Shown here piece after piece: positions 1-64,000 of a DNA stretch of 64,000 bases. Positions within the stretch are counted from its first letter, which is position 1, and each line of letters begins with the position of its first letter. Below the pieces are notes generated by a model, which saw nothing but the letters and a program-made list of their open reading frames with translations, searched no databases and was not told the DNA's origin. A program made the position numbers and the translations under genes. Source of the DNA: Arcobacter roscoffensis (GTDB taxonomy: Bacteria > Campylobacterota > Campylobacteria > Campylobacterales > Arcobacteraceae); assembly GCF_024267655.1 (NCBI RefSeq), contig NZ_CP100595.1, positions 434,001 to 498,000 of the forward strand, given 5' to 3'.

Positions 1-1
1 T

Positions 2-502
2 CTTGAGCAAATAAAAGTGTGTAAAGCAAAAGGTTTAGAAGCAAGTGCCATACCTTTGGAGAAAGTAGAAAAAAAATATGATTGTGCAACAGCTATTTTT
101 GATGTATTAAATTATATGGATAAAGAGTACTTAGAAACTTTCATAAAAGATGTATCAAAGGTTTTAAATAAAAATGGCTACTTTATGTTTGATGTAAACT
201 CTTATTTTGGATTTGATGAAATAGCGCAAGGGTGTATAACTATGGATTTAAAAGATAAATTCATATCAATTGATGCGATTTTTGAAGATGAAAAACTACA
301 AACTAACCTAACACTTTTTACTAAACAAAAAAACAATCTTTTCTCAAAAGAAGCTGATTTTATAGTGCAAGAGTATCACTCAAAAGAGTTCTTAAAAAAT
401 ATTCTTGAGTCAAATGGCTTTAATGTTCAGGAGATTAGAGAATTTAACTTACATTGTGAAGAAGAATCTGATAAACTTATTTTTATTTGTAAGAAAAATT
501 AA
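2..502 (+). CDS. Class I SAM-dependent methyltransferase, 5'-truncated
   Basis: The open frame enters from the window edge, so the true start lies outside; the GTG at 17 is internal (codons LEQIK precede it in frame). About 167 C-terminal residues are visible. The segment CATAIFDVLNYM followed by a helix and then KVLNKNGYFMFDVN matches the second half of a Rossmann methyltransferase core, where a strand, a helix and the post-motif III 'L..gG.l..D' strand follow one another. The remaining beta-rich part resembles the C-terminal lid of small-molecule methyltransferases. The substrate cannot be told from the sequence. The gene ends 80 bp before the giant repeat gene and has its own promoter-like sequence after it, so a functional link to the secretion locus is not evident. 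Confidence 0.75.
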   Translation, partial: LEQIKVCKAKGLEASAIPLEKVEKKYDCATAIFDVLNYMDKEYLETFIKDVSKVLNKNGYFMFDVNSYFGFDEIAQGCITMDLKDKFISIDAIFEDEKLQTNLTLFTKQKNNLFSKEADFIVQEYHSKEFLKNILESNGFNVQEIREFNLHCEEESDKLIFICKKN

Positions 503-512
503 TAATTTTTAA

Positions 513-548
513 CTAGGCAACTTCTAGGCAACTTTTTTACTTTATAAT
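513..548 (+). promoter_or_regulatory. Promoter with tandem 11-bp direct repeat before the giant repeat gene
   Basis: Two abutting perfect copies of CTAGGCAACTT lie at 513-523 and 524-534, and a consensus TATAAT lies at 543-548. The repeat covers the expected -35 region. A start near 555 would give a leader of about 28 nt with an AGAAGGA ribosome site before the ATG at 583. Tandem direct repeats one helical turn apart are the usual binding geometry of OmpR/PhoB-type regulators. Such a regulator is encoded at 6674-7372, but assignment to it is inference. Confidence 0.6.
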
Positions 549-582
549 TAAAGTATATGAATATTATCTAGAAGGAACTGCC

Positions 583-3500
583 ATGATCAAGTTACTAGTT
601 AGACAAACAAATGGAGAAATCCAAGAACAAGAAGTTCAAAATAATATGAACTTTCAGCCCTTAGAAGGGGAGCAATTCTATTTTGTAGGTGCTGATAATT
701 ATACATTTAGCCTATCATCAGATGAAAGTTCAGTAATCTTAGTATTAGATGATAAAGGTGAAAAAGTTCAAATTGTTTTAGACAATATGGCTGACTTAAT
801 TAAATCAAATGATTCTACAAATGTTTTCTCATTAAATACTGCTTTAGGTGTTTCATCTACTACAGATGGGGATCAGGAGATTATAAAAACACTAAATAAT
901 CCTACTCTAGAAAACAATCAAATCCTAGACCTTTTAAAAGATGATTTATCAAATAGTACTATGGCAGAAATTGATGGTGCAATAATTGATGACTTTGGCT
1001 CTTTAGTTGAAAATTTAGATGCAGCAGCAGCTGGTGGGAATCAAGGTGAAGCATATTTAAATATTGTTGAGACTAGAGGACAAGATTCAACTCCTGCTGA
1101 TACATCAAGAAGTGAAAGAATTGATGAAGATACTCCAGATGAAGATACAGAGGATACAGAGGATACAGAAGACACTGAAGATACACCACCTCCTCCAACA
1201 AATGATGATGAAGCTGAATTAACAGAAGATACTGTACCAGAAGACACAACAGATGAAAGTACAGTAGATGAAGATACAAGAGATATAATTCCAGAAGATA
1301 CAACAGATGAAAGTACTGTAGATGAAGACACTACAGATACAATTCCAGAAGATACGACTGATGAGAATACTGTTGATGAAAATACAATGGATGCAATTCC
1401 AGAAGATACAACAGATGAAAATACTACTGACGAAAACACAATAGATGAGATTCCAGAGGATACTACACCTGAAAATACAGTAGATGAAGACACTACAGAT
1501 GAAAATACTATAGATGAAAACACAACAGATGAAGTACCAGAAGACACAACAGATGAAAATACAGTAGATGAAAACACGACTGATGAGGTGCCAGAAGATA
1601 CAACAGATGAAAATACAATAGATGAAAATACTACTGATGAGATTCCAGAAGATACAATAGATGCAATACCAGAAGATACAACAGATGAGAATACAATAGA
1701 TGAAAATACTACTGATGAGGTACCAGAAGATACAACAAATGAGAATACTGTAGATGAAGATACAACAAATGAGGTACCAGAAGATACAACAGATGAGAAT
1801 ACCGTAGATGAGAATACTACAGATGAAGTACCAGAAGATACAATAGATGAGAATACAGTAGATGAAAACACTACTGATGAGGTACCAGAAGATACAACAG
1901 ATTTTGTACCAGAAGATACAACAGATGAGAGTACAGTAGATGAAGATACAACAGATGAAGTACCAGAAGACACAACAGATGAAAATACAGTAGATGAAAA
2001 CACTACTGATGAGGTACCAGAAGATACAGTAGATGAAAATACAGTAGATGAAAATACTACTGATGAGATACCAGAAGATACAACAGATGAGAATACAGTA
2101 GATGAAGATACAACAGATTTAGTACCAGAAGATACAACAGATGAGTCTACAGTAGACGAGAATACTATTGATGAAGTACCAGAAGATACAACAGATGAAA
2201 ATACAACAGATGAAGACACTACAGATTTAGTAGCAGAAGATACAACAGATGAGTCTACAGTAGATGAAGATACTACAGATTTAGTAGATGAAGATACAAC
2301 AGATGAGTCTACAGTAGATGAAGATACAACAGATTTAGTACCAGAAGATACAATAGATGAAAATACTACTGATGAAGATACAACAGATTTAGTACCAGAA
2401 GATACAATAGATGAGAATACAGTAGATGAAGACACTATAGATTTAGTACCAGAAGACACAACAGATGAAAATACAACAGATGAAGATACTGAAGATACAG
2501 AAGATACTGGACCAGAAGATACAATTTATGAAGAATCAACGCCAGAAGATACATCATATGATACTAATGAAGGTCCATATGCAATTTCTCATGCAGTGTT
2601 AAAATTAGCAGATGGAACTACAGTTAAAATTGATGAATATACACAAGGTAGTGAAACTAAAGAGTATAGTGACCCTGAAAAATATTTTGATGCAATTGAA
2701 AATGAATATGGTTCACCTGTAGTTGATTATATAATAAAAGCTAGTACAAACTATTATGATAAAGAAGGTAATGAGATAGATCTTGATGATATCACTTGGG
2801 TTGAGCAAAAAAAGAATGGTTCAGATGCAACAGATGAATCAATAAATAAGTCTTCATTAACTTCTGATAATTCTGATACAACTGAAGATACAGTAGATGC
2901 TACTGAAAGTTGGGTTAATGGAGATAATGAAAAAGTAGATGAAGATACTTCTGATAATTCTACGGAAGTAGTTTTAAAAGATGCTTGGAATATAGATACA
3001 AGTTATGACATCCCAGAAGATACTGTAGATGAAGATACAACAGATGAGATTCCAGAAGATACTACAGATGAGTCTACAGTAGATGAAAACACTACTGATG
3101 AAATCCCAGAAGATACAATAGATGAGAATACAGTAGATGAAAACACTACTGATGAAATCCCAGAAGATACGACTGATGAGAACACTGTAGATGAGAATAC
3201 TACTGATGAAATCCCAGAAGATACAATAGATGAGAATACAGTAGATGAAAACACGACTGATGAAATACCAGAAGATACAATAGATGAAAATACAGTAGAT
3301 GAAAACACTACTGATGAAATACCAGAAGATACAACAGATGAGAATACAGTAGATGAGAATACTATTGATGAAATACCAGAAGATACGACTGATGAGAACA
3401 CTGTAGATGAAAACACGACTGATGAAATACCAGAAGATACAACAGATGAGAATACAGTAGATGAGAATACTATTGATGAAATACCAGAAGATACAACAGA

Positions 3501-4665
3501 TGAGAACACAGTAGATGAAAACACGACTGATGAAATACCAGAAGATACAATTGATGAAAATACTACTGATGAGAATACTATTGATGAAGTACCAGAAGAT
3601 ACGACTGACGAGAACACTGTAGATGAAAATACAATTGATGAGGTACCAGAAGATACAACAGATTTAGTACCAGAAGATACAACAGATGAGTCTACAGTAG
3701 ATGAGGATACAACAGATACTGTACCAGAAGATACAACAGATGAGAGTACAGTAGATGAGAATACAACAGATTTAGTACCAGAAGATACGATTGATGAGAA
3801 TACACTAGATGAGAACACTACTGATGAAGTGCAAGAAGATACAACAGATTTAGTACCAGAAGATACAACAGATGAAAATACTACTGATGAAGATACAACA
3901 GATTTAGTACCAGAAGATACAACAGATGAGAATACAGTAGATGAGAATACAATAGATTTAATACCAGAAGATACAATAGATGAAAGTACAATAGACGAAG
4001 ATACAATAGATGAAAATACTACACCAGAAAATAAAGTAGATTTAATACCAGAAGATACAACAGATGAGAATACAGTAGATGAAAACACGACTGATGAAGT
4101 TCCAGAAGATACAACAGATGAGAATACAGTAGATGAAAACACGACTGATGAAGTTCCAGAAGATACAACAGATGAGAATACAGTAGATGAAGATACAACA
4201 GATGAAGTACCAGAAGATACAACAGACGAAGATACAACAGACGAAGATACAACAGATGGCTATGAGAAATATTTTGATGGTGATGGTAATGAAGTAACAA
4301 ATAGTAATCCAATAGATTTAGGAGAAGGCTTTGATAAAATAGAAATAAATCTTAATGATAGCGATATGGTAGATGTAAGTGATATTGCTAGTAAATTAGG
4401 AAATATAGAAGTTCTAGACTTTACAGATGAAAAAGAACAGAAAATTGATTTAAATATTGAAGATATTATTGATATTACAGATGATGATAATGAGCTTGTA
4501 ATAAAAGGTGATGATGGAGATGAAATTAATTTAGAAGACTCATCTGATTGGACTAAAAGTGACACTTCAACTACTGTTGAGGGTGAAGATGGTGAATTCT
4601 TTGAATATACGAATAATAATGTAACAGTTTTAATAGAAAACGATGTGGATGTAGATGACATCTAA
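583..4665 (+). CDS. Giant acidic Thr/Asp/Glu-repeat protein, predicted type I secretion substrate (LapA/RTX-adhesin-like architecture)
   Basis: The protein has 1360 residues. Residues 1-145 form a beta-rich N-terminal domain without a signal peptide, followed by DAAAAGG (about 146-152). This resembles the di-alanine LapG cleavage site that ends the retention module of LapA-type adhesins. Two long repeat tracts (about 181-663 and 809-1225) use an 18-residue unit, PEDTTDENTVDENTTDEV and variants, built of D-E-x-T-x pentads. They contain almost no Lys, Arg, Cys or aromatic residue. A non-repetitive domain with aromatics (about 663-808) separates them. The last ~135 residues (NIEVLDF, DITDDDNELVIKGDDGD, VEGEDGEFFEYTN, TVLIEND) match the C-terminal secretion domain of large type I exported adhesins. 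The T1SS genes lie at 7499-12867. Function is unknown; adhesin, matrix polyanion or modified polypeptide are all possible. Confidence 0.8.
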   Translation: MIKLLVRQTNGEIQEQEVQNNMNFQPLEGEQFYFVGADNYTFSLSSDESSVILVLDDKGEKVQIVLDNMADLIKSNDSTNVFSLNTALGVSSTTDGDQEIIKTLNNPTLENNQILDLLKDDLSNSTMAEIDGAIIDDFGSLVENLDAAAAGGNQGEAYLNIVETRGQDSTPADTSRSERIDEDTPDEDTEDTEDTEDTEDTPPPPTNDDEAELTEDTVPEDTTDESTVDEDTRDIIPEDTTDESTVDEDTTDTIPEDTTDENTVDENTMDAIPEDTTDENTTDENTIDEIPEDTTPENTVDEDTTDENTIDENTTDEVPEDTTDENTVDENTTDEVPEDTTDENTIDENTTDEIPEDTIDAIPEDTTDENTIDENTTDEVPEDTTNENTVDEDTTNEVPEDTTDENTVDENTTDEVPEDTIDENTVDENTTDEVPEDTTDFVPEDTTDESTVDEDTTDEVPEDTTDENTVDENTTDEVPEDTVDENTVDENTTDEIPEDTTDENTVDEDTTDLVPEDTTDESTVDENTIDEVPEDTTDENTTDEDTTDLVAEDTTDESTVDEDTTDLVDEDTTDESTVDEDTTDLVPEDTIDENTTDEDTTDLVPEDTIDENTVDEDTIDLVPEDTTDENTTDEDTEDTEDTGPEDTIYEESTPEDTSYDTNEGPYAISHAVLKLADGTTVKIDEYTQGSETKEYSDPEKYFDAIENEYGSPVVDYIIKASTNYYDKEGNEIDLDDITWVEQKKNGSDATDESINKSSLTSDNSDTTEDTVDATESWVNGDNEKVDEDTSDNSTEVVLKDAWNIDTSYDIPEDTVDEDTTDEIPEDTTDESTVDENTTDEIPEDTIDENTVDENTTDEIPEDTTDENTVDENTTDEIPEDTIDENTVDENTTDEIPEDTIDENTVDENTTDEIPEDTTDENTVDENTIDEIPEDTTDENTVDENTTDEIPEDTTDENTVDENTIDEIPEDTTDENTVDENTTDEIPEDTIDENTTDENTIDEVPEDTTDENTVDENTIDEVPEDTTDLVPEDTTDESTVDEDTTDTVPEDTTDESTVDENTTDLVPEDTIDENTLDENTTDEVQEDTTDLVPEDTTDENTTDEDTTDLVPEDTTDENTVDENTIDLIPEDTIDESTIDEDTIDENTTPENKVDLIPEDTTDENTVDENTTDEVPEDTTDENTVDENTTDEVPEDTTDENTVDEDTTDEVPEDTTDEDTTDEDTTDGYEKYFDGDGNEVTNSNPIDLGEGFDKIEINLNDSDMVDVSDIASKLGNIEVLDFTDEKEQKIDLNIEDIIDITDDDNELVIKGDDGDEINLEDSSDWTKSDTSTTVEGEDGEFFEYTNNNVTVLIENDVDVDDI
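1120..2570 (+). repeat. Tandem repeat tract A inside the giant gene (about 54-bp unit)
   Basis: Imperfect tandem repeats encode 18-residue units (PEDT + DENTx + DENTT + DEV) mixed with shorter 8-residue PEDTTDLV units. It starts with an (EDT)n stretch and a PPPP break near 1190. Synonymous differences are frequent (aat/aac, act/aca/acg), yet many stretches are nearly identical. The tract is therefore old enough to have diverged but still prone to recombination or slippage. Assembly of copy number from short reads would be unreliable here. Confidence 0.95.
3009..4256 (+). repeat. Tandem repeat tract B inside the giant gene (about 54-bp unit)
   Basis: This is the second block of the same 18-residue repeat family, about 417 residues long, after a non-repetitive spacer domain. 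The first half is more regular than tract A, with many consecutive units ending DEIPEDT, suggesting recent local amplification. The tract ends in three EDTTDE units before the C-terminal secretion domain. Confidence 0.95.
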
Positions 4666-4680
4666 TAGTTATATTATATT

Positions 4681-4720
4681 AATAACAAACAAGCTACAAT
4701 TTCCTTGTTTGTTATTTTAT
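4681..4720 (+). terminator. Rho-independent terminator after the giant gene
   Basis: AATAACAAACAAG (4681-4693) pairs perfectly with CTTGTTTGTTATT (4704-4716) around a 10-nt loop, followed by TTTATTTC. The 13-bp stem is AT-rich. It lies 16 bp past the stop, so the ATP-grasp gene downstream is probably expressed at a lower level or from its own start site. Confidence 0.75.
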
Positions 4721-4751
4721 TTCAAACAAATCACTAATAACAGGCTAATAA

Positions 4752-5873
4752 ATGGATAAAAAACTATCTGAAAAAATCTCCACTGCAATTATCTCTTTAG
4801 ACACAATGAGAAAAACTGTATATGATAAATTTTCAAAAATGGCACATTTACAAAATAAGAATTATTTAGAGATTTGGAGTCATTATCCAATGTGTGGTAA
4901 AGGAAATTTTAATCCAAAAACAATGGTTAAAGAGTCTTCAATTATAGAGTCTTATTTATTATTAAACTATCTTCGAAAAGAAAATATAAATTGTAGGTTT
5001 TGGTATAACAATGCATTGTTTATTTATAATGAAAAGTTATTTAGAATTGTTGGAAAAGATATTATAGAGGTTGATTTAAAAGGTTTGTATTATTTTAGTC
5101 TTAGAGAATCATTCTCTCATCCATTCTTTTCAATACTAGAGATTCTTCTTGAACAAAATAACGGAAAATTAGCAAAACCAAATAAAGCAACAATGGTAAA
5201 TGTTGGATGTATGAATAAAATGCATGCTTTAAAACGTCTTTATAAAACTAGAAGTAAATATATTCAAGATGTAATAATTCCTTATAACCTACAAGCAAGT
5301 GACTATCCAGTTTTTATGGAATTTATAAAGAAAAATTTAGGAAATAAAATAGTTTTTAAAAATGATGGTATTCAAGAAGGAAAAGGTGTAATATTTAAGA
5401 ATATTGAAAACAAAATAGACTACCCTGAGCTTAAAAAGTCTTTATCTATTCATAAGCATAGACAAAGAGAACTTCTTATAACACCAGCATTTGATATAAA
5501 AGATGAATATAGATGTTACTTTACAAATTATGATGAGAATGCAAAAGTTTTTTCAATTAAACAAAGACAAAATTTAACAGATGAAGAAGAGTATTATGAG
5601 AAGGAACATATTCATATTAATGTTAATATGAAAGTGAAATGGCATGAAGTAAAAAATAATAGTAACAAATTCGAATTTGCTTCAAATATTGCTAAGGAAA
5701 TGATAAGACTAATGGATTATGATACTGGTTGTATTGAGTTTGCTATTACAAAGGAAGATAAAATAGTGTTTTTTGAAGTAAATCAAATGGCAGGTCCTTT
5801 ACCATTTGAAGGTGATGATACAACAAATATCAATGATTTTTATCTTTCTATATTTGATGAGATGGTAAAGTAA
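4752..5873 (+). CDS. ATP-grasp family enzyme, possible modifier of the repeat protein
   Basis: A 373-residue cytoplasmic protein. The first ~160 residues are a family-specific N-terminal region. The C-terminal half is an ATP-grasp fold: the nucleotide-binding strand and Gly-rich loop VFKNDGIQEGKGV (about 200-213), an Arg-containing strand DEYRCYF, and the Mg-binding end with CIEFAI and FFEVNQMAGP (about 330-347), where Glu and Asn would bind metal. ATP-grasp enzymes join a carboxylate, activated as an acyl phosphate, to an amine, thiol or hydroxyl. Some, the graspetide macrocyclases, form esters or amides between Thr/Ser/Lys and Asp/Glu side chains. The neighbouring giant protein is made almost only of Thr, Asp, Glu and Asn, so it is a plausible substrate, but this is inference. 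It is 6 bp upstream of the histidine kinase gene, likely co-transcribed. Close relation to a known graspetide enzyme is not evident by eye. Confidence 0.75.
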   Translation: MDKKLSEKISTAIISLDTMRKTVYDKFSKMAHLQNKNYLEIWSHYPMCGKGNFNPKTMVKESSIIESYLLLNYLRKENINCRFWYNNALFIYNEKLFRIVGKDIIEVDLKGLYYFSLRESFSHPFFSILEILLEQNNGKLAKPNKATMVNVGCMNKMHALKRLYKTRSKYIQDVIIPYNLQASDYPVFMEFIKKNLGNKIVFKNDGIQEGKGVIFKNIENKIDYPELKKSLSIHKHRQRELLITPAFDIKDEYRCYFTNYDENAKVFSIKQRQNLTDEEEYYEKEHIHINVNMKVKWHEVKNNSNKFEFASNIAKEMIRLMDYDTGCIEFAITKEDKIVFFEVNQMAGPLPFEGDDTTNINDFYLSIFDEMVK

Positions 5874-5879
5874 GATAAT

Positions 5880-6677
5880 ATGACACAAAAAAATTTGATA
5901 GATAAACTTGAAAATGAAAATTTAGAGTTGAAAAAATTATTAATTGAAGAGAAGAAAAAAAATAAAATTAAAGATGAATTATGTATCCAACAATCTAAAA
6001 TGGCTGCAATGGGTGAGATGATTGGAAATATTGCTCATCAATGGAGACAGCCCTTGATGGAGTTGTCTTCTGTACTAATGGTATTAGAATCAAAGATTGA
6101 ACTTAATGGAAAGATTTCAAATAGTGAGGTATTAGAAGCTATAAAAAAGTCTGATAAACTTACAAAACATATGTCAAATACAATTGATGACTTTAGAAGT
6201 TTTTTCTCTAAAGAAAAAGAAAAAGTGAAGTTTATAATTTCTGATCAAATAAAAAGAGTTGTAAATATATTAAGTACAACTTTAAATAATAAAGATATAA
6301 AAGTAAATATTGTTATTAAGTCGAACCCTATAATATTGGGTTTTAAAAATGAATATTCACAAGCCTTAATTAATATAATAACTAATGCTAAAGATGAACT
6401 AATAAATAGAAAAATTGAAAATGGACATATTGATGTAAAGGTTTATGAAGAAAATGGCTTTTGTATAACTGAAGTATCAGATAATGCAGGAGGGATAAAA
6501 CCCGAATACATAAATGAAATATTTAAACCATTTGTTACATTTGATAAAAAAAATGGAACAGGAATAGGTCTTTTTATGACGAAATTAATTGTTGAGAATA
6601 ATATGAATGGAAAAATAGTCGTTCAAAATGAAAATAATGGAGCAAAATTCAAAATCTCTTTACCTATTAAAAGTTAG
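5880..6677 (+). CDS. Soluble sensor histidine kinase
   Basis: A 265-residue histidine kinase with no membrane segment. It starts with a short coiled coil (about 5-35), then an H-box, GNIAHQWRQPL, with His53 as the likely phosphorylation site. The HATPase domain shows the N-box (NIITNAKDEL), DNAGGI and the GTGIGLFM lid motif. There is no PAS, GAF or periplasmic input domain, so the signal is probably a partner protein or a cytosolic cue acting on the coiled coil. The gene follows the ATP-grasp gene by 6 bp and overlaps the convergent response-regulator gene by 4 bp. That pairing makes the regulator its likely partner. Confidence 0.85.
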   Translation: MTQKNLIDKLENENLELKKLLIEEKKKNKIKDELCIQQSKMAAMGEMIGNIAHQWRQPLMELSSVLMVLESKIELNGKISNSEVLEAIKKSDKLTKHMSNTIDDFRSFFSKEKEKVKFIISDQIKRVVNILSTTLNNKDIKVNIVIKSNPIILGFKNEYSQALINIITNAKDELINRKIENGHIDVKVYEENGFCITEVSDNAGGIKPEYINEIFKPFVTFDKKNGTGIGLFMTKLIVENNMNGKIVVQNENNGAKFKISLPIKS

Positions 6678-7372
6678 AAGCATTTTAATTGATATCCAAT
6701 ACCTGAAATATTTAAGATTGATTCTTTCCCTATTTTTTTTCTAAGTTTTGTTAATACAGACTTAAAAGCTCCTTCTGTTGCTTCAAATTCATCTTCCCAT
6801 AAATGAACTTTAATCTCTTCTTTTGTAACAGTTCTATTCTTATTCTCATATAAGTATTCTAGTAGAAGTATCTCTTTATTTGTAATATCTTTTCTATCAC
6901 CATTTCCAAAAAGTTGTTTTTTTGTAATATCATATTTTATATTATTTGGAAAATTGGCTATAATTCCATTGTGTTGTAGGTACTCTTCAGTAGCCTTAAA
7001 TAGGGCATTTTTTAAATCTGTTAAATTTATAGGTTTTAATAAATAATCAGTTAGTTTTAGTTTTGTTGCATCAAGTAATAAGTTTGTTTCAGTATGTGAA
7101 GTCAATAAAATAACTGGAATATATTTATTTTCTTCTCTTATTATTTTTATTAGTTCAATTCCAGAAAGTTCCGGCATATTTATATCACTAATTATTATGT
7201 CAATTTTATTTTTTTTATAAATTTCCAAGGCTTCAGTTCCATTTTTCCCTGTTATAACACTCTTTGAGAACATTGATAAAACTTTTGAAATATTTTCTCT
7301 TATCTCTTTTTCATCTTCAATATAAAGAATATTAAGTGTTTTGATAAGTTCTAAATCATTATTTATTGACAT
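6674..7372 (-). CDS. OmpR/PhoB-family response regulator
   Basis: A 232-residue regulator. The receiver domain (1-120) has the acidic pocket E19/D20, phospho-acceptor Asp63 in ISDINMP, the switch Thr/Ser in LLTSHTE and the Lys in LLKPIN. The C-terminal winged helix (about 140-230) shows the expected LLEYLYENKNRTVTKEEI and the GIGYQL wing. It is convergent with the histidine kinase and divergent from the T1SS genes, so it sits inside the secretion locus. The tandem 11-bp repeat before the giant gene has the right geometry for this family. A TATAAT (minus strand, 7416-7421) and an AAGGGGC ribosome site precede the start. Confidence 0.88.
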   Translation of the reverse strand: MSINNDLELIKTLNILYIEDEKEIRENISKVLSMFSKSVITGKNGTEALEIYKKNKIDIIISDINMPELSGIELIKIIREENKYIPVILLTSHTETNLLLDATKLKLTDYLLKPINLTDLKNALFKATEEYLQHNGIIANFPNNIKYDITKKQLFGNGDRKDITNKEILLLEYLYENKNRTVTKEEIKVHLWEDEFEATEGAFKSVLTKLRKKIGKESILNISGIGYQLKCF

Positions 7373-7415
7373 AAAAAGTGCCCCTTAGTTCTTAATTTAA
7401 ATGCTTTATTACAAT

Positions 7416-7421
7416 ATTATA
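7416..7421 (-). promoter_or_regulatory. -10 element for the response-regulator gene
   Basis: Minus-strand TATAAT lies 44 bp upstream of the start at 7372. The 126-bp divergent region to tolC (7373-7498) is very AT-rich. I could not fix a single -10 for the tolC side, and no copy of the CTAGGCAACTT repeat is present here. Confidence 0.45.
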
Positions 7422-7498
7422 ACTAATTAGAAGGTAAATTAAGCATAAATCAAATACAATATAACAAATAATGTAAATAATTTTATAGTTGGGGTCTA

Positions 7499-9373
7499 AT
7501 GTGTACTAAAAATATCAAAATAACTACGTTATCTTTTTTCTTAGCAACAAGTTTAAATGCAATAACATTAAAAGAAACAGTTTTAAGCGTTATTGATAGT
7601 AATGCAGATGTATTATCCGAGAAGTTTAATAAAGAAGCATATAAAAAATATGTTGATGAAGAAAAAGGCGATTATTTACCTACTTTAGATTTAGATGCTT
7701 TTATTGAAGAATCAAAAACAACTTTAAATAGAGATAGTCAAGCTAATGATCCTACAACTGCAAAAAAAGATGGATGGAATGCTATTTTAAGATTTGAACA
7801 GGTTTTATATGATGGTGGAAGAACACCAAGTGAAGTAGAAGAGTTTAGACATAGTTATATATCAAATAAATATAGAAGTGATAGAAGAGTTGAAGAGATA
7901 GTTCGTAGTGCAGTTGATAGTTATTTGAATTTAGTAAAGTATCAAGAACTTATAGATATTTCAACTCATAGTGTAAATGTACATGATGACTATTTAGTGA
8001 TTGCTCAAGAAAAAGAAGAGATTAGTGGAGAAGTTTTAGAGAGCTATCAGGTTAATTCTAAAAAGCATTTTGTAATTGATAGACTAATGGAGCAAAAAAT
8101 TGATAATACAAATGCTTTAAACACTTATGAACAACTAACAAACCAAGAAATCTCTGGAAATATATGTAGACCAATTATAAATGAAAAGTTAATTCCTAAA
8201 ACTTTAGAAAAGACTATTGAAGAAACTATTAGAACTAATACAAAAATATTAGAAGTAATTTCAAAAGTAAAAGAACAAAGAGAAAATTATATTCAATCAA
8301 ATGCAGCAAATCTCCCAAATCTTAAATTTCAATGGCAAATGTCTTGGGATGATGATTTAGCTGAACCAGAAGATGGAAGAGAAGATATAAATAGAGTAAG
8401 ACTAATTTTAAATTGGAATTTATTTGAAGGTGGAAAAACAAAAATAGCAAAACAAAGAGAAGAGCTATTTTTAAAAGAACAACAAAAAGTATTGGATAAT
8501 ACAATAAAAGAAGTTGTTAATGAAGTTAAAACAAGTTATAAAAACTATTACGCAAAAAAAGCAAAAATAGAAAACCTAAAAAAATATGTTCAAGATAATA
8601 AAAATATTAAAGAAGTTTATTTAAAACAGTTAGAAGATGGAACAAGAACATTTATTGATATCTTAAATGCAGAATCTGAGTACTTTAGGTCTCAAATTGA
8701 TTCAATAGAAGAAGAGTATGAGCTTTTTGCTATTTACTATGATTTATTAATGCAAAGAAATATCCTATCAGATTCTATAATAAATTCAAAAATACAAGTG
8801 TGTCCTACTTTTGAAAGTATATCTGTAAAAGCAAAAGAGGATAAGAAAGTTAATAAAGAAAAAGAAGAAAAGTTAGATTCTGATTTAATAGATTTACTTG
8901 ATAATGGATTATCAGAGGAGAAAGAAGAAAAAAAACCTGAACTAAATAATACAAATTTAGATGAAGAGATAAATAACTTAATTTTCGAAGAAATACCAGC
9001 TTCTTATATTTCAAAAGATGAAAAAAGTGATAGTTTAAATTTAGAAGATGATTTACAAATAGAAGAAAAAAATAATGTTTTAATAGAAAACTCACCAATT
9101 CTTCAAGGAAAATATACAATTAATATCGCAACACTTAAAAGTGATGAAGATATACAAACATTTTTAACTAAAATGAAACTTGATAATAAAAATATTATTT
9201 TGTACAATACAAATAATAGAACAAAAGTTTTATATGGAAACTATGAAACCTCAAGTGAAGCTTTAGATAGTTTAAAAAAGTTTTCATTAGAGTTATTAGA
9301 AAAAAATGTATACATTGATACTTTAGAAAAGCATAGAAAAATATTAAAAAAATATAAAACTGTAAATAAGTAG
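7499..9373 (+). CDS. TolC-family outer-membrane channel of the T1SS with C-terminal SPOR-like domain
   Basis: A 624-residue protein starting with a signal peptide that probably ends at LNA (residue 21). Residues about 25-425 are an outer-membrane efflux channel (two OEP repeats; YDGGRTPSEVEE and NLFEGGKTKIAK are the typical strand-to-helix turns). Usual TolC length is 430-480, so about 190 residues are extra. These are an acidic low-complexity linker (about 430-535) and a domain beginning GKYTINIATLKSDED (about 537). Its beta-alpha-beta pattern and the VLYGNYETSSEAL segment look like a SPOR peptidoglycan-binding fold. It starts the secretion operon and ends 7 bp before the ABC transporter gene. 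SPOR domains bind glycan strands stripped of peptides, so the channel may be tied to the wall or division site. The SPOR call is by pattern only. Confidence 0.85.
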   Translation: MCTKNIKITTLSFFLATSLNAITLKETVLSVIDSNADVLSEKFNKEAYKKYVDEEKGDYLPTLDLDAFIEESKTTLNRDSQANDPTTAKKDGWNAILRFEQVLYDGGRTPSEVEEFRHSYISNKYRSDRRVEEIVRSAVDSYLNLVKYQELIDISTHSVNVHDDYLVIAQEKEEISGEVLESYQVNSKKHFVIDRLMEQKIDNTNALNTYEQLTNQEISGNICRPIINEKLIPKTLEKTIEETIRTNTKILEVISKVKEQRENYIQSNAANLPNLKFQWQMSWDDDLAEPEDGREDINRVRLILNWNLFEGGKTKIAKQREELFLKEQQKVLDNTIKEVVNEVKTSYKNYYAKKAKIENLKKYVQDNKNIKEVYLKQLEDGTRTFIDILNAESEYFRSQIDSIEEEYELFAIYYDLLMQRNILSDSIINSKIQVCPTFESISVKAKEDKKVNKEKEEKLDSDLIDLLDNGLSEEKEEKKPELNNTNLDEEINNLIFEEIPASYISKDEKSDSLNLEDDLQIEEKNNVLIENSPILQGKYTINIATLKSDEDIQTFLTKMKLDNKNIILYNTNNRTKVLYGNYETSSEALDSLKKFSLELLEKNVYIDTLEKHRKILKKYKTVNK

Positions 9374-9380
9374 GGAAGTA

Positions 9381-11540
9381 ATGGGTGAGAATATAAATAC
9401 ACAAGATAGTGATTTATTAAAAGAAAAAAGAAAAGTCGATTGTTTATTAGAGTGTTTACTTTTTCTATCAAAGTATCACCAAAGAGCTGTTTCAAAAGAA
9501 GCATTAGCCTATGGTCTTGGAATACATGGTGAGGTTTTAAATCAAAGTAACTTCATATCATCTGCTAAAAAAATAGGTTTAATCTCAAAGCCTTCTCAAA
9601 GAGCAAATATTAAAGATATTGATAGATTAGCACTACCTGCTGTTATTTACACTCAAAATAATTGTGCAGCTGTTTTACTTGATTATGATGAACAATCAAA
9701 TAGCGCAACTGCAATCTTTCCTGAAATAAGTCAAGGTGAAACAAAAGTAAGCCTTGATGAACTTGAAAAAAGATATACAGGTAAATGTATCATTATAAAA
9801 CCAGCATATAATTTTGAAAATAGAGTAAGCAAAGGCGTAAAAATAGAGCAACCTAAAAAATGGTTTTGGGGTGCAATGAAAAGAAACAAAGATTTATATA
9901 TTAAAGTTATTATTGCTTCAATTTTTATTAATATTTTTGTAATTGCTACACCTTTATTTATTATGAATGTATATGACAGAATTTTACCAAATAATGCTAT
10001 TGAAACTTTATGGGCATTGGCAATTGGTATTTTTGTTGTAATGACTTTTGACTTTATACTAAAAATTATTAGATCAAAATATCTAGCAAAAGCTTCAAAG
10101 AAAGCTGATATTATTATGTCAAATAAAATATTTGACCAATTACTAAATATTAGACTTGACCAAAGACCTGCTTCTACAGGTATGTTTGTAAATAGGCTTC
10201 AATCTTTTCAAGCTATTAGGGATTTTTTTGGTACAGCAACTATTGCGACTATAGTAGATATTCCATTTTTATTTATATTTATAGCAATAATCTTTTATAT
10301 CGGTGGTCCTTTAGGTTGGATTACTGTTGCAACTTTAGTTATAGCTATACTTTTCTCACTTATTATGCAAAAGCCAATTCAAAAGTATGTTAAACAATCT
10401 TCAAAGGAAGAACAATTAAAGCATACTACCTTAAATGAAACAGTATCCGGTTTAGAAATAATTAAAAGTGTAAGAGGGCAAAATAGAATGAAAGCCCATT
10501 GGGATAAATCAATTGGTCAAACAGTATATTTTAATGAACAATCACAAGAATTATCTCAAATAACTTCATACTTTACGTCATTTATCTCTCAATTATCAAA
10601 TATATTTATTATTATTGGTGGGGTTTATTTAGCAAGTACAGGTGATTTAACAATGGGTGGTATAGTTGCTGCTATGCTTTTAAATAGAAGAGCAATTTCT
10701 CCTGTATCTCAAATAGTAAATATGGTTTTAAGATATGATAAAACAGTATTAGCTTTAGACAACATAGACAAAATAATGCAAATGGAAGTTGAAAGAGAGA
10801 ATAAAGTATATTTAAGTAGACCTGATTTAAAGGGTGAAATAGAGTTTAAAGATATTACATTTTCATATAAAGATAAGAACTATGAAGTTCTTAAAAATAT
10901 TAATTTAAAGATTAAACAAGGTGAAAAAATTGCTATTTTAGGAAGAATAGGTTCTGGAAAATCAACTTTAGTAAAACTTCTTCAAAATTTATATGTACCT
11001 AAAAAAGGTTCAATCTTAATCGAGAAAACTGATGTAAGACAAATTGATCCTGTTGATTTAAGAAGGTCAATAGGTGTTGTTCCTCAAGAACCATTTTTAT
11101 TTATGGGGAGTGTAAAAGACAACATTACAATTGGTGAACCATTTGCTACAGATGAAGAGATTTTAAAGGCTTCTAAAATCGCTGGTGTTCATGAATTTTT
11201 AGGTAAACATGAATCAGGTTATGATTTCATGCTAGGTGAAAGAGGAGAAGGTTTAAGTGGTGGAGAAATACAATCTATCACATTAGCAAGAGCCTTAGTT
11301 AGTAATCCAGATATTATGATTTTAGATGAACCAACAAACTCTATGGATAAACAAACTGAAAAACAGTTTATTAACAAACTTCATAATATTTTAGATGATC
11401 AAACTGTAATTGTTGTTACTCATAAAACATCAATGCTTGCACTTGTTGATAGAATAATTGTTTTAGATGACGGTAAGATTATAGCTGATGGCCCTAAAGA
11501 GAAAATTATTGCTTCAAAAAAGGAATCAAATGAAAAATGA
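9381..11540 (+). CDS. Type I secretion ABC transporter (permease-ATPase) with C39-like domain
   Basis: A 719-residue LapB/RtxB-type exporter. Residues 1-145 form a C39-peptidase-like domain. It lacks the catalytic Cys in the usual N-terminal position, so it should bind rather than cut substrate. A six-helix transmembrane domain spans about 165-450. The ATPase has Walker A GRIGSGKST (about 520), signature LSGGEIQ (about 624) and Walker B IMILDEPTN, followed by the H-loop VVTHKT. It would energise export of the giant acidic protein through the HlyD and TolC partners encoded on either side. The gene overlaps hlyD by 11 bp. Confidence 0.92.
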   Translation: MGENINTQDSDLLKEKRKVDCLLECLLFLSKYHQRAVSKEALAYGLGIHGEVLNQSNFISSAKKIGLISKPSQRANIKDIDRLALPAVIYTQNNCAAVLLDYDEQSNSATAIFPEISQGETKVSLDELEKRYTGKCIIIKPAYNFENRVSKGVKIEQPKKWFWGAMKRNKDLYIKVIIASIFINIFVIATPLFIMNVYDRILPNNAIETLWALAIGIFVVMTFDFILKIIRSKYLAKASKKADIIMSNKIFDQLLNIRLDQRPASTGMFVNRLQSFQAIRDFFGTATIATIVDIPFLFIFIAIIFYIGGPLGWITVATLVIAILFSLIMQKPIQKYVKQSSKEEQLKHTTLNETVSGLEIIKSVRGQNRMKAHWDKSIGQTVYFNEQSQELSQITSYFTSFISQLSNIFIIIGGVYLASTGDLTMGGIVAAMLLNRRAISPVSQIVNMVLRYDKTVLALDNIDKIMQMEVERENKVYLSRPDLKGEIEFKDITFSYKDKNYEVLKNINLKIKQGEKIAILGRIGSGKSTLVKLLQNLYVPKKGSILIEKTDVRQIDPVDLRRSIGVVPQEPFLFMGSVKDNITIGEPFATDEEILKASKIAGVHEFLGKHESGYDFMLGERGEGLSGGEIQSITLARALVSNPDIMILDEPTNSMDKQTEKQFINKLHNILDDQTVIVVTHKTSMLALVDRIIVLDDGKIIADGPKEKIIASKKESNEK

Positions 11541-12867
11541 TGTAAGTTTTGTTCATAGCCTTTATGGTCAAGCAAATGAAAAAGTTAAGTTAAAAGTTGA
11601 TTTAGTTTTTTTTGCAATTATTCTTTTTGTAACTTGTATGATAGTTTGGGCAAGTTTTGCCCAAGTTGATGAATTAGCAAGAGGTGAAGGTAAAGTAATT
11701 CCTTCTTCTAAAATACAAACTATCCAGTCTTTAGATGGCGGCTTAATTGAAGACATTTTAGTAAAAAGTGGAGATAAAGTAAAAATAGAACAAGCTTTAG
11801 TAAAAATAGATACAACAAGATTTCAAGCAACATTTGAAGAGAATAAAGAGAGTTATAATCAATGGCTAACAATGGTAGAGAGATTAAAACTTGAAGCAAA
11901 TATAGATATAAGTAAAAAAATACCAAAATTAAACTTTTCTAAAAAAGTAAAAGAGATTGGTAAAGGATATTTAGAGTCACAAAGAAAGCTTTATGAAAAT
12001 AGAATTGATGAGCTTAAAACGTCATTAAAAGTTTTTGATTCACAAATTAATCAAAAAAGACAAGAGTTAGCAGAAACTAAATCTAAAATATCTCAAGGAA
12101 GAACAAATTTAAAACTAATAAAAGCTCAAAGAGCTACTGTAAAAAGAATGGTTGAATCAGGTTCAAAATCAAGAATTGAGTTAATCACTGTTGAAAAAGA
12201 GTATCAGCAAACAAGAGGAGACTTAAGAACATTTAATCTTACAGTGCCGAAGATACAGTATGCAATAACAGAAGCAAAAGAGAAGAAACAACAAAGGGTA
12301 AAAGAATTTAGAACTGAAGCCTCAAAAGAGTTAGAGAGGATTTTAGTTGAGATAAAAAAAGTAGAAGCAAGACTTGTTGCGGATACTGATAAGATAGAAA
12401 AAACTGTAATAAAATCAAATGTAAATGGTACTGTAAAAGAGATTTATATGAACACTATTGGTGGGGTTGTAAAATCAGGTGTTACTTTAATGGATATTAT
12501 TCCTGATAGTAAAAACTTGTTAGTTGAAGCAAAAATTGATCCTAAAGATATTGCTTTTATTAATCCTAGCCAAGATGTTATGATTAAACTTACAGCTTAT
12601 GATTACTCTATTTATGGGGGATTAGATGGTAAGATAGTTGAAATTTCAGCTGATAGTATTGTAGATAAAGACTCAAAAGATGGAAAAAGTTATTATAAAG
12701 TAATACTTGAAACAGATAAAAACTATTTAGAAAAAGATGGTGAAAAACACCCAATTATTCCAGGAATGATTGCAAGAGTAGATATTGTAACAGGTAAAAA
12801 AACAATAATGGATTTTATTTTAAAACCAATTTTAAAAGTTAAAGAAAACTCTTTAAGTGAAAAGTAG
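11530..12867 (+). CDS. HlyD-family periplasmic adaptor of the T1SS
   Basis: A 445-residue membrane fusion protein. The ATG at 11530 is chosen because AAGGA lies just upstream and the N-terminus MKNDVSFVHSLYGQ fits the family; an ATG at 11488 would overlap the ABC gene by 53 bp and adds 14 atypical residues. One transmembrane helix (about 25-45) is followed by a biotinyl-lipoyl half-motif (KIQTIQSLDGGLIEDILVKSGD), a long coiled-coil hairpin (about 100-285), the second lipoyl half (IKSNVNGTVKEI) and a beta-barrel domain ending GMIARVDIVTGK. That end is the classic HlyD signature. It bridges the inner-membrane transporter to the TolC-like channel. Confidence 0.92.
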   Translation: MKNDVSFVHSLYGQANEKVKLKVDLVFFAIILFVTCMIVWASFAQVDELARGEGKVIPSSKIQTIQSLDGGLIEDILVKSGDKVKIEQALVKIDTTRFQATFEENKESYNQWLTMVERLKLEANIDISKKIPKLNFSKKVKEIGKGYLESQRKLYENRIDELKTSLKVFDSQINQKRQELAETKSKISQGRTNLKLIKAQRATVKRMVESGSKSRIELITVEKEYQQTRGDLRTFNLTVPKIQYAITEAKEKKQQRVKEFRTEASKELERILVEIKKVEARLVADTDKIEKTVIKSNVNGTVKEIYMNTIGGVVKSGVTLMDIIPDSKNLLVEAKIDPKDIAFINPSQDVMIKLTAYDYSIYGGLDGKIVEISADSIVDKDSKDGKSYYKVILETDKNYLEKDGEKHPIIPGMIARVDIVTGKKTIMDFILKPILKVKENSLSEK

Positions 12868-12880
12868 TAGAAGGATTAGT

Positions 12881-14209
12881 ATGAAAAAAACTTTATTAGT
12901 AATAGTAGCAATTTTTTTATTTTTAACAGGTTGTTCTTTTAGTCAAAATAGTTCAAATATTAAAATAGAAAACAAAGTTGACGAATTACAAGACTTTATA
13001 GGTGAAACACCATTGCATGATGCAGTTCGTGCAAAAGATATTAATCAGGTAAGAAAACTTCTAAAAAGTAATATAGAAGTAAATCTAAAAGATAAATATG
13101 GTTATACGGCACTTCATTTATCAGCAAGATTAGATGAACTAGAAATTGCAAAATTTTTAGTAAAAAATGGTGCAACTGTAAACAGTATAGATATATTTAA
13201 AGATACTCCTTTACTAGATTCAACACGAAATAGTACAAATACAATGTCTAAATTTCTTATCTGTAATGGTGCAAAGAAGAGTGTAAAAGATAGACATTCT
13301 ATGACACCTTTACATAATACTTCAAAAAATAGTGATATTTTTATAATGAAGATGATTCAAACAAATGATATATCAAAAATGTGTGAAAATCTTGATATTA
13401 CACTTGACTATTACAGTGCTGATGAAAATAAAATTTGTGGTTCAATTATTAAAGGTGTAGCTACTAAAGTTAAACTTACTATAGTAAATGAAAATGTTGA
13501 AAACACAGAGCCTTTTGGTACTTATGAATCAAAAATTGCAGATAGCAAATATTGTGCATTTTTAGATAAAACTTTAGATATGTCAGAATCTTATCTTATT
13601 ACTGCTATTGGAACAAATACAGTAGATAAAGATATAGAAATTGCAAATTTAGCAGATTTAATAAAAGAGGAAGAGCCTTTAGTTGAAGAGGTACCAACTA
13701 AGTTTATTTCTGGTTTATACGAAGATTTAATGGAAGAGTTTAAAGATGATTTTGAACCATGGAATGCAAAACTTGAAAAAGATGGATTAATTTTTAGATT
13801 TATGAAACCAAGTGTTTTATTTACTAAGGGAAGTAGTGATTTAAAAGAGTCATACAAAAATATACTTGATGACTTTTTCCCAAGATATTTAAAGGTTTTA
13901 AATAAATATAAAAATGAAATTGCTGAAGTTAGAGTTGAAGGTCATACATCATCTGAATATAGTAGTGTTAAAACATTAGAACAAAAATATATGAAAAATA
14001 AAATACTTTCGCAAAAAAGAGCAAAACAAGTTCTTGATTATACTTTAAATATGCAAGAAAAAAAAGTTCTTGAAAATAAAGAGTGGCTAGATACACTTTA
14101 TAACTCTTATGGAATGTCATCAGATAATCTAATTTTAGATGAAAATGGAATTGAAGATAAAAATGCATCAAGAAGAGTTGAGTTTAATATAGAAAAGATC
14201 ATGGAATAA
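12881..14209 (+). CDS. Ankyrin-repeat OmpA-family lipoprotein
   Basis: A 442-residue lipoprotein. The start at 12881 is preferred over 12857 because AAGGATT lies upstream and it gives a clean lipoprotein signal, FLFLTGC, with Cys18 as lipidation site. Residues about 40-165 contain four ankyrin-like repeats (TPLHDAV, TALHLSA, TPLLDST, TPLHNTS). A middle region with three cysteines follows, then a C-terminal OmpA-like peptidoglycan-binding domain (about 300-442: VLFTKGSSDLKE, VRVEGHTSSE, SQKRAKQVLDY, ASRRVEFNI). OmpA-family proteins accompany LapA-type secretion operons in other bacteria. This one may anchor the machinery or surface substrate to the cell wall. The ankyrin fusion is unusual. It is 13 bp after hlyD. 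Confidence 0.82.
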   Translation: MKKTLLVIVAIFLFLTGCSFSQNSSNIKIENKVDELQDFIGETPLHDAVRAKDINQVRKLLKSNIEVNLKDKYGYTALHLSARLDELEIAKFLVKNGATVNSIDIFKDTPLLDSTRNSTNTMSKFLICNGAKKSVKDRHSMTPLHNTSKNSDIFIMKMIQTNDISKMCENLDITLDYYSADENKICGSIIKGVATKVKLTIVNENVENTEPFGTYESKIADSKYCAFLDKTLDMSESYLITAIGTNTVDKDIEIANLADLIKEEEPLVEEVPTKFISGLYEDLMEEFKDDFEPWNAKLEKDGLIFRFMKPSVLFTKGSSDLKESYKNILDDFFPRYLKVLNKYKNEIAEVRVEGHTSSEYSSVKTLEQKYMKNKILSQKRAKQVLDYTLNMQEKKVLENKEWLDTLYNSYGMSSDNLILDENGIEDKNASRRVEFNIEKIME

Positions 14210-14218
14210 GGCAAAGTT

Positions 14219-14980
14219 ATGAAAAAAACATTTTATATAATACCTTTAGTTCTTTTAATATTTACAGCTTGTAGTAACAAAGAGTATACAACAGCTGTAA
14301 CAGTAAAAGATAAAGATGGTCTTATAAATAACAAAGGAGAACTTCTTGTAAAGCCTGTTTATGAAAAAGTATATTTTTTAGATAATATGACTTCAAATAG
14401 ATATGAACATCCTAATTATGTTAATTTCCATTGGCTTCATTTAAATGAAAAAAAGTTTGCTGTTGTTAAAAACATTGATGGAAAATATGGAATTGTTGAT
14501 AGACAAGGAAACTTGAAGTTAAAAGTAGTCTATGACTCTATTGGAAATTTTTTTAATGCTTATGCTAAAATCGAATTTAATGGTAAATATGGTCTTATAG
14601 ATGAAGAGTTTAACATAGTTTTAAAACCTATATATGATGGTGTTAGAGATGTAATTGATAGTTCAATAATTGTAAAAAATTATGAAAAAAACGAAAAAGT
14701 TCAATATGGATGTATAAATAGTAAAGATATGTCTTTAGTTTTACCTTTAGATTATGATATGATTTTTTTATCTAGCGAAGATAGAATGAGAGTTCAAAAA
14801 GATAATAAGTGGGGTTTTATAGATACTAAATGTAAACTAATTACTAAAATAAAATATGATAAAGTTGGAGATTTTTCTAATTCTGTAGCTAAAGTTCAAA
14901 AAGATAAACTCTGGACATATATAAATAAAGATGGTAAAGAATTAAATAGTATTATATTTGAAAACGCAGATAACTTTTAG
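14219..14980 (+). CDS. WG-repeat lipoprotein
   Basis: A 253-residue protein with a lipoprotein signal (LLIFTAC, Cys18). It contains about five WG-type repeats, seen as DGLINNKGELLVKPVYE, GKYGIVDRQGNLKLK, GKYGLIDEEFNIVLKPIYD, NKWGFIDTKCKLITK and LWTYINKDGKEL. WG repeats form small beta units found in secreted and envelope proteins of unknown function. It is the last gene of the secretion operon, 9 bp after the OmpA gene. It probably sits in the outer membrane, where it could contact the exported protein; that role is a guess from position. Confidence 0.8.
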   Translation: MKKTFYIIPLVLLIFTACSNKEYTTAVTVKDKDGLINNKGELLVKPVYEKVYFLDNMTSNRYEHPNYVNFHWLHLNEKKFAVVKNIDGKYGIVDRQGNLKLKVVYDSIGNFFNAYAKIEFNGKYGLIDEEFNIVLKPIYDGVRDVIDSSIIVKNYEKNEKVQYGCINSKDMSLVLPLDYDMIFLSSEDRMRVQKDNKWGFIDTKCKLITKIKYDKVGDFSNSVAKVQKDKLWTYINKDGKELNSIIFENADNF

Positions 14981-14985
14981 TTATC
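14969..14985. terminator. Small hairpin between convergent genes
   Basis: GATAAC, a TTTTA loop and GTTATC form a 6-bp stem over the end of the WG-repeat gene and the stop of the convergent cyclase gene. The stem is short and has only a weak T run, so termination here is tentative. Confidence 0.35.
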
Positions 14986-16349
14986 TAGTTTTCTTGCTCA
15001 AAAAGTTCATTTATATACTCTATCTCAACTCTATTTCTTCCATTTGATTTTGCTTTATAAAGTGCTTCATCTACTCTTTTGAATAAAACTTCTTTTTCTT
15101 CACCTTTGTGAAATTGACTAACTCCAATAGAGCAAGTAATATTACCAATTTCTTCAAATTTATGTTTTTCCACAGTTGCACGAAGCTTTTGGGCTACGAA
15201 CATAGCTTGTTCTATATTTGTTTGAGGAAGCATAAGTACAAACTCTTCACCACCCCATCTAGCAACAATATCACAGTCTCTTGAACAAACAGTAAGTATT
15301 TTAGCTACTTCTTTTAGTACTTTATCTCCTATTAGATGACCGTAAGTATCATTTACATTTTTAAAGTAGTCTATATCAAGTAACATAATAGATAAAACTT
15401 GATTATCATATCTATTTGTTTTTTTTATTTCATACTCTAAATAAGAATCAAATTTTTGTCTATTATAAATTTTTGTAAGAAAATCATAAGAGGCTTTTTC
15501 TTCAAGTTTTGAAGTTTTTGATAATAACTCTTCATTTATCTTAGAGATTTTATTTCCCTCTTCTTTTATAAAATCAATCCATTTATTATATACAATTCTT
15601 AGTAATTCTTTTTGCGTTAAAATTCCTACAAGTTTGTTTTCATCATCTGTTACAACTATTCTTTTAAAGTGTTTATCTTGTATAAAATCAAGTGCATCAG
15701 AAATGGTTGCATTTTCATTTAAAGTATAAACAGGTTGACTCATATACTCTTTTATGGGAAGCTTTAAATCAGAGTTTTTATGAACAAGATTTATAAAATC
15801 TTTTGTTGTATATATTCCAATAGGATATTGCTCATTATTTATGATAATCACAGAATCACTATGATTATCTCTCATAAGCTCAATTGTGTGTAAAGTTGTA
15901 GTGTTTTCATAAGTTGTTACAGCTTTATACTGCAAGATAAGTTTTGCAATTGTTTGCTTTTTTATTAGAATTTTTGGGTCAATATTATTGATTATATCAC
16001 TATATGAAAGAATACCAAGTATTTCATTTTTATCTAAAATAATCATATATCTATCTGTAATATCAACTTCATTTAAAACATTTAGAATGCTTAAGTCTTT
16101 TTGTACCACTTTCGCTTTTGGTAAATCAAGCTCTTTTAGTGAAATGTTTTGGTCTATTGAACCTAATTTATAATCAATTAGATGATCAATTGTAAGCATA
16201 AAATATTTATGTTTTTCTTCTACAGTGTCAGAAACTACTATATTTCTTATATTAGCATCAGCCATTTTTTTTATGGCTTCTTCTAATGTAGAGTTTCTGT
16301 CAATTAAGACAACTTTTTTTATAGCAATTTCTTCAACTGTAGGCATCAT
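14985..16349 (-). CDS. CBS-domain diguanylate cyclase
   Basis: A 454-residue cytoplasmic protein. The first ~270 residues hold four CBS motifs in two Bateman pairs, which usually bind adenine nucleotides. A short coiled coil and a GGDEF domain follow. The active-site motif is RWGGEEF (about residue 360). An RxxD inhibitory site (RDCD) lies five residues before GGEEF, so product feedback is expected. It should make cyclic di-GMP from two GTP, possibly gated by nucleotide levels sensed by the CBS pairs. The start lies 11 bp after trpS with a good AAGGA site, so the two are probably co-transcribed. Confidence 0.9.
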   Translation of the reverse strand: MMPTVEEIAIKKVVLIDRNSTLEEAIKKMADANIRNIVVSDTVEEKHKYFMLTIDHLIDYKLGSIDQNISLKELDLPKAKVVQKDLSILNVLNEVDITDRYMIILDKNEILGILSYSDIINNIDPKILIKKQTIAKLILQYKAVTTYENTTTLHTIELMRDNHSDSVIIINNEQYPIGIYTTKDFINLVHKNSDLKLPIKEYMSQPVYTLNENATISDALDFIQDKHFKRIVVTDDENKLVGILTQKELLRIVYNKWIDFIKEEGNKISKINEELLSKTSKLEEKASYDFLTKIYNRQKFDSYLEYEIKKTNRYDNQVLSIMLLDIDYFKNVNDTYGHLIGDKVLKEVAKILTVCSRDCDIVARWGGEEFVLMLPQTNIEQAMFVAQKLRATVEKHKFEEIGNITCSIGVSQFHKGEEKEVLFKRVDEALYKAKSNGRNRVEIEYINELFEQEN

Positions 16350-16360
16350 ACTTTAAATCC

Positions 16361-17326
16361 TTATATTAATCCAACTGCGTCTCTTAAAATTCTCATTTTT
16401 TCACTAGCGATTTTAGAAGCTTTTGAAGCTCCAAAAGCTAAGATTTCATGAACTTCTTTTGGATTTGCAAGTAAATGTTCTCTTTTTTGAACATATGGTT
16501 CAAAGTGTTCATTGATTTTATCAAGTAGTGTTAGTTTAAAGTGACCATAACCTTCACCTGGTGTTGCATATCTAACTTGTAACTCTTTTAATTCATCTTC
16601 ATTCATAAATAGTTCACAAAGCTTATAAATATTACAGTTCTCGTGATTCTTTACTTCATCAAGCTCTTTTGAATCAGTTACTATTCCCATAACTTGTTTT
16701 TTGATTTTCTTTTTTGTATTGAACATATCAATAGTATTACCGTATGATTTAGACATTTTAGCCCCATCAGTTCCTGGAACTGTAGCTACAATTTCATCTA
16801 CTTTTGATTCTGGCATTACAAATAGTTCTTGTTTATATGCGTGATTAAAAGAGTTTGCAATATCTCTTGTCATTTCAACGTGTTGGATCTGGTCTTTTCC
16901 AACTGGAACTATATTTGAATCATAAAGTAAAATATCAGCTGCCATTAAAACTGGATATGAAAATAATCCATGGTTAGCTTGAATACCTTTTGCTGTTTTG
17001 TCTTTATAAGAATGGGCTCTCTCTAAAAGTCCCATAGATGTATGATTTGAAAGTAGCCAGTAAAGTTCTAGTACTTCTTTTACATGGTGTTGTACCCAAA
17101 ATGTAGATTTCTCTGGGTCCATTCCTAGTGCTAAAAAGTTAACTGCAGCTTCAAAAGTGTTTTGCTCTAAAAGCTCTTTATCCTTTACTGATGTTAATGC
17201 ATGGTAAGATGCAATAAACGCAAATAATTCTCCATCGTTTTGAGATTCAATCATCTTCTTAATCATTCCAAAATAGTTACCTATATGAATTGTTCCTGAT
17301 GGTTGAATTCCTGATAAAATTCTCAA
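16361..17326 (-). CDS. trpS: Tryptophan--tRNA ligase
   Basis: A 321-residue class I aminoacyl-tRNA synthetase. The HIGH-type motif is TIHIGNYFG near the N-terminus (preceded by SGIQPSG), and the KMSKS motif is present as KMSKSYGN. VGKDQIQHVEMTRDIA and GLFSYPVLMAADILLYD are diagnostic for TrpRS. It charges tRNA-Trp with tryptophan using ATP. The start codon is TTG at 17326 with AAGGA six bases upstream. Length and motifs are normal. Confidence 0.96.
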   Translation of the reverse strand: MRILSGIQPSGTIHIGNYFGMIKKMIESQNDGELFAFIASYHALTSVKDKELLEQNTFEAAVNFLALGMDPEKSTFWVQHHVKEVLELYWLLSNHTSMGLLERAHSYKDKTAKGIQANHGLFSYPVLMAADILLYDSNIVPVGKDQIQHVEMTRDIANSFNHAYKQELFVMPESKVDEIVATVPGTDGAKMSKSYGNTIDMFNTKKKIKKQVMGIVTDSKELDEVKNHENCNIYKLCELFMNEDELKELQVRYATPGEGYGHFKLTLLDKINEHFEPYVQKREHLLANPKEVHEILAFGASKASKIASEKMRILRDAVGLI

Positions 17327-17373
17327 ATCTAATCCTTATAATTTTTTGAGAATTATATCAAAAAAAACTATAA

Positions 17374-18651
17374 TTACTGGTTATTTAACTTAGTACTAGC
17401 CTTTGAGATTATAAGTTCTAAGTGCATGATTAAATCATAATATTCACCCATATAAGCAAGTGGTACTTTTGTTTCATCTTTTATTTCTTTTTTTAGTTTT
17501 TCAAGTTCACTAAGTTTTTGAATTAGCTCCTCTTTACTTGATTTATCTAAACTTAAATCTAAATCTTGAAGTTCATCATACCATCTGTAAATCTTTGATC
17601 TAATACTCCATCTATATAAAGGAAATATTCCTTTAAACAGTGGAATAGACAAAGTAATAAGAGGAATTAAAAGAATTTTTAATCTATCAAGAGTTGAAGC
17701 TATCCAATATGGAAATATTTTCTCCAACCAAGTGTCACCATTTTTCATATATATACTTGCTTCTTCATTTTGAGGTAGTGGTAGATTTAGGCTATTTGGA
17801 AATTGTCCTTCTTTTGAAAAAAGTGTTTTCTCGCTATGTACTTCTTTTACTTTTTTAAGTAAAATTCTTACTAACTCATCAGAAAACTCTTTATGAGCTA
17901 CAAGTGTTGCTGTACTTGACAAGAGTTTTTTATCAAGGGATGGTATATTTCTTAATAAATCAATAGTTCCTTCATGTAAATCAAGAGGTGTTAAATAGTG
18001 AAACTTTCTACTATAAGCATTTGCTCTTTTAAATGAAAATAAAGATATTTCTTTACTATTCAAAAGTTTTTTTATAATTTTAGAATCAGCAGATGTGACT
18101 AAAAATAAAGCATCAATTTCTTTTGAGAGTAGTTTTTGTGTGGCTACTTTTGAATCATAATTAAATAAAGTACTGTTTTTTTCATATACACCATTTATAT
18201 TTAGAACATCTAAGGCTAAATCTTCAGTGCCACTTCTTTTTTGACCAATGGCTATTTTTTTGCCCTTTAAATCCTGAATATATGATAAATCATTTATATT
18301 AGAATTGTAAAATATCCATAAAGGTTCATAATAAAGTGAAGCAAGTGATTCTAAATTTTGGCTTTTTTCAATAACTCCATTTTGTATAAATGCTATATCA
18401 ACTTTTTTTTCATTTAAAAGTTGTATATTTTCAATAGAGCCAGAACTATTTATAATATTGACTTTAACTTTTTCTTTTTCTAAAAGTTCTTTATATTTTA
18501 GGGCTGTTTGGTAATATTGACCTGATTTTGAACCAGTTGCTATAGTGATTTCTTTTTTGGGACTTGGTTTTATAAACTGGGCAGTAAAATAAAATACTCC
18601 CACAACAAGTGCAATCACAGGGATAGACACTAAGATAAATTTATTTTTCAT
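17374..18651 (-). CDS. TAXI-family TRAP-type substrate-binding protein, membrane-anchored
   Basis: A 425-residue protein with an N-terminal transmembrane or signal-anchor segment (about 5-27). The TAXI binding domain follows (EITIATGSKSGQYYQTA, VNIINSSGSIENIQLL, VDIAFIQNGV). At about 320-345 a second hydrophobic segment (LLIPLITLSIPLFKGIF) leads to a helical, charged cytoplasmic tail. A free periplasmic receptor would lack that second anchor. No TRAP permease (DctQM) gene is nearby. It may act as a ligand sensor or serve a permease encoded elsewhere; the ligand is unknown. Confidence 0.8.
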   Translation of the reverse strand: MKNKFILVSIPVIALVVGVFYFTAQFIKPSPKKEITIATGSKSGQYYQTALKYKELLEKEKVKVNIINSSGSIENIQLLNEKKVDIAFIQNGVIEKSQNLESLASLYYEPLWIFYNSNINDLSYIQDLKGKKIAIGQKRSGTEDLALDVLNINGVYEKNSTLFNYDSKVATQKLLSKEIDALFLVTSADSKIIKKLLNSKEISLFSFKRANAYSRKFHYLTPLDLHEGTIDLLRNIPSLDKKLLSSTATLVAHKEFSDELVRILLKKVKEVHSEKTLFSKEGQFPNSLNLPLPQNEEASIYMKNGDTWLEKIFPYWIASTLDRLKILLIPLITLSIPLFKGIFPLYRWSIRSKIYRWYDELQDLDLSLDKSSKEELIQKLSELEKLKKEIKDETKVPLAYMGEYYDLIMHLELIISKASTKLNNQ

Positions 18652-18750
18652 ATAGGACTCTTTTTTGAATAAAAACTTTTATTATATTTTACTAAAAGAA
18701 GTTTATATGATGATTATGTTAGAATTCGAAAAAATTTATTAGGAGATAAA

Positions 18751-18963
18751 ATGGCAACAGTAAGAGTTGAAAGAGCATGTGGATGCTTTAAAAATTCAGA
18801 TTATAAACAAGAAATGACTTTTGAAACAATTGATGAAGCTTTAGAAAAAGCAAATATGATGTGTATAGAAATGAATGAGGACTTTTGTCATAAGCATAAA
18901 TTTGTAGCTGTTTATGATGAGCCAACAGGTGAAGTAATCATCAAAATGCAAATGAACGGATAA
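18751..18963 (+). CDS. Small conserved-looking Cys/His protein, function unknown
   Basis: A 70-residue protein with a strong ribosome site (AGGAG, 8 bp before ATG). It has four cysteines and two histidines in ERACGCFKN, MMCIEM and FCHKHKF, which could form a metal site. The rest is a compact alpha/beta-looking sequence ending GEVIIKMQMNG. It stands alone between two minus-strand genes. I do not recognise a named family. Confidence 0.7.
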   Translation: MATVRVERACGCFKNSDYKQEMTFETIDEALEKANMMCIEMNEDFCHKHKFVAVYDEPTGEVIIKMQMNG

Positions 18964-18989
18964 AATTAAATAGATTATTTTAAAGGGAT

Positions 18990-20168
18990 TTAGATTTTAA
19001 AACCTAAGTCCCTTGCTAAACTCTTAGCTCTTCTTTTTTCATATCTATTTTTTGAGGCTTTTTTAAGATATTTAGTAAGTCTTGGTTTATTATCTAACTC
19101 ATAATAACTTAATGCTAAAAGTGTATATCTTTTTCCATCTGCTTTAGATCTTGTTTTGAAGTTGTGTTTTTCTAAAACGCTTATTGCTTTTTTAAAACTA
19201 TTTTGATTATAGTAAATATTCCCAAGTATTAATTGATATTTATCATTTTTTGCAAAAGGTGAGTTTTCGAGTAGTTTTATGGATTTGTCATAGTTTTTTG
19301 CATTTAAATATAAAGAGATTAAGATATTGAAATTTTTTTGATTATTCTTAACTGTTTTTTCATTTAAAGCTTTTTGCATATATTTTGCTGCTTTATTATA
19401 AACCCCATAATCACTTAAAATACTTATTAAATATAAAAGATTTTTTCCCTTACTTACAATATTGTTTTTATATGTAAATTCTAAAGTTGCTAATGACTTT
19501 CTTTTTTGTTTAGTTCTTTCATAAAGTGAAATTAACTGCATCCAATAGGTTTCGTTTTTTTTATAGATTTTAGTCATATCTTTTAGAGTATTAATTGCAA
19601 GTTTATATTTTTTACTTTCTACATAAGCTGAATAAAGCATTCTATACCAAGACTCTTTATTTTTGTCACCCTTACTTAGCACAAGAACTTTTTTAGTATA
19701 AGTTGCACTATTTGAGTATTTTTTATTATAGTAATAAGATAAAGCTATGTTTTCATAAAGTTCTTTATTTCTTGCTACTTTTGAGTTAATCAACTGCTTT
19801 GAATATTTTACAGCTTTTTCATACTTTTCTAAACTAAAATATATTTTAGATAGTGAATATTTTATTTTTAAAATATCATCTTTTTCTAAACTCTTGTATG
19901 AGATTATCTTTTCATAATCTCTTGCCACAGCTTTATAGTTTTTTCTTTTTAGATTTATATTTGCTAAAGATTGTAGAGCGTATGACTTTGTTAGATTATT
20001 TATATCTTTTTTTAGCAAAATTTTAATATGATTTTTAGCTTTTGATAGCTTATTTTGTTCTATTAGTTTATTTACCTTTTGTAAGTTTTTGTAATCACTT
20101 GCTTTTATAGTATCTTTTGCATTTAAAACTGCAATAGAAACTAGTAGTATTAAAATTATCTTTTTCAT
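18990..20168 (-). CDS. TPR-repeat periplasmic protein of the TonB2-type system
   Basis: A 392-residue protein with a signal peptide ending at VLNA (about residue 17). The rest is a helical solenoid of tetratricopeptide repeats (recurring pattern 'Y..A...Y.k.L', e.g. EKAVKYSKQLI, YKLAINTLKDM, NSFKKAISVLEKH). It is the last gene of a six-gene operon and overlaps tonB by 4 bp. In Vibrio TonB2 clusters a TPR gene occupies the same place, so a scaffolding role for the energy-transduction complex in the periplasm is likely. Confidence 0.82.
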   Translation of the reverse strand: MKKIILILLVSIAVLNAKDTIKASDYKNLQKVNKLIEQNKLSKAKNHIKILLKKDINNLTKSYALQSLANINLKRKNYKAVARDYEKIISYKSLEKDDILKIKYSLSKIYFSLEKYEKAVKYSKQLINSKVARNKELYENIALSYYYNKKYSNSATYTKKVLVLSKGDKNKESWYRMLYSAYVESKKYKLAINTLKDMTKIYKKNETYWMQLISLYERTKQKRKSLATLEFTYKNNIVSKGKNLLYLISILSDYGVYNKAAKYMQKALNEKTVKNNQKNFNILISLYLNAKNYDKSIKLLENSPFAKNDKYQLILGNIYYNQNSFKKAISVLEKHNFKTRSKADGKRYTLLALSYYELDNKPRLTKYLKKASKNRYEKRRAKSLARDLGFKI

Positions 20169-20779
20169 CTTTGTAACCTAAAATTAAATGTTATTGTTGC
20201 ATTTCTATCAAACTCATTTCTCTCAAATTTCCATTTTTTTATGGCATAAATAGAGTTTTTATCAAACACACCTTTGGGCTTTGATTCAAGTATTTTTACA
20301 TTACTTACATTTCCATGTTTATTTATTAAAAAACTTAGTTTTACATAACCACTTTGTTTTCTTATTTTTGCACGTCTAGGAAATCTTGGATTTACTTTTG
20401 AAATGGCAGTTAAACTATTTGCATCAACTAATCCTGCATTCATTTCAATTTGTGCACCACTTAAAGAAGAAAGTGCAGAAATATCAACTTGTTTTGATTG
20501 AACTTTAAAGGCTTTGACTTTTATGTTCTTATTTATTTGTGTATTTACTTTTGTTTTAATTTCAATTTTTTTTGGTGGTTTCTTTTTGAGTGGCTCTTTT
20601 GGTTTAACTCTTTTTTTTCTTTCAATTTTAGTTTCATTTTTTTCTCTTAAATAAACTAAATGCCTAGTCTCTGATTTCTCTTGCAACTTAGAGTTTTTAC
20701 TAGTAGTCATTAAATTCATAGCAAAAAATATAGCTACACTTATAACAGCTGATAAAATAAGAGCTATAAGTAGTCTCAT
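20165..20779 (-). CDS. tonB: TonB-family energy transducer
   Basis: A 204-residue protein with one N-terminal membrane helix (about 3-22), a Lys/Pro-rich periplasmic spacer (KRVKPKEPLKKKPPKK) and a C-terminal TonB domain (PRFPRRAKIRKQSGYVKLSF, IKKWKFERNE, ending ITFNFRLQR). It would carry the inner-membrane proton-driven motion to outer-membrane receptors. No TonB-dependent receptor is in the window. The short length fits TonB2-type transducers, which work with TtpC. Confidence 0.9.
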   Translation of the reverse strand: MRLLIALILSAVISVAIFFAMNLMTTSKNSKLQEKSETRHLVYLREKNETKIERKKRVKPKEPLKKKPPKKIEIKTKVNTQINKNIKVKAFKVQSKQVDISALSSLSGAQIEMNAGLVDANSLTAISKVNPRFPRRAKIRKQSGYVKLSFLINKHGNVSNVKILESKPKGVFDKNSIYAIKKWKFERNEFDRNATITFNFRLQR

Positions 20780-20780
20780 T

Positions 20781-21188
20781 TTAGTTCTCTTTTAGTGTTG
20801 ATATTGAGATATTAAAAATACCTGCAAGTCTTATTTGATCCATAACTTGCACTAAAATACCAGTTTTAGACTCACTATCTGACTGAATAACTATAGAGTT
20901 TTGAGTATTTGTAGCTTTTAGTCTTTCTATATTGGCTCTAACTGACCTAATATCTACCATTCTTTTATCGATCCATATTTCATTATTATTTCTAATTGCT
21001 ATTAGAATATTTGCAGCTCCTTTTTGTTGAGCAGATGCAGCACTTGGTCTGTTGACTTCAATACCTGCTTCTTTTACAAAAGATGTTGTAACAATAAAAA
21101 ATATAAGCATAATAAAAACAACATCAAGCATTGGAGTTAGATTTATTTCAGTTTCTTCTTTATGATGTTTTTGTGAAAATCTTCTCAT
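20781..21188 (-). CDS. exbD: ExbD-type proton channel accessory protein
   Basis: A 135-residue ExbD/TolR protein with one membrane helix. The key acidic residue Asp22 lies at the head of LDVVFIMLIFFIV and is needed for proton use in the family. The periplasmic part has the usual VDIRSVRANIERL and GILVQVMDQIRLAGI segments. It is 1 bp from tonB and overlaps exbB by 4 bp. Confidence 0.93.
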   Translation of the reverse strand: MRRFSQKHHKEETEINLTPMLDVVFIMLIFFIVTTSFVKEAGIEVNRPSAASAQQKGAANILIAIRNNNEIWIDKRMVDIRSVRANIERLKATNTQNSIVIQSDSESKTGILVQVMDQIRLAGIFNISISTLKEN

Positions 21189-21706
21189 TTTATAACCTTT
21201 GAAAGTTCTAATTCTAATTTTTGAGTATGGTACTTTATAGATAAATCTAATCTTTTTTCAAAAAGTATTCCACTTAAAGCTACAACCATTCCAGCCATAG
21301 TTGGAATGGTTGCCATTGAAACACCATTTGCCATAGATTTTACATTGCTTGTACCCATAATTGCCATCACATCAAATACTTCAATCATTCCTGTAACTGT
21401 TCCTAAAAGACCAACTAAAGGACAGACTATAATCAATGTCTTTATAAATTCAAGACCTGTTTTTAGTTTGAAGTTAGCTTCTTCGACTATACATCTTTTG
21501 ATTTCATCTTTAAATCTATTTTTTTCATTTAGATTCTTCAAGTCTTCAAGTACTTTTTTCTTATATTTTTTGTACTCAAAACTTATATAGATATATCTTT
21601 CAATCAATAGTGTCCATAAAAATAAAGCAATGGCAAATACTATATATAAAACAAAGCCTCCTTTATCAAAGAAGGCTAATAAGTCATCTAAATATACTTC
21701 AATCAT
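21185..21706 (-). CDS. exbB: ExbB/TolQ-type proton channel subunit (short)
   Basis: A 173-residue MotA/TolQ/ExbB protein with three predicted membrane segments. The conserved channel part is CPLVGLLGTVTGMIEVFD followed by VSMATIPTMAGMVVALSG. It forms the proton channel with ExbD. It is 1 bp from the longer TtpC-like gene upstream; having both a short and a long ExbB paralogue in one operon is the mark of the TonB2-type system. Confidence 0.93.
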   Translation of the reverse strand: MIEVYLDDLLAFFDKGGFVLYIVFAIALFLWTLLIERYIYISFEYKKYKKKVLEDLKNLNEKNRFKDEIKRCIVEEANFKLKTGLEFIKTLIIVCPLVGLLGTVTGMIEVFDVMAIMGTSNVKSMANGVSMATIPTMAGMVVALSGILFEKRLDLSIKYHTQKLELELSKVIK

Positions 21707-21707
21707 C

Positions 21708-23021
21708 TTATTTCAAGGTCTTTGCTAGTAGTCCAATACTTTGCTCTTCTAGTATAGATACAAGTTCATCTGCTTTTGAAGAGATATAAGTGTATGCAAA
21801 TAGAAGTGGTATTGCAGTGATTAAACCTAAAACCGTTGTAATTAAAGCAGTTGAAATACCTCCTGCCATTAGTTTGGGGTCACCTGTACCAAAAAGTGTT
21901 ATAGCTTGAAAAGTTGCAATCATTCCTGTAACAGTTCCTAAAAGTCCTAAAAGAGGTGTAACAGCTGCTAGAAGCTTCACAAAACTTTGACCTTTTTTGA
22001 TTTTATTTGTTTCTTTTATGATTGCTTCACCAATTTTTATTTCTAAATTATTTATTGAGTCATTTATATTTTTATAGAATATATCTGCAATTTTTCCTAA
22101 AGAGTTGTTTTGTTTTGGCTTGTCAAGGTTTTTTATTTGAGATTTGATTTTAACTGAGGCAATATTTAAAACAATGATTTTATATAAAGCAAATAATAAA
22201 CCAAGTCCTCCAAGAGCAAGGATTATATACCCAACAATTCCACCTTGTTTTACTCTATCAATAATAGTAGGATTATTTTCAAGCATTTCAAAAAGTGTTC
22301 CTCTTGTTGGGTCAATTGTAATATTTGTAATAGTAGTGCTGTTTTCAAACTTTTTTGCTTGATTTAAAACTGAACTGCTTGGTTGAACTGCTAGCTCAAT
22401 TAAAGCTTTCATATCATTTGAGTAAGTTAGATATTTACCATTAGAGACAGCAGCAAAAAGACCGATTCTTGTAACTTCATTTGTTGTTTTTTCACCACTA
22501 TTTAAAATCACATCTGCTTCATATCTTGATACATTTCCGGATTGAATAATTTCATCTAACATTCCATGCCAAAATGATTTTAATTCTTCTAAATTTGGAA
22601 GTTTTTTAGAGTTTGCAAGTTTATTAAACTCTTCTTCTTTTAAAGGATTTTGAGAAGCTGTTAATGAGTTTTGATAGTTTGTTAAAAAGTCTGCTGATAT
22701 TTGTCTTACGCTACCAAACATTTCACCTAAATTTGCAGATTTGTTTTTTAGCTCTCTTTCTTTTTCTTCTAGTAAAACTTCATTTTCATCAATTTTTGTT
22801 TTTAACTCAGAACTTTTTTCTTCAATAGTTTTTAATTGAGTTTTTTTTTCTTTTAATAAAGAAGCTTGTTTATTTTTATCTTCTAAAAATTCTTGAAGCC
22901 TTTTCTTTTCTTCATTTATTTCTTGTTTTGAATCACTTTTGATACTTTGTAGAATATTGTTTAAATCAAGTGAAAAAGCAAGATTTGAAACTAGGGCTAA
23001 AGTTAATATATATTTAATCAT
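21708..23021 (-). CDS. TtpC-like long MotA/TolQ/ExbB protein
   Basis: A 437-residue protein with a signal peptide (ends about LAFS, residue 17), a long periplasmic coiled coil (about 25-100) and an alpha/beta stretch to about 250. Three membrane helices with the ExbB signature LLGLLGTVTGMIATF (about 355) follow. TtpC of Vibrio has the same build and is needed for TonB2 function. Its stop abuts exbB with 1 bp between. Gene order DUF3450-ttpC-exbB-exbD-tonB-TPR matches that cluster. Confidence 0.88.
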   Translation of the reverse strand: MIKYILTLALVSNLAFSLDLNNILQSIKSDSKQEINEEKKRLQEFLEDKNKQASLLKEKKTQLKTIEEKSSELKTKIDENEVLLEEKERELKNKSANLGEMFGSVRQISADFLTNYQNSLTASQNPLKEEEFNKLANSKKLPNLEELKSFWHGMLDEIIQSGNVSRYEADVILNSGEKTTNEVTRIGLFAAVSNGKYLTYSNDMKALIELAVQPSSSVLNQAKKFENSTTITNITIDPTRGTLFEMLENNPTIIDRVKQGGIVGYIILALGGLGLLFALYKIIVLNIASVKIKSQIKNLDKPKQNNSLGKIADIFYKNINDSINNLEIKIGEAIIKETNKIKKGQSFVKLLAAVTPLLGLLGTVTGMIATFQAITLFGTGDPKLMAGGISTALITTVLGLITAIPLLFAYTYISSKADELVSILEEQSIGLLAKTLK

Positions 23022-23767
23022 TATTTCTCCTTTGTAGCTAAAAAGGGAAGATTTAAGAAATCAACGTTTTGTTGTTTTTTTGCAATTTTTATTGCTTTTC
23101 TAATATTTGATTTAGACTTAGCATCATCTATTGTCTCCCAAAATTTTGTTTTATTGTTAAAGTATCCATACTCTTTTAAGTCTAAACTTTGATAATATAA
23201 AGCAACTCTTCCTAATCTTAAAAAGTTATATGTTTTATCATTTAGTTTAGATTGATAGCTTTCAATCGTCTTTGCATAGTCATACTCTACTTTAAAGGCT
23301 TCAAGAATAATTCTATATTTTTCATGAGTTTGAATATCTGCTTTATCTAAAATATCTTTTAGTCTTTGAACCCTAGTAGTTCTCTCTTCTAGTAAAAAAG
23401 GTGTATCTTGTTTTACAAGAGCTTCAAGAGAATTAATCATGTCAATCATTAATGGAAAAATATTTTTTTGTGTTTGCTCAATATCAATAATCTGTTGATT
23501 TAAACTTGAAAGCTCTTCTTCTTGAGATTTTTTTATTTTTTCTAATTGCAAATTATAAACTTTTGTACTTTTTATAGCACTTGTTGTATATTTGTACTCA
23601 TTTAATAAATGTTCTTTAATTCTTTCATTTTTATCAATACTATTTTGATAAGACTTTAGTTTTGAGTTTGTCTTTTCAATAACATTTATTGATTTATCAA
23701 TGGTATTTGCATATGAAATTAATTGGAGGCTTAATAAAACCAAAATAGTTTTATATATTTTTCTCAT
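23021..23767 (-). CDS. DUF3450-family periplasmic protein
   Basis: A 248-residue protein with a signal peptide (ends about SYA, residue 20) and an almost wholly helical, coiled-coil body (about 25-120). The C-terminal part (FLRLGRVALYYQSLDLKEYGYFN, FWETID, IRKAIKIAKKQQNVDFLNLPF) is typical of DUF3450, a family found upstream of TonB2/TtpC genes. It opens the operon and overlaps the ttpC-like gene by 1 bp. It probably helps assemble the periplasmic part of the complex; its exact job is unknown. Confidence 0.85.
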   Translation of the reverse strand: MRKIYKTILVLLSLQLISYANTIDKSINVIEKTNSKLKSYQNSIDKNERIKEHLLNEYKYTTSAIKSTKVYNLQLEKIKKSQEEELSSLNQQIIDIEQTQKNIFPLMIDMINSLEALVKQDTPFLLEERTTRVQRLKDILDKADIQTHEKYRIILEAFKVEYDYAKTIESYQSKLNDKTYNFLRLGRVALYYQSLDLKEYGYFNNKTKFWETIDDAKSKSNIRKAIKIAKKQQNVDFLNLPFLATKEK

Positions 23768-23835
23768 TTGTATCCTTTTTTCATTCTATGATTATTTGTG
23801 ATTATGCCAAGTAAAAATGACAATAAAATCACATA

Positions 23836-23882
23836 AATGATTTTCAATATCATTTAGGTATAATTTTGAGAATCATAATCAA
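23836..23882. promoter_or_regulatory. Candidate Fur-type sites upstream of the TonB operon
   Basis: AATGATTTTCAATATCATT (23836-23854) and TTGAGAATCATAATCAA (23866-23882) are AT-rich imperfect inverted repeats resembling the Fur 'GATAATGATAATCATTATC' pattern. A minus-strand CATAAT at 23801-23806 could be the -10 of the TonB operon. Iron control would suit a TonB system, but the matches are partial. Confidence 0.35.
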
Positions 23883-23967
23883 ATAAATATTACAAGATAC
23901 TTAGCTAATTTTATTCATGACAAGAAATAGGCTCTTTTCTAAAAGGCTTCATATAGAAAAGTTTAGA

Positions 23968-23973
23968 TATAAT
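23968..23973 (+). promoter_or_regulatory. -10 element for serS
   Basis: TATAAT lies 31 bp upstream of the serS ATG. Just upstream, CTTTTCTA (23934-23941) and TAGAAAAG (23954-23961) form an 8-bp inverted repeat around a 12-nt loop, possibly a leader or operator element. Confidence 0.5.
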
Positions 23974-24003
23974 CACCAAAAATTTTATAGATGAAAGATT
24001 AAG

Positions 24004-25242
24004 ATGATTGATATAAGATTACTACAAAGAGATTTTGAAAATGTTGCTGCTGCACTTACAAGAAAAGGTGTAGATTCAGAAATTCTTGATAACTTAAAAG
24101 CTATTTCAGAAGAAGCAAAGCTTAAAAGACAAGAAATGGAAAATGTTACGGCTGAGCAAAATAAGCTTTCAAAAGAGTTTGGAAGATATAAAAAAGAAGG
24201 TCTTGATATTGCACCACTTCAAGCAAATATTAATGAACTAAAATCTAAAAAACAAACTTTAGAGGATGATGTTAGAGTACTTGAAGAAAAACTTACTTCT
24301 ATTGCTTTAGGCGTTCCAAATCTTCCAGATGAAAATGTTCCAGATGGAGCTGATGAAGATGAAAATGTTGTTCTAGAAACAATTGGTGAAAAACCATCTT
24401 TTGATTTTGAGCCAAAAGAACACTGGGATTTACCTAATGGATGGCTAGATTTTGAAAGAGGTGTAAAGCTTGCAAAATCTAGATTCTCTGCTATTAAAGG
24501 TCAAGGTGCAAGATTAGAAAGAGCTTTAATCAACTATATGCTTGACTTTAATAGACAAAGAGGTTTTGAAGAGTGGTATGTTCCTTTTATGGCAAACTCA
24601 AATACACTTCAAGGTACAGGTCAATTACCAAAATTTGAAGATGATTTATTTAAAATTGAAGGGGAAGATTTATACTTAATCCCTACAGCAGAAGTATCAC
24701 TTACAAACCTTTATAATGATGAAATTGTACCAGCAGATGAGTTACCACTTATGCTTACATCTTATACTCCTTGTTTTAGAAAAGAAGCAGGTAGTGCAGG
24801 TAGAGATACAAGAGGACTTATAAGACAACACCAGTTTGATAAAGTTGAAATGGTTGCCATTACAAAAGCAGAAGAGTCAGAAGAAGTATTCGAAAAAATG
24901 GTATCTTGTGCAAGTGATTTATTAACATCATTAGGTCTTGCTCATCAAAAAGTACAGTTATGTACAGGTGACCTAGGATTTAGTGCAGCAACAACTATTG
25001 ATTTAGAAGTTTGGTTACCAGGTCAAAATAAATTTAGAGAAATCTCTTCAATTTCAAACACAAGAGAATTCCAAGCAAGAAGAGCAAAAATCAGATATAA
25101 AGATGGAAAGAAAAATGTATTAGCTCATACATTAAATGGTTCATCATTAGCTGTTGGAAGAACACTTTTAGCTATTATGGAAAACTATCAAAGAGAAGAT
25201 GGAACAGTAGAAATTCCTGCAGTTTTAAAGAAGTATATGTAA
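24004..25242 (+). CDS. serS: Serine--tRNA ligase
   Basis: A 412-residue class II aminoacyl-tRNA synthetase. The N-terminal tRNA-binding coiled coil (about 30-100) is followed by the catalytic core with motif 2 ([16 protein letters not shown] and RQHQFDKVE) and motif 3 ([19 protein letters not shown]). [10 protein letters not shown] is the serine/ATP pocket segment. It charges tRNA-Ser (and tRNA-Sec if present). Length and motifs are standard. Confidence 0.97.
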
Positions 25243-25267
25243 GAAATAGACGTAAGTCTACTTCTTA
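25240..25267. terminator. Shared hairpin between convergent serS and EAL gene
   Basis: TAAGAAATAGAC (25240-25251), loop GTAA and GTCTACTTCTTA (25256-25267) pair with one mismatch. The two outer triplets are the stop codons of the two convergent genes. No clear T run follows, so it is a possible bidirectional terminator without the full canonical form. Confidence 0.5.
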
Positions 25268-27256
25268 TAGTAGTTTCTCAGGCTTCCCAAAGTAATAACC
25301 TTGTGAGTAAGTAACTCCCATTTCATTTAAGATATTATAAATACTCTCATTTTCTACAAATTCTGCAATAGTTTCAATTTTTTGTTTCTTTGCAAAAGTT
25401 ACGATAGTTTCAACTACATTTCTACTATATGGGTCGGTTTCTATATTTTTTATTAAACTTCCATCAATTTTTAGAATATCAGGTGTATACTCTAAAAGTC
25501 GCTCAAAATTTGAGTAACCACTTCCAAAGTCATCAATAGCAATTTTTACATCACCTAGTTTTTTTACTTTTGCAATAAAATCTTTTACACTTTCAAAGTC
25601 TTTTATATTTTCATTTTCTAAAAGCTCAAAAATCACTCTACCTTTATATTCAGGTTTTGAAGTAAGCTCAATTAGTTTATTTTTAATATCTTCATTTTCC
25701 ATATCTAAAACAGAGAGGTTGATACTCACACTATTTTCAATATGGTCTAGCACCTTAAAAGAACTTTCAATTACTCTATTTGTAATCTTAGTATAGTATG
25801 TTCCTTTTTTTGATACATCTAAGAAAAAGTAAGGTGATATGGTATTTCCATTTTCATCAATAAGTCTTACTAAAGATTCATACTTTGCAATTTCTTTTGT
25901 TTTATTATCAATAATCGGTTGAAAGTAAGAGACTATATTATAGTTATCAAGGGCTTTTTTTACCATATGAATTGTTTCTATATTTTTTTGTGCTCTTTCT
26001 TGAGCTTCTTCTACTAAGTTATTTGCAAATACCATGCTTTTATTATCTTCTAAAGCTTTTTCAATTCCATATTTTGCATTTTCATATACATTTTTTTCTC
26101 CAAAACAATAACTAATGGCAATTGATACATCATACTCAATATTTTCAAACTTTATTGTAGAATTTTTAGTGTTTTTTATAAGTGTTAGTAGCTCTAGTTC
26201 TATATTTATATTATGTTTCTCAATATTCTTCATACTATTACTAATAGCAAAAAGTCCATCTCCTAGCTTGAATATTTTCTCATATACTTTACAGTTTTTT
26301 TGAAAAAGACTTACTATTAAATCTTCAAATATTTCTTCGATTTTATAAACAGTTGCTGTATCATAAAACTTATCTAAAATGTCAAAATTCTCAATTTGTA
26401 TTAATGCTAAAAAAGAGTTTTCATAAGACTCTAAAGAAGCAACTAACTGCTTTTTTTCACTCATGATTTCTGTTACGTCATTTCTTAGTGCCATATACTC
26501 TATAACTTCATTGTTTTGATCTAAGAGGGGCTTTATAGTAGATTTTACAAAATAGCTTTTTCCATCTTTTGCAAGGTTTTTTATAATCCCACTCCATGGC
26601 TCTTTTTTTATTTTAATTGTATGCCAAAGTTCTTTGAAAAGCTCTTTGGGGTTATCAGGATGTCTTACAACATTGTGATTATTTCCAATTAATTCTTCTT
26701 TTGAGTAGCCAGATATTTCACAAAAGTTTTCATTTACAAAAGTGATAACTCCTGAGGCATCTGTTTTTGAAATTATAGAGCTTTTATTTGTTATTTCTTG
26801 GTATTGTTTAAGAATAAGTAGATTTCTTTCATTTTGTCTTTTTAATGATGTTTTTTCAATAGCTTTTTTTACAACCTCAAATAGTTGTTGTGCTTCAAAA
26901 GGTTTTAATATAAAATTATCAACATTAAGTTTTATTGCTTCAAGCATAAATTTACTCTCGGAATGTGCTGAAACAATTATAGTAGCAAGATTTGGGTTTT
27001 TTTCTTTTAGTATTTTTAACAGTTCAATTCCATTAAGTTTTGGCATATTTATATCAGTGATAAGTAAATCAATATCTTTATGTTTTTCAAAAAGTTCTAA
27101 AGCATTTTCTCCATCTTTTGCAACTATTACTTCTTCAAAAATAATATTTAGTAATTTTTCTATTGCATCTCTTGTAAGGTGTTCATCTTCTGCGTATAAA
27201 ACTTTGATATCACGGGCATTTTCTATTAGTTCATTAAACTGTGAATTCTTAAACAT
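25265..27256 (-). CDS. REC-PAS-(degenerate GGDEF)-EAL response regulator, cyclic di-GMP phosphodiesterase
   Basis: A 663-residue protein. The receiver has Asp68 in ITDINMP. An Aer/CetB-like PAS domain follows (GYSKEELIGNNHNVVRHPD). The GGDEF position reads GDGLF, so cyclase activity is lost. The EAL domain keeps the metal and catalytic residues (KYESLVRL, FELLENE, AIDDFGSGYSNF, KIDGSLI, AEFVE). It likely hydrolyses cyclic di-GMP in response to phosphorylation, with redox or ligand input through PAS. A paralogue lies at 54395-56710. No kinase gene is adjacent. Confidence 0.9.
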   Translation of the reverse strand: MFKNSQFNELIENARDIKVLYAEDEHLTRDAIEKLLNIIFEEVIVAKDGENALELFEKHKDIDLLITDINMPKLNGIELLKILKEKNPNLATIIVSAHSESKFMLEAIKLNVDNFILKPFEAQQLFEVVKKAIEKTSLKRQNERNLLILKQYQEITNKSSIISKTDASGVITFVNENFCEISGYSKEELIGNNHNVVRHPDNPKELFKELWHTIKIKKEPWSGIIKNLAKDGKSYFVKSTIKPLLDQNNEVIEYMALRNDVTEIMSEKKQLVASLESYENSFLALIQIENFDILDKFYDTATVYKIEEIFEDLIVSLFQKNCKVYEKIFKLGDGLFAISNSMKNIEKHNINIELELLTLIKNTKNSTIKFENIEYDVSIAISYCFGEKNVYENAKYGIEKALEDNKSMVFANNLVEEAQERAQKNIETIHMVKKALDNYNIVSYFQPIIDNKTKEIAKYESLVRLIDENGNTISPYFFLDVSKKGTYYTKITNRVIESSFKVLDHIENSVSINLSVLDMENEDIKNKLIELTSKPEYKGRVIFELLENENIKDFESVKDFIAKVKKLGDVKIAIDDFGSGYSNFERLLEYTPDILKIDGSLIKNIETDPYSRNVVETIVTFAKKQKIETIAEFVENESIYNILNEMGVTYSQGYYFGKPEKLL

Positions 27257-27659
27257 TTAATCTCTTTTTATTGTTATTAAAAGATTATATTATGATTATA
27301 ATAAAAAGTTGTTAATGTGATTTGTTTTAAGGTAGTAAAATTCCAAGTTTTATCAAAAGAGGTTAAAATATATAAAAAGATAAAACTTGGGAATTGAATT
27401 AAACTGATAGTTTCGATTGTGTTTTTATAAAAAAGAAGCTTCATCTTCGAAAAAAATTGTTACAGCTACGTAATTTTTAACTAAGGAGAGATAATTAAGA
27501 TAAAACCTCTTGTTTTATGGAAGAGATTATATCATAAAAAAAGTAAAAATGCTACTTTAATGCTACGTTTATAGTAAAAATTTCGTAATTTCTATTTTTA
27601 AGTTTAAATTAATTTTATAAATTACTCTAAATATTATTTAATAAGATAAAAATAGTAGA
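27257..27659. other. Non-coding gap with several repeats
   Basis: This is the 403-bp upstream region of the EAL gene (minus strand) and downstream region of ccsBA. It has no convincing ORF. It holds (a) CCAAGTTTTATC at 27343-27354 with its perfect inverse at 27380-27391, (b) a 7-bp hairpin ATAAAAC/GTTTTAT at 27500-27518, (c) two AATGCTAC copies 11 bp apart at 27548-27555 and 27559-27566, and (d) minus-strand TATAAT-like boxes near 27275-27300 that fit a promoter for the EAL gene. A small RNA or regulator sites are possible. Confidence 0.5.
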
Positions 27660-30600
27660 TTAAAGAACCTTTCTATTTTTATATGCAAGTAAAATTGCTA
27701 TTGTTATAATGATAAGGGTTATAGGAATAAATGTAGGTATTGGTATAGGATCGCCTGCTGCATAAGAGTGTTTTCCTGCAAGGTAGTAGTTTACTCCAAA
27801 GTATGTCATTATAATAGATGAGTAACTTATTGTTGAAAGTACTGCTAAAGTGAAATCATTAAGTAATCCTTTTATATATTTTAAGTGAATAATTATTGCA
27901 TAAATGATTATTGATACTAAAGTCCAAGTCTCTTTAGGATCCCAGCCCCAGTATCTTCCCCATGACTCATTTGCCCAAATTCCACCTAAGAAGTTTCCTA
28001 TTACAAGTAATACTAGACCGATTAGAATAGACATTTCATTTATTCTGTTTGCTTCTTTTATGCTTAGTAAAATATTAAAAAAATTCTCATCTTCTTTTTT
28101 AGGGTTTGCAAGAATAAATAAACATAAACAAATAAAACCTAATAAAGCACTAAGTCCTAAAAAGCCATAACTAGCAGTAATTACACTAACATGAATAGTT
28201 AGCCAATATGATTTTAAGACGGGAGTAAGAGTAGTTATTTGTGGTTCCATCCAAGATAAATGAGCTACAAATAGAGTTACTCCACTTAAAATAGTTGTAG
28301 TTGCTAATGCTAAATGAGATTGTTTTGAGAAAAATATTCCTGATAATATAATAGCCCATGCAATATAAATCATTGATTCATAACCATTAGACCATGGTGC
28401 ATGACCACTTACATACCATCTAAGAGCAAGTCCTAGTGTGTGAATACTAAATGCAAGTACTAATAAAACAAGAACTACTTTGATAATTTTATTAAGTTCA
28501 ATATTTGATTTAAAAATATTAACAAATATTAGAATAAGTAGAAAAAAACCTAAAAGTAAATAAAAAGGAGTCAATCTTTCAAATATGTTATATTTATTAA
28601 AAATTAGTTCAGCTTTTATTTTAAACTCATTTGGAATAATATGTTGTGCATTTTTTTCTTGATAAGCTTTTAAAGCTAATAAAGCTTTATTTACATTATC
28701 CCAAGAAGTTTTATTTTGACTTGCATCACTTAACGAAAAATAATAGTCTTCCATTAGATTTTTAATATGTTCAGAGTCCTGTGCTATAAGAAGTTTTATA
28801 GCTTCATTTATATTTAACCATTTATCATTTTTGTCATTAACTTTAGGAAAAACTCTTAAAAAGTCTCCTGTAAATAAAGTGTAAGCGATATTAAGTCTTT
28901 CATCTATTTTTATTAAGTCTTTATCAAAACTATTTCTAAGAGCTGGTTTTTTTGCATTTGCTTCTTCTAGTGCTATTTGAAGTTTATAATTTCCTTGTTG
29001 GTTATAAATATCATTAAAGCTAATTGTTTTACTTTTTTTATTAACTCCTATAAGTTTTTTTAGTTTAGAGTCTTTTATTTTTATAAAACTAACTTCCTGC
29101 CAAATTTTAGGATAAAGCATCATACTTAAGAAAAATTGATTTGCATCTAATCCATATAGTTGGTTTTTTCTACTGATTTTGTTGATAATTTCAATAGCTA
29201 AAGAGTTTATAGGTTTTATTCTTCCTTGATAGTCTTGTACTAATAAACTTCCAAATAGTTCTGAGTGATTTTTATCTATATTTAAAACATGAGGATTTTT
29301 ATTTAAAATCAAGTTATTTGCATAACTTGTGATAGGAGTATAAAAAAATACTAGTGCCAAGAAAACTAAACCAAGGGCTTTTTTTGTATGGTAAGTTTTT
29401 TTTATCTCTTCAAGTGTATATTTTTTTCTAGCTAATTTCTTAAATCTACTTTTTTTAATAAATAAACTTAATAGCAATCCTGTAAAAAGTAAAAAATAAC
29501 CTATATATGTAGGCAGTTTCCCTGGGTCTTTATTTACTGAAAGAATTGTGGCTGATTCATCTTGTTTATATGAAGATTGAAAAAATCTATAACCTTTGTA
29601 GTCTAAGACATTGTTCATAAAAATAGTATATTCTAAAGTATCTTTACTATACTTATCATAAATTTTTATATCACTTTCATATGTCGAAGGAGAATTTGAA
29701 CCGGGATATCTTTTTAATCTAAAGTCATTTAATAGGATTGAAAATGGAAGCTCTAAAATTTTAGCACCCCATGATAAAGATATTGTTTCCTTATCAAGTT
29801 GTACATTTTTTGTAAGTCCCTTTGTTGAACCACCTTTTCCAAATAATGACACTTGTTGTGTTTTACCTTTATATTCTAAATCTAAAACTACTGCATTTAG
29901 TTGTATTTCTTTTGGTATGTTTTTGTTAGCACTCACTGTTTTTAAAATACCTTTAGTAGTTGCCTCATTTACCATAAATTGAGTTTGTCCAACTTTATAT
30001 ATTTGCTCTAAAATTAAAGGTGTATCTGTATTAGCTTGTAAAGTTTTTACTTTCTTAAAATCCTTTGTGTAAACCTTTGCTTCAATATTTGTTTTTATAA
30101 AAATGTTTTTATCTTTAGTTTCAAATATGATTGTAGGTTTTGAGGTTTTTATCTCTTTATTTAAAGCAAATACTAAAAAGTTGGTTTCTATAGTATTATT
30201 GTTTTCTAAATCAATACTTTTAGTACCCATTTGTTCTGATACTATAATATTAATAAGTGGTTTACCATCATTTGATGGAACAATTTTTTCTACTGCATTT
30301 TGCATATATCTATTAAATTTTATGGTTAACTCATTTTTATTTATAAAAGTATTAAAATTAACTGAGCTTTGAGATAATGGTGTCATTAAAACTTTTTTAT
30401 CATATATAATTTTATCACCATTTTTTATTTGTATATATTCATCATTTGAATACATTTTATTTTCTAAACTTCCTTCAGGAATTGTCATATATGCTTCATA
30501 TCCCATATATCTTGTTAAAGCAGCACCTAAAAGTATAAATACAAATGAAATATGTATAAAAAAGATAAAAAATTTATCTTTTTTATACATTTTAAACCAA

Positions 30601-30797
30601 ACAATATTAAATACAACACCAACTACTAAAATAAGCATTATTAGTTCAAACCATGTTTGTCCATATATAAAAGATTTTGCCCCTAAAGGTCCAAAATCAT
30701 TTTCAACAAAAGTTGCTAATGCACAAGAAACAGCCATAAAAAATAGTAAAACTATCATTGCTTGCATACTAAATAAAGATTTGAGTGTTTTTTTCAT
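27660..30797 (-). CDS. ccsBA: Fused ResB-CcsA cytochrome c haem lyase (CcsBA, NrfI-like)
   Basis: A 1045-residue inner-membrane protein of cytochrome c maturation system II. The N-terminal ResB/CcsB half has three early membrane helices and a large periplasmic domain. The C-terminal CcsA half carries the haem-binding WWD domain, WANESWGRYWGWDPKETW, near residue 940, plus conserved His in membrane segments. It moves haem to the periplasm and attaches it to CxxCH apocytochromes. In Wolinella a dedicated fused lyase, NrfI, is encoded with nrfHA and handles the CX2CK site of NrfA; position beside nrfHA suggests the same here, but a general lyase role is equally possible. A terminator separates it from nrfA. 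Confidence 0.92.
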   Translation of the reverse strand: MKKTLKSLFSMQAMIVLLFFMAVSCALATFVENDFGPLGAKSFIYGQTWFELIMLILVVGVVFNIVWFKMYKKDKFFIFFIHISFVFILLGAALTRYMGYEAYMTIPEGSLENKMYSNDEYIQIKNGDKIIYDKKVLMTPLSQSSVNFNTFINKNELTIKFNRYMQNAVEKIVPSNDGKPLINIIVSEQMGTKSIDLENNNTIETNFLVFALNKEIKTSKPTIIFETKDKNIFIKTNIEAKVYTKDFKKVKTLQANTDTPLILEQIYKVGQTQFMVNEATTKGILKTVSANKNIPKEIQLNAVVLDLEYKGKTQQVSLFGKGGSTKGLTKNVQLDKETISLSWGAKILELPFSILLNDFRLKRYPGSNSPSTYESDIKIYDKYSKDTLEYTIFMNNVLDYKGYRFFQSSYKQDESATILSVNKDPGKLPTYIGYFLLFTGLLLSLFIKKSRFKKLARKKYTLEEIKKTYHTKKALGLVFLALVFFYTPITSYANNLILNKNPHVLNIDKNHSELFGSLLVQDYQGRIKPINSLAIEIINKISRKNQLYGLDANQFFLSMMLYPKIWQEVSFIKIKDSKLKKLIGVNKKSKTISFNDIYNQQGNYKLQIALEEANAKKPALRNSFDKDLIKIDERLNIAYTLFTGDFLRVFPKVNDKNDKWLNINEAIKLLIAQDSEHIKNLMEDYYFSLSDASQNKTSWDNVNKALLALKAYQEKNAQHIIPNEFKIKAELIFNKYNIFERLTPFYLLLGFFLLILIFVNIFKSNIELNKIIKVVLVLLVLAFSIHTLGLALRWYVSGHAPWSNGYESMIYIAWAIILSGIFFSKQSHLALATTTILSGVTLFVAHLSWMEPQITTLTPVLKSYWLTIHVSVITASYGFLGLSALLGFICLCLFILANPKKEDENFFNILLSIKEANRINEMSILIGLVLLVIGNFLGGIWANESWGRYWGWDPKETWTLVSIIIYAIIIHLKYIKGLLNDFTLAVLSTISYSSIIMTYFGVNYYLAGKHSYAAGDPIPIPTFIPITLIIITIAILLAYKNRKVL

Positions 30798-30860
30798 AAT
30801 TGATCCATATATAACTGTTTGTAGTTGTATTAGTTTTTATATTAAAAAGAAATAGAAAAT

Positions 30861-30885
30861 AAAAAAGAGGGATAGCCTCTTTTTT
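30861..30885 (-). terminator. Terminator after nrfA
   Basis: AAAAAAGAGG, loop GATAG and CCTCTTTTTT form a perfect 10-bp stem with a T run on either strand, 5 bp past the nrfA stop. It ends the nrfHA unit; ccsBA starts about 60 bp further on and would need its own promoter or read-through. Confidence 0.85.
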
Positions 30886-30889
30886 ATTT

Positions 30890-32380
30890 TTAGTTATAAG
30901 AAGTTTTATCTTCTAAATTTTTAGTTGACTCTGGATTATATAAACCTTTTTTTTCAGCTTCTTTTTTCCACTCTTGCATTAAACCTTTTTGGAATTTTTT
31001 CTTATCCTCAACAAGTTTTTCAAATGGTAAACCAATGATTTCTTGTGCTTGTTTTTTATCTTTAATTTCAGGTGCTACATAATCACTTGCTCCATATTTA
31101 GCTAATACTTTAGCTAATTTTATTCTAGCATTTCCTGCTTTTTCTATAGATGTACCTAATATCTTTAATGTTTCTTCTGGTGCATGGAAGAAAGCAGGGT
31201 GTGAAGCTACTGCATAGTCCCATCTCCATTGAGCGTGTCTTATGTCTTTTAGTATAGGTGCCATCTCTTCTTTTGTTGCTCCAATTTCCCAAGCTTTTCC
31301 AGCTTCTAAGTGAGCATTTGCAATAGCTGTCATAGCTTTTTGGTGTAAATTATCTTTTCTTTCTCTCTTTTTATTAATATTATCTAAAAGAGATTTTTCA
31401 CTTGTTCTATGACAATTCATACAAGATTTATCCATATTTTCAAGTGGGTTCCCAATATTATGGTCTGTATATTTTATACCACCTTCTTGAGTGTAAGGCA
31501 TGTGACAATCTGCACAAGAAACATTATTTCTTCCATGTGCTCCTGTTTCCCACATTTCCCAACCAGGATGTTGTGCTTTTAACATTGGTGCTTTAGATAT
31601 TTTATGAGTCCAATCTTTAAACTCTAAATTATCATAATATTTTTCCATTGACTCTACTGAAGTTCCCTCACCCCATGGTAAAGTAACAACTGCAGCTTTT
31701 TTGCCATCAGCAAGAGGTGTTTTTTTGAAGTAGTATTCAACATGACATTGAGCACAAACCATTGATCTCATATCTTGTTGAGTTGCATCCTCTAAAGGTT
31801 TTTTCCCTGCTGCTTTAAGACCTGTATTTAAATATTCTCTATTTACTTGTAGCTCCATTGTTTTTGGATTGTGACAGTCAACACATCCAATAGGATTTAT
31901 AATATCAGAACCATATTTAGACCACTTACCAGTAAAGTACTCCATATCACCTTCTTTATCCATTATTCTTGGAACATCAGGCGATTTACAAGTCCAACAT
32001 GCTGTTGGCATAGGTCCTGTTTTTTCATCAACAGGAGCACCTGTTCTTAATGTGTTTCTATTATCTTCTATGGCATAAAAGTGCCCTCTTGGAGCATTAT
32101 AATCTTTTGCAAAACCATATCCTGCCCATAAAACTACGAGTTCAGGATGTTTTTTCAGCATATCTTCTATTTCATCAGAGTGTTTTGTTTCTTTCCAAGA
32201 ATCAAATTGTCTTGGATAGTGTTTTTTAAACTCTTCATTTTTTGTTTCCCATCTATCAATTTTGGGTACTTCTTTTAATTGTGCTTGTTCTACTTTTTTT
32301 TCATTAATTGAAGCTATTAACGCAGACATTAAACCAATTGCTATTATACTTATAACAAGTAGTATTTTGTATTTTTTCAT
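30890..32380 (-). CDS. nrfA: Ammonia-forming cytochrome c nitrite reductase
   Basis: A 496-residue periplasmic pentahaem enzyme with an N-terminal hydrophobic signal (about 5-22). The active-site haem motif is the lysine-ligated CWTCK, followed by four CxxCH sites: CVDCH, CAQCH, CADCH and CMNCH. It reduces nitrite to ammonium with six electrons from NrfH. Together with the Nap genes it makes the full nitrate-to-ammonium pathway. It starts 9 bp after nrfH. Confidence 0.97.
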   Translation of the reverse strand: MKKYKILLVISIIAIGLMSALIASINEKKVEQAQLKEVPKIDRWETKNEEFKKHYPRQFDSWKETKHSDEIEDMLKKHPELVVLWAGYGFAKDYNAPRGHFYAIEDNRNTLRTGAPVDEKTGPMPTACWTCKSPDVPRIMDKEGDMEYFTGKWSKYGSDIINPIGCVDCHNPKTMELQVNREYLNTGLKAAGKKPLEDATQQDMRSMVCAQCHVEYYFKKTPLADGKKAAVVTLPWGEGTSVESMEKYYDNLEFKDWTHKISKAPMLKAQHPGWEMWETGAHGRNNVSCADCHMPYTQEGGIKYTDHNIGNPLENMDKSCMNCHRTSEKSLLDNINKKRERKDNLHQKAMTAIANAHLEAGKAWEIGATKEEMAPILKDIRHAQWRWDYAVASHPAFFHAPEETLKILGTSIEKAGNARIKLAKVLAKYGASDYVAPEIKDKKQAQEIIGLPFEKLVEDKKKFQKGLMQEWKKEAEKKGLYNPESTKNLEDKTSYN

Positions 32381-32389
32381 AACGAACCT

Positions 32390-32932
32390 CTATTTCATTT
32401 GTTCTTTAATTCCAAGATTGTATGGAGTTGAAATTAAACTTCTAACTTTTCCATGTGGCACGTATTTGTGACACTCCCAACATTTCCTACTATTTTCAAG
32501 ACTTCCTTCTTCTACATTGTGATATTTGTCAGCATTTATTTTTAGTGTCGCATTTTCACTTGCATGACATCTAACACAATTTGCTTGCACACGGCTTGCT
32601 CCATCTTCACCTATTTGAATATTATTCTTATAGGTATTTAGAGTGAATGCAACAGAGTGATTCCACCCATCTATTGCTTTAGCTTGATATTTAGCTATAG
32701 CATCCCCTACAGGTAGGTGACAATCAATACATCCTGCAACATTTTTATGTGAACTTTTTTCCCAAGTAGCATAAGCTGAATTCATTGTGTGACAATTGAT
32801 ACAGGCTTTGGGGTCACTTGATAAATATGACAGCATATTTGATGCATAAACAGTGTAAACAAAAAGAGAAGTGGCAATAAGAAGACTTAAAACTGAGCCA
32901 TAAATTACAACTTTCTGATTTTTTTTCATCAA
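32390..32932 (-). CDS. nrfH: NrfH, NapC/NirT-family tetrahaem quinol dehydrogenase
   Basis: A 180-residue membrane-anchored cytochrome with one N-terminal helix (about 8-30) and four haem motifs: CINCH, CIDCH, CVRCH and CWECH. It takes electrons from menaquinol and passes them to NrfA. It is first in the nrfHA unit, with an FNR-like box and TATAAT upstream. Confidence 0.95.
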   Translation of the reverse strand: MMKKNQKVVIYGSVLSLLIATSLFVYTVYASNMLSYLSSDPKACINCHTMNSAYATWEKSSHKNVAGCIDCHLPVGDAIAKYQAKAIDGWNHSVAFTLNTYKNNIQIGEDGASRVQANCVRCHASENATLKINADKYHNVEEGSLENSRKCWECHKYVPHGKVRSLISTPYNLGIKEQMK

Positions 32933-32954
32933 TAATCCTTTAAGTTACATTGTA

Positions 32955-33015
32955 ATTATAAAATTTATATTTTTTTAAAATCTTGATTTAGGTCAAGAGT
33001 ATGAATAGCTATTCA
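32955..33015 (-). promoter_or_regulatory. nrfHA promoter with FNR-like box and upstream palindrome
   Basis: The minus-strand TATAAT is at 32955-32960 and a start near 32948 is predicted. TTGAT-TTAG-GTCAA (32983-32996) is centred at about -41.5, the class II position for CRP/FNR activators. A perfect 14-bp palindrome, TGAATAGCTATTCA (33002-33015), is centred at about -60.5 and may bind a second regulator. Confidence 0.75.
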
Positions 33016-33259
33016 ATTTTTAATAAGTATTTTTTATTTTACTTTTTTTAAAAATAAATATCTGATTGTATTATTTGTGTCAGAAGTTCCTAAATATAGG
33101 CTTTTAAGTCCACATAAGTATAATATTTTTTTATATTAAAGAAAACTAGTTTAATATAATTTAAATTTGGTAAAAATTTATTTACTTTAATGCTTTGTAA
33201 TTAATATGTAACTATTATGAAAAATATTATTAAGCTTAAATTGAATTTTGTTATTAAAT
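33016..33259. other. AT-rich spacer upstream of the nrf promoter
   Basis: With the promoter just described, this makes a 327-bp gap (32933-33259). Beyond the palindrome I see only AT-rich sequence, including an imperfect TAGTTTAATATAATTTAAA stretch near 33150, and no credible gene or terminator. Confidence 0.4.
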
Positions 33260-33631
33260 CTATTTAACAAATACTTTACTATCATATAATTTTCCATCAA
33301 TTCTTACTTCAAAATATCCTTTAGTAATATTAAAATGTTTAAATGTAAACTCTTGAGCTATTTTGATTTTATACTTATTATAAATGGGAATAGATTTCAA
33401 AAAATGACCTCTTGAATTACCTATATTTACTTGAGGAGTAGTTATGTTAGATTTTGAGAAAACAACTACTTTTGAATAACATAATCCTTCATAATCATTT
33501 TTTGTTTTTCTTAGATGCTGAATATTTTCACCATCACCATTTCTATCAAAAATTCCAATAGCATAGGCCTTGATATTTGGTGTGGCAAAAAGTTGTATTG
33601 TTAGCGATATTATTAATAGTATTTTTTTCAT
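33260..33631 (-). CDS. Small exported protein, function unknown
   Basis: A 123-residue protein with a clear signal peptide (MKKILLIISLTIQLFA). The mature part is beta-rich, with FDRNGDGENIQHLRKTKND, a single Cys, and ending VRIDGKLYDSKVFVK. The NGDG segment could bind a cation. It lies 37 bp after the PAS gene at the end of the nap cluster, so it may be part of that transcript. No family is recognised. Confidence 0.65.
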   Translation of the reverse strand: MKKILLIISLTIQLFATPNIKAYAIGIFDRNGDGENIQHLRKTKNDYEGLCYSKVVVFSKSNITTPQVNIGNSRGHFLKSIPIYNKYKIKIAQEFTFKHFNITKGYFEVRIDGKLYDSKVFVK

Positions 33632-33668
33632 ATTTAATAATACAATAGAATTGTGAACAAAATATAAA

Positions 33669-34121
33669 TTAGTTTATCTTTTCATAAATCACTTTTCTAA
33701 CATAATCATTTGTTTTTAGTCTTAATTTATCATATTTGATCTGGTATTCTAGTTTTTTTTCAAAAGTAATAGGAGTTCTAAGTGATTTATATTCAACTAA
33801 TTTATTTTCTTTATGTACACCAGATATTTCTGCATAAACCCAATAAAATCCTTGATCTTTTCTAAGATTTTTTATATATCCACTCCATTTAGTATTTTTT
33901 TGTAAACTTTCCCATAGCTCTTTAAATACTGTTTTAGGCATATCAGGATGTCTTACTATATTGTGATGCTCGCCAATTAATTCATCAGCTTCATAACCTG
34001 AGATTTGAGCAAAGGTATCATTTACATAAGTAATAATACCTTTTAAATCTGTTCTTGATACAATAATTTCATTTTTAGGAACGATAGTTTCACATAAAAA
34101 ATGACTTGAGTTATATTGCAT
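33669..34121 (-). CDS. CetB/Aer-like single PAS-domain energy-taxis protein
   Basis: About 150 residues. The start at 34121 (MQYNSSHF) is chosen over 34142 because AGGAG sits 6 bp upstream and it avoids a 20-bp overlap with napD. The protein is one PAS domain with the Aer/CetB signature: SRTDLKGIITYVNDTF, GYEADELIGEHHNIVRHPDMP, LWESLQKNTKWSGYIKNLRKD. In Campylobacter CetB a similar PAS protein binds FAD and signals through the CetA receptor. Its position at the end of the nap operon suggests redox sensing during nitrate respiration. No output domain is present. Confidence 0.78.
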   Translation of the reverse strand: MQYNSSHFLCETIVPKNEIIVSRTDLKGIITYVNDTFAQISGYEADELIGEHHNIVRHPDMPKTVFKELWESLQKNTKWSGYIKNLRKDQGFYWVYAEISGVHKENKLVEYKSLRTPITFEKKLEYQIKYDKLRLKTNDYVRKVIYEKIN

Positions 34122-34122
34122 A

Positions 34123-34509
34123 TTATTCTCCTGTATTATCAAATACTTTTGTAAATCCTATTAAGTCTTTTCTTTTTAAGTCACCATTATAAACTATATC
34201 TTTTGGATCAATGTCTTTTTCATTTAGAATTTTTGGAACAGCTTCTGCGTTATTAAGTACTTCTAGGTGTGAACTTAACTCTTCTTCACTATAGGCCATT
34301 TGCATATCAGCACTTGCTACATGAGGGATACTTTCAATAACTTTTAACTTTTTTAGTTCCTCTTCAACATTTTCACCTTCAATTGTGATAATTACTTTTC
34401 CTGATTCATCATGCATATGATAATCACATGCCTCACATTTTTTTAATGATTCCACAACTTCATCTATATACTTTGGTAATGTTTGTACTACAATACTTGA
34501 AATATTCAT
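34123..34509 (-). CDS. napD: NapD-like maturation chaperone
   Basis: A 128-residue protein. The first ~85 residues have the NapD ferredoxin-like fold (ISSIVVQTLPKYIDEVVESL, GKVIITIEGEN, IESIPHVASADMQMAYSEEE). NapD binds the Tat signal of NapA and aids its maturation before export. The 40-residue C-terminal tail is longer than in E. coli NapD (about 87 residues). It is 3 bp after napL. Confidence 0.85.
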   Translation of the reverse strand: MNISSIVVQTLPKYIDEVVESLKKCEACDYHMHDESGKVIITIEGENVEEELKKLKVIESIPHVASADMQMAYSEEELSSHLEVLNNAEAVPKILNEKDIDPKDIVYNGDLKRKDLIGFTKVFDNTGE

Positions 34510-34512
34510 ATC

Positions 34513-35472
34513 TTACTCCTTAATTTTATAATAGTTTATTTTTTTGTCATCACTTGATATAAAAAGCTCTTTTTCATTGATAAAAAGAATTTTTGAAATA
34601 ATTGCTAGATTTTCAATTAGTTTAAATTTCTTTATCTTACTTTTTGTATCAAAAATTAAAACATTGTTTTCTTCATCATAAGCTATGCCTACTTTTTTAC
34701 CACTTGGGCTTAGTCCTACACTATAAATCAAAAATGGTGCATTTATATATTGTGCTTTATTGTTTAACTCATCATAAATAACAGCTCTTCTATCTTGTCC
34801 TGCTGTTGCTATAATATTGTTTTTTGTATCAACTTGAAAAACATTATCTAGATTCTGATTTTTAAATTCTTTAATTACTTGAAGGTTATCTGTGTTTAGC
34901 ATTTTTAAAATACCACTTTCATCAGCAACAATAACACTTTTTTTATTTTCATTTAAAACAAAATCAGAAAACTTTGATAAGGATACATCTACTTTTAGAA
35001 CTTTTTTCTTTGATTTTATATCATATATATAAAGTTCATTTGATAGTAATGAAAAAATCATTCTATTTTCATCTAAAAACTTTGCTTTTGCAATGAACAT
35101 TCTTTTTTTATCTGAGATAATAGTTGTGAATTTACCATTTTCATAAATAGTTAAATTCCTTCCACCTTTTTCACCTTGTGAAACACTTAGAATTTTATCT
35201 TTTAATATATCTATACTATATATTTTTGAATTAACTATATCCCCCATAAAATCTTTAATTTTAGGGAATAGAATAGTTGAAACTTTTTGTTTTGTTTGTA
35301 TATTAAATATATCTATGCTTGAAGCATCACTAGCGGCATAAATCTTATTTTCTTTAACTATAAGTTCAGTTACAGCTCCACTTGCTTCATATTGAAATAA
35401 AGGTTTTATTTCATTTGCATTTAAAGTAGTAAGTAGAAAAGTTAAAAAGAAAAAAAACTTATTCATATGCAA
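34513..35472 (-). CDS. napL: NapL-like periplasmic beta-propeller protein
   Basis: A 319-residue protein with a signal peptide (ends about LNA, residue 18). The rest is beta-propeller-like with WD40/YVTN-type repeats (SSIDIFNIQTKQ, LYIYDIKSKKKVLKVD, AGQDRRAVIYDEL, NVLIFDTKSKIKK). NapL occurs in the nap clusters of Campylobacterota between napF and napD; its role is not firmly known, with a helper function in Nap assembly suggested. Confidence 0.85.
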   Translation of the reverse strand: MHMNKFFFFLTFLLTTLNANEIKPLFQYEASGAVTELIVKENKIYAASDASSIDIFNIQTKQKVSTILFPKIKDFMGDIVNSKIYSIDILKDKILSVSQGEKGGRNLTIYENGKFTTIISDKKRMFIAKAKFLDENRMIFSLLSNELYIYDIKSKKKVLKVDVSLSKFSDFVLNENKKSVIVADESGILKMLNTDNLQVIKEFKNQNLDNVFQVDTKNNIIATAGQDRRAVIYDELNNKAQYINAPFLIYSVGLSPSGKKVGIAYDEENNVLIFDTKSKIKKFKLIENLAIISKILFINEKELFISSDDKKINYYKIKE

Positions 35473-35480
35473 GCCCTTTT

Positions 35481-35960
35481 TTATATTATTTTAATTGCAC
35501 TTGTAGGACAATATTTAATACAATATCCACAAGAAGTACAGTTTTCATTTATTTCAGGTCTAAACATTGCTAGAAAATCAATAGCATCATCTAAACATGG
35601 GTCTTTACATGAAAAACACATTGTTTGATTCCAACTTAAACAAGATAATGGATCAATCTCAATTTTAACAGCTATATTTTTTTTATCTTCGATATTTAAG
35701 ACTTCATGTTCACAGGCATTTGCACACTCATCACAATAGGTACAACCACTATTTTCAAAACTAATAGCTGGCGTTTCATTTTCTAATATTAAAATTATAT
35801 TTTCTTCACAAACAGTACTACATTTTTTATCACTACATTCAATACAGTTTGTTAAAAAAACTTCTTTATTTCTAAAATAAGGAGGTCTTATAATTTTCTC
35901 TTGCTTTTCTTTTTTTGTAAAAGATGAAGCAAGAGAACTAAAAAGTTCTCTTCTTTTCAT
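35481..35960 (-). CDS. napF: NapF-like ferredoxin protein
   Basis: A 159-residue cytoplasmic iron-sulfur protein with an MKRRELFSSLASSF start. Several Cys clusters fit [4Fe-4S] binding: CIECSDKKCSTVC, CTYCDECANAC, CFSCKDPC and CTSCGYCIKYCP. NapF is thought to act in the cytoplasm in NapA cofactor insertion or electron supply. It sits 8 bp before napL and 1 bp after napB. Confidence 0.88.
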   Translation of the reverse strand: MKRRELFSSLASSFTKKEKQEKIIRPPYFRNKEVFLTNCIECSDKKCSTVCEENIILILENETPAISFENSGCTYCDECANACEHEVLNIEDKKNIAVKIEIDPLSCLSWNQTMCFSCKDPCLDDAIDFLAMFRPEINENCTSCGYCIKYCPTSAIKII

Positions 35961-35961
35961 A

Positions 35962-36567
35962 TTATTTTACACCTTCATTAATTGTATCAATTAAGTTAGA
36001 TTTTTCATTAAGTCCTTTGCTTCTAAATTCAGCTTGGAATTCATTTTTAGGAACAAGGTTTCCTTCTGATTGTGGAGCATGACATTGTGAACAGTTAAAT
36101 CTTGAACCTGATAATGTATGAAGTTCTTTACTTACTGTTTTTAAATCACTTGTATTTTCTACTATTTTACCTTCTTTAACTATTTTACCATTCTTAGCTA
36201 AAGATGTTTCTGGTCTAAAGTCTGTAAAGTGAGACTTAGGAATTGGTGTTGCTCCCATAGACTGTGCTATTGCAGGCTCATGGCAAGCTGTACATTGATT
36301 ATTATTAATAGTAATTGGTAACATTCCTTCAACACTGTGAGGAATCATTGGAGGAGCATTTTCAAAAGCTCTTTCAATCTTAGTACTTGTTCCTGCTGGT
36401 TTGTCAGAATATTTTGTTTTATCACCTGTTGTATTAGATTCTGTGTATAAATCTGTTTTTCTTAAACCTAACGACTCTTCACTTACTGTTTTATTTGCTG
36501 TTGCACACCCTACAGTAAATATTGCTGCAGCAGCTATGATTGCTATTGTTACTTTACTGAACTTCAT
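35962..36567 (-). CDS. napB: NapB, dihaem electron-transfer subunit of periplasmic nitrate reductase
   Basis: A 201-residue periplasmic cytochrome with two haem motifs, CTACH and CSQCH, and distal His candidates. It passes electrons to NapA. The N-terminus has a signal region ending FTVGCATAN, which looks partly like a lipobox but has Thr at -3; lipid anchoring is therefore uncertain. The gene overlaps napH by 14 bp. Confidence 0.93.
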   Translation of the reverse strand: MKFSKVTIAIIAAAAIFTVGCATANKTVSEESLGLRKTDLYTESNTTGDKTKYSDKPAGTSTKIERAFENAPPMIPHSVEGMLPITINNNQCTACHEPAIAQSMGATPIPKSHFTDFRPETSLAKNGKIVKEGKIVENTSDLKTVSKELHTLSGSRFNCSQCHAPQSEGNLVPKNEFQAEFRSKGLNEKSNLIDTINEGVK

Positions 36568-37384
36568 TTTCTCTTTCCTTTATTAATTTTCTTATGGAAA
36601 AGTTTAGTGAATCATCATCACACACTTCAACACATCTTCCACAGTTTGTACATTCAGCTCCCATTATAGGTGCTGATTCTTTTGTAATAATATGTAAAAC
36701 ATGGCTTTCAGGACAAACCTCTTTACATTTCATACAAGCTGTACAAGCCTCATGATTATGATGAACTTTAAAAAAACTAAACCTTCCTATTTGTGAATAA
36801 ACACCACCTAAAGGACAAATATGTCCACACCATCCATTTTTTAAAACGAATAAGTCAAAAAGAAATATTACTAATATTGTTGCCCAACCAAAACCAAGAC
36901 CAAAGATAATTCCTCTATGTACCATTGAAATAGGAGAAATCAATTCAAATGCTGCTACACCCATAAAAAATGAAATTATAAAACTAATTGCAATAAGCCA
37001 ATATCTTATATTTTTTGAAGCAGGTTGCTTTTTTTGAATCTGATTAAAACCTAATTTTCTTCTAAGAAAATTAGCTAAGTCTGTAATCATATTTACAGGA
37101 CAAACCCAAGAACAAAAAGCTCTTCCTCCAATTATCATATAAAATAAAATGATTAAGAAAGCTCCTAAAATAATGTCAAATGAAATAGTGGCACCAGCCA
37201 CAAACATTTGCATTACTGCATAAGGATCACTTAAAGGAACTAATTCTAAAACGAGTGAACTACTTAAATTTCCCATTAAGATATTTATTCCATATACATT
37301 AGCAATAATATATAAAACCATTATTGTAATTTGTGTGATTCTTCTAGCAATAAGAAATCTATATTTTTTTATTAAAGTTTTCAT
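36554..37384 (-). CDS. napH: NapH, membrane quinol-oxidising subunit
   Basis: A 276-residue protein with four or five membrane helices. It has two CxxxCP motifs (CSWVCPVN, CGHICPLG) and two C-terminal [4Fe-4S] sites (CTACMKCKEVCPE, CTNCGRCVEVCDD). With NapG it forms a menaquinol dehydrogenase, replacing NapC, and feeds NapB/NapA. It overlaps napG by 1 bp. Confidence 0.94.
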   Translation of the reverse strand: MKTLIKKYRFLIARRITQITIMVLYIIANVYGINILMGNLSSSLVLELVPLSDPYAVMQMFVAGATISFDIILGAFLIILFYMIIGGRAFCSWVCPVNMITDLANFLRRKLGFNQIQKKQPASKNIRYWLIAISFIISFFMGVAAFELISPISMVHRGIIFGLGFGWATILVIFLFDLFVLKNGWCGHICPLGGVYSQIGRFSFFKVHHNHEACTACMKCKEVCPESHVLHIITKESAPIMGAECTNCGRCVEVCDDDSLNFSIRKLIKERENEVQ

Positions 37385-38187
37385 TAATATAAATCCTCCA
37401 TACCGCTATTTAAAGAATCAAGTGCTGACTTTTCATTTATGCCTGTTGTATTTTTTTTACTTGTAGCATTTTCAAGTCTTTTCTCATCATTCTTATCCCA
37501 GCCTTTGATGTAGTAATCACCTGCTTTTCCTAAAGCTGTTTCTCTATGAAGAACAAAGATAGCTGCTTTTTGGGTAACACAAGCTTTTTCACATAAGCCA
37601 CAACCTGTACATACATCTGCATGAACAACTGGCTTTAAAAATGCATGTTTTCCGGTTCTTTCATTTTTTGTATATTCAACACTTATTGCTTCACCAAGTA
37701 AAGGGCAAGCTCTATAACAAGCATCACATTGAATACCCCAAAATGCTATACAACTATTATCATCAATAACTGCAACACCCATTCTAGATTTATTAATATC
37801 TAGTTCATTTTTCTCATTTTTTACAGAATTTAAATTAAGTGCATCTGTAGGACAAACAGGTACACAAGGAATATCTGTACACATATAACAAGGAATATCT
37901 CTTGGTTCAAAGTATGGTGTTCCAAGAGGCTTGTTATCACCTGGTTTTGCTAGTCTTAAAGTATCAAAAGGACATGCTTCAACACACATACCACATTTTA
38001 TACAAGTTGCAAGAAAATCATCTTCTTTTAAAGCCCCAGGTGGTCTTAGTATAAGCTGTGAAGCTTTTACTTCATCTACATAGGCACTCCAAGTAAGACC
38101 TCCTAATACTGCAAGACCTGTAGCTCTTGCAATATTTAGAAAAAATCTTCTCCTCTCACTAATTGGCTCTTTTTTACTAGCTTTCAT
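37384..38187 (-). CDS. napG: NapG, periplasmic iron-sulfur subunit
   Basis: A 267-residue Tat-exported ferredoxin. The twin-arginine signal is SERRRFFLNIARATG. Four [4Fe-4S] clusters are indicated by CIKCGMCVEACP, CYMCTDIPCVPVCP, CDACYRACP and CTGCGLCEKAC. It accepts electrons from NapH. Position right after napA is normal in Campylobacterota. Confidence 0.95.
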   Translation of the reverse strand: MKASKKEPISERRRFFLNIARATGLAVLGGLTWSAYVDEVKASQLILRPPGALKEDDFLATCIKCGMCVEACPFDTLRLAKPGDNKPLGTPYFEPRDIPCYMCTDIPCVPVCPTDALNLNSVKNEKNELDINKSRMGVAVIDDNSCIAFWGIQCDACYRACPLLGEAISVEYTKNERTGKHAFLKPVVHADVCTGCGLCEKACVTQKAAIFVLHRETALGKAGDYYIKGWDKNDEKRLENATSKKNTTGINEKSALDSLNSGMEDLY

Positions 38188-38205
38188 TTTTGACTCTTTT
38201 TAATT

Positions 38206-38240
38206 GAAGGATTGTATATGCTTTCAACAATACACCCTTC
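38206..38240 (-). other. Stem-loop in the napA-napG spacer
   Basis: GAAGGattGTA (from 38206) can pair with TACacCCTTC (to 38240) with a small bulge, in the 57-bp spacer after napA. It may partly end or stabilise the napA message; it lacks a T run. Confidence 0.35.
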
Positions 38241-38244
38241 TTAT

Positions 38245-41046
38245 TTATGCTTTATAAATTTTTACCGCACATTTTTTAAAGTCCGTTTGTTTTGATTGAG
38301 GACAAGTATAATCAGCACAAACTTTGTTGATAAATACTTTTTCATCAAACCAAGGAACAAATACTAAACCTTTAGATGGTCTATTTCTACCTCTTGTTTC
38401 AACTCTAGCTTTAACTCTTCCTCTTCTTGACTCAACCCAACATAAACCACCTTGTTTAACACCATATTTCTTAGCATCTTCAGGATGCATATAACATAAT
38501 GCCTCAGGTACTGCTCTGTATAGTTCAGGAACTCTCATAGTCATTGTTCCACTATGCCAGTGCTCTAGTACTCTACCCGTACTTAACCATACTGGATATT
38601 CACTATCTGGCATTTCAGGAGCATCCATATAAGGACGTGCAAAGATTTTTGCTTTATTTTTAAGTGGTGTTTTGTTTTTATCAGTAACACCTTTTAAATC
38701 ACCCTTTGGTAATGCTTTTGCTAATTTTCCATAGAAAGCAAAATCACTATTTGGATTGGCTTTTTTTGCATAAGGGTCATATTTAGTATTAAATCTCCAT
38801 TGTGTTTCTTTACCGTCAACAACTGGCCATTTAAGTCCTCTTACTCTATGGTATGTATCAAAGTCAGCTAAATCATGTGCATGACCTCTACCAAATTCTG
38901 CATACTCTTCAAATAAGTATTTTTGAATAAAGAACCCATAACCTTTCCATGGTTTACCATCTGAACCAATTACATTTCTTGAATCTCCAAAACCATCAGT
39001 ATTATCATATCCTGCTTGAATTTCGTCATCTTGTGATAGTTTGTAAGATTTTGCTTTCTCATTTGCAAATAAGATGTCATACATAGTAGTATTCTCATCG
39101 TATCCCATTTTAGAAGCTTCAGCTCTTACATCTGCTAATTTTTTACCATTTCTAAGAGTATATTCACCCCATAAATCTTTTACTGTAAATCTTTTTGAAA
39201 GTTCAACCCATTGCCATGTATCAGACATAGAATCACCTACAGGCAATACTTGTTGTCTCCAATGTTGTGTTCTTCTTTCAGCATTTCCATAAGCTCCCCA
39301 TTTTTCATAAATCATAGCAGATGGTAAAATAAGGTCAGAAACTTTTGCTGAGATACCTGGGTATCCATCAGAAGTTACAATAAAGTTATCCATTTTTCTT
39401 GCTGCTTTAATCCAGTGAGATGCACTTGCTGTATCTTGATAAGGGTTACATACATTTACCCATGCAAATTTAACAACACCATCTTCAATATCTCTATGAA
39501 TTTTCATAATATGTTGATTTCCAACAGGATTTAATGTACCTTTTGGAATCTTCCATGAGTTTTCAGTGATTTTTCTATGTTTAGGATTTTTTACCATCAT
39601 ATCAGCTGGAAGTCTATGCGTAAATGTACCTACTTCTCTTGCAGTACCACAAGCAGATGGTTGACCTGTAAGTGAGAATGCACCAGAACCTGGTTTTGCT
39701 TGTTTATTTAATAAGAAGTGAACATTGTATGCTAAAGTATTTACCCACGTACCTCTTGTATGTTGGTTCATACCCATTGTCCAAAATGATACTACTTTTC
39801 TATTTTTTTCAATATATAAATCTGCTAATTCTTTGATTTTTTTCATAAACACTTCATCAGATTCATCAGGATCACCTTTTGAAACTTGTGTTGTATATTC
39901 AGCTGTATATGGTTCTAAGAATTTTTTGTATTCATCAAAAGAAATTTCCCAGTGTTTTAATCCAGCTGGTTTATTTACCATCTTATCCCCAGCTTTGTAA
40001 CCATAAGGTTTAAGTGCAGGAGCTTCATCTTCTGAAACGATTTTTTCCATTTCTTTAGAAATAGTTTCCATTTCTTTATCTGTATATTTACCTTCTTTGA
40101 TTGATTTTTCATCAGATCTTCTCATCCCATAACCCATATTAACAGGACTTGCTGCAAATACAATATGTTCTTTAACAAAGTCCCAATCAATTGCTTCAGG
40201 ATGGTTATATACGATTTCTCTTGCAATATAGTTCCATAAAGCTAAGTCTGAATTAGGTTTGAAAATTATTTCAATATCAGCTATATCAGAAGTTCTATGT
40301 CTATATGTAGATAAGTTTACAATTTTTACTTTTTTAGGATCAGATAGTTTTCTATCCGTAACTCTTGACCATAAAATAGGGTGCATTTCTGCCATATTTG
40401 AACCCCATGTAACAACTGTATCAGTTAGTTCAATATCATCATAACATCCAGATGGCTCATCAATACCAAAAGTTTGATAAAAACCAACAACCGCAGAAGC
40501 CATACAATGTCTTGCATTTGGATCAATAGCATTTGATCTAAATCCAGCTTTCATCATTTTTTGTGCAGCATAACCTTCTTGAACTGTATATTGTCCAGAA
40601 GCAAATACACCTACACCTTCAGGACCTTTTTCTTTTAAAGCTTTTTTGATGTGAACTTCCATCTCATCAAATGCTCTTTCCCAAGAAATAGGAGCGAAAT
40701 TTCCATCTTTATCAAACTCACCTTTAGCATTAACTCTTAATAAAGGTTGTTTTAATCTATCAGCACCATACATAATTTTGGCATTAAAGTATCCTTTAAT
40801 ACAATTAAGACCTCTATTTACAGGAGCTGCAGGATCCCCTTTTACTGCAACAATTTTACCGTTTTTAGTTGCAAGCATAATCCCACAACCAGTACCACAA
40901 AATCTACAAGCTGCTTTATCCCATCTCCAGCCACCTTGTGCTGCATCTGCTTTAGCCTGTAATTCCATTGGTACACTCATACCAACTGCTGCTGCTGCTG
41001 ATGCTGCTGCAGAGCTTTTTAGGAAATCTCTTCTTGAAAGCGACAT
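38245..41046 (-). CDS. napA: NapA, catalytic molybdenum subunit of periplasmic nitrate reductase
   Basis: A 933-residue molybdopterin enzyme. It has a Tat signal ([16 protein letters not shown]), an N-terminal [4Fe-4S] site ([10 protein letters not shown] and a later Cys in GLNCIKGY) and the Mo-ligand Cys in [10 protein letters not shown]. It reduces nitrate to nitrite in the periplasm with bis-MGD cofactor. moaA, which serves molybdopterin synthesis, is also in the window (53421). The gene starts the nap operon. Confidence 0.98.
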
Positions 41047-41081
41047 AACTTCTCCTTTGAATAATTAAGTTTTGTAGGATA

Positions 41082-41123
41082 ATTGTAACAATAATGTAAG
41101 CTAAAGAAATTGACCCATGTCAA
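41082..41123 (-). promoter_or_regulatory. napA promoter with FNR-like box
   Basis: TTGAC-CCAT-GTCAA (41110-41123) is a perfect inverted repeat of the FNR/CRP type. The minus-strand TACAAT at 41082-41087 predicts a start near 41075, so the box is centred at -41.5, the class II activator position. The same arrangement is seen before nrfH. An AAGGAG ribosome site precedes the ATG. Confidence 0.78.
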
Positions 41124-41236
41124 TTAGATTAAGTTTTAATTAAGATAATAATTGTCCTATTTCCAAAACTTTTTTAAAAAATCAATAGCTACTTATGTAT
41201 TTTTAAATATAATATTATCTTTATAAAAGGATTATT

Positions 41237-41863
41237 TTGGACTTTATTAATTTATCTTTATTAGCTGTATTTATTCCTACTTTTTTTGTTGTTTCTATTA
41301 CTCCTGGAATGTGTATGACTTTAGCTCTTAGTATGGGAATGAGTATAGGCTTAAAAAATACACTTTATATGATGTATGGAGAACTTGTAGGAGTTGGTTT
41401 GGTTGCTACATCTTCTGTAATTGGTGTTGCAACTATTATGCTTAAATATCCAACAATATTTTTAATACTTAAGTATGGGGGAGGAGCATATTTATTTTAT
41501 CTTGGTATTCAAATGTGGCTTTCACGTGGGAAAATGGCTATAAATCTTGATGAGTACAAGTATAGTATTTCAAAGAAAAACCTAATGATGCAAGGTTTTA
41601 TAACAGCAATTGCAAATCCTAAAGGTTGGGCATTTTTTATAGCACTTCTTCCTCCTTTTATAGATCAAAGTTTACCTATGTTTTCACAATTAACAGTATT
41701 GATTTTTATGATATTACTTTTAGAGTTTTCATGTTTAATTATTTATGCAACAGGTGGAAAAACTTTACGTAAGCTATTGCAAAATAGTTCAAATGTAAGA
41801 TTGATAAATAAGATAGCAGGAAGTATGATGATGGGAATAGGGGTATGGTTAGCCTTTGGCTAA
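41237..41863 (+). CDS. LysE-family amino-acid exporter
   Basis: A 208-residue membrane protein with about six helices. FFVVSITPGMCMTLALSMGM and the later AIANPKGWAFFIALLPPF are typical LysE/RhtB motifs. Members export basic or neutral amino acids and related compounds; the substrate is unknown. The start codon appears to be TTG with AAAAGG six bases upstream. The gene is divergent from napA. Confidence 0.87.
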   Translation: MDFINLSLLAVFIPTFFVVSITPGMCMTLALSMGMSIGLKNTLYMMYGELVGVGLVATSSVIGVATIMLKYPTIFLILKYGGGAYLFYLGIQMWLSRGKMAINLDEYKYSISKKNLMMQGFITAIANPKGWAFFIALLPPFIDQSLPMFSQLTVLIFMILLLEFSCLIIYATGGKTLRKLLQNSSNVRLINKIAGSMMMGIGVWLAFG

Positions 41864-41877
41864 TTCCCCTAAAAAGT

Positions 41878-44118
41878 CTATTTTTTACCTTTAAATTCAC
41901 TTTTATTTACATTTTCAACAACAGTACTAGCAATATCTTCTGTTAATTTAGAAATGCTATTTGCCTCTTCTGCTACTTGTGCATTTTCTTGTGTAAATCT
42001 ATCTAGTTTATTTATTGTATCGCTAATATGAAGCATTACTTTTGTTTGTTCTTGTGCTGCATTTGCAACATCTGTAATAATATGATTTGTTTCATTTATT
42101 TTACTTTCTAATGACTCAAATCCATTAATCATATTAGAGCTAATCTCTTTTCCTTCTTTAGCTTGAATAGTAGCATCTTCAACTAATTGTTTAATTTGAT
42201 TTGCTGCTTCTGCACTTCTTGAAGCTAGGTTTCTTACTTCTTGCGCAACTACTGCAAAACCTTTACCAGCTTCACCAGCTGTTGCTGCTTCAACAGCTGC
42301 ATTTAGTGAAAGAATATTTGTTTGGAAGGCAATTTGGTCAATTACACTAATTGACTCATTAATTGTTTGAACTTTTTCATTTATTTCATCCATAGCATGA
42401 ACTGTTTTATTTGCTAAATTTTTACCTGTTGATGAAGATTTTTTTGTTGTTGAAGATAATTCAAACATATTTTGAGCTTTGTTACTTGTTTGATTAATAT
42501 TTTCAGTTACTTGCGTAATTGATGCAGCTACTTCTTCTAGTGATGCTGCTTGATTAGTTGCATTTGTACTTAAGGTATTTACATTTGATGATAATTGTGT
42601 TGAACTATTTTTTAATTTTAAACCATCATTTTGATTATCAACTAACATCTCAGTAATAATCTCATTCATATTAAAAATCTCTTTTCCAATTTTTCCAGTA
42701 TGGCTTGTATTTAAAGATTCTGTAAAATCTCTTTTTGAGTATAGTTCTAGGACTCTACTTAGTTCATTTATATCTTTACCTACAAATGTCTCTAATTTAT
42801 CAAGCATGTTATTGATTAAATCTTTTAATTCATTTAGAGAAGGATTATCACAAGTGTTTTCTATTCGATTATCTAAATGACCGTGACTAACTTTACTTAC
42901 TACAGTTTTTACATTTTCAATTAATTCATGGTCTTGTGATAAATGAATTTGTATGTCTTCAATATTTTTATTAATAACATTAGCCATTTTACCTATTTCA
43001 TCTGTAGTATTAATATCAATTTTCTTAGCAGTTTTATTTGTTCTATTTAAATATTTAAAAAAGTCAATTAATCCATCTTGGAATTTTTCTAAAGGATTTG
43101 ATATTACTTTTGTAATAAGTAAAAAAATCATTATTGAAAGAATAAGAGTTAAAATAATAGTAGCAATAATAAATATTTTTTGCACTTCCTGAGATATTTT
43201 TAAAAATTCATCTTCATATGAACCAGCAACAATTACCCAATCCCATTTATCATATGTTGTAAAGGCTGCTATTTTAGTATTTACTGAGCCATTTTCATTA
43301 TACTCATAATGAAGAACTCCATTTTTACTATTAATCATATTTTTTATAAATTCATTTCCATTGGCATCTTTTAGTGTAAATATGTTTTTACCTTCTAAAG
43401 ATTTGTGAAGAATAAGATTACCTTTTTTATCAAGAATATAAATATATCCACTATCTCCAATAAGAACTTTTTTAAGCTCTTTTTTTAGAGTTGCTAAACC
43501 TTTTGTAAAATCATATCCTATAAATAAAGCACCTATAATTTCATCATTTTTTATTATTGGTGAGTAAACTGACATATAAGTTTTTCCTGCAAAAGATTCA
43601 AGACCAATAAACTTTTTCTTTTCATTTATATTTTTATAGGTTTTTGAATCTTTTTTAATAGTGTCAAGTAAAATTCTTTCGCCATTTTCATCTTTTAATG
43701 ATGAGGTGATTCTCATATATTCATCACCATCTTTTACATATACAGCTGAAACAGCTCCTGTTAATTCCTCAAACCTATCAACAGGGTCAAAGTTTCTATT
43801 TAATCTTGCAAAACCATCAAAAAGTGCTAGAGTTTCAACACCATTTATTTTTACTCTTCTTTCACCTTTTTTTCTAAGATTTAAAAAAGATTTTTCAAAT
43901 ACATTAAAAAGTGTTAAAGAATTTTTTTCTAAAGTATCATTATAGATTTGTGTTGTTTGTAAGTAGTTGCCAACTTGTACTTGTAGGTTTTTTTCTAGGT
44001 CTTTAATTAGTTTAGTATTGATATTTTTTATCATAAAAACTGTAAATACTGTCATTAAAATAAGAATAGTTATTCCAATAAGAGTTGATATTTTTTTGTT
44101 TATAGTATTGTTTAACAT
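41878..44118 (-). CDS. Methyl-accepting chemotaxis protein with Cache sensor
   Basis: A 746-residue receptor. Membrane helix 1 is at about 10-32 and helix 2 at about 310-340. The periplasmic part is a Cache_3/Cache_2-type double domain ([59 protein letters not shown]). HAMP-like and linker segments follow, then the signalling hairpin ([34 protein letters not shown]). The amino-acid motif of classic dCache receptors is not apparent. It lies 12 bp after the serine deaminase gene, so it may share a transcript with the amino-acid operon. Confidence 0.92.
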
Positions 44119-44130
44119 AGAAGTACCTTT

Positions 44131-45489
44131 CTAACATTCTATATAATTAACGGCTAAACCGCCCATAGAAGTCTCTTTATATTTATTTTGCATATCTTTT
44201 CCTGTATCATACATGGTTTTGATAACAGAATCTAATGAAACATAATGTTTCCCATCTTCATTTATAGCCATTCGTGCAGCATTTACAGCTTTCATAGCTG
44301 CCATTGCGTTTCTCTCAATACAAGGAATTTGTACAAGTCCACCTATTGGATCACAAGTAAGTCCTAAATTATGTTCCATTGCAATTTCAGCTGCGTTTTC
44401 TACTTGCTTGATATTTGCACCTAAATATGAAGCCATACCAGCCGCAGCCATAGAACAAGCAACCCCAACTTCCCCTTGGCATCCCACATCAGCACCTGAA
44501 ATAGAAGCATTTTTTTGATATAAAAGACCAATAGCTCCAGCAGTTAGTAAAAAATTAATTACTACTTCTTCTTCATTTTTGTGATTTAAAAAGTTTGTTA
44601 TATAGTGCAATACAGCTGGAATGATTCCTGATGCACCATTTGTTGGAGCAGTTACTACTCTACTTCCACTGGCATTCTCTTCATTAACTGCGAGGGCATA
44701 TAGATTTATCCAGTCTACTATTGCCAAAGGGTCATTAGGAACTTTCGCTTTTAATTTTTGATGAATATTAAAAGCACGTTTAGGTACTTTTAGACCACCT
44801 GGTAAAAAGCCTTCCCCTTTAAGTCCTTGTGAAACACAGCCTTTCATAACATTCCAAATTTCTAATAAATCTTTTTTTATATTCTCTTCGCTTTTATAGA
44901 CTTTTTCATTTTCTAATATAAGTTGTGAAATACTTAGATTATTCTCTTTTGCTTTTTGTAATAACTCTTTTGCACTAGCAAAATCATAAGGAAGAGTTTT
45001 TTCATTTGATTTTTTAGAATCAATTTCATCTTCACTTATTACCTCTCCTCCACCAATTGAATAGTAAGTTTTACAAAATAGTTCAGTTTCATTTTTATAA
45101 ATACTTAGTTTTATTGCATTTGGATGAAAATCTAGGGTTTTATTTGTGTATAAAATCAAATCATTTTCATATGAAAAATCAATCTTTTTTTCATCTAATA
45201 GCTTGATTTTTGATGAACTTTTGATTTCATCTATTTTTTGATTTATTGTATTTGTATCTACTGTTTTGGGTTCATTTCCCATTAGACCTAATAAAACAGC
45301 ACTATTGCTATGATGACCAATTCCTGTAGCCCCAAGTGAGCCAAATAATTCTATTTTAATTCTGTCGAAATTTGAGAAGTGATTTTGCTTTTTTATTAAA
45401 TCTACAAACCTTTTTGCAATAAGCATTGGTCCTACAGTATGAGAACTAGAAGGTCCAATACCTATTTTAAAAAGGTTAAAGATAGTCAT
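44131..45489 (-). CDS. sdaA: L-serine ammonia-lyase (iron-sulfur type, single chain)
   Basis: A 452-residue enzyme. It starts with the SSSHTVGPM motif. The likely [4Fe-4S] ligands lie in [17 protein letters not shown] and [18 protein letters not shown], as in bacterial SdaA. It converts L-serine to pyruvate and ammonia. It is 1 bp after the ABC ATPase gene, so imported amino acids can be catabolised directly. Confidence 0.95.
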
Positions 45490-45490
45490 T

Positions 45491-46237
45491 TTAGTGATCT
45501 AATATTTGTTGTAAGAATAGTTTTAATCTATCTGATTGAGGATTGTCAAAGAACTCATGTGGAGTATTTTCTTCTACGATTTGTCCTGCATCCATAAAGA
45601 TAACTCTATCTGCTACTTTTTTTGCAAAGCCCATTTCATGAGTTACACAAACCATAGTAATTCCATCATTAGCAAGTTCAGTCATAACATCTAAAACTTC
45701 ACCAATCATTTCAGGATCTAATGCTGCTGTTGGTTCATCAAATAACATAATATCTGGATTTGAACATAAACATCTAGCAATTGCAACTCTTTGTTGTTGT
45801 CCTCCTGATAATTGATTTGGATACTTATCAGCTTGGTCTGCAATTTTAACTCTCTCTAAATAGTGCATAGCTGTTTTAATAGCTTCTTTTCTTGGTTTTT
45901 TACCAACCCATGTTGGAGCTAGAATTAAGTTTTCTAAGATTGAAAGATGAGGAAAAAGGTTGAAGTGCTGAAAAACCATTCCAACATGAGTTCGCACTTC
46001 TCTAATTCTTTTTACATCTTCTGTTAATTCTAAACCATTAATAATAATTTGACCTTCTTGGAAAGCTTCAAGTCTATTCATACATCTAATAGTTGTAGAT
46101 TTACCAGACCCTGAGGGTCCACAAATAACAACTCTTTCACCTTTTTTTACATTTAAATTAACATTTTTAAGTACGTGGAAATCCCCGTACCATTTATTAA
46201 CTTCTTTTAGTTGTATCATATATTCTAATTCACTCAT
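45491..46237 (-). CDS. aapP: Amino-acid ABC transporter ATPase (AapP/GlnQ type)
   Basis: A 248-residue ATPase with Walker [10 protein letters not shown], signature LSGGQQQR, Walker B IMLFDEPT and H-loop CVTHEMG. It is typical of polar amino-acid importers. It is 20 bp after the AapM-type permease and 1 bp before sdaA. Confidence 0.93.
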
Positions 46238-46257
46238 TTTGTAATCCTATCTTTTTA

Positions 46258-47337
46258 TTATCTATGATTTGTATTAAATCTATTTTCAATTGATTTAGCA
46301 TATTTAGACATACTAAAACAAATAACCCAATATATCATTGTTACGAAAACATAACCTTCTGTTTCAAATCCTAACCAGTTTGTATCACTATTTGTAAGTG
46401 TTACCATTGCAAGAACATCAAATAATCCAATAATCAAAATAAGAGTTGTATCTTTGAATAGTGAAATAAATGAACCAACAATATTTGGAATAGAAATTTT
46501 TAATGCTTGTGGTAAGATTACTAATCCCATCTTTTTCCAATAAGTTAAACCTAAAGCATCTGCTGCTTCATATTGTCCTTTTGGAATAGCTTGTAATCCA
46601 CCTCTTATAACCTCTGCTATATATGCAGCTTGGAATAAAGTAATACCAATTAATGCTCTTAGTAATTTATCAAAATCCATTCCCTCAGGGAAGAATAAAG
46701 GTAAGATTACAGATGCCATAAATAAAATAGTAATTAAAGGAACCCCTCTAATAAACTCAATATATATAATAGATATTGTTCTAATAATTGGCATATCAGA
46801 TTGTCTTCCTAGTGCAAAAATAATACCTATAGGAAAAGAAGCAATAATACCAACAGATGCAACAATAATAGTAAGTAGTAATCCACCCCATTTATCAGTT
46901 TCAACTACTTCTAAACCAAATCCACCTGCAACTAAAATATAAGTAATTACAGGGAAAGAAAGAATGATAAAAGCTTTAACTTTTATATTATCTATCATTT
47001 TAAATGCAATTACATAAACAACAAAAATAAATAAAGCTAAGTTAGGTCTCCAGTATAATTCTTCTGGATAGAAACCATAAATAAACTGATTGAATTTCTC
47101 AAAAATAAAAATCCATCTAGCACCATCTTTTGTAATCTCTTCTTTTGTACCACTCCATGTAGCATCAAAAATCATCCAATCTAATAAAGGAGGAACAATT
47201 AGATAAAGAAAATAAAATGATACTAATGTTAAAACTGTACTAAGAATAGAATTAAATAAATTCTCTTTTGCCCAGTGAATAATACCTTTTGTACTTGAAG
47301 GAGCAGGTCTTGCTTCTAGTTTTTCATAAATAGCCAT
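46258..47337 (-). CDS. aapM: Amino-acid ABC transporter permease (AapM type)
   Basis: A 359-residue permease with a long N-terminal extension, as in AapM/BztC, and the HisMQ-type domain. The EAA loop reads EAADALGLTYWKKMGLVILPQA and QAAYIAEVIRGGLQAIPKGQ precedes it. With AapQ it forms the channel for acidic and other L-amino acids. It overlaps aapQ by 1 bp. Confidence 0.92.
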   Translation of the reverse strand: MAIYEKLEARPAPSSTKGIIHWAKENLFNSILSTVLTLVSFYFLYLIVPPLLDWMIFDATWSGTKEEITKDGARWIFIFEKFNQFIYGFYPEELYWRPNLALFIFVVYVIAFKMIDNIKVKAFIILSFPVITYILVAGGFGLEVVETDKWGGLLLTIIVASVGIIASFPIGIIFALGRQSDMPIIRTISIIYIEFIRGVPLITILFMASVILPLFFPEGMDFDKLLRALIGITLFQAAYIAEVIRGGLQAIPKGQYEAADALGLTYWKKMGLVILPQALKISIPNIVGSFISLFKDTTLILIIGLFDVLAMVTLTNSDTNWLGFETEGYVFVTMIYWVICFSMSKYAKSIENRFNTNHR

Positions 47338-48521
47338 TATCTCTCCTTTATTTGCATTTTTTTATTTGCATAGTTCATTAGTACTGAAATAAGAATACTT
47401 AACGTTAAATAAACTGCCATTGTCATTAAGATAATTTCAATTGCTTGTCCCACTTGATTTAGTGAAGTACCTGAGAAAATAGTTACTAACTCTGGATAAC
47501 CAATAGCTGTAGCTAGTGATGAATTTTTTACTAAATTTAGATACTGATTAATTACAGGTGGAATAATAACTCTTAATGCTTGTGGTAAAACAACTTTTTT
47601 AAGAATAATATAGTCTTTTAATCCTAAAGCATGAGCAGCTTCTTTTTGTCCTTTTGGAACAGCTTCAATACCAGCTCTTACGGCTTCTGCTATATAAGTA
47701 GCAGTATAAATACTAAGTGCAAAAGCTAAGGCAAGTAGTTCTGGAATTAGTGTCCATCCACCTCTAAAGTTAAAACCTTTTAACTGTGCATACTCTAATG
47801 TAGCAGGTGTACCACTTAAAAAATAAACTAAAACAGGTGCACCTATTAAAATTGCTAGAGAAGTTCCAAATAAGGGAAACTCTTCTCCTGTTTCATCATG
47901 TCTTTTTTTGGCCCAATTTGATAGATAAATAACAGCAACAATAGCTAATACAAAAGCAATTATAACTGCAATAAAACCACTTTCTAAAATAGGCTTAGGA
48001 ATATATAAACCACGATTATTAAAAAAAATAGAGTCAAAAAAAGAAATACTTTGTCTTGGACTTGGTAGGGCTGCTAAAACAACGTTATACCAAAAAAGAA
48101 TTTGTAAAAGAATAGGGATATTTCTAAATGTCTCAACATATACCATTGATAGTTTTGAAACCATCCAGTTTTTTGAAAGTCTACCAATACCTACTAGTAA
48201 ACCAATAAGAGTTGCGAAGATAATACCAATAGCAGAAACTAAAATTGTATTTAATAAACCAACTATAAATACTTTTCCATGGGTATCTGATTCATCATAT
48301 GCAATTAATGATTGTAAAATTCCAAAACCAGCTTCACTGCCTAAGAAATCAAAACCTGTATTAATTCCACGTTTTTCTATATTTATAAACATATTATTTA
48401 AAACAAAATATGTAAATAAAAATATTGCTGCAAGTGCCATTACTTGATAAATAATTGCTCTGTTTTCAGGATTGTTATAAAATGCACTTGAAAGCATTGG
48501 GGGTTTATTTTTTTTATTCAT
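47337..48521 (-). CDS. aapQ: Amino-acid ABC transporter permease (AapQ type)
   Basis: A 394-residue permease with about eight membrane segments. The domain is split by a periplasmic insert, as in AapQ/BztB. The conserved loop is EAAHALGLKDYIILKKVVLPQA, preceded by YIAEAVRAGIEAVPKGQ. The gene follows a strong hairpin after the binding-protein gene and starts the permease part of the operon. Confidence 0.92.
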   Translation of the reverse strand: MNKKNKPPMLSSAFYNNPENRAIIYQVMALAAIFLFTYFVLNNMFINIEKRGINTGFDFLGSEAGFGILQSLIAYDESDTHGKVFIVGLLNTILVSAIGIIFATLIGLLVGIGRLSKNWMVSKLSMVYVETFRNIPILLQILFWYNVVLAALPSPRQSISFFDSIFFNNRGLYIPKPILESGFIAVIIAFVLAIVAVIYLSNWAKKRHDETGEEFPLFGTSLAILIGAPVLVYFLSGTPATLEYAQLKGFNFRGGWTLIPELLALAFALSIYTATYIAEAVRAGIEAVPKGQKEAAHALGLKDYIILKKVVLPQALRVIIPPVINQYLNLVKNSSLATAIGYPELVTIFSGTSLNQVGQAIEIILMTMAVYLTLSILISVLMNYANKKMQIKER

Positions 48522-48534
48522 TTTTTTACCTTAT

Positions 48535-48556
48535 AAAAAAGGGGGATTAATCCCCC
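48535..48556 (-). terminator. Attenuating terminator between aapJ and aapQ
   Basis: On the minus strand GGGGGATT pairs with AATCCCCC (a perfect 16-bp palindrome at 48541-48556) and is followed by TTTTTT (48535-48540). It lies right after the binding-protein gene. Such hairpins usually keep binding protein in excess over the permease by partial termination. Confidence 0.85.
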
Positions 48557-48597
48557 TTGATTTGATAGAATTTAATATTCTAAAGTATTAGATAAGA

Positions 48598-49614
48598 TTA
48601 TCTAATTGGTGCTCCATACTGTAAACCACCATCAGTCCAAAGTTTATTTAAACCTCTATCAATTTTAAGTGGAGAGTTAGCCCCAACATTTCTTTCAAAT
48701 GATTCTCCATAATTTCCAACATTTTTAATAATGTTATATGCCCATTTTGCATCTAAACCTAAGTTTTCACCAGCTTTTCCTGATTCTCCTAAGATTCTTT
48801 TAATACCTGGATTTTTAGATTTTAACATTGAGTCTACATTTGCTTGAGTGATTCCAAACTCTTCTGCATTAAGCATTGCAATATGCGACCATTTTACGAT
48901 ATTAAACCATTTATCATCACCTTGTCTTACAACAGGTCCTAATGGCTCTTTTGAAATAATTTCAGGAAGTACTTTTACAGAATTTGGATCTTTTACTTTT
49001 AATACTAAACCATAAAGTTGTGAAGCATCAGAAGTTACAACATCACATCTTCCAGATTTAAATCCTTCAATAGTTTGACCAGATGTATCGTAAGTGATTG
49101 GTTTATAAGTCATTTTGTTAGCTTTAAAGTAGTCAGTTAAGTTAAGCTCAGTTGTAGTTCCTGCTTGAATACAAACTGTAGCACCATCTAACTCTTTTGC
49201 TGAATTTACACCAATATCCTTGTTGATTAAGAAACCTTGACCATCTTAGTAGTTTACACCAGCAAAGTTAAGACCTAAAGATGTATCTCTTGTATTAGTC
49301 CAAGTAGTTGATCTAGATAATAAATCGATTTCACCACTTTGTAATGCCGTAAATCTCTCTTTAGCAGTTAAAGCTACATACTTAACCTTTGATGGATCAC
49401 CAAAAACAGCAGATGCAACAGCTTTACACATATCAACATCTAAACCTTTCCATTGTCCACTAGAATCAGTTGCAGAAAAACCAGCAATACCAGTAGATAC
49501 ACCACAATTTAAAACACCTTTTTTCTTAACAGAATCTAATGTATCTGCTGTAGAAACACTTGCTAATAAAGCTACCGATGCTATACTTAATGAAGCAGTT
49601 TTTAAAAATCTCAT
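48598..49614 (-). pseudogene. aapJ: AapJ-type amino-acid-binding protein gene with one in-frame stop
   Basis: In one continuous frame this encodes a 338-codon periplasmic binding protein with a signal peptide (about residues 1-23). KGVLNCGVSTGIAGFSATD, ERFTALQSGEIDLLSRSTTWT, CIQAGTTTELNLTDYF and EGFKSGRCDVVTSDASQLYG are typical of AapJ/BztA, which binds Glu/Asp and other L-amino acids. A single TAA (minus strand, 49246-49248) interrupts the gene after GVNY, where the family usually has a second Tyr (YYDGQGF). No frameshift is seen and the rest is intact, ending in GLQYGAPIR. The downstream permease and ATPase genes are intact. This is a recent nonsense mutation, a read-through site or a sequence error. 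Confidence 0.85.
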
Positions 49615-49826
49615 TTCTCATCCTTAAAGTTTATTTTGTAAATTCTAGATTTTGTAATTAATTGAATTTAACTTGTAATTCAGTATATTAGGTAAATATA
49701 GCATTTGGGTAGCAATTGTATATATAAAATAGACAATTTTGAAAGTTTTTGAAACTTTATTAAAATTAATAATAGACAAAAAAATTAAAAAGAAATAAAG
49801 TGTTTAATTAAAATAGGTAAATGAAT

Positions 49827-49851
49827 AAAAAGTCCTATTTATTGGGCTTTT
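49827..49851 (-). terminator. Terminator after cobA
   Basis: On the minus strand AAAAGCCC, an 8-nt loop and GGACTTTTT form a stem with one G-T pair and a T run, 25 bp past the cobA stop. The rest of the 261-bp gap upstream of aapJ is AT-rich and must hold the aapJ promoter, which I could not place with confidence. Confidence 0.6.
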
Positions 49852-49875
49852 GTGATTTTGAAGAAAAAAAATGGC

Positions 49876-50607
49876 TTAATTAAACCATTTTAATTCATTT
49901 CTTAAGTTTACTACTTCACCTACTATTATGATTGCAGGACTTTGAGCTTCTTTTGATTTTGAAACAATGTTGCTTAATGTTCCAGTTGTTACTTTTTGGT
50001 CTTTAGTTGTACCATTTGAGATTATAGCACATGGATAATCTTCTTTTTTACCCACTTCTAAAAGTTTACCAACAATTAATTCAATATTATGTAATCCCAT
50101 TAAAAATACAATAGTCTCATCTTCTATAAAACTATCCCAATTTATTTTGGCGATATTATCACTGCTTTTTCTATGACCTGTAACAACTCTAAAAGAAGGA
50201 GTAACTCCTCTATGTGTAATAGGTATACCAGCATAAGCAGGTACTGAAATAGCTGAGGTAACTCCTGGTATGATTTCAAACTTTATATCTCTTTGTTTTA
50301 AATATAAAGCTTCTTCTCCACCTCTACCAAATACAAAAGGATCTCCACCCTTTAGTCTTACAACATTTTCGTACTTTAAAGCACTTTGATAAATAAGTTC
50401 ATTTATTTCATCTTGAGGAACTCTATGGTTTCCCTTTTCTTTTCCTACAAAAATAAGCTTTGCATCTTTTTTTGCTTCTTTTAATATTTCGATATTTGCT
50501 AATCTATCATATATTATTACATCAGCATTTTGTACAACTCTTAATGCTTTTATTGTCATAAGTTCTATATCTCCAGGACCTGCTCCTGTTAAATATACCT
50601 TCGCCAT
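49876..50607 (-). CDS. cobA: Uroporphyrinogen-III C-methyltransferase
   Basis: A 243-residue SAM-dependent enzyme. The N-terminal GAGPGDIELMT motif, VRLKGGDPFVFGRGGEE and GVTSAISVPAYAGIPITHRG are family signatures. It methylates uroporphyrinogen III at C-2 and C-7 to give precorrin-2 for sirohaem, cobalamin or haem d1. No CysG dehydrogenase part is fused. It is 105 bp after the PilJ-domain gene. Confidence 0.95.
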   Translation of the reverse strand: MAKVYLTGAGPGDIELMTIKALRVVQNADVIIYDRLANIEILKEAKKDAKLIFVGKEKGNHRVPQDEINELIYQSALKYENVVRLKGGDPFVFGRGGEEALYLKQRDIKFEIIPGVTSAISVPAYAGIPITHRGVTPSFRVVTGHRKSSDNIAKINWDSFIEDETIVFLMGLHNIELIVGKLLEVGKKEDYPCAIISNGTTKDQKVTTGTLSNIVSKSKEAQSPAIIIVGEVVNLRNELKWFN

Positions 50608-50698
50608 TTTATACCTTAATTAAATTTTTGAAAGTATACTAGATTATACCTTATAGTATTATAGTGTATTAAAATACTAGGGATTAGAATATGTGTTT

Positions 50699-50727
50699 TG
50701 CAAAACTCTATATTAATGAGTTTTGCA
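50699..50727 (-). terminator. Perfect hairpin at the end of the PilJ-domain gene
   Basis: TGCAAAACTC and GAGTTTTGCA form a 10-bp stem around a 9-nt loop and include the stop codon at 50713-50715. No T run follows on the minus strand, so it may stabilise the message end rather than terminate. Confidence 0.4.
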
Positions 50728-51693
50728 GTTGTTTATTAAAGAGTCCAATTGTTTTTTTAATTCTTGAAGTTTTTTTGATGAATTGATTAGTTCTTCTTGT
50801 GATTCAATAACCATATCTTCACTTTTGTTTAATTGCTGTGATGAGATATTTGTATTATTGTTAAGTTCATCAAGAATTTCATCAAATTCATTTGTGATTT
50901 CTTCAAGTTTTTTTGAAGCGCTACTTGAGTATTCAACGGCTGAATTCACTTTATTTATAAAACAGTTAATTGTATCTGTTGCTTCAACAATCTCTTTTTC
51001 TGCTTCAATCTTAATAGGAACTAAAGGTTCATTCCCTTCACTTTGAACAACTTTCTTTGAATACTCTAAGAACTTCTTAGCATTTACTTCCATTTTTTTT
51101 AATTGAGAGAAACTATATATGATTAGGAATATTATGATTAACGCAAAGACATATTGCATATATTGTATGTATTGAGATTTTCCTTCTGTATATGTTGTAT
51201 ACATTGATACAAGTTTATCAACTTCTTCCAAAAGATGATTGTTTGTTTTATAAATAGTATTAACAATACTTTTTAATTCTTTTTCATTATTTAAATCTCT
51301 TTTTAAAGATAACTCTTTAAATCTATTTATATTGTTATAAAAGTTATTCCATAAAATCTCAACTTTTGAAATTTGTGAAGCAATTTCATCTGTGGGAGCT
51401 TTAAAAATACCAATTAGCTTATTACCATCTTTTAATGAATTCAGATTATAAATAAACTCTAAAGTTGCACTATCTAATTCTGTAAAAGAATAGGCATTAT
51501 TATGATATAAATAAAAAATATTTTTAGAAATCTTTTGCGTTAACATTCTTTCTTTACCCGCAATGTTAATTACTAAGGCATCTTTTTTATTTTTATCACT
51601 TAAGTAAACAGTAGTTGCAATAATTATAGTCATCAATATAATAAATAAAATACCTATGACTCTTATTTTTCTTCCGATTGTATTTTGGTTCAT
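50713..51693 (-). CDS. PilJ-domain membrane sensor without recognised output domain
   Basis: A 326-residue protein with two membrane helices (about 10-31 and 180-202) flanking a periplasmic helical domain. The start of that domain, VINIAGKERMLTQKISKN, matches the PilJ/NarX-type P-box, which senses nitrate or nitrite in NarX. The cytoplasmic part is a coiled coil rich in Ser/Asn/Glu; it lacks the MCP hairpin tip, histidine kinase and GGDEF domains. It overlaps the Crp/Fnr regulator gene by 4 bp, so the two are translated together. It may regulate by protein contact. Confidence 0.78.
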   Translation of the reverse strand: MNQNTIGRKIRVIGILFIILMTIIIATTVYLSDKNKKDALVINIAGKERMLTQKISKNIFYLYHNNAYSFTELDSATLEFIYNLNSLKDGNKLIGIFKAPTDEIASQISKVEILWNNFYNNINRFKELSLKRDLNNEKELKSIVNTIYKTNNHLLEEVDKLVSMYTTYTEGKSQYIQYMQYVFALIIIFLIIYSFSQLKKMEVNAKKFLEYSKKVVQSEGNEPLVPIKIEAEKEIVEATDTINCFINKVNSAVEYSSSASKKLEEITNEFDEILDELNNNTNISSQQLNKSEDMVIESQEELINSSKKLQELKKQLDSLINNCKTH

Positions 51694-52355
51694 ACTCCTA
51701 CTCCTCTAAAAGTAGATGTTAATTCTTCTTTATTTATGATTTTCACTTTTCCGCTTTCTATTTCTATAGTTTCATTTCTAACTAGTCTTTTTAGTACTCT
51801 AGATAGAGTTTCAGGTTGAATATGTAACATGAATGAGACTTCTTGTCTTTTTAATTTATTAAACATTTCAAGGTCTTGGTTAAGCATAAAAGCAACTTTT
51901 GCAGTTGCGTCAAATACAAGTTCTCTATTTACAATACATTGTAACTGATGGGTTTTTTCTAAAAGAATTTCCATTAAATCCATAGTTAAAATATTTTTTG
52001 ATAAAAAAAGTTCTTGAAACTTTTTAAAGTCAATTGATAAAATAGTTGAATCTTCTGTGAACTCTGCATTTGAAAAACAGTAAATTTCATCATTTCTTAA
52101 TGAAATTAGTTCAGAAATCATTGAGTTCTCATAGATATGATATAAAAAAATATCATTGTCAAATTTATCAACTTTATATATTTTAATTAAACCTTTTACT
52201 AAAAAAAGTAAATTATTTAAAGAATCACTTTCATAGTATAAAATGGAGTCTTTTGGGTAGTTTATTACATTTGAAATAGATGACATTTCATCAATTTGTT
52301 CATCGCTTAAACTATTAAAAAAACTTATTTTTGAGATGGTTTCTTGTATTCTCAA
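51690..52355 (-). CDS. Crp/Fnr-family regulator with FNR-like recognition helix
   Basis: A 221-residue regulator with a cNMP-binding-type beta-barrel (about 15-120), dimer helix and winged helix-turn-helix. The recognition helix QPETLSRVLKRL has the E..SR pattern that FNR uses to read TTGA half-sites. The N-terminal Cys set of the FNR iron-sulfur cluster is absent, so it is not a classic oxygen sensor. FNR-like boxes TTGAY-N4-GTCAA lie before napA and nrfH. It and the PilJ sensor may control those operons. In other Campylobacterota NssR and similar Crp/Fnr proteins control nitrosative or nitrogen-oxide responses. Confidence 0.85.
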   Translation of the reverse strand: MRIQETISKISFFNSLSDEQIDEMSSISNVINYPKDSILYYESDSLNNLLFLVKGLIKIYKVDKFDNDIFLYHIYENSMISELISLRNDEIYCFSNAEFTEDSTILSIDFKKFQELFLSKNILTMDLMEILLEKTHQLQCIVNRELVFDATAKVAFMLNQDLEMFNKLKRQEVSFMLHIQPETLSRVLKRLVRNETIEIESGKVKIINKEELTSTFRGVGV

Positions 52356-52442
52356 TTTGAACCTTTTAATTTGTTAGATTTAAGCTATTGTATATTATCC
52401 TACAAAAAAAATAAATTAAATGAAACATTTATAAGGTATAAA

Positions 52443-53360
52443 ATGAGTTTTAAAAAATATATAAAAGCAGTTGGAACAGGGCCTAAAGGTAATAGAGAAC
52501 TTGAAGAAGATGAGATTATTGATGCAATTAAATTAATATTAAATAGAGATGTTACAGATGCACAAATAGGAGCTTTTTTAGTAGCTTGGAGAACAAAGTT
52601 TGAAACAATAGGTGAATTAAAAGGAACTGTAAAAGCTCTTAAATCTTTTATGAATCCAAAAAAAGTTGAGGACTCTATGGAACTTGGATATTCTTTTGAT
52701 GGTAGAGTGAAGAACCCATTTCTATTTCCATTATTTGATGGTATTCTTGAAGAATTTTATCAAAAAAACAAAGATATAAGAAAATTAAACCTTGTTATTT
52801 CAGGTGATTTTGTGCAACCTGCAAAAAATGGACTAACAACTAAAGAAATATTTGAAAATCTTGACCTAGGTCGATTTTTATTCTACTTTAATAGGATAGA
52901 ATACTTAAATAAGTTGAGTGATTTAACAACTTTAAGACATGAATTAGGACTTAGAACAGCTTTTAATACAGTAGAAAAGCTTTTAAATCCAGGTTTAAGT
53001 GAATATGGTGTGACAACGGCATTTCATAAACCATATGTTCAAAAATATTTAGATATTTTTGAAGAAGATTTTAAAGAAGTTATTGTAGTTAAAGCAAGTG
53101 AAGGTAGTCCTGAGGTGTTTAAAAATGGTAAGTTTTGGAGAAAAGTTGAAAATGAAATTGTAGAGACATCTTTTGATTTAAAAAACTATGGTGTTTTCTA
53201 TGACAAGGAATTTGATAAAATCACTTTAAATGAAGCTTTAAATATAGTTAAAAACCCAGATGATGCGATATTAAGACTAGCAAAGTTTAATGTAGCTTTA
53301 TACTTAGTATTTTCAAACAGAGTAAAAACTCTAGAAGAAGCTTGGGAAAGGTTAAATTAA
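52443..53360 (+). CDS. TrpD2/YbiB-like glycosyl-transferase-family protein
   Basis: A 305-residue protein of the anthranilate-phosphoribosyltransferase fold. The start at 52443 is chosen over 52344 because AAGGT lies upstream and the longer form overlaps the divergent regulator. The N-terminal helical part reads GTGPKGNRELEEDEI and VTDAQIGAFLVAWRTK, and later LRHELGLRTAFNTVEKLLNP resembles the TrpD 'R.lG.RT..N.l.pL.NP' motif. The GTGGD PRPP loop of true TrpD is not seen, so it fits TrpD2/YbiB, a non-tryptophan family with nucleic-acid binding reported. It is followed by moaA. Confidence 0.82.
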   Translation: MSFKKYIKAVGTGPKGNRELEEDEIIDAIKLILNRDVTDAQIGAFLVAWRTKFETIGELKGTVKALKSFMNPKKVEDSMELGYSFDGRVKNPFLFPLFDGILEEFYQKNKDIRKLNLVISGDFVQPAKNGLTTKEIFENLDLGRFLFYFNRIEYLNKLSDLTTLRHELGLRTAFNTVEKLLNPGLSEYGVTTAFHKPYVQKYLDIFEEDFKEVIVVKASEGSPEVFKNGKFWRKVENEIVETSFDLKNYGVFYDKEFDKITLNEALNIVKNPDDAILRLAKFNVALYLVFSNRVKTLEEAWERLN

Positions 53361-53420
53361 TTTTACCTTTTAAGGAAAATTATATTATGCTTCAAACATA
53401 AGAAAATTTAGGATAAGAAA

Positions 53421-54392
53421 ATGTTAATTGACGGATTTGGAAGAAAAGTAGATTATTTAAGAGTATCAGTTACAGAAAGATGTAATTTTAGATGTCAGTA
53501 CTGTATGCCTGAAAAACCTTTTTCTTGGGTTCCAAAAGAGAATCTACTTTCATATGAAGATTTATTTAAATTTATAAAAGTTGCAATTGACGAGGGAATA
53601 AAAAAAGTAAGAATCACAGGTGGAGAACCACTTCTTCGTGAGGGTTTAGACGAATTTATAAAAATGGTTTATGATTATAAAAACGATATAGATTTAGCCT
53701 TAACTACAAATGGTTTTTTACTTCCAAAAGCAGCTCAAAAATTAAAAGATGCAGGACTTAAAAGAATTAATATTTCATTGGATTCTTTAAACCCTGCTAC
53801 TGCTTCTAAAATTGCACAAAAAAATGTACTTGAGACTGTTTTAAAAGGTATTCAAGCAGCAGATGATGCAGGCTTAAAAATAAAAATAAATTGTGTTCCT
53901 ATTAAAGGAATAAATGATGAAGATGTTCTTGAGGTATTAGATTTTTGTAAAGAAAAAGGCTATACTGTAAGATTTATTGAATTTATGGAAAATCATCATG
54001 CAAAAGATGGTGCAAAAGGTTTAAATTCAGATGAAATTAAACAAAGGGTTTCAAAAAAATATGAAAACTTTGAAATAGTTCCAAGAGATACAAGCTCACC
54101 AGCACAATATTATAAGCTTGAAGATGGATATGAGTTTGGTATTATTGAGCCACACAAAGATGATTTCTGTTCAGCATGTAATAGGATTAGACTAACTGCT
54201 GAGGGTTATTTAATTCCATGTTTATATTTTGAAGATGCAATGAGTATAAAAGATGCAGTAAGAGCAAATAAAATTGATGAAGCCACTGCTATTTTGAAAA
54301 AAGTTTTAGAAGATAAGCCAGAAAAAAATAAATGGTCAGTTAAAGATGATAATGAAGTATCATCAAGAGCTTTTTACCAAACAGGTGGATAA
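53421..54392 (+). CDS. moaA: GTP 3',8-cyclase (molybdenum cofactor biosynthesis)
   Basis: A 323-residue radical SAM enzyme. The N-terminal cluster is CNFRCQYC and the C-terminal one [18 protein letters not shown]. The GGEPLLR SAM-binding motif is present. The C-terminal GG tail, needed for activity in the family, is present as QTGG. It starts molybdopterin synthesis for NapA and other Mo enzymes. Confidence 0.97.
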
Positions 54393-54394
54393 AT

Positions 54395-56710
54395 TTAGAA
54401 GAGCCTTTTAGGCTCTCCTAGGAAGTATCCTTGAGAATAATCTATCCCCAATTCTTTTATTTTTTGTAATACATCGTCATTTCCAACAAATTCAGCAACA
54501 GTTTTAATTTTTTGTTTAACTGCAAATACAATAATAGATTCAACAACATGTTTACTATATTCATCTGTTAGAATATTTTTTATTAATGAGCCATCAATTT
54601 TTAATATATCTGGTTGAAATTGAAGTAATCTTTCATAGTTTGAATAACCACTTCCAAAGTCATCTATTGCAATAGTAACACCTGCTTGCATTTTACTTTT
54701 TAAAATAAACTCTTTAACTAAATCAAAATCTTTAACTTCTTCATCTTCTAGAAGTTCAAAAGTAACTCTTCCGTGATTTTCTTTTTTGCTTACAAGCTTC
54801 CATAAAAGAGTTCTTAATTTAGAGTTTTCAATATCAGATGAAGATAGATTTATTGTTATACCTTTATCTGTATGTTTTAATGCATTAAAAGAGTTTTGTA
54901 TTACAAGTTCTGTAATATCTGAGTAGTAACCTGTTTTTTTTGCTACATCTAAAAATTGAAAAGGTGATAATATATTTCCATTTTTATCTATAAGTCTAAT
55001 TAGAGATTCATATTTTTCAATTTTGTTTGTTCTATTATTTATAATAGGTTGGAAGTATGAAATAAAACTTCCCTCTTTTGCAAGAGCATCTTTTATAATA
55101 CCAATATTTTTAAGTTTATTTCGTGCTTCTATTTGAGCACGTCTATGGAAGTTTTTTGCATCAATTATTGGTATTTTATATTTTAAAGCATGTTGTATAG
55201 CTAAATAAGCATCATCTAAAATATGATTCCCTTCTTTAGCATAACTAATACAAATATCAACATCATAGCTAGTTTCCATAAATGAAATACCAATCTCTTT
55301 AAATTTCTCTATTACTTTTTTAAGAGTGTATTCGATCTTCCCATCACTTAATTCTTCATTTTTTAAGAACGCAAAAAGCCCATTATTTAGGTTATATACT
55401 TTTTTAAGATTAAAATCATAAGGGAAGTAGTTTAAAATTACTTGCTCAAACTCAAATTCAAAAGTATGCATTAAAGTTTCTGAATAAAATTCTTTAAAAA
55501 GATCATAATTTGCAATTTGTAAAAATATCAATGTTGGATTTTCTAAATATGACAAGTCAGCAAGAAGCTGTTTTTTAGGGTTCATAACATCTGTAATATC
55601 ATGTCTTATTCCAATAATCTCTTTAATATTTCCATCTATATCAATAATTGGAGAAATAGTTGCATCCACATAATAAGAAGTACCATCACGTCTTAGGTTT
55701 TTTATAATACCTTTAAAAGTTTTATGTTCTTTTATATGTTTCCACATGTCTTCATATATTTTTTTAGGCATATCCGGATGTCTTACTATATTATGAGATT
55801 TTCCTAGTAGGTACTCTTGTGAATATCCGCTTATTTCACAAAATTTATCATTTGCTTGAGTGATAATTCCCCTTGGATCAGTTTTGCTGATAATATCACT
55901 TTCATTTAAAACTCTTTTATACTCATTTAATTCTTTAGCTTGTTCTGCAATTGTTTCAATATATTCAGCTTGTGAAATATGTAAATCTGCTTTTAAAAGA
56001 ATCTCTTCTGTTAAAAAAGGTTTTTTCATAAAATCAATAGCTCCATGTTTTATAACATATGCATATTTTTGTCTATCTTCACTACTTGAAAGAATTATTA
56101 CTGGAATATTTTTTGTTCTAGTATCTTTTTTAATTAGTTCTAAAACTTGTGTACCAGATATTTTAGGCATTTCTAAATCTAAAAAAATAAGATTTATTTT
56201 ACTATGGTGTTTTAAAAAGTCAATGGCTTCTTGTCCATCTTTTACACTAGATATTTTATAGTTTTTTGTTTCTAAAATATTAGTAATAGATCTTCTTACA
56301 AAAGAAGAATCATCCACAACTAATATTTCTTTTTCTTTATTTTTCGATAGATTTATAATTAAGTTATGTAAATCTTTTACAAGAGTTTTTAATGGTGTTT
56401 CTTTTGAAAAATAATCAACAACACCATGTTCAAATAAATAGTTTCTTCTTTGAATATCACTACTTCCTGTAAGCACGATAATTTTTGATTTATTTTTTTT
56501 ATCTGATAAGTTAAGTATTAGTTCATCCCCTTCTCCATCTGGAAGGATTAAGTCAAGTAGAATATAATCAATATCAGGTGTCTCGTCTATTTTTTCATGG
56601 GCTTGCTTGATAGTAAAAGCTTGTAGAATTTCAAAATTAGGCTTTCTTAATAATGCTAATAAAGTATTGCTATAAGTTTTTGAATCCTCAATAATTAAAA
56701 TTTTAGTCAT
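54395..56710 (-). CDS. REC-REC-PAS-(degenerate GGDEF)-EAL protein, cyclic di-GMP phosphodiesterase
   Basis: A 771-residue protein with two tandem receiver domains (phospho-Asp in LLDLILPD and FLDLEMP). An Aer/CetB-like PAS follows (GYSQEYLLGKSHNIVRHPDMP), then a degenerate GGDEF (NNGLF) and an EAL domain with catalytic residues kept (KYESLIRL, FELLEDE, AIDDFGSGYSNY, KIDGSLI, AEFVG). The last motif has Gly where the paralogue at 25265 has Glu (AEFVE). It probably degrades cyclic di-GMP under control of two phospho-inputs and redox or ligand sensing. It is convergent with moaA with a 2-bp gap. Confidence 0.9.
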   Translation of the reverse strand: MTKILIIEDSKTYSNTLLALLRKPNFEILQAFTIKQAHEKIDETPDIDYILLDLILPDGEGDELILNLSDKKNKSKIIVLTGSSDIQRRNYLFEHGVVDYFSKETPLKTLVKDLHNLIINLSKNKEKEILVVDDSSFVRRSITNILETKNYKISSVKDGQEAIDFLKHHSKINLIFLDLEMPKISGTQVLELIKKDTRTKNIPVIILSSSEDRQKYAYVIKHGAIDFMKKPFLTEEILLKADLHISQAEYIETIAEQAKELNEYKRVLNESDIISKTDPRGIITQANDKFCEISGYSQEYLLGKSHNIVRHPDMPKKIYEDMWKHIKEHKTFKGIIKNLRRDGTSYYVDATISPIIDIDGNIKEIIGIRHDITDVMNPKKQLLADLSYLENPTLIFLQIANYDLFKEFYSETLMHTFEFEFEQVILNYFPYDFNLKKVYNLNNGLFAFLKNEELSDGKIEYTLKKVIEKFKEIGISFMETSYDVDICISYAKEGNHILDDAYLAIQHALKYKIPIIDAKNFHRRAQIEARNKLKNIGIIKDALAKEGSFISYFQPIINNRTNKIEKYESLIRLIDKNGNILSPFQFLDVAKKTGYYSDITELVIQNSFNALKHTDKGITINLSSSDIENSKLRTLLWKLVSKKENHGRVTFELLEDEEVKDFDLVKEFILKSKMQAGVTIAIDDFGSGYSNYERLLQFQPDILKIDGSLIKNILTDEYSKHVVESIIVFAVKQKIKTVAEFVGNDDVLQKIKELGIDYSQGYFLGEPKRLF
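54400..54416. terminator. Hairpin between moaA and the EAL gene
   Basis: AGAGCC, loop TTTTA and GGCTCT form a 6-bp GC-rich stem just after moaA, inside the 3' end of the convergent gene. There is no T run, so termination is uncertain. Confidence 0.4.
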
Positions 56711-56865
56711 AAAGTTTAAAGCCTTTGAGTTTTAGTGTCTAATAATTAGACGAGATTATAGCATAGTAATATTAAATTATTAAAATATAATTATGAGAAC
56801 TAAAAAATATAACGTAGATAATTTTTAGTTTTTATAGGCTTTTTTTACTCTAAGAATAGATTAGA

Positions 56866-56871
56866 TATAAT
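56866..56871 (+). promoter_or_regulatory. -10 element for the sbtA operon
   Basis: TATAAT lies 43 bp before the sbtA ATG, with AGGAA as ribosome site. It is in the 203-bp divergent gap to the EAL gene, which otherwise shows only AT-rich sequence. Confidence 0.5.
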
Positions 56872-56913
56872 ACCGTCTATTTAATAAACGAATTAATAGG
56901 AAATTATATACTT

Positions 56914-57900
56914 ATGAATATAGATTTAATCATTCAAAACATTATGAACCCTCCAATATTGTTTTTCTTTTTAGGAATGCTTGCAGTTTTTTTCAAATCA
57001 GATTTAAATATCCCTCAACCTTTACCAAAGTTTTTTTCTTTGTATTTATTAATAGCTATTGGTTTACATGGTGGATATGAGTTATCAAAAAGTGGTTTAG
57101 ACCTTTATATTTTAAAAGCTTTATCTTTGGCTGTATTTATGGCTATTTTAGTTCCAATTTACAGTTACTTTATATTAAAAGTTAAGCTTGATACCTACAA
57201 TGCAGTAGCAATATCTGCAACCTATGGGTCTATTAGTGCAGTTACTTTTATAACAGGTATCACTTATCTTCAAACTATTGGTGTAGAGTATGGTGGATAT
57301 ATGGTTGCTGCTATGACTTTAATGGAATCGCCAGCGATTGTAATAGGTCTTGTTTTTGCAGCTATTTTTGCAAAAGATAAATTAAAAGAGGGCGAAGTAG
57401 CTGAAAAAACTGATTATAAAGAGATTTTAAGAGAGGCATTTTTAAACCCTTCTGTATTTCTTTTAATTGGAGCTTTAATAATTGGTATTGTAACAGGACA
57501 AAGAGGTTGGGACTCAATGGAGCCTTTATTTGGAACTTTATTTAAAGGTGTTTTAGCATTTTTCTTACTTGATATGGGACTTGTTGCTGCAAAAAGACTT
57601 TATGAACTTAAAAAAGTTGGTATGTTTTTAATTGTATTTGCTTTAGTAATGCCCCTAGTTAATGCATCGATTGCAATATCATTTGCTTACTTTTTTGAGA
57701 TCTCAAAAGGAGATGCTTTCCTTTTAGCCTTATTAAGTGCCAGTGCTTCTTATATAGCAGTACCAGCAGCTATGAGACTATCAGTACCTCAGGCTAATCC
57801 AAGTATTTATTTACCACTTAGTCTAGCAGTAACTTTCCCTTTCAATATTTCATTAGGGATACCTATTTACTACTACTTTATAAATTTAATATGGGGCTAA
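56914..57900 (+). CDS. sbtA: SbtA-family sodium-dependent bicarbonate transporter
   Basis: A 328-residue membrane protein with about ten helices in two inverted halves. Residues IPQPLPKFFSLYLLIAIGLHGGYEL, AVAISATYGSISAVTF and GVLAFFLLDMGLVAAKRL match the SbtA family, which imports HCO3- with Na+. The gene is followed after 1 bp by a PII-like partner and then purK and purE. Both CO2-fixing roles (reverse TCA or carboxylases) and supply for PurK are possible uses. Confidence 0.88.
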   Translation: MNIDLIIQNIMNPPILFFFLGMLAVFFKSDLNIPQPLPKFFSLYLLIAIGLHGGYELSKSGLDLYILKALSLAVFMAILVPIYSYFILKVKLDTYNAVAISATYGSISAVTFITGITYLQTIGVEYGGYMVAAMTLMESPAIVIGLVFAAIFAKDKLKEGEVAEKTDYKEILREAFLNPSVFLLIGALIIGIVTGQRGWDSMEPLFGTLFKGVLAFFLLDMGLVAAKRLYELKKVGMFLIVFALVMPLVNASIAISFAYFFEISKGDAFLLALLSASASYIAVPAAMRLSVPQANPSIYLPLSLAVTFPFNISLGIPIYYYFINLIWG

Positions 57901-57901
57901 C

Positions 57902-58192
57902 ATGAAAAAAATGAAAAAAATAGAAATAGTTTTAGAATCAGTTTATACAAATAAACTTTTAGAACTATTTAGAAAAAATGGAATAACTAGATACACTATT
58001 ATCAAAGATATAGAAGGTAATGGAGAACATGGTCTAAGACAAGCAGATGAAGTTACTGATGTATTTAGTAATAATTATATTTTTACTGTTTGTGATGAGC
58101 AGGTCTTTTTAAATACAAAAGAAGACATTAGAAGTTTTTCAAAAAAATATAGTGGTAAATGTATCGTATCTGATGTAATGTGGTTATTATAA
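57902..58192 (+). CDS. PII-like regulator, SbtB type
   Basis: A 96-residue ferredoxin-like protein. The opening KKIEIVLESVYTNKLLELFRKNGI, then TRYTIIKDIEGNGEHG and the final IVSDVMWLL fit PII-like SbtB proteins. In cyanobacteria SbtB binds adenyl nucleotides and gates SbtA. The position 1 bp behind sbtA supports this. The T-loop is short and the PII uridylylation Tyr is not seen. Confidence 0.82.
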   Translation: MKKMKKIEIVLESVYTNKLLELFRKNGITRYTIIKDIEGNGEHGLRQADEVTDVFSNNYIFTVCDEQVFLNTKEDIRSFSKKYSGKCIVSDVMWLL

Positions 58193-58213
58193 AATATTTG
58201 TAAAGAGGGAAGA

Positions 58214-59365
58214 ATGACAAAAGATTTTAATTATTCTAATTTGAAATTAGGAATTATTGGTGGTGGACAACTTGGTAAAATTATGGCAGTTAAAGCTAAA
58301 AAAATGGGTTTTCATGTAACTATACTTGATCCTACACTTGACTGTCCAGCAGCTCAGGTTTCAGATAAGCAAATTGTAGGTGGTTTTTTTGATAAAGATA
58401 AACTTGAGCAAATTGTAAAAGATAGTGATGTTACTACATTTGAGTTAGAGCATGTTGATACATCAGTTCTTAAAAAACTTTATGATGAGGATAATAATAT
58501 CCACCCATCACCTTACTTAATTGAGTTAATTCAAGATAAATTCAAACAAAAAGAGTTTTTAGACAAAAAAGGAATTCCAGTTCCAAAATATAAAAATGTA
58601 CAAACTCCTGCTGATTTAGAAAGCTTTGGATTGCCTATTATTCAAAAAGCTAGAAAAGGTGGATATGATGGTAAAGGTGTTGCTTTATTAAAAGATAAAG
58701 ATGATTTACAAAATGCACTGCCTGGTGAGACTTTTATTGAAGAGTTAGTTGATATTAAAAAAGAATTAGCTGTAATGGTTTCAAGAAATATTGAAGGTCA
58801 AATTGCTTGTTATCCTGTGGTTGAAATGTTATTTGATGATAGAGTAAATATCTGTGATATTGTAATTGCTCCTGCAAAAGTTGATTCTAAAATAGAAGAA
58901 GCTGCAAGAAAAATGTCAATTGATTCTATTGAAGCTTTAGATGGTGTAGGTATTTTTGGTGTTGAATTATTCTTAACAAATAATGATGAACTTTTAGTAA
59001 ATGAAATTGCGCCAAGACCTCATAATTCAGGACACTACACAGTTGAAGCCTGTGCAACTTCTCAGTTTGAGCAGATTATTAGAGCTGTAACAAATTTACC
59101 ATTAGGTTCAACAAAATTAATAACACCAGCTGCTATGGTTAACTTACTTGGAGAAGAAGGTTTTACAGGTGAACCTGTAATTGAAGGTATCCATGAAACT
59201 TTAGAAATTGATGGATTATCATTTCACTTTTACTCTAAAAAAGAGACAAAACCATTTAGAAAAATGGGACATATTACAGTTTTAGATGATACTGTAGATG
59301 GAGCTTTAGAAAAAGTTGAAAAAGCAAAAGAAATATTAAAAATAAAAGGGAGCAAAAAAGTATGA
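58214..59365 (+). CDS. purK: 5-(carboxyamino)imidazole ribonucleotide synthase
   Basis: A 383-residue ATP-grasp enzyme. The start has the [15 protein letters not shown] motif, then the Gly-rich loop [12 protein letters not shown] and the metal end [13 protein letters not shown]. It makes N5-CAIR from AIR, ATP and bicarbonate in purine synthesis. It overlaps purE by 4 bp. Being next to a bicarbonate importer is notable because bicarbonate is its substrate. Confidence 0.95.
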
Positions 59366-59889
59366 GTAAAAAACCATTAGTTGGGATTATTATGGGGAGT
59401 GATTCAGACTTACCTGTAATGCAAGATGCTGCAAAGATGTTAGAATTTTTTGGAATTGAGTATGAATTAACAATCGTATCAGCACACAGAACACCTGAAA
59501 AGCTTTTTGAGTATTCTAAAAAAGCAGAAAAAAGAGGACTAAGAACAATTATTGCAGGAGCTGGTGGAGCTGCTCATTTACCTGGAATGGTTGCTTCATT
59601 AACAGCATTACCAGTAATTGGTGTACCTGTTAAAACTTCTTCTTTAAGTGGATTAGATTCATTATTATCTATTGTTCAAATGCCAGGGGGAGTTCCTGTA
59701 TCAACAGTTGCAATTAACAACTCTAAAAATGCTGGAATTTTAGCAGCTCAAACTATTGGAGTAAAATCTAAAGAAGTTAGAAAGAAAATCTCTGAGTATA
59801 AAAAACAAATGAGAAAAGAAGTTGAAACTAAAGCTGTTAAGCTTGAAGATATCAAGTATGAAAAATATTTAAAAGAAATGGGAAAATAA
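59362..59889 (+). CDS. purE: N5-carboxyaminoimidazole ribonucleotide mutase
   Basis: A 175-residue class I PurE. It contains [42 protein letters not shown] and [18 protein letters not shown], with the catalytic His and Ser present. It converts N5-CAIR to CAIR, the next step after PurK. Confidence 0.97.
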
Positions 59890-59934
59890 ATCCTAATTCT
59901 TTTAAAAGTTAATCTAAGTTTAATTTAAACATAG

Positions 59935-59940
59935 TATAAT
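59935..59940 (+). promoter_or_regulatory. -10 element for rpsO
   Basis: TATAAT lies 59 bp before the rpsO start at 59994, after the purE stop. A long leader with a strong AGGAGGT ribosome site at 59983-59989 follows. Confidence 0.6.
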
Positions 59941-59993
59941 TCGCGACCACTTTAATTTGAAGTGAGAATAAATATACCTATTAGGAGGTCATG

Positions 59994-60266
59994 ATGGCTT
60001 TAGATCAGGACGTAAAAGCAAGTATAGTAGCAAAATATGCAAAAAAAGATGGTGATACAGGTTCAGCGCAAGTTCAAATTGCAATTTTAACAGAGCAAAT
60101 CAAAGTATTAACTGAGCACTTAAAAATCAACAAAAAAGATCACTCTTCAAGATTAGGTCTTTTAAAAATGGTTGGAAAAAGAAAAAGATTATTAAAATAC
60201 TTAAAAGCTAAATCTTACACTGAATTTACTGAATTAGTAGCTTCATTAGGAATTAGAGCTAAGTAA
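59994..60266 (+). CDS. rpsO: 30S ribosomal protein S15
   Basis: A 90-residue S15. Two ATGs lie in tandem; the one at 59994 gives the normal MALDQ start and a 4-5 bp gap from AGGAGG, so it is preferred over 59991. The signature [41 protein letters not shown] binds 16S rRNA helices. Length is standard (about 89). Confidence 0.97.
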
Positions 60267-60293
60267 TTAGTCTATTTAATAAATTTAGAAAAA

Positions 60294-60323
60294 GGTCACA
60301 AGGGAGCTTGTGGCCTTTTTTTT
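60294..60323 (+). terminator. Terminator after rpsO
   Basis: GGTCACAAG, loop GGAG and CTTGTGGCC form a 9-bp stem with one G-T pair, followed by eight T (60316-60323). Confidence 0.9.
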
Positions 60324-60435
60324 GGTCTTTTTTCTAAGTAAAATGAATAGTAATTATCATTTTTAACACTTCACAATAACTTATCTTAACCATACTTCAT
60401 GTAAAATACAAATAATAAAAAATATCGGGACAAAA

Positions 60436-60837
60436 ATGTTATTAACAAAAAAAAGTGAATATGCCTTACTTTCTTTGATTTCAATTGCAAAAAGTGAAAA
60501 TCCAAAGAATGTTGACGTATTATCAAAAGAATTAGACATTTCAAAATCATTTTTAGCAAAAATCATGCAAAATCTTGCAAAACATCAGATTGTAGTATCT
60601 CATAGAGGTGTAAATGGTGGATTTGCTCTAAAAAAGTCATGGGATGAAATTACAATATTAGAAATTACAACAGCAGCAGAAGAGAAAATACCATCAGTTT
60701 TTGAGTGTGCACCATCAATAGATAGTTGCCCAAGTCATAAAGGTATGCTATGTACAATTTGGCCTCTTCTAAATAACTTACAATCAAAAATCAATGGCTT
60801 TTTAGAAGAATTAACGCTAAAAGATATTGCTTCATGA
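60436..60837 (+). CDS. Rrf2-family transcriptional regulator
   Basis: A 133-residue winged-helix regulator. The start KKSEYALLSLISIAK, the recognition region ISKSFLAKIMQNLAKHQIV and the wing SHRGVNGGFAL are typical of Rrf2. Three Cys in CAPSIDSCPSHKGMLC could hold an iron-sulfur cluster, as in NsrR or IscR, so iron-sulfur, NO or redox sensing is likely. It overlaps the DHH gene by 4 bp. Confidence 0.9.
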   Translation: MLLTKKSEYALLSLISIAKSENPKNVDVLSKELDISKSFLAKIMQNLAKHQIVVSHRGVNGGFALKKSWDEITILEITTAAEEKIPSVFECAPSIDSCPSHKGMLCTIWPLLNNLQSKINGFLEELTLKDIAS

Positions 60838-61880
60838 AACTATTTCATATTTCACATAATGACTTAGATGGTTATGGTTGTCATTTAATTACAAAAGAGT
60901 ATTTTAAAGAAGGTTTTTTCTACAATGCTAATTATGGTTTAGAAGTTAAGCTATGTATTAAAAAAGTTTTAGAGCAAATAGAAGAATTTAAAGATGAAGA
61001 AATTTTATTTTTAATTAGTGATTTAAATCTTACTTTTCAAGAATCAAAAGATTTAGATAGAGATATAGAAGCTCTAATTAAAGATGGTTACAATATAAAA
61101 CTTCAACTTCTAGATCACCATGCAACAGGACAAAAAAGTGCTGATAAATTTCATTGGTACTATTTAGACACAACTAGATGTGCTACAAGAATTGTATATG
61201 ATTATATGTTTGAAGAGTATGATGGTTTTATTTGTGATACAAGTGCTTGGATGAAGCCTTTGGTTGATGCGATAAATGCTATTGATATTTGGTTAGAAGA
61301 CCAACATAAAAACTTTGAGTTTGGAAAAGTTTTAATGTCAATGGTTAGTAAAGCAAGAGAAATAAACAATGTACTTTTTGCAGATTTAAATAGAGAATAT
61401 AGAATCTTTTTACTTAAAAAAGCAGTTGATTTTATAAATGAAAAAGATGGAAATATAAAGCTTGATAATCAAGTACACTCTTTCAAAAAAGAGTTTTTAA
61501 GGCTTGATAAAAATGATGATACTTTAGATAATCTAAGTGCTAAATATTTAGTTAAAACACTTGCAGATGTAAAAGAGAATCTTACTGTTACTTATAATGG
61601 ACACAAGGGATTATTAACTCATTGTTTAGGTTCTATTTCAATTCCTGCAAATGCTTTTTTAAAGGCAAATCCTGATTATGACTTCTTTATTGATATCGGA
61701 AGAAAAGGAAATGCTTCATTTAGAGCAGATGGAAAAGTAGATGTTTCTTTAATGGCTCAAAAGCTTGCAAATGGAGGAGGTCATGTAAATGCCTCTGGTG
61801 CTAAGTTTGATACTTTTAAAGAAACTATACATTATGAAGAAGTGAAAAACTTCATTCAACAAAGATTAGATAAACTCTAA
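60834..61880 (+). CDS. DHH-family phosphoesterase
   Basis: A 348-residue metal-dependent phosphoesterase. The DHH motifs are HNDLDGYGC, SDLNL and LLDHHATG, and the C-terminal DHHA1 part has GGGHVNASGAKF. Relatives cut short oligonucleotides (NrnA) or cyclic dinucleotides (GdpP); no PAS or GGDEF part is present. Which substrate applies cannot be told. It is translationally coupled to the Rrf2 gene. Confidence 0.88.
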   Translation: MKLFHISHNDLDGYGCHLITKEYFKEGFFYNANYGLEVKLCIKKVLEQIEEFKDEEILFLISDLNLTFQESKDLDRDIEALIKDGYNIKLQLLDHHATGQKSADKFHWYYLDTTRCATRIVYDYMFEEYDGFICDTSAWMKPLVDAINAIDIWLEDQHKNFEFGKVLMSMVSKAREINNVLFADLNREYRIFLLKKAVDFINEKDGNIKLDNQVHSFKKEFLRLDKNDDTLDNLSAKYLVKTLADVKENLTVTYNGHKGLLTHCLGSISIPANAFLKANPDYDFFIDIGRKGNASFRADGKVDVSLMAQKLANGGGHVNASGAKFDTFKETIHYEEVKNFIQQRLDKL

Positions 61881-61999
61881 TCTTTGTTGATATAACTAGT
61901 ATGAGTTTTTACCTCACTTTTCAAATCTTTTTTATTTAAATCTTGAACTACATTTATTACTATAATTATAAAAAGAAAATATACAAATCCTTTTTTCAT
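61877..61999 (-). CDS. 40-residue single-helix protein downstream of cydB
   Basis: A small ORF starting MKKGFVYFLFIIIVINVVQDL, with one hydrophobic helix (about 4-19) and a charged tail ending YINKD. The ribosome site AAGGG is 4-5 bp upstream. It lies 12 bp after the 31-residue ORF and its stop overlaps the convergent DHH gene stop by 4 bp. Function is unknown. It could be a further oxidase subunit; a secreted peptide is less likely. Confidence 0.6.
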   Translation of the reverse strand: MKKGFVYFLFIIIVINVVQDLNKKDLKSEVKTHTSYINKD

Positions 62000-62011
62000 A
62001 GCCCTTATCAT

Positions 62012-62107
62012 TTACTTTTCCTTAATATTTCTTAATGATAATTTATAAGCCATATATATAACTATAGGCCATGAACAAAGCCAAATAATTGAACTTAGAT
62101 ACTCCAT
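62012..62107 (-). CDS. 31-residue CydX-like small membrane protein
   Basis: A small ORF, MEYLSSIIWLCSWPIVIYMA and a basic tail ending NIKEK. One helix spans about residues 5-20. AGGAG (62114-62118) lies 6 bp upstream and overlaps the cydB stop, so it is translationally coupled. Position and size match CydX, a single-helix subunit of cytochrome bd (37 residues in E. coli), though sequence likeness is weak. Confidence 0.7.
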   Translation of the reverse strand: MEYLSSIIWLCSWPIVIYMAYKLSLRNIKEK

Positions 62108-62116
62108 ATTAATCTC

Positions 62117-63250
62117 CTAATAATTGTGTGCGTGAGGATCTTCTATTTCCTCTTTTGTGATTTTTACTTTATCCATTTGATACCAAACATATGTGATATA
62201 TGCTATTACAAAAGGCACCATAAAAGATACATAAGACATAGTTGTTAAAGTGTAGTGACTACCTGAACTGTTTTGTATAGTAAGTGAGCTTTGTAAATCA
62301 TATACAGATGGGTAATATGCTGTATTATTAAATCCAACATTTAAAAATAGTGCCATTACAGTTAAAACTATTCCTAATCCACCTGTTTTAATACAACAAG
62401 TCATATTAAAGTGAATAGTTACAACAACAGCTACTACAACCATAATAATTCCTAAAATAAAAAGAGCAAAAACTATAGGCATTTCTAAAAAGTTATGTAA
62501 ATATTTGTATTCAACTAAATAAACAAAACCCTCAGTATCATAAGCAAAACCATCTTTTGTAAATAGTAAAAACAGAAAAACAGAAAAGAAAAATAAAAAG
62601 ATAGGCATATTTATTTTTATACTTTTAATAGCTCTTTGTCTAATAATGACATGGTCTATATTGTTGATGAAATATAAAGCACCAGAGATTCTAACTAAAA
62701 AGAATAGGGCAAAACCAAGACTTAGATTAAAAGGACTTGCTAAAGCCTCTAATCCTCTTAAACTTGTATGCCAGTGAGAAAAGTTGTTTTCATCTACACT
62801 AAAAGCAGAACCTGAAAAAAATGTAGCAATAGCAACTCCAAGTAAGATGACACCTAAACTTCCATTTATGTATAAAAAGCTTTCATATACTTTTTGACCT
62901 AAGAAGTTTTGAGTCTTTTTTCTATACTCATAAGATACAGCTTGAATAATAAAACAAAATAAAATTGACATCCAAACCCAATAAGCCCCACCAAAACTAG
63001 TAGAATAAAACAAAGGAAAAGCTGCAAATAAAGCTCCTCCAAATAAAACAAGCGTTGTAAAACCAAGTTCCCATTTTCTACCAAGTGAGTTTACAAGCAT
63101 TGTTTTTAAAGTCTCATCCCCTTTTGAAATAGTTCCAAACAGAGTTTGCCCACCTTGCACAAACATAATAAATCCAAAAATACCACCAAGTAATGAGATT
63201 ATGATCCACCAGTATTGTTGTAATTGTAGTAGTGTTAGTTCTTCAAACAT
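62117..63250 (-). CDS. cydB: Cytochrome bd-type quinol oxidase subunit II
   Basis: A 377-residue membrane protein. The start at 63250 (MFEELTLLQLQQYWW) is chosen over 63274 because GGAGGT lies upstream and it follows the cydA stop by 1 bp. There are about eight to nine helices; WWIIISLLGGIFGFIMFVQGG and MVNSLGRKWELGFTTLVLFG are typical of CydB. It forms the heterodimer with CydA that reduces O2 using quinol at low oxygen. Confidence 0.92.
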   Translation of the reverse strand: MFEELTLLQLQQYWWIIISLLGGIFGFIMFVQGGQTLFGTISKGDETLKTMLVNSLGRKWELGFTTLVLFGGALFAAFPLFYSTSFGGAYWVWMSILFCFIIQAVSYEYRKKTQNFLGQKVYESFLYINGSLGVILLGVAIATFFSGSAFSVDENNFSHWHTSLRGLEALASPFNLSLGFALFFLVRISGALYFINNIDHVIIRQRAIKSIKINMPIFLFFFSVFLFLLFTKDGFAYDTEGFVYLVEYKYLHNFLEMPIVFALFILGIIMVVVAVVVTIHFNMTCCIKTGGLGIVLTVMALFLNVGFNNTAYYPSVYDLQSSLTIQNSSGSHYTLTTMSYVSFMVPFVIAYITYVWYQMDKVKITKEEIEDPHAHNY

Positions 63251-63251
63251 G

Positions 63252-64000
63252 TTAATGACCTCCATTTGGACCAATTGAAATTTGTCTTAGCATGATTTTA
63301 ATTTCTGCTATTAAAAGTGCAGTAAATAAAAAGGCAAACATATAAAATGTAATTTTTACATTTGTAGATGAAATATCAGTTGCAGCAATTCCAACAGGCA
63401 TTAAGTCTTGAATAGCCCAAGGTTGTCGTCCAACTTCAGCTACAATCCATCCTGCTTCACTTGCTATATATCCTAAAGGAATTGAAGCTACTGCACTTAT
63501 TAAAAGCCATTTATACTTTAAAATATCTTTTTTAAGAACAAAGAATAATAGTAAAGCAAATAAGGCTAAAAACCAAGAGCCAAGAGCTACCATAATATGG
63601 AAAGCATAAAAAGTAATACCAACAGGAGGCACAATATCTTCAGGTTTATTAAGATGCCCATATCCAAAATACTTTATATTTTCTCTAAGTATTTTTTCAT
63701 GTTTTGTTATAGCTATTAGGTCATTGTTTCTTTTAGCTTCTTTATAATCTTTTAGTGCTTGTATTGCTATTTTACCTTGAGCCATTTTTTGTGAAGTTGG
63801 AATAATATTATATTTTTCATTTCCATAAACTAGATCTTTAAGTCCTGGAACAAAAGCATGAATATCATGGTATCCCAGAAGTGATAGGGCATAGGGTGCT
63901 TCTAGTTCAAAAAGAAAAGTATCTTCATCATTTGTAAGAGTTTTCTTAGGATTTAAAATACCAAGAGCAACTATTCCTGCATCTTTTTTTCCTTCATAAA
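63252..64000 (-). CDS. cydA: Cytochrome bd-type quinol oxidase subunit I, 5'-truncated by the window
   Basis: About 249 C-terminal residues are visible; the frame continues past 63785 to the window edge, so the ATG at 63785 is internal. The segment EAPYALSLLGYHDIHAFVPG and PVGITFYAFHIMVALGSWF are typical of CydA C-terminal halves. Residues GWIVAEVGRQPWAIQ are the conserved haem-adjacent motif. The haem b558 and quinol loop part lies outside the window. Confidence 0.93.
   Translation of the reverse strand, partial: YEGKKDAGIVALGILNPKKTLTNDEDTFLFELEAPYALSLLGYHDIHAFVPGLKDLVYGNEKYNIIPTSQKMAQGKIAIQALKDYKEAKRNNDLIAITKHEKILRENIKYFGYGHLNKPEDIVPPVGITFYAFHIMVALGSWFLALFALLLFFVLKKDILKYKWLLISAVASIPLGYIASEAGWIVAEVGRQPWAIQDLMPVGIAATDISSTNVKITFYMFAFLFTALLIAEIKIMLRQISIGPNGGH

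Follow-up and report, generated by a model that had tools for sequence, protein, structure and literature searches.

An orthologue of the Wolinella succinogenes transcription factor NssA is encoded in the 64,000-nucleotide stretch of Arcobacter roscoffensis DNA analyzed here (contig NZ_CP100595.1, positions 434,001 to 498,000; hereafter the window) together with a membrane-bound PilJ protein that carries a putative nitrate-binding motif, and this neighboring gene probably encodes the missing sensor that tells NssA of nitrate. Taken singly, regulator, PilJ nitrate receptor, and operator all belong to known kinds; their combination, with an output-less nitrate receptor translationally coupled to an Nss regulator, appears to be new. 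In W. succinogenes, NssA mediates the induction of nap and nrf (Kern and Simon 2016, as cited in PMC6682613, PMC8139620, and PMC11539149), which respond to nitrate and not to nitrite (PMC8139620), and the NO response is handled by a separate regulator, NssB (PMC6682613, PMC8139620). Campylobacterota are not known to possess an orthologue of NarP (PMC6682613), and according to a 2021 review, how Nss factors sense nitrate needs further study (PMC8139620). These papers treat NssA alone, leave the sensing step open, and do not mention an adjacent sensor (PMC6682613, PMC8139620, PMC11539149). The sensor described below is a concrete, order-wide candidate for how NssA-type regulators perceive nitrate. 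An earlier, sequence-only reading of the window knew of no described pair of this kind; the regulator is known already as NssA, but we did not find the pairing described in the open-access literature (a search that does not extend to the original Nss study, Kern and Simon 2016, in which the neighboring gene may have been noticed before).

The gene pair and the architecture of the sensor

The pair comprises the following features, all on the minus strand:

51690 to 52355: Crp/Fnr-superfamily regulator of 221 residues, NssA orthologue (Pfam PF00027 and PF13545)
51783 to 51815: recognition helix of the regulator, PETLSRVLKRL; its core is invariant in the alignment and the same in DNR of Pseudomonas aeruginosa
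51690 to 51693: ATGA overlap of regulator stop and sensor start, read from the sequence
50713 to 51693: orphan PilJ membrane sensor of 326 residues (PF13675), consisting of TM1, a PilJ four-helix bundle, TM2, and a cytoplasmic coiled coil
51598 to 51666: sensor TM1, about residues 10-32 (hydropathy)
51535 to 51570: putative nitrate-binding N-box INIAGKERMLTQ, residues 42-53 (alignment to McpN 6gcv, definition in PMC6381276, and conservation counts)
51094 to 51171: sensor TM2, about residues 175-200 (hydropathy)
50716 to 51093: predicted cytoplasmic coiled coil of the sensor, about 125 residues, with no known output domain in Pfam and NCBIfam scans
50737 to 50823: C-terminal sensor motif SEDxxIxSxEEL...L..L...L, candidate regulator-contact site, conserved from Arcobacter to Wolinella

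The regulator gene starts with TTG (52355 to 51690) and encodes a cNMP-binding fold and an HTH_Crp_2 domain (Pfam scan), and the PilJ domain of the sensor was matched at residues 30-123 (PF13675, E=1.5e-16). These matches and the ATGA at 51690-51693 bear out the sequence-only reading, which had proposed a Crp/Fnr regulator overlapping by 4 bp with, and coupled to, an orphan PilJ sensor. That reading had also described the sensor as devoid of kinase, MCP, or GGDEF output, and no such domain scored above the cut-off in Pfam or NCBIfam; a cryptic output of these three types was therefore ruled out. The same scans found no histidine kinase domains in the sensor, and its partner is the Crp/Fnr protein, not a response regulator. 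The MCP domain (PF00015) matched the coil with E=0.18 and a score of 12.1 bits, well short of the 34.6-bit cut-off, and no MCP tip was recognized.

The AlphaFold2 (AF2) model of the sensor superimposes on McpN with a Z score of 18.1 over 124 residues (23% identity) and, with the membrane part included, on NarQ with a Z score of 14.5 over 217 residues. Its coil helices (residues 233-286 and 293-325) were modeled with low confidence, and the regulator model is poor C-terminally (pLDDT <50 at 139-182); no structural claim is drawn from the latter. The best-conserved stretch of the cytoplasmic part is the C-terminal motif, detected by pattern search in 78/83 sensors and recognizable also in the copies associated with nosZ. 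The sensors of the window, L005, and L013 have seven residues (one heptad) fewer in the coil than most relatives, with no compensating deletion further on, which may favor a parallel coiled coil over an MCP-type hairpin.

Conservation of the pair in Campylobacterales

The sensor is the sole PilJ protein in the 3.15-Mb genome and adjoins one of just two Crp-type HTH proteins encoded there, so the probability of their adjacency by chance is negligible. The survey of co-occurrence proposed by the sequence-only reading found the pair conserved. We searched 249 Campylobacterales genomes separately with a sensor profile and a regulator profile, the regulators being found without reference to the sensor; regulator-profile matches at E<=1e-50 (91) were taken as NssA-class, and adjacency was counted from coordinates. 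The sensor lies directly downstream, on the same strand, of 89/91 NssA-class regulators, which rules out chance adjacency. In the two exceptions (genomes G165 and G032), the regulator stands beside napA, and the sensor profile found no match anywhere in either genome. Regulator positions changed upon sensor loss in these two sequences outline no clear contact surface.

Among Arcobacteraceae-type loci fetched by sequence similarity, the two genes occur in the same order in 20/20 and overlap by 4 bp in 19/20, with sensor identities of 54-74% across the family; over all 88 pairs examined, duplicates included, the 4-bp overlap is found in 52. W. succinogenes NssA has the same kind of neighbor as the window regulator: 17 bp further on begins a gene whose 460-residue product is a sensor containing two PilJ domains. 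Past the pair, on the same strand and beyond one divergent gene, lies the napA cluster. Arcobacter-type sensors thus contain one PilJ domain, and Wolinella-type sensors two in tandem. In a phylum-wide draw, all of the matches listed belong to Campylobacterales, within which many napA-bearing members are without the pair. A regulator-sensor fusion protein was not seen. Two 560-residue proteins with several PilJ repeats (L093:851-2533 and L094:5333-7015, four repeats in the latter) are not linked to a Crp gene; they are flanked by related small secreted proteins.

Identity of the regulator

The window regulator shares 42.5% identity with NssA vs 31.0% with NssB and 23.8% with NssC. Genome G499 is that of W. 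succinogenes, its NrfA being 100% identical to the sequence of PDB 1fs9, and it encodes three Crp/Fnr proteins, as reported for this species (NssA, NssB, and NssC; PMC6682613). Which of them is NssA was settled by matching published identities, using homologues from genomes of family f17. Against the three Wolinella proteins, identities are, e.g., 45.2/28.6/25.5% for the nap-linked regulators of f17 and about 33/49/28% for the second regulators; the values published for the Nitrosophilus labii regulators against NssA/NssB/NssC are 44.8/29.2/26.1 (nap-linked) and 33.3/50.0/28.2 (PMC11539149). Since the profiles match, the sensor-paired Wolinella protein is NssA.

In a maximum-likelihood tree, 82 paired regulators and the 2 sensor-less ones form a single clade (100/100, stem of 1.08 changes per column), which includes W. 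succinogenes NssA and excludes NssB, NssC, and the other Crp protein encoded in the genome of the window (in L003), itself of NssB type (45.7% identity to NssB). Judged by identity and tree position, the window regulator is an orthologue of W. succinogenes NssA, and on the simplest reading of the tree the pairing arose once and the sensor was then lost twice. A 2019 review describes A. butzleri as having no FNR/CRP homologue (PMC6682613); all sampled genomes of the largest sampled Arcobacteraceae genus (g2) contain at least two Nss-type Crp/Fnr matches. NssB-class regulators stand divergently beside norCB(-nirS) in L123, L125, L126, L132, and L133, which fits the published role of NssB in the NO response.

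The recognition helix of the regulator, ..QPETLSRVLKRL, has the E..SR pattern of FNR and DNR, in agreement with the FNR-like helix noted from the sequence. Also confirmed is the absence of the FNR cysteines: the window regulator contains only Cys93 and Cys140, neither invariant among the 80-odd paired relatives, and the alignment of the paired clade holds no invariant Cys or His. An FNR-type cluster is thus missing, and FNR-type oxygen sensing, which depends on four [4Fe-4S] cysteines, was ruled out. The closest solved structure by sequence is DNR of P. aeruginosa (3dkw, E=1e-11), whose recognition helix shares the IQPET-SR core. DNR uses haem to sense NO and is not known to have a partner sensor.

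The putative nitrate-binding motif

Residues 41-53 of the sensor read VINIAGKERMLTQ. The N-box, [IVL][ND]xAGxQRML[ST]Q, is the motif through which the chemoreceptor McpN binds nitrate, with Arg61 making the key bonds; nitrite is not bound by McpN, and no nitrate binding was seen for the chemoreceptor PilJ, which has PilJ domains but no N-box (PMC6381276). The alignment to McpN (6gcv) places Arg49 of the sensor at Arg61, and the window N-box departs from the consensus once, with Glu for Gln. The sequence-only reading had seen a P-box-like start as in NarX here; a putative nitrate-site motif is indeed present, but it is nearer to the McpN N-box than to the NarX P-box. PilJ domains with an N-box have been noted in transcriptional regulators, kinases, chemoreceptors, and diguanylate cyclases, with no mention of an arrangement split over two proteins (PMC6381276).

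Conservation was counted over 83 distinct paired sensors. Outside the nosZ-type paralogues, the N-box is present in 71/74 (40 strict, 31 relaxed by a conservative change); among the nosZ-type sensors it is present in 0/9, and Arg is replaced by Lys in all nine (GxxR to [NHI]xQK). The nine belong to second regulator-sensor pairs found beside nosZ in family f15 (Sulfurimonas-like), with one relative in f10 (L061, L062, L063, L064, L066, L067, L069, L070, and L072, of which L062 is not beside nosZ). The R50K variant of NarQ was, by the title of its structure entry, crystallized in the apo state (5jeq). The nosZ-type copy can serve as a natural control for the N-box: pairs that serve nap keep the nitrate residues and copies that serve nosZ replace them. 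No other sequence evidence speaks as strongly for selection of the nap-type sensor to bind nitrate. Nitrate is, on this evidence, the likely ligand of nap-type sensors. It is a likelier ligand than nitrite, because the N-box is of the McpN type, McpN does not bind nitrite, and nap and nrf of W. succinogenes do not respond to nitrite; the conservation of the N-box agrees with the induction by nitrate and not by nitrite in W. succinogenes (PMC8139620). Of the "nitrate or nitrite" pair with one sensor and one regulator suggested earlier, the nitrate role and the architecture are supported, and nitrite is the less likely ligand.

Operon context and putative Nss sites

The following features of the window, all on the minus strand, bear on the targets of the pair:

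33669 to 41046: nap cluster (napA at 38245-41046, napG, napH, napB, napF, napL, napD, and a PAS protein), likely target, identified from translations
30890 to 32932: nrfA (30890-32380) and nrfH (32390-32932), likely target; NrfA against PDB 1fs9, E=4e-202
41110 to 41123: TTGACATGGGTCAA, putative NssA/Nss site centered 70 bp upstream of napA
32983 to 32996: TTGACCTAAATCAA, putative Nss site centered 57 bp upstream of nrfH

The nap genes were named from their sequences and from what is known of nap clusters in general. Within the window, this cluster and nrfHA are 10-20 kb away from the pair, on the same strand. Elsewhere, pairs adjoin nap, nrf, nor-nir, or nos operons, directly downstream or a few genes away: nap (L013, L015, L017, L055, L056, L058-L060, L073, L074, L079-L081, L085, L087, L088, L091, and L116), norCB-nirS (L006, L008, L010, L012, and L021-L023), nosZ (L019, L020, L061, L063, L064, L066, L067, L069, L070, and L072), or nrf genes upstream of the pair (L089 and L092). 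In Arcobacteraceae, moaA and a trpD-like gene occupy the other side. No other common partner gene was found in the pair neighborhoods, and in none of the families examined was the pair seen to be accompanied by a kinase, receiver, CheW, or nucleotide cyclase gene. A PAS-domain protein directly follows napD in the window (33669-34142) and a similar one does so in other families; in L065, L068, and L071 a PAS-domain protein stands between napD and the regulator-sensor pair. At 48598-49614 of the window, the reading frame of an amino-acid ABC transporter substrate-binding gene is broken after residue 122 by a single in-frame stop; its homologue in L005 is intact (338 residues).

The published Nss consensus is TTGA-N6-TCAA (PMC11539149, citing Kern and Simon). 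We scanned about 200 bp upstream of selected genes for exact matches and took the expectation from dinucleotide shuffles. An exact site precedes napA in 16/20 loci (0.2 expected), nosZ in 9/13 (0.17 expected), and nrfH in 2/2; none was found in 22 moaA and 48 napG/napH upstream regions. The promoter of the pair itself has no TTGA-N6-TCAA in the window, and autoregulation was set aside on this ground; in relatives, exact sites occur at 6/60 regulator promoters (0.6 expected). Over the whole genome, TTGAC-N4-RTCAA occurs at 12 places, no more commonly than a reversed control pattern, and is informative by promoter placement only. Apart from those at nap and nrf, one match immediately precedes a gene for a small cytochrome c, and another is found some 230 bp upstream of ccoN. 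The recognition helix of the NssB-type regulator resembles that of NssA type, and the promoter sites are for this reason not assignable to NssA or NssB by sequence. The NssA orthology and the putative sites before napA and nrfH uphold the earlier suggestion of nap and nrf as likely targets, and the pair very probably has a role in the control of nitrate respiration or denitrification.

Comparison with known systems

W. succinogenes NssA is the closest parallel: the window regulator falls in the same clade and has the same nap/nrf context and the same TTGA-N6-TCAA sites. The sensor shares its fold and an N-box with the nitrate-contacting Gly-x-x-Arg with P. aeruginosa McpN, but McpN controls motility through its MCP output, whereas the window sensor is tied to a transcription factor. 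Like the Escherichia coli kinases NarX and NarQ, it has a PilJ domain, two TM helices, and a GxxR nitrate site (PMC8199190); unlike them, it has an N-box in place of the P-box, no NarL/NarP partner, and no DHp or ATPase domain, so no phosphorelay operates in the pair. In Thermus thermophilus, DnrS/DnrT and DrpA/DrpB combine a DNR-group Crp/Fnr regulator with a sensor-like protein in a two-gene operon for nitrate respiration, and non-phosphorelay nitrate sensing has been proposed (PMC5748679, PMC6282519). DnrS differs from the window sensor in that it is a cytoplasmic protein made up of GAF and BTAD domains, with oxygen as its presumed signal; DrpA is located in the periplasm, and a PilJ domain is mentioned for neither Drp protein (PMC5748679, PMC6282519). 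The Drp system was therefore set aside as a homologue and works alike at most.

Proposed mechanism and alternatives

We favor, with some reserve, a two-protein nitrate switch that dispenses with a phosphorelay and in which the cytoplasmic coil of the sensor controls NssA by direct contact. The sensor would be an inner-membrane protein whose PilJ domain faces the periplasm, the compartment in which the nitrate reductase Nap acts. As in McpN and NarX/NarQ, bound nitrate would span the dimer interface at the N-box (Arg49), and the resulting helix shift would run through TM2 into the coiled coil, whose conserved C-terminal segment may then control the co-translated NssA. Contact between coil and NssA is probable, and the C-terminal motif, from its conservation, would be the expected site; that the sensor controls NssA directly appears rather more plausible than not. 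Either the sensor may hold NssA until nitrate arrives, or it may convert NssA to the DNA-binding form. Free or activated NssA would bind TTGAC-N4-GTCAA-like sites and turn on nap and nrf (in relatives, nor-nir and nos).

Several observations count against this mechanism. The two sensor-less NssA-class regulators imply that the regulator can evolve away from the sensor, and many napA-bearing Campylobacterales do without the pair. No fusion was seen, the coil model is of low confidence, the window N-box has a Glu, the promoter of the pair has no site, and the sites before napA and nrfH are not assignable to NssA over NssB.

The pair could instead regulate nap and nrf in response to nitrate without contact, the sensor relaying its signal to NssA by way of an unlinked intermediary such as a kinase, a chemotaxis component, or a second messenger. 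The weak similarity of the coil to an MCP signaling domain (PF00015, E=0.18) would fit such a relay, direct contact being itself inferred; yet no MCP tip was recognized, no kinase, receiver, CheW, or cyclase gene accompanies the pair in the families examined, and the fixed neighbor of the regulator is the sensor. We regard this relay as unlikely. Less probable still is that NssA itself senses the signal in a DNR-like manner (NO, haem, or another ligand of the Crp fold), with the sensor modulating its amount, membrane location, or specificity. The relation to the NO/haem regulator DNR (3dkw, E=1e-11) and the existence of sensor-less NssA-class regulators speak for self-sensing, but the paired clade has no invariant Cys or His, the N-box is conserved in the adjacent sensor, and the reviews name nitrate, not nitrite, as inducer and assign NO to NssB (PMC6682613, PMC8139620). 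Decay of the sensor from a chemoreceptor or kinase into a truncated protein, functionless now and kept by operon structure, would account for the missing output domain but is highly improbable given the 54-74% identity of the sensor across Arcobacteraceae, its retention with the regulator from Arcobacter to Wolinella with N-box and C-terminal motif conserved, and the second pair beside nosZ.

If direct control by the sensor is right, the PilJ nitrate receptor has a further use beside kinases, chemoreceptors, and cyclases, and the pair exemplifies something rare, the control of a Crp/Fnr factor by a membrane receptor. More tentatively, the pairs could represent a new class of transmembrane signaling, from periplasmic receptor to Crp/Fnr factor by coil contact with no enzyme involved, which has been duplicated and re-aimed at other nitrogen oxides. 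The f15 nosZ-type copy, with Lys in place of the nitrate Arg, would possibly sense a non-nitrate, N2O-related signal; we know of no established bacterial sensor for such signals. In N2O consumers, the nosZ-linked copies may accordingly include a sensor for a further nitrogen oxide, and copper is another candidate signal for nosZ-type sensors. In nosZ-linked loci, a small secreted protein (about 142-158 residues, no confident Pfam family; L061:4312-4746, L067:6890-7339, and equivalents) is encoded directly upstream of the regulator and is possibly a third component.
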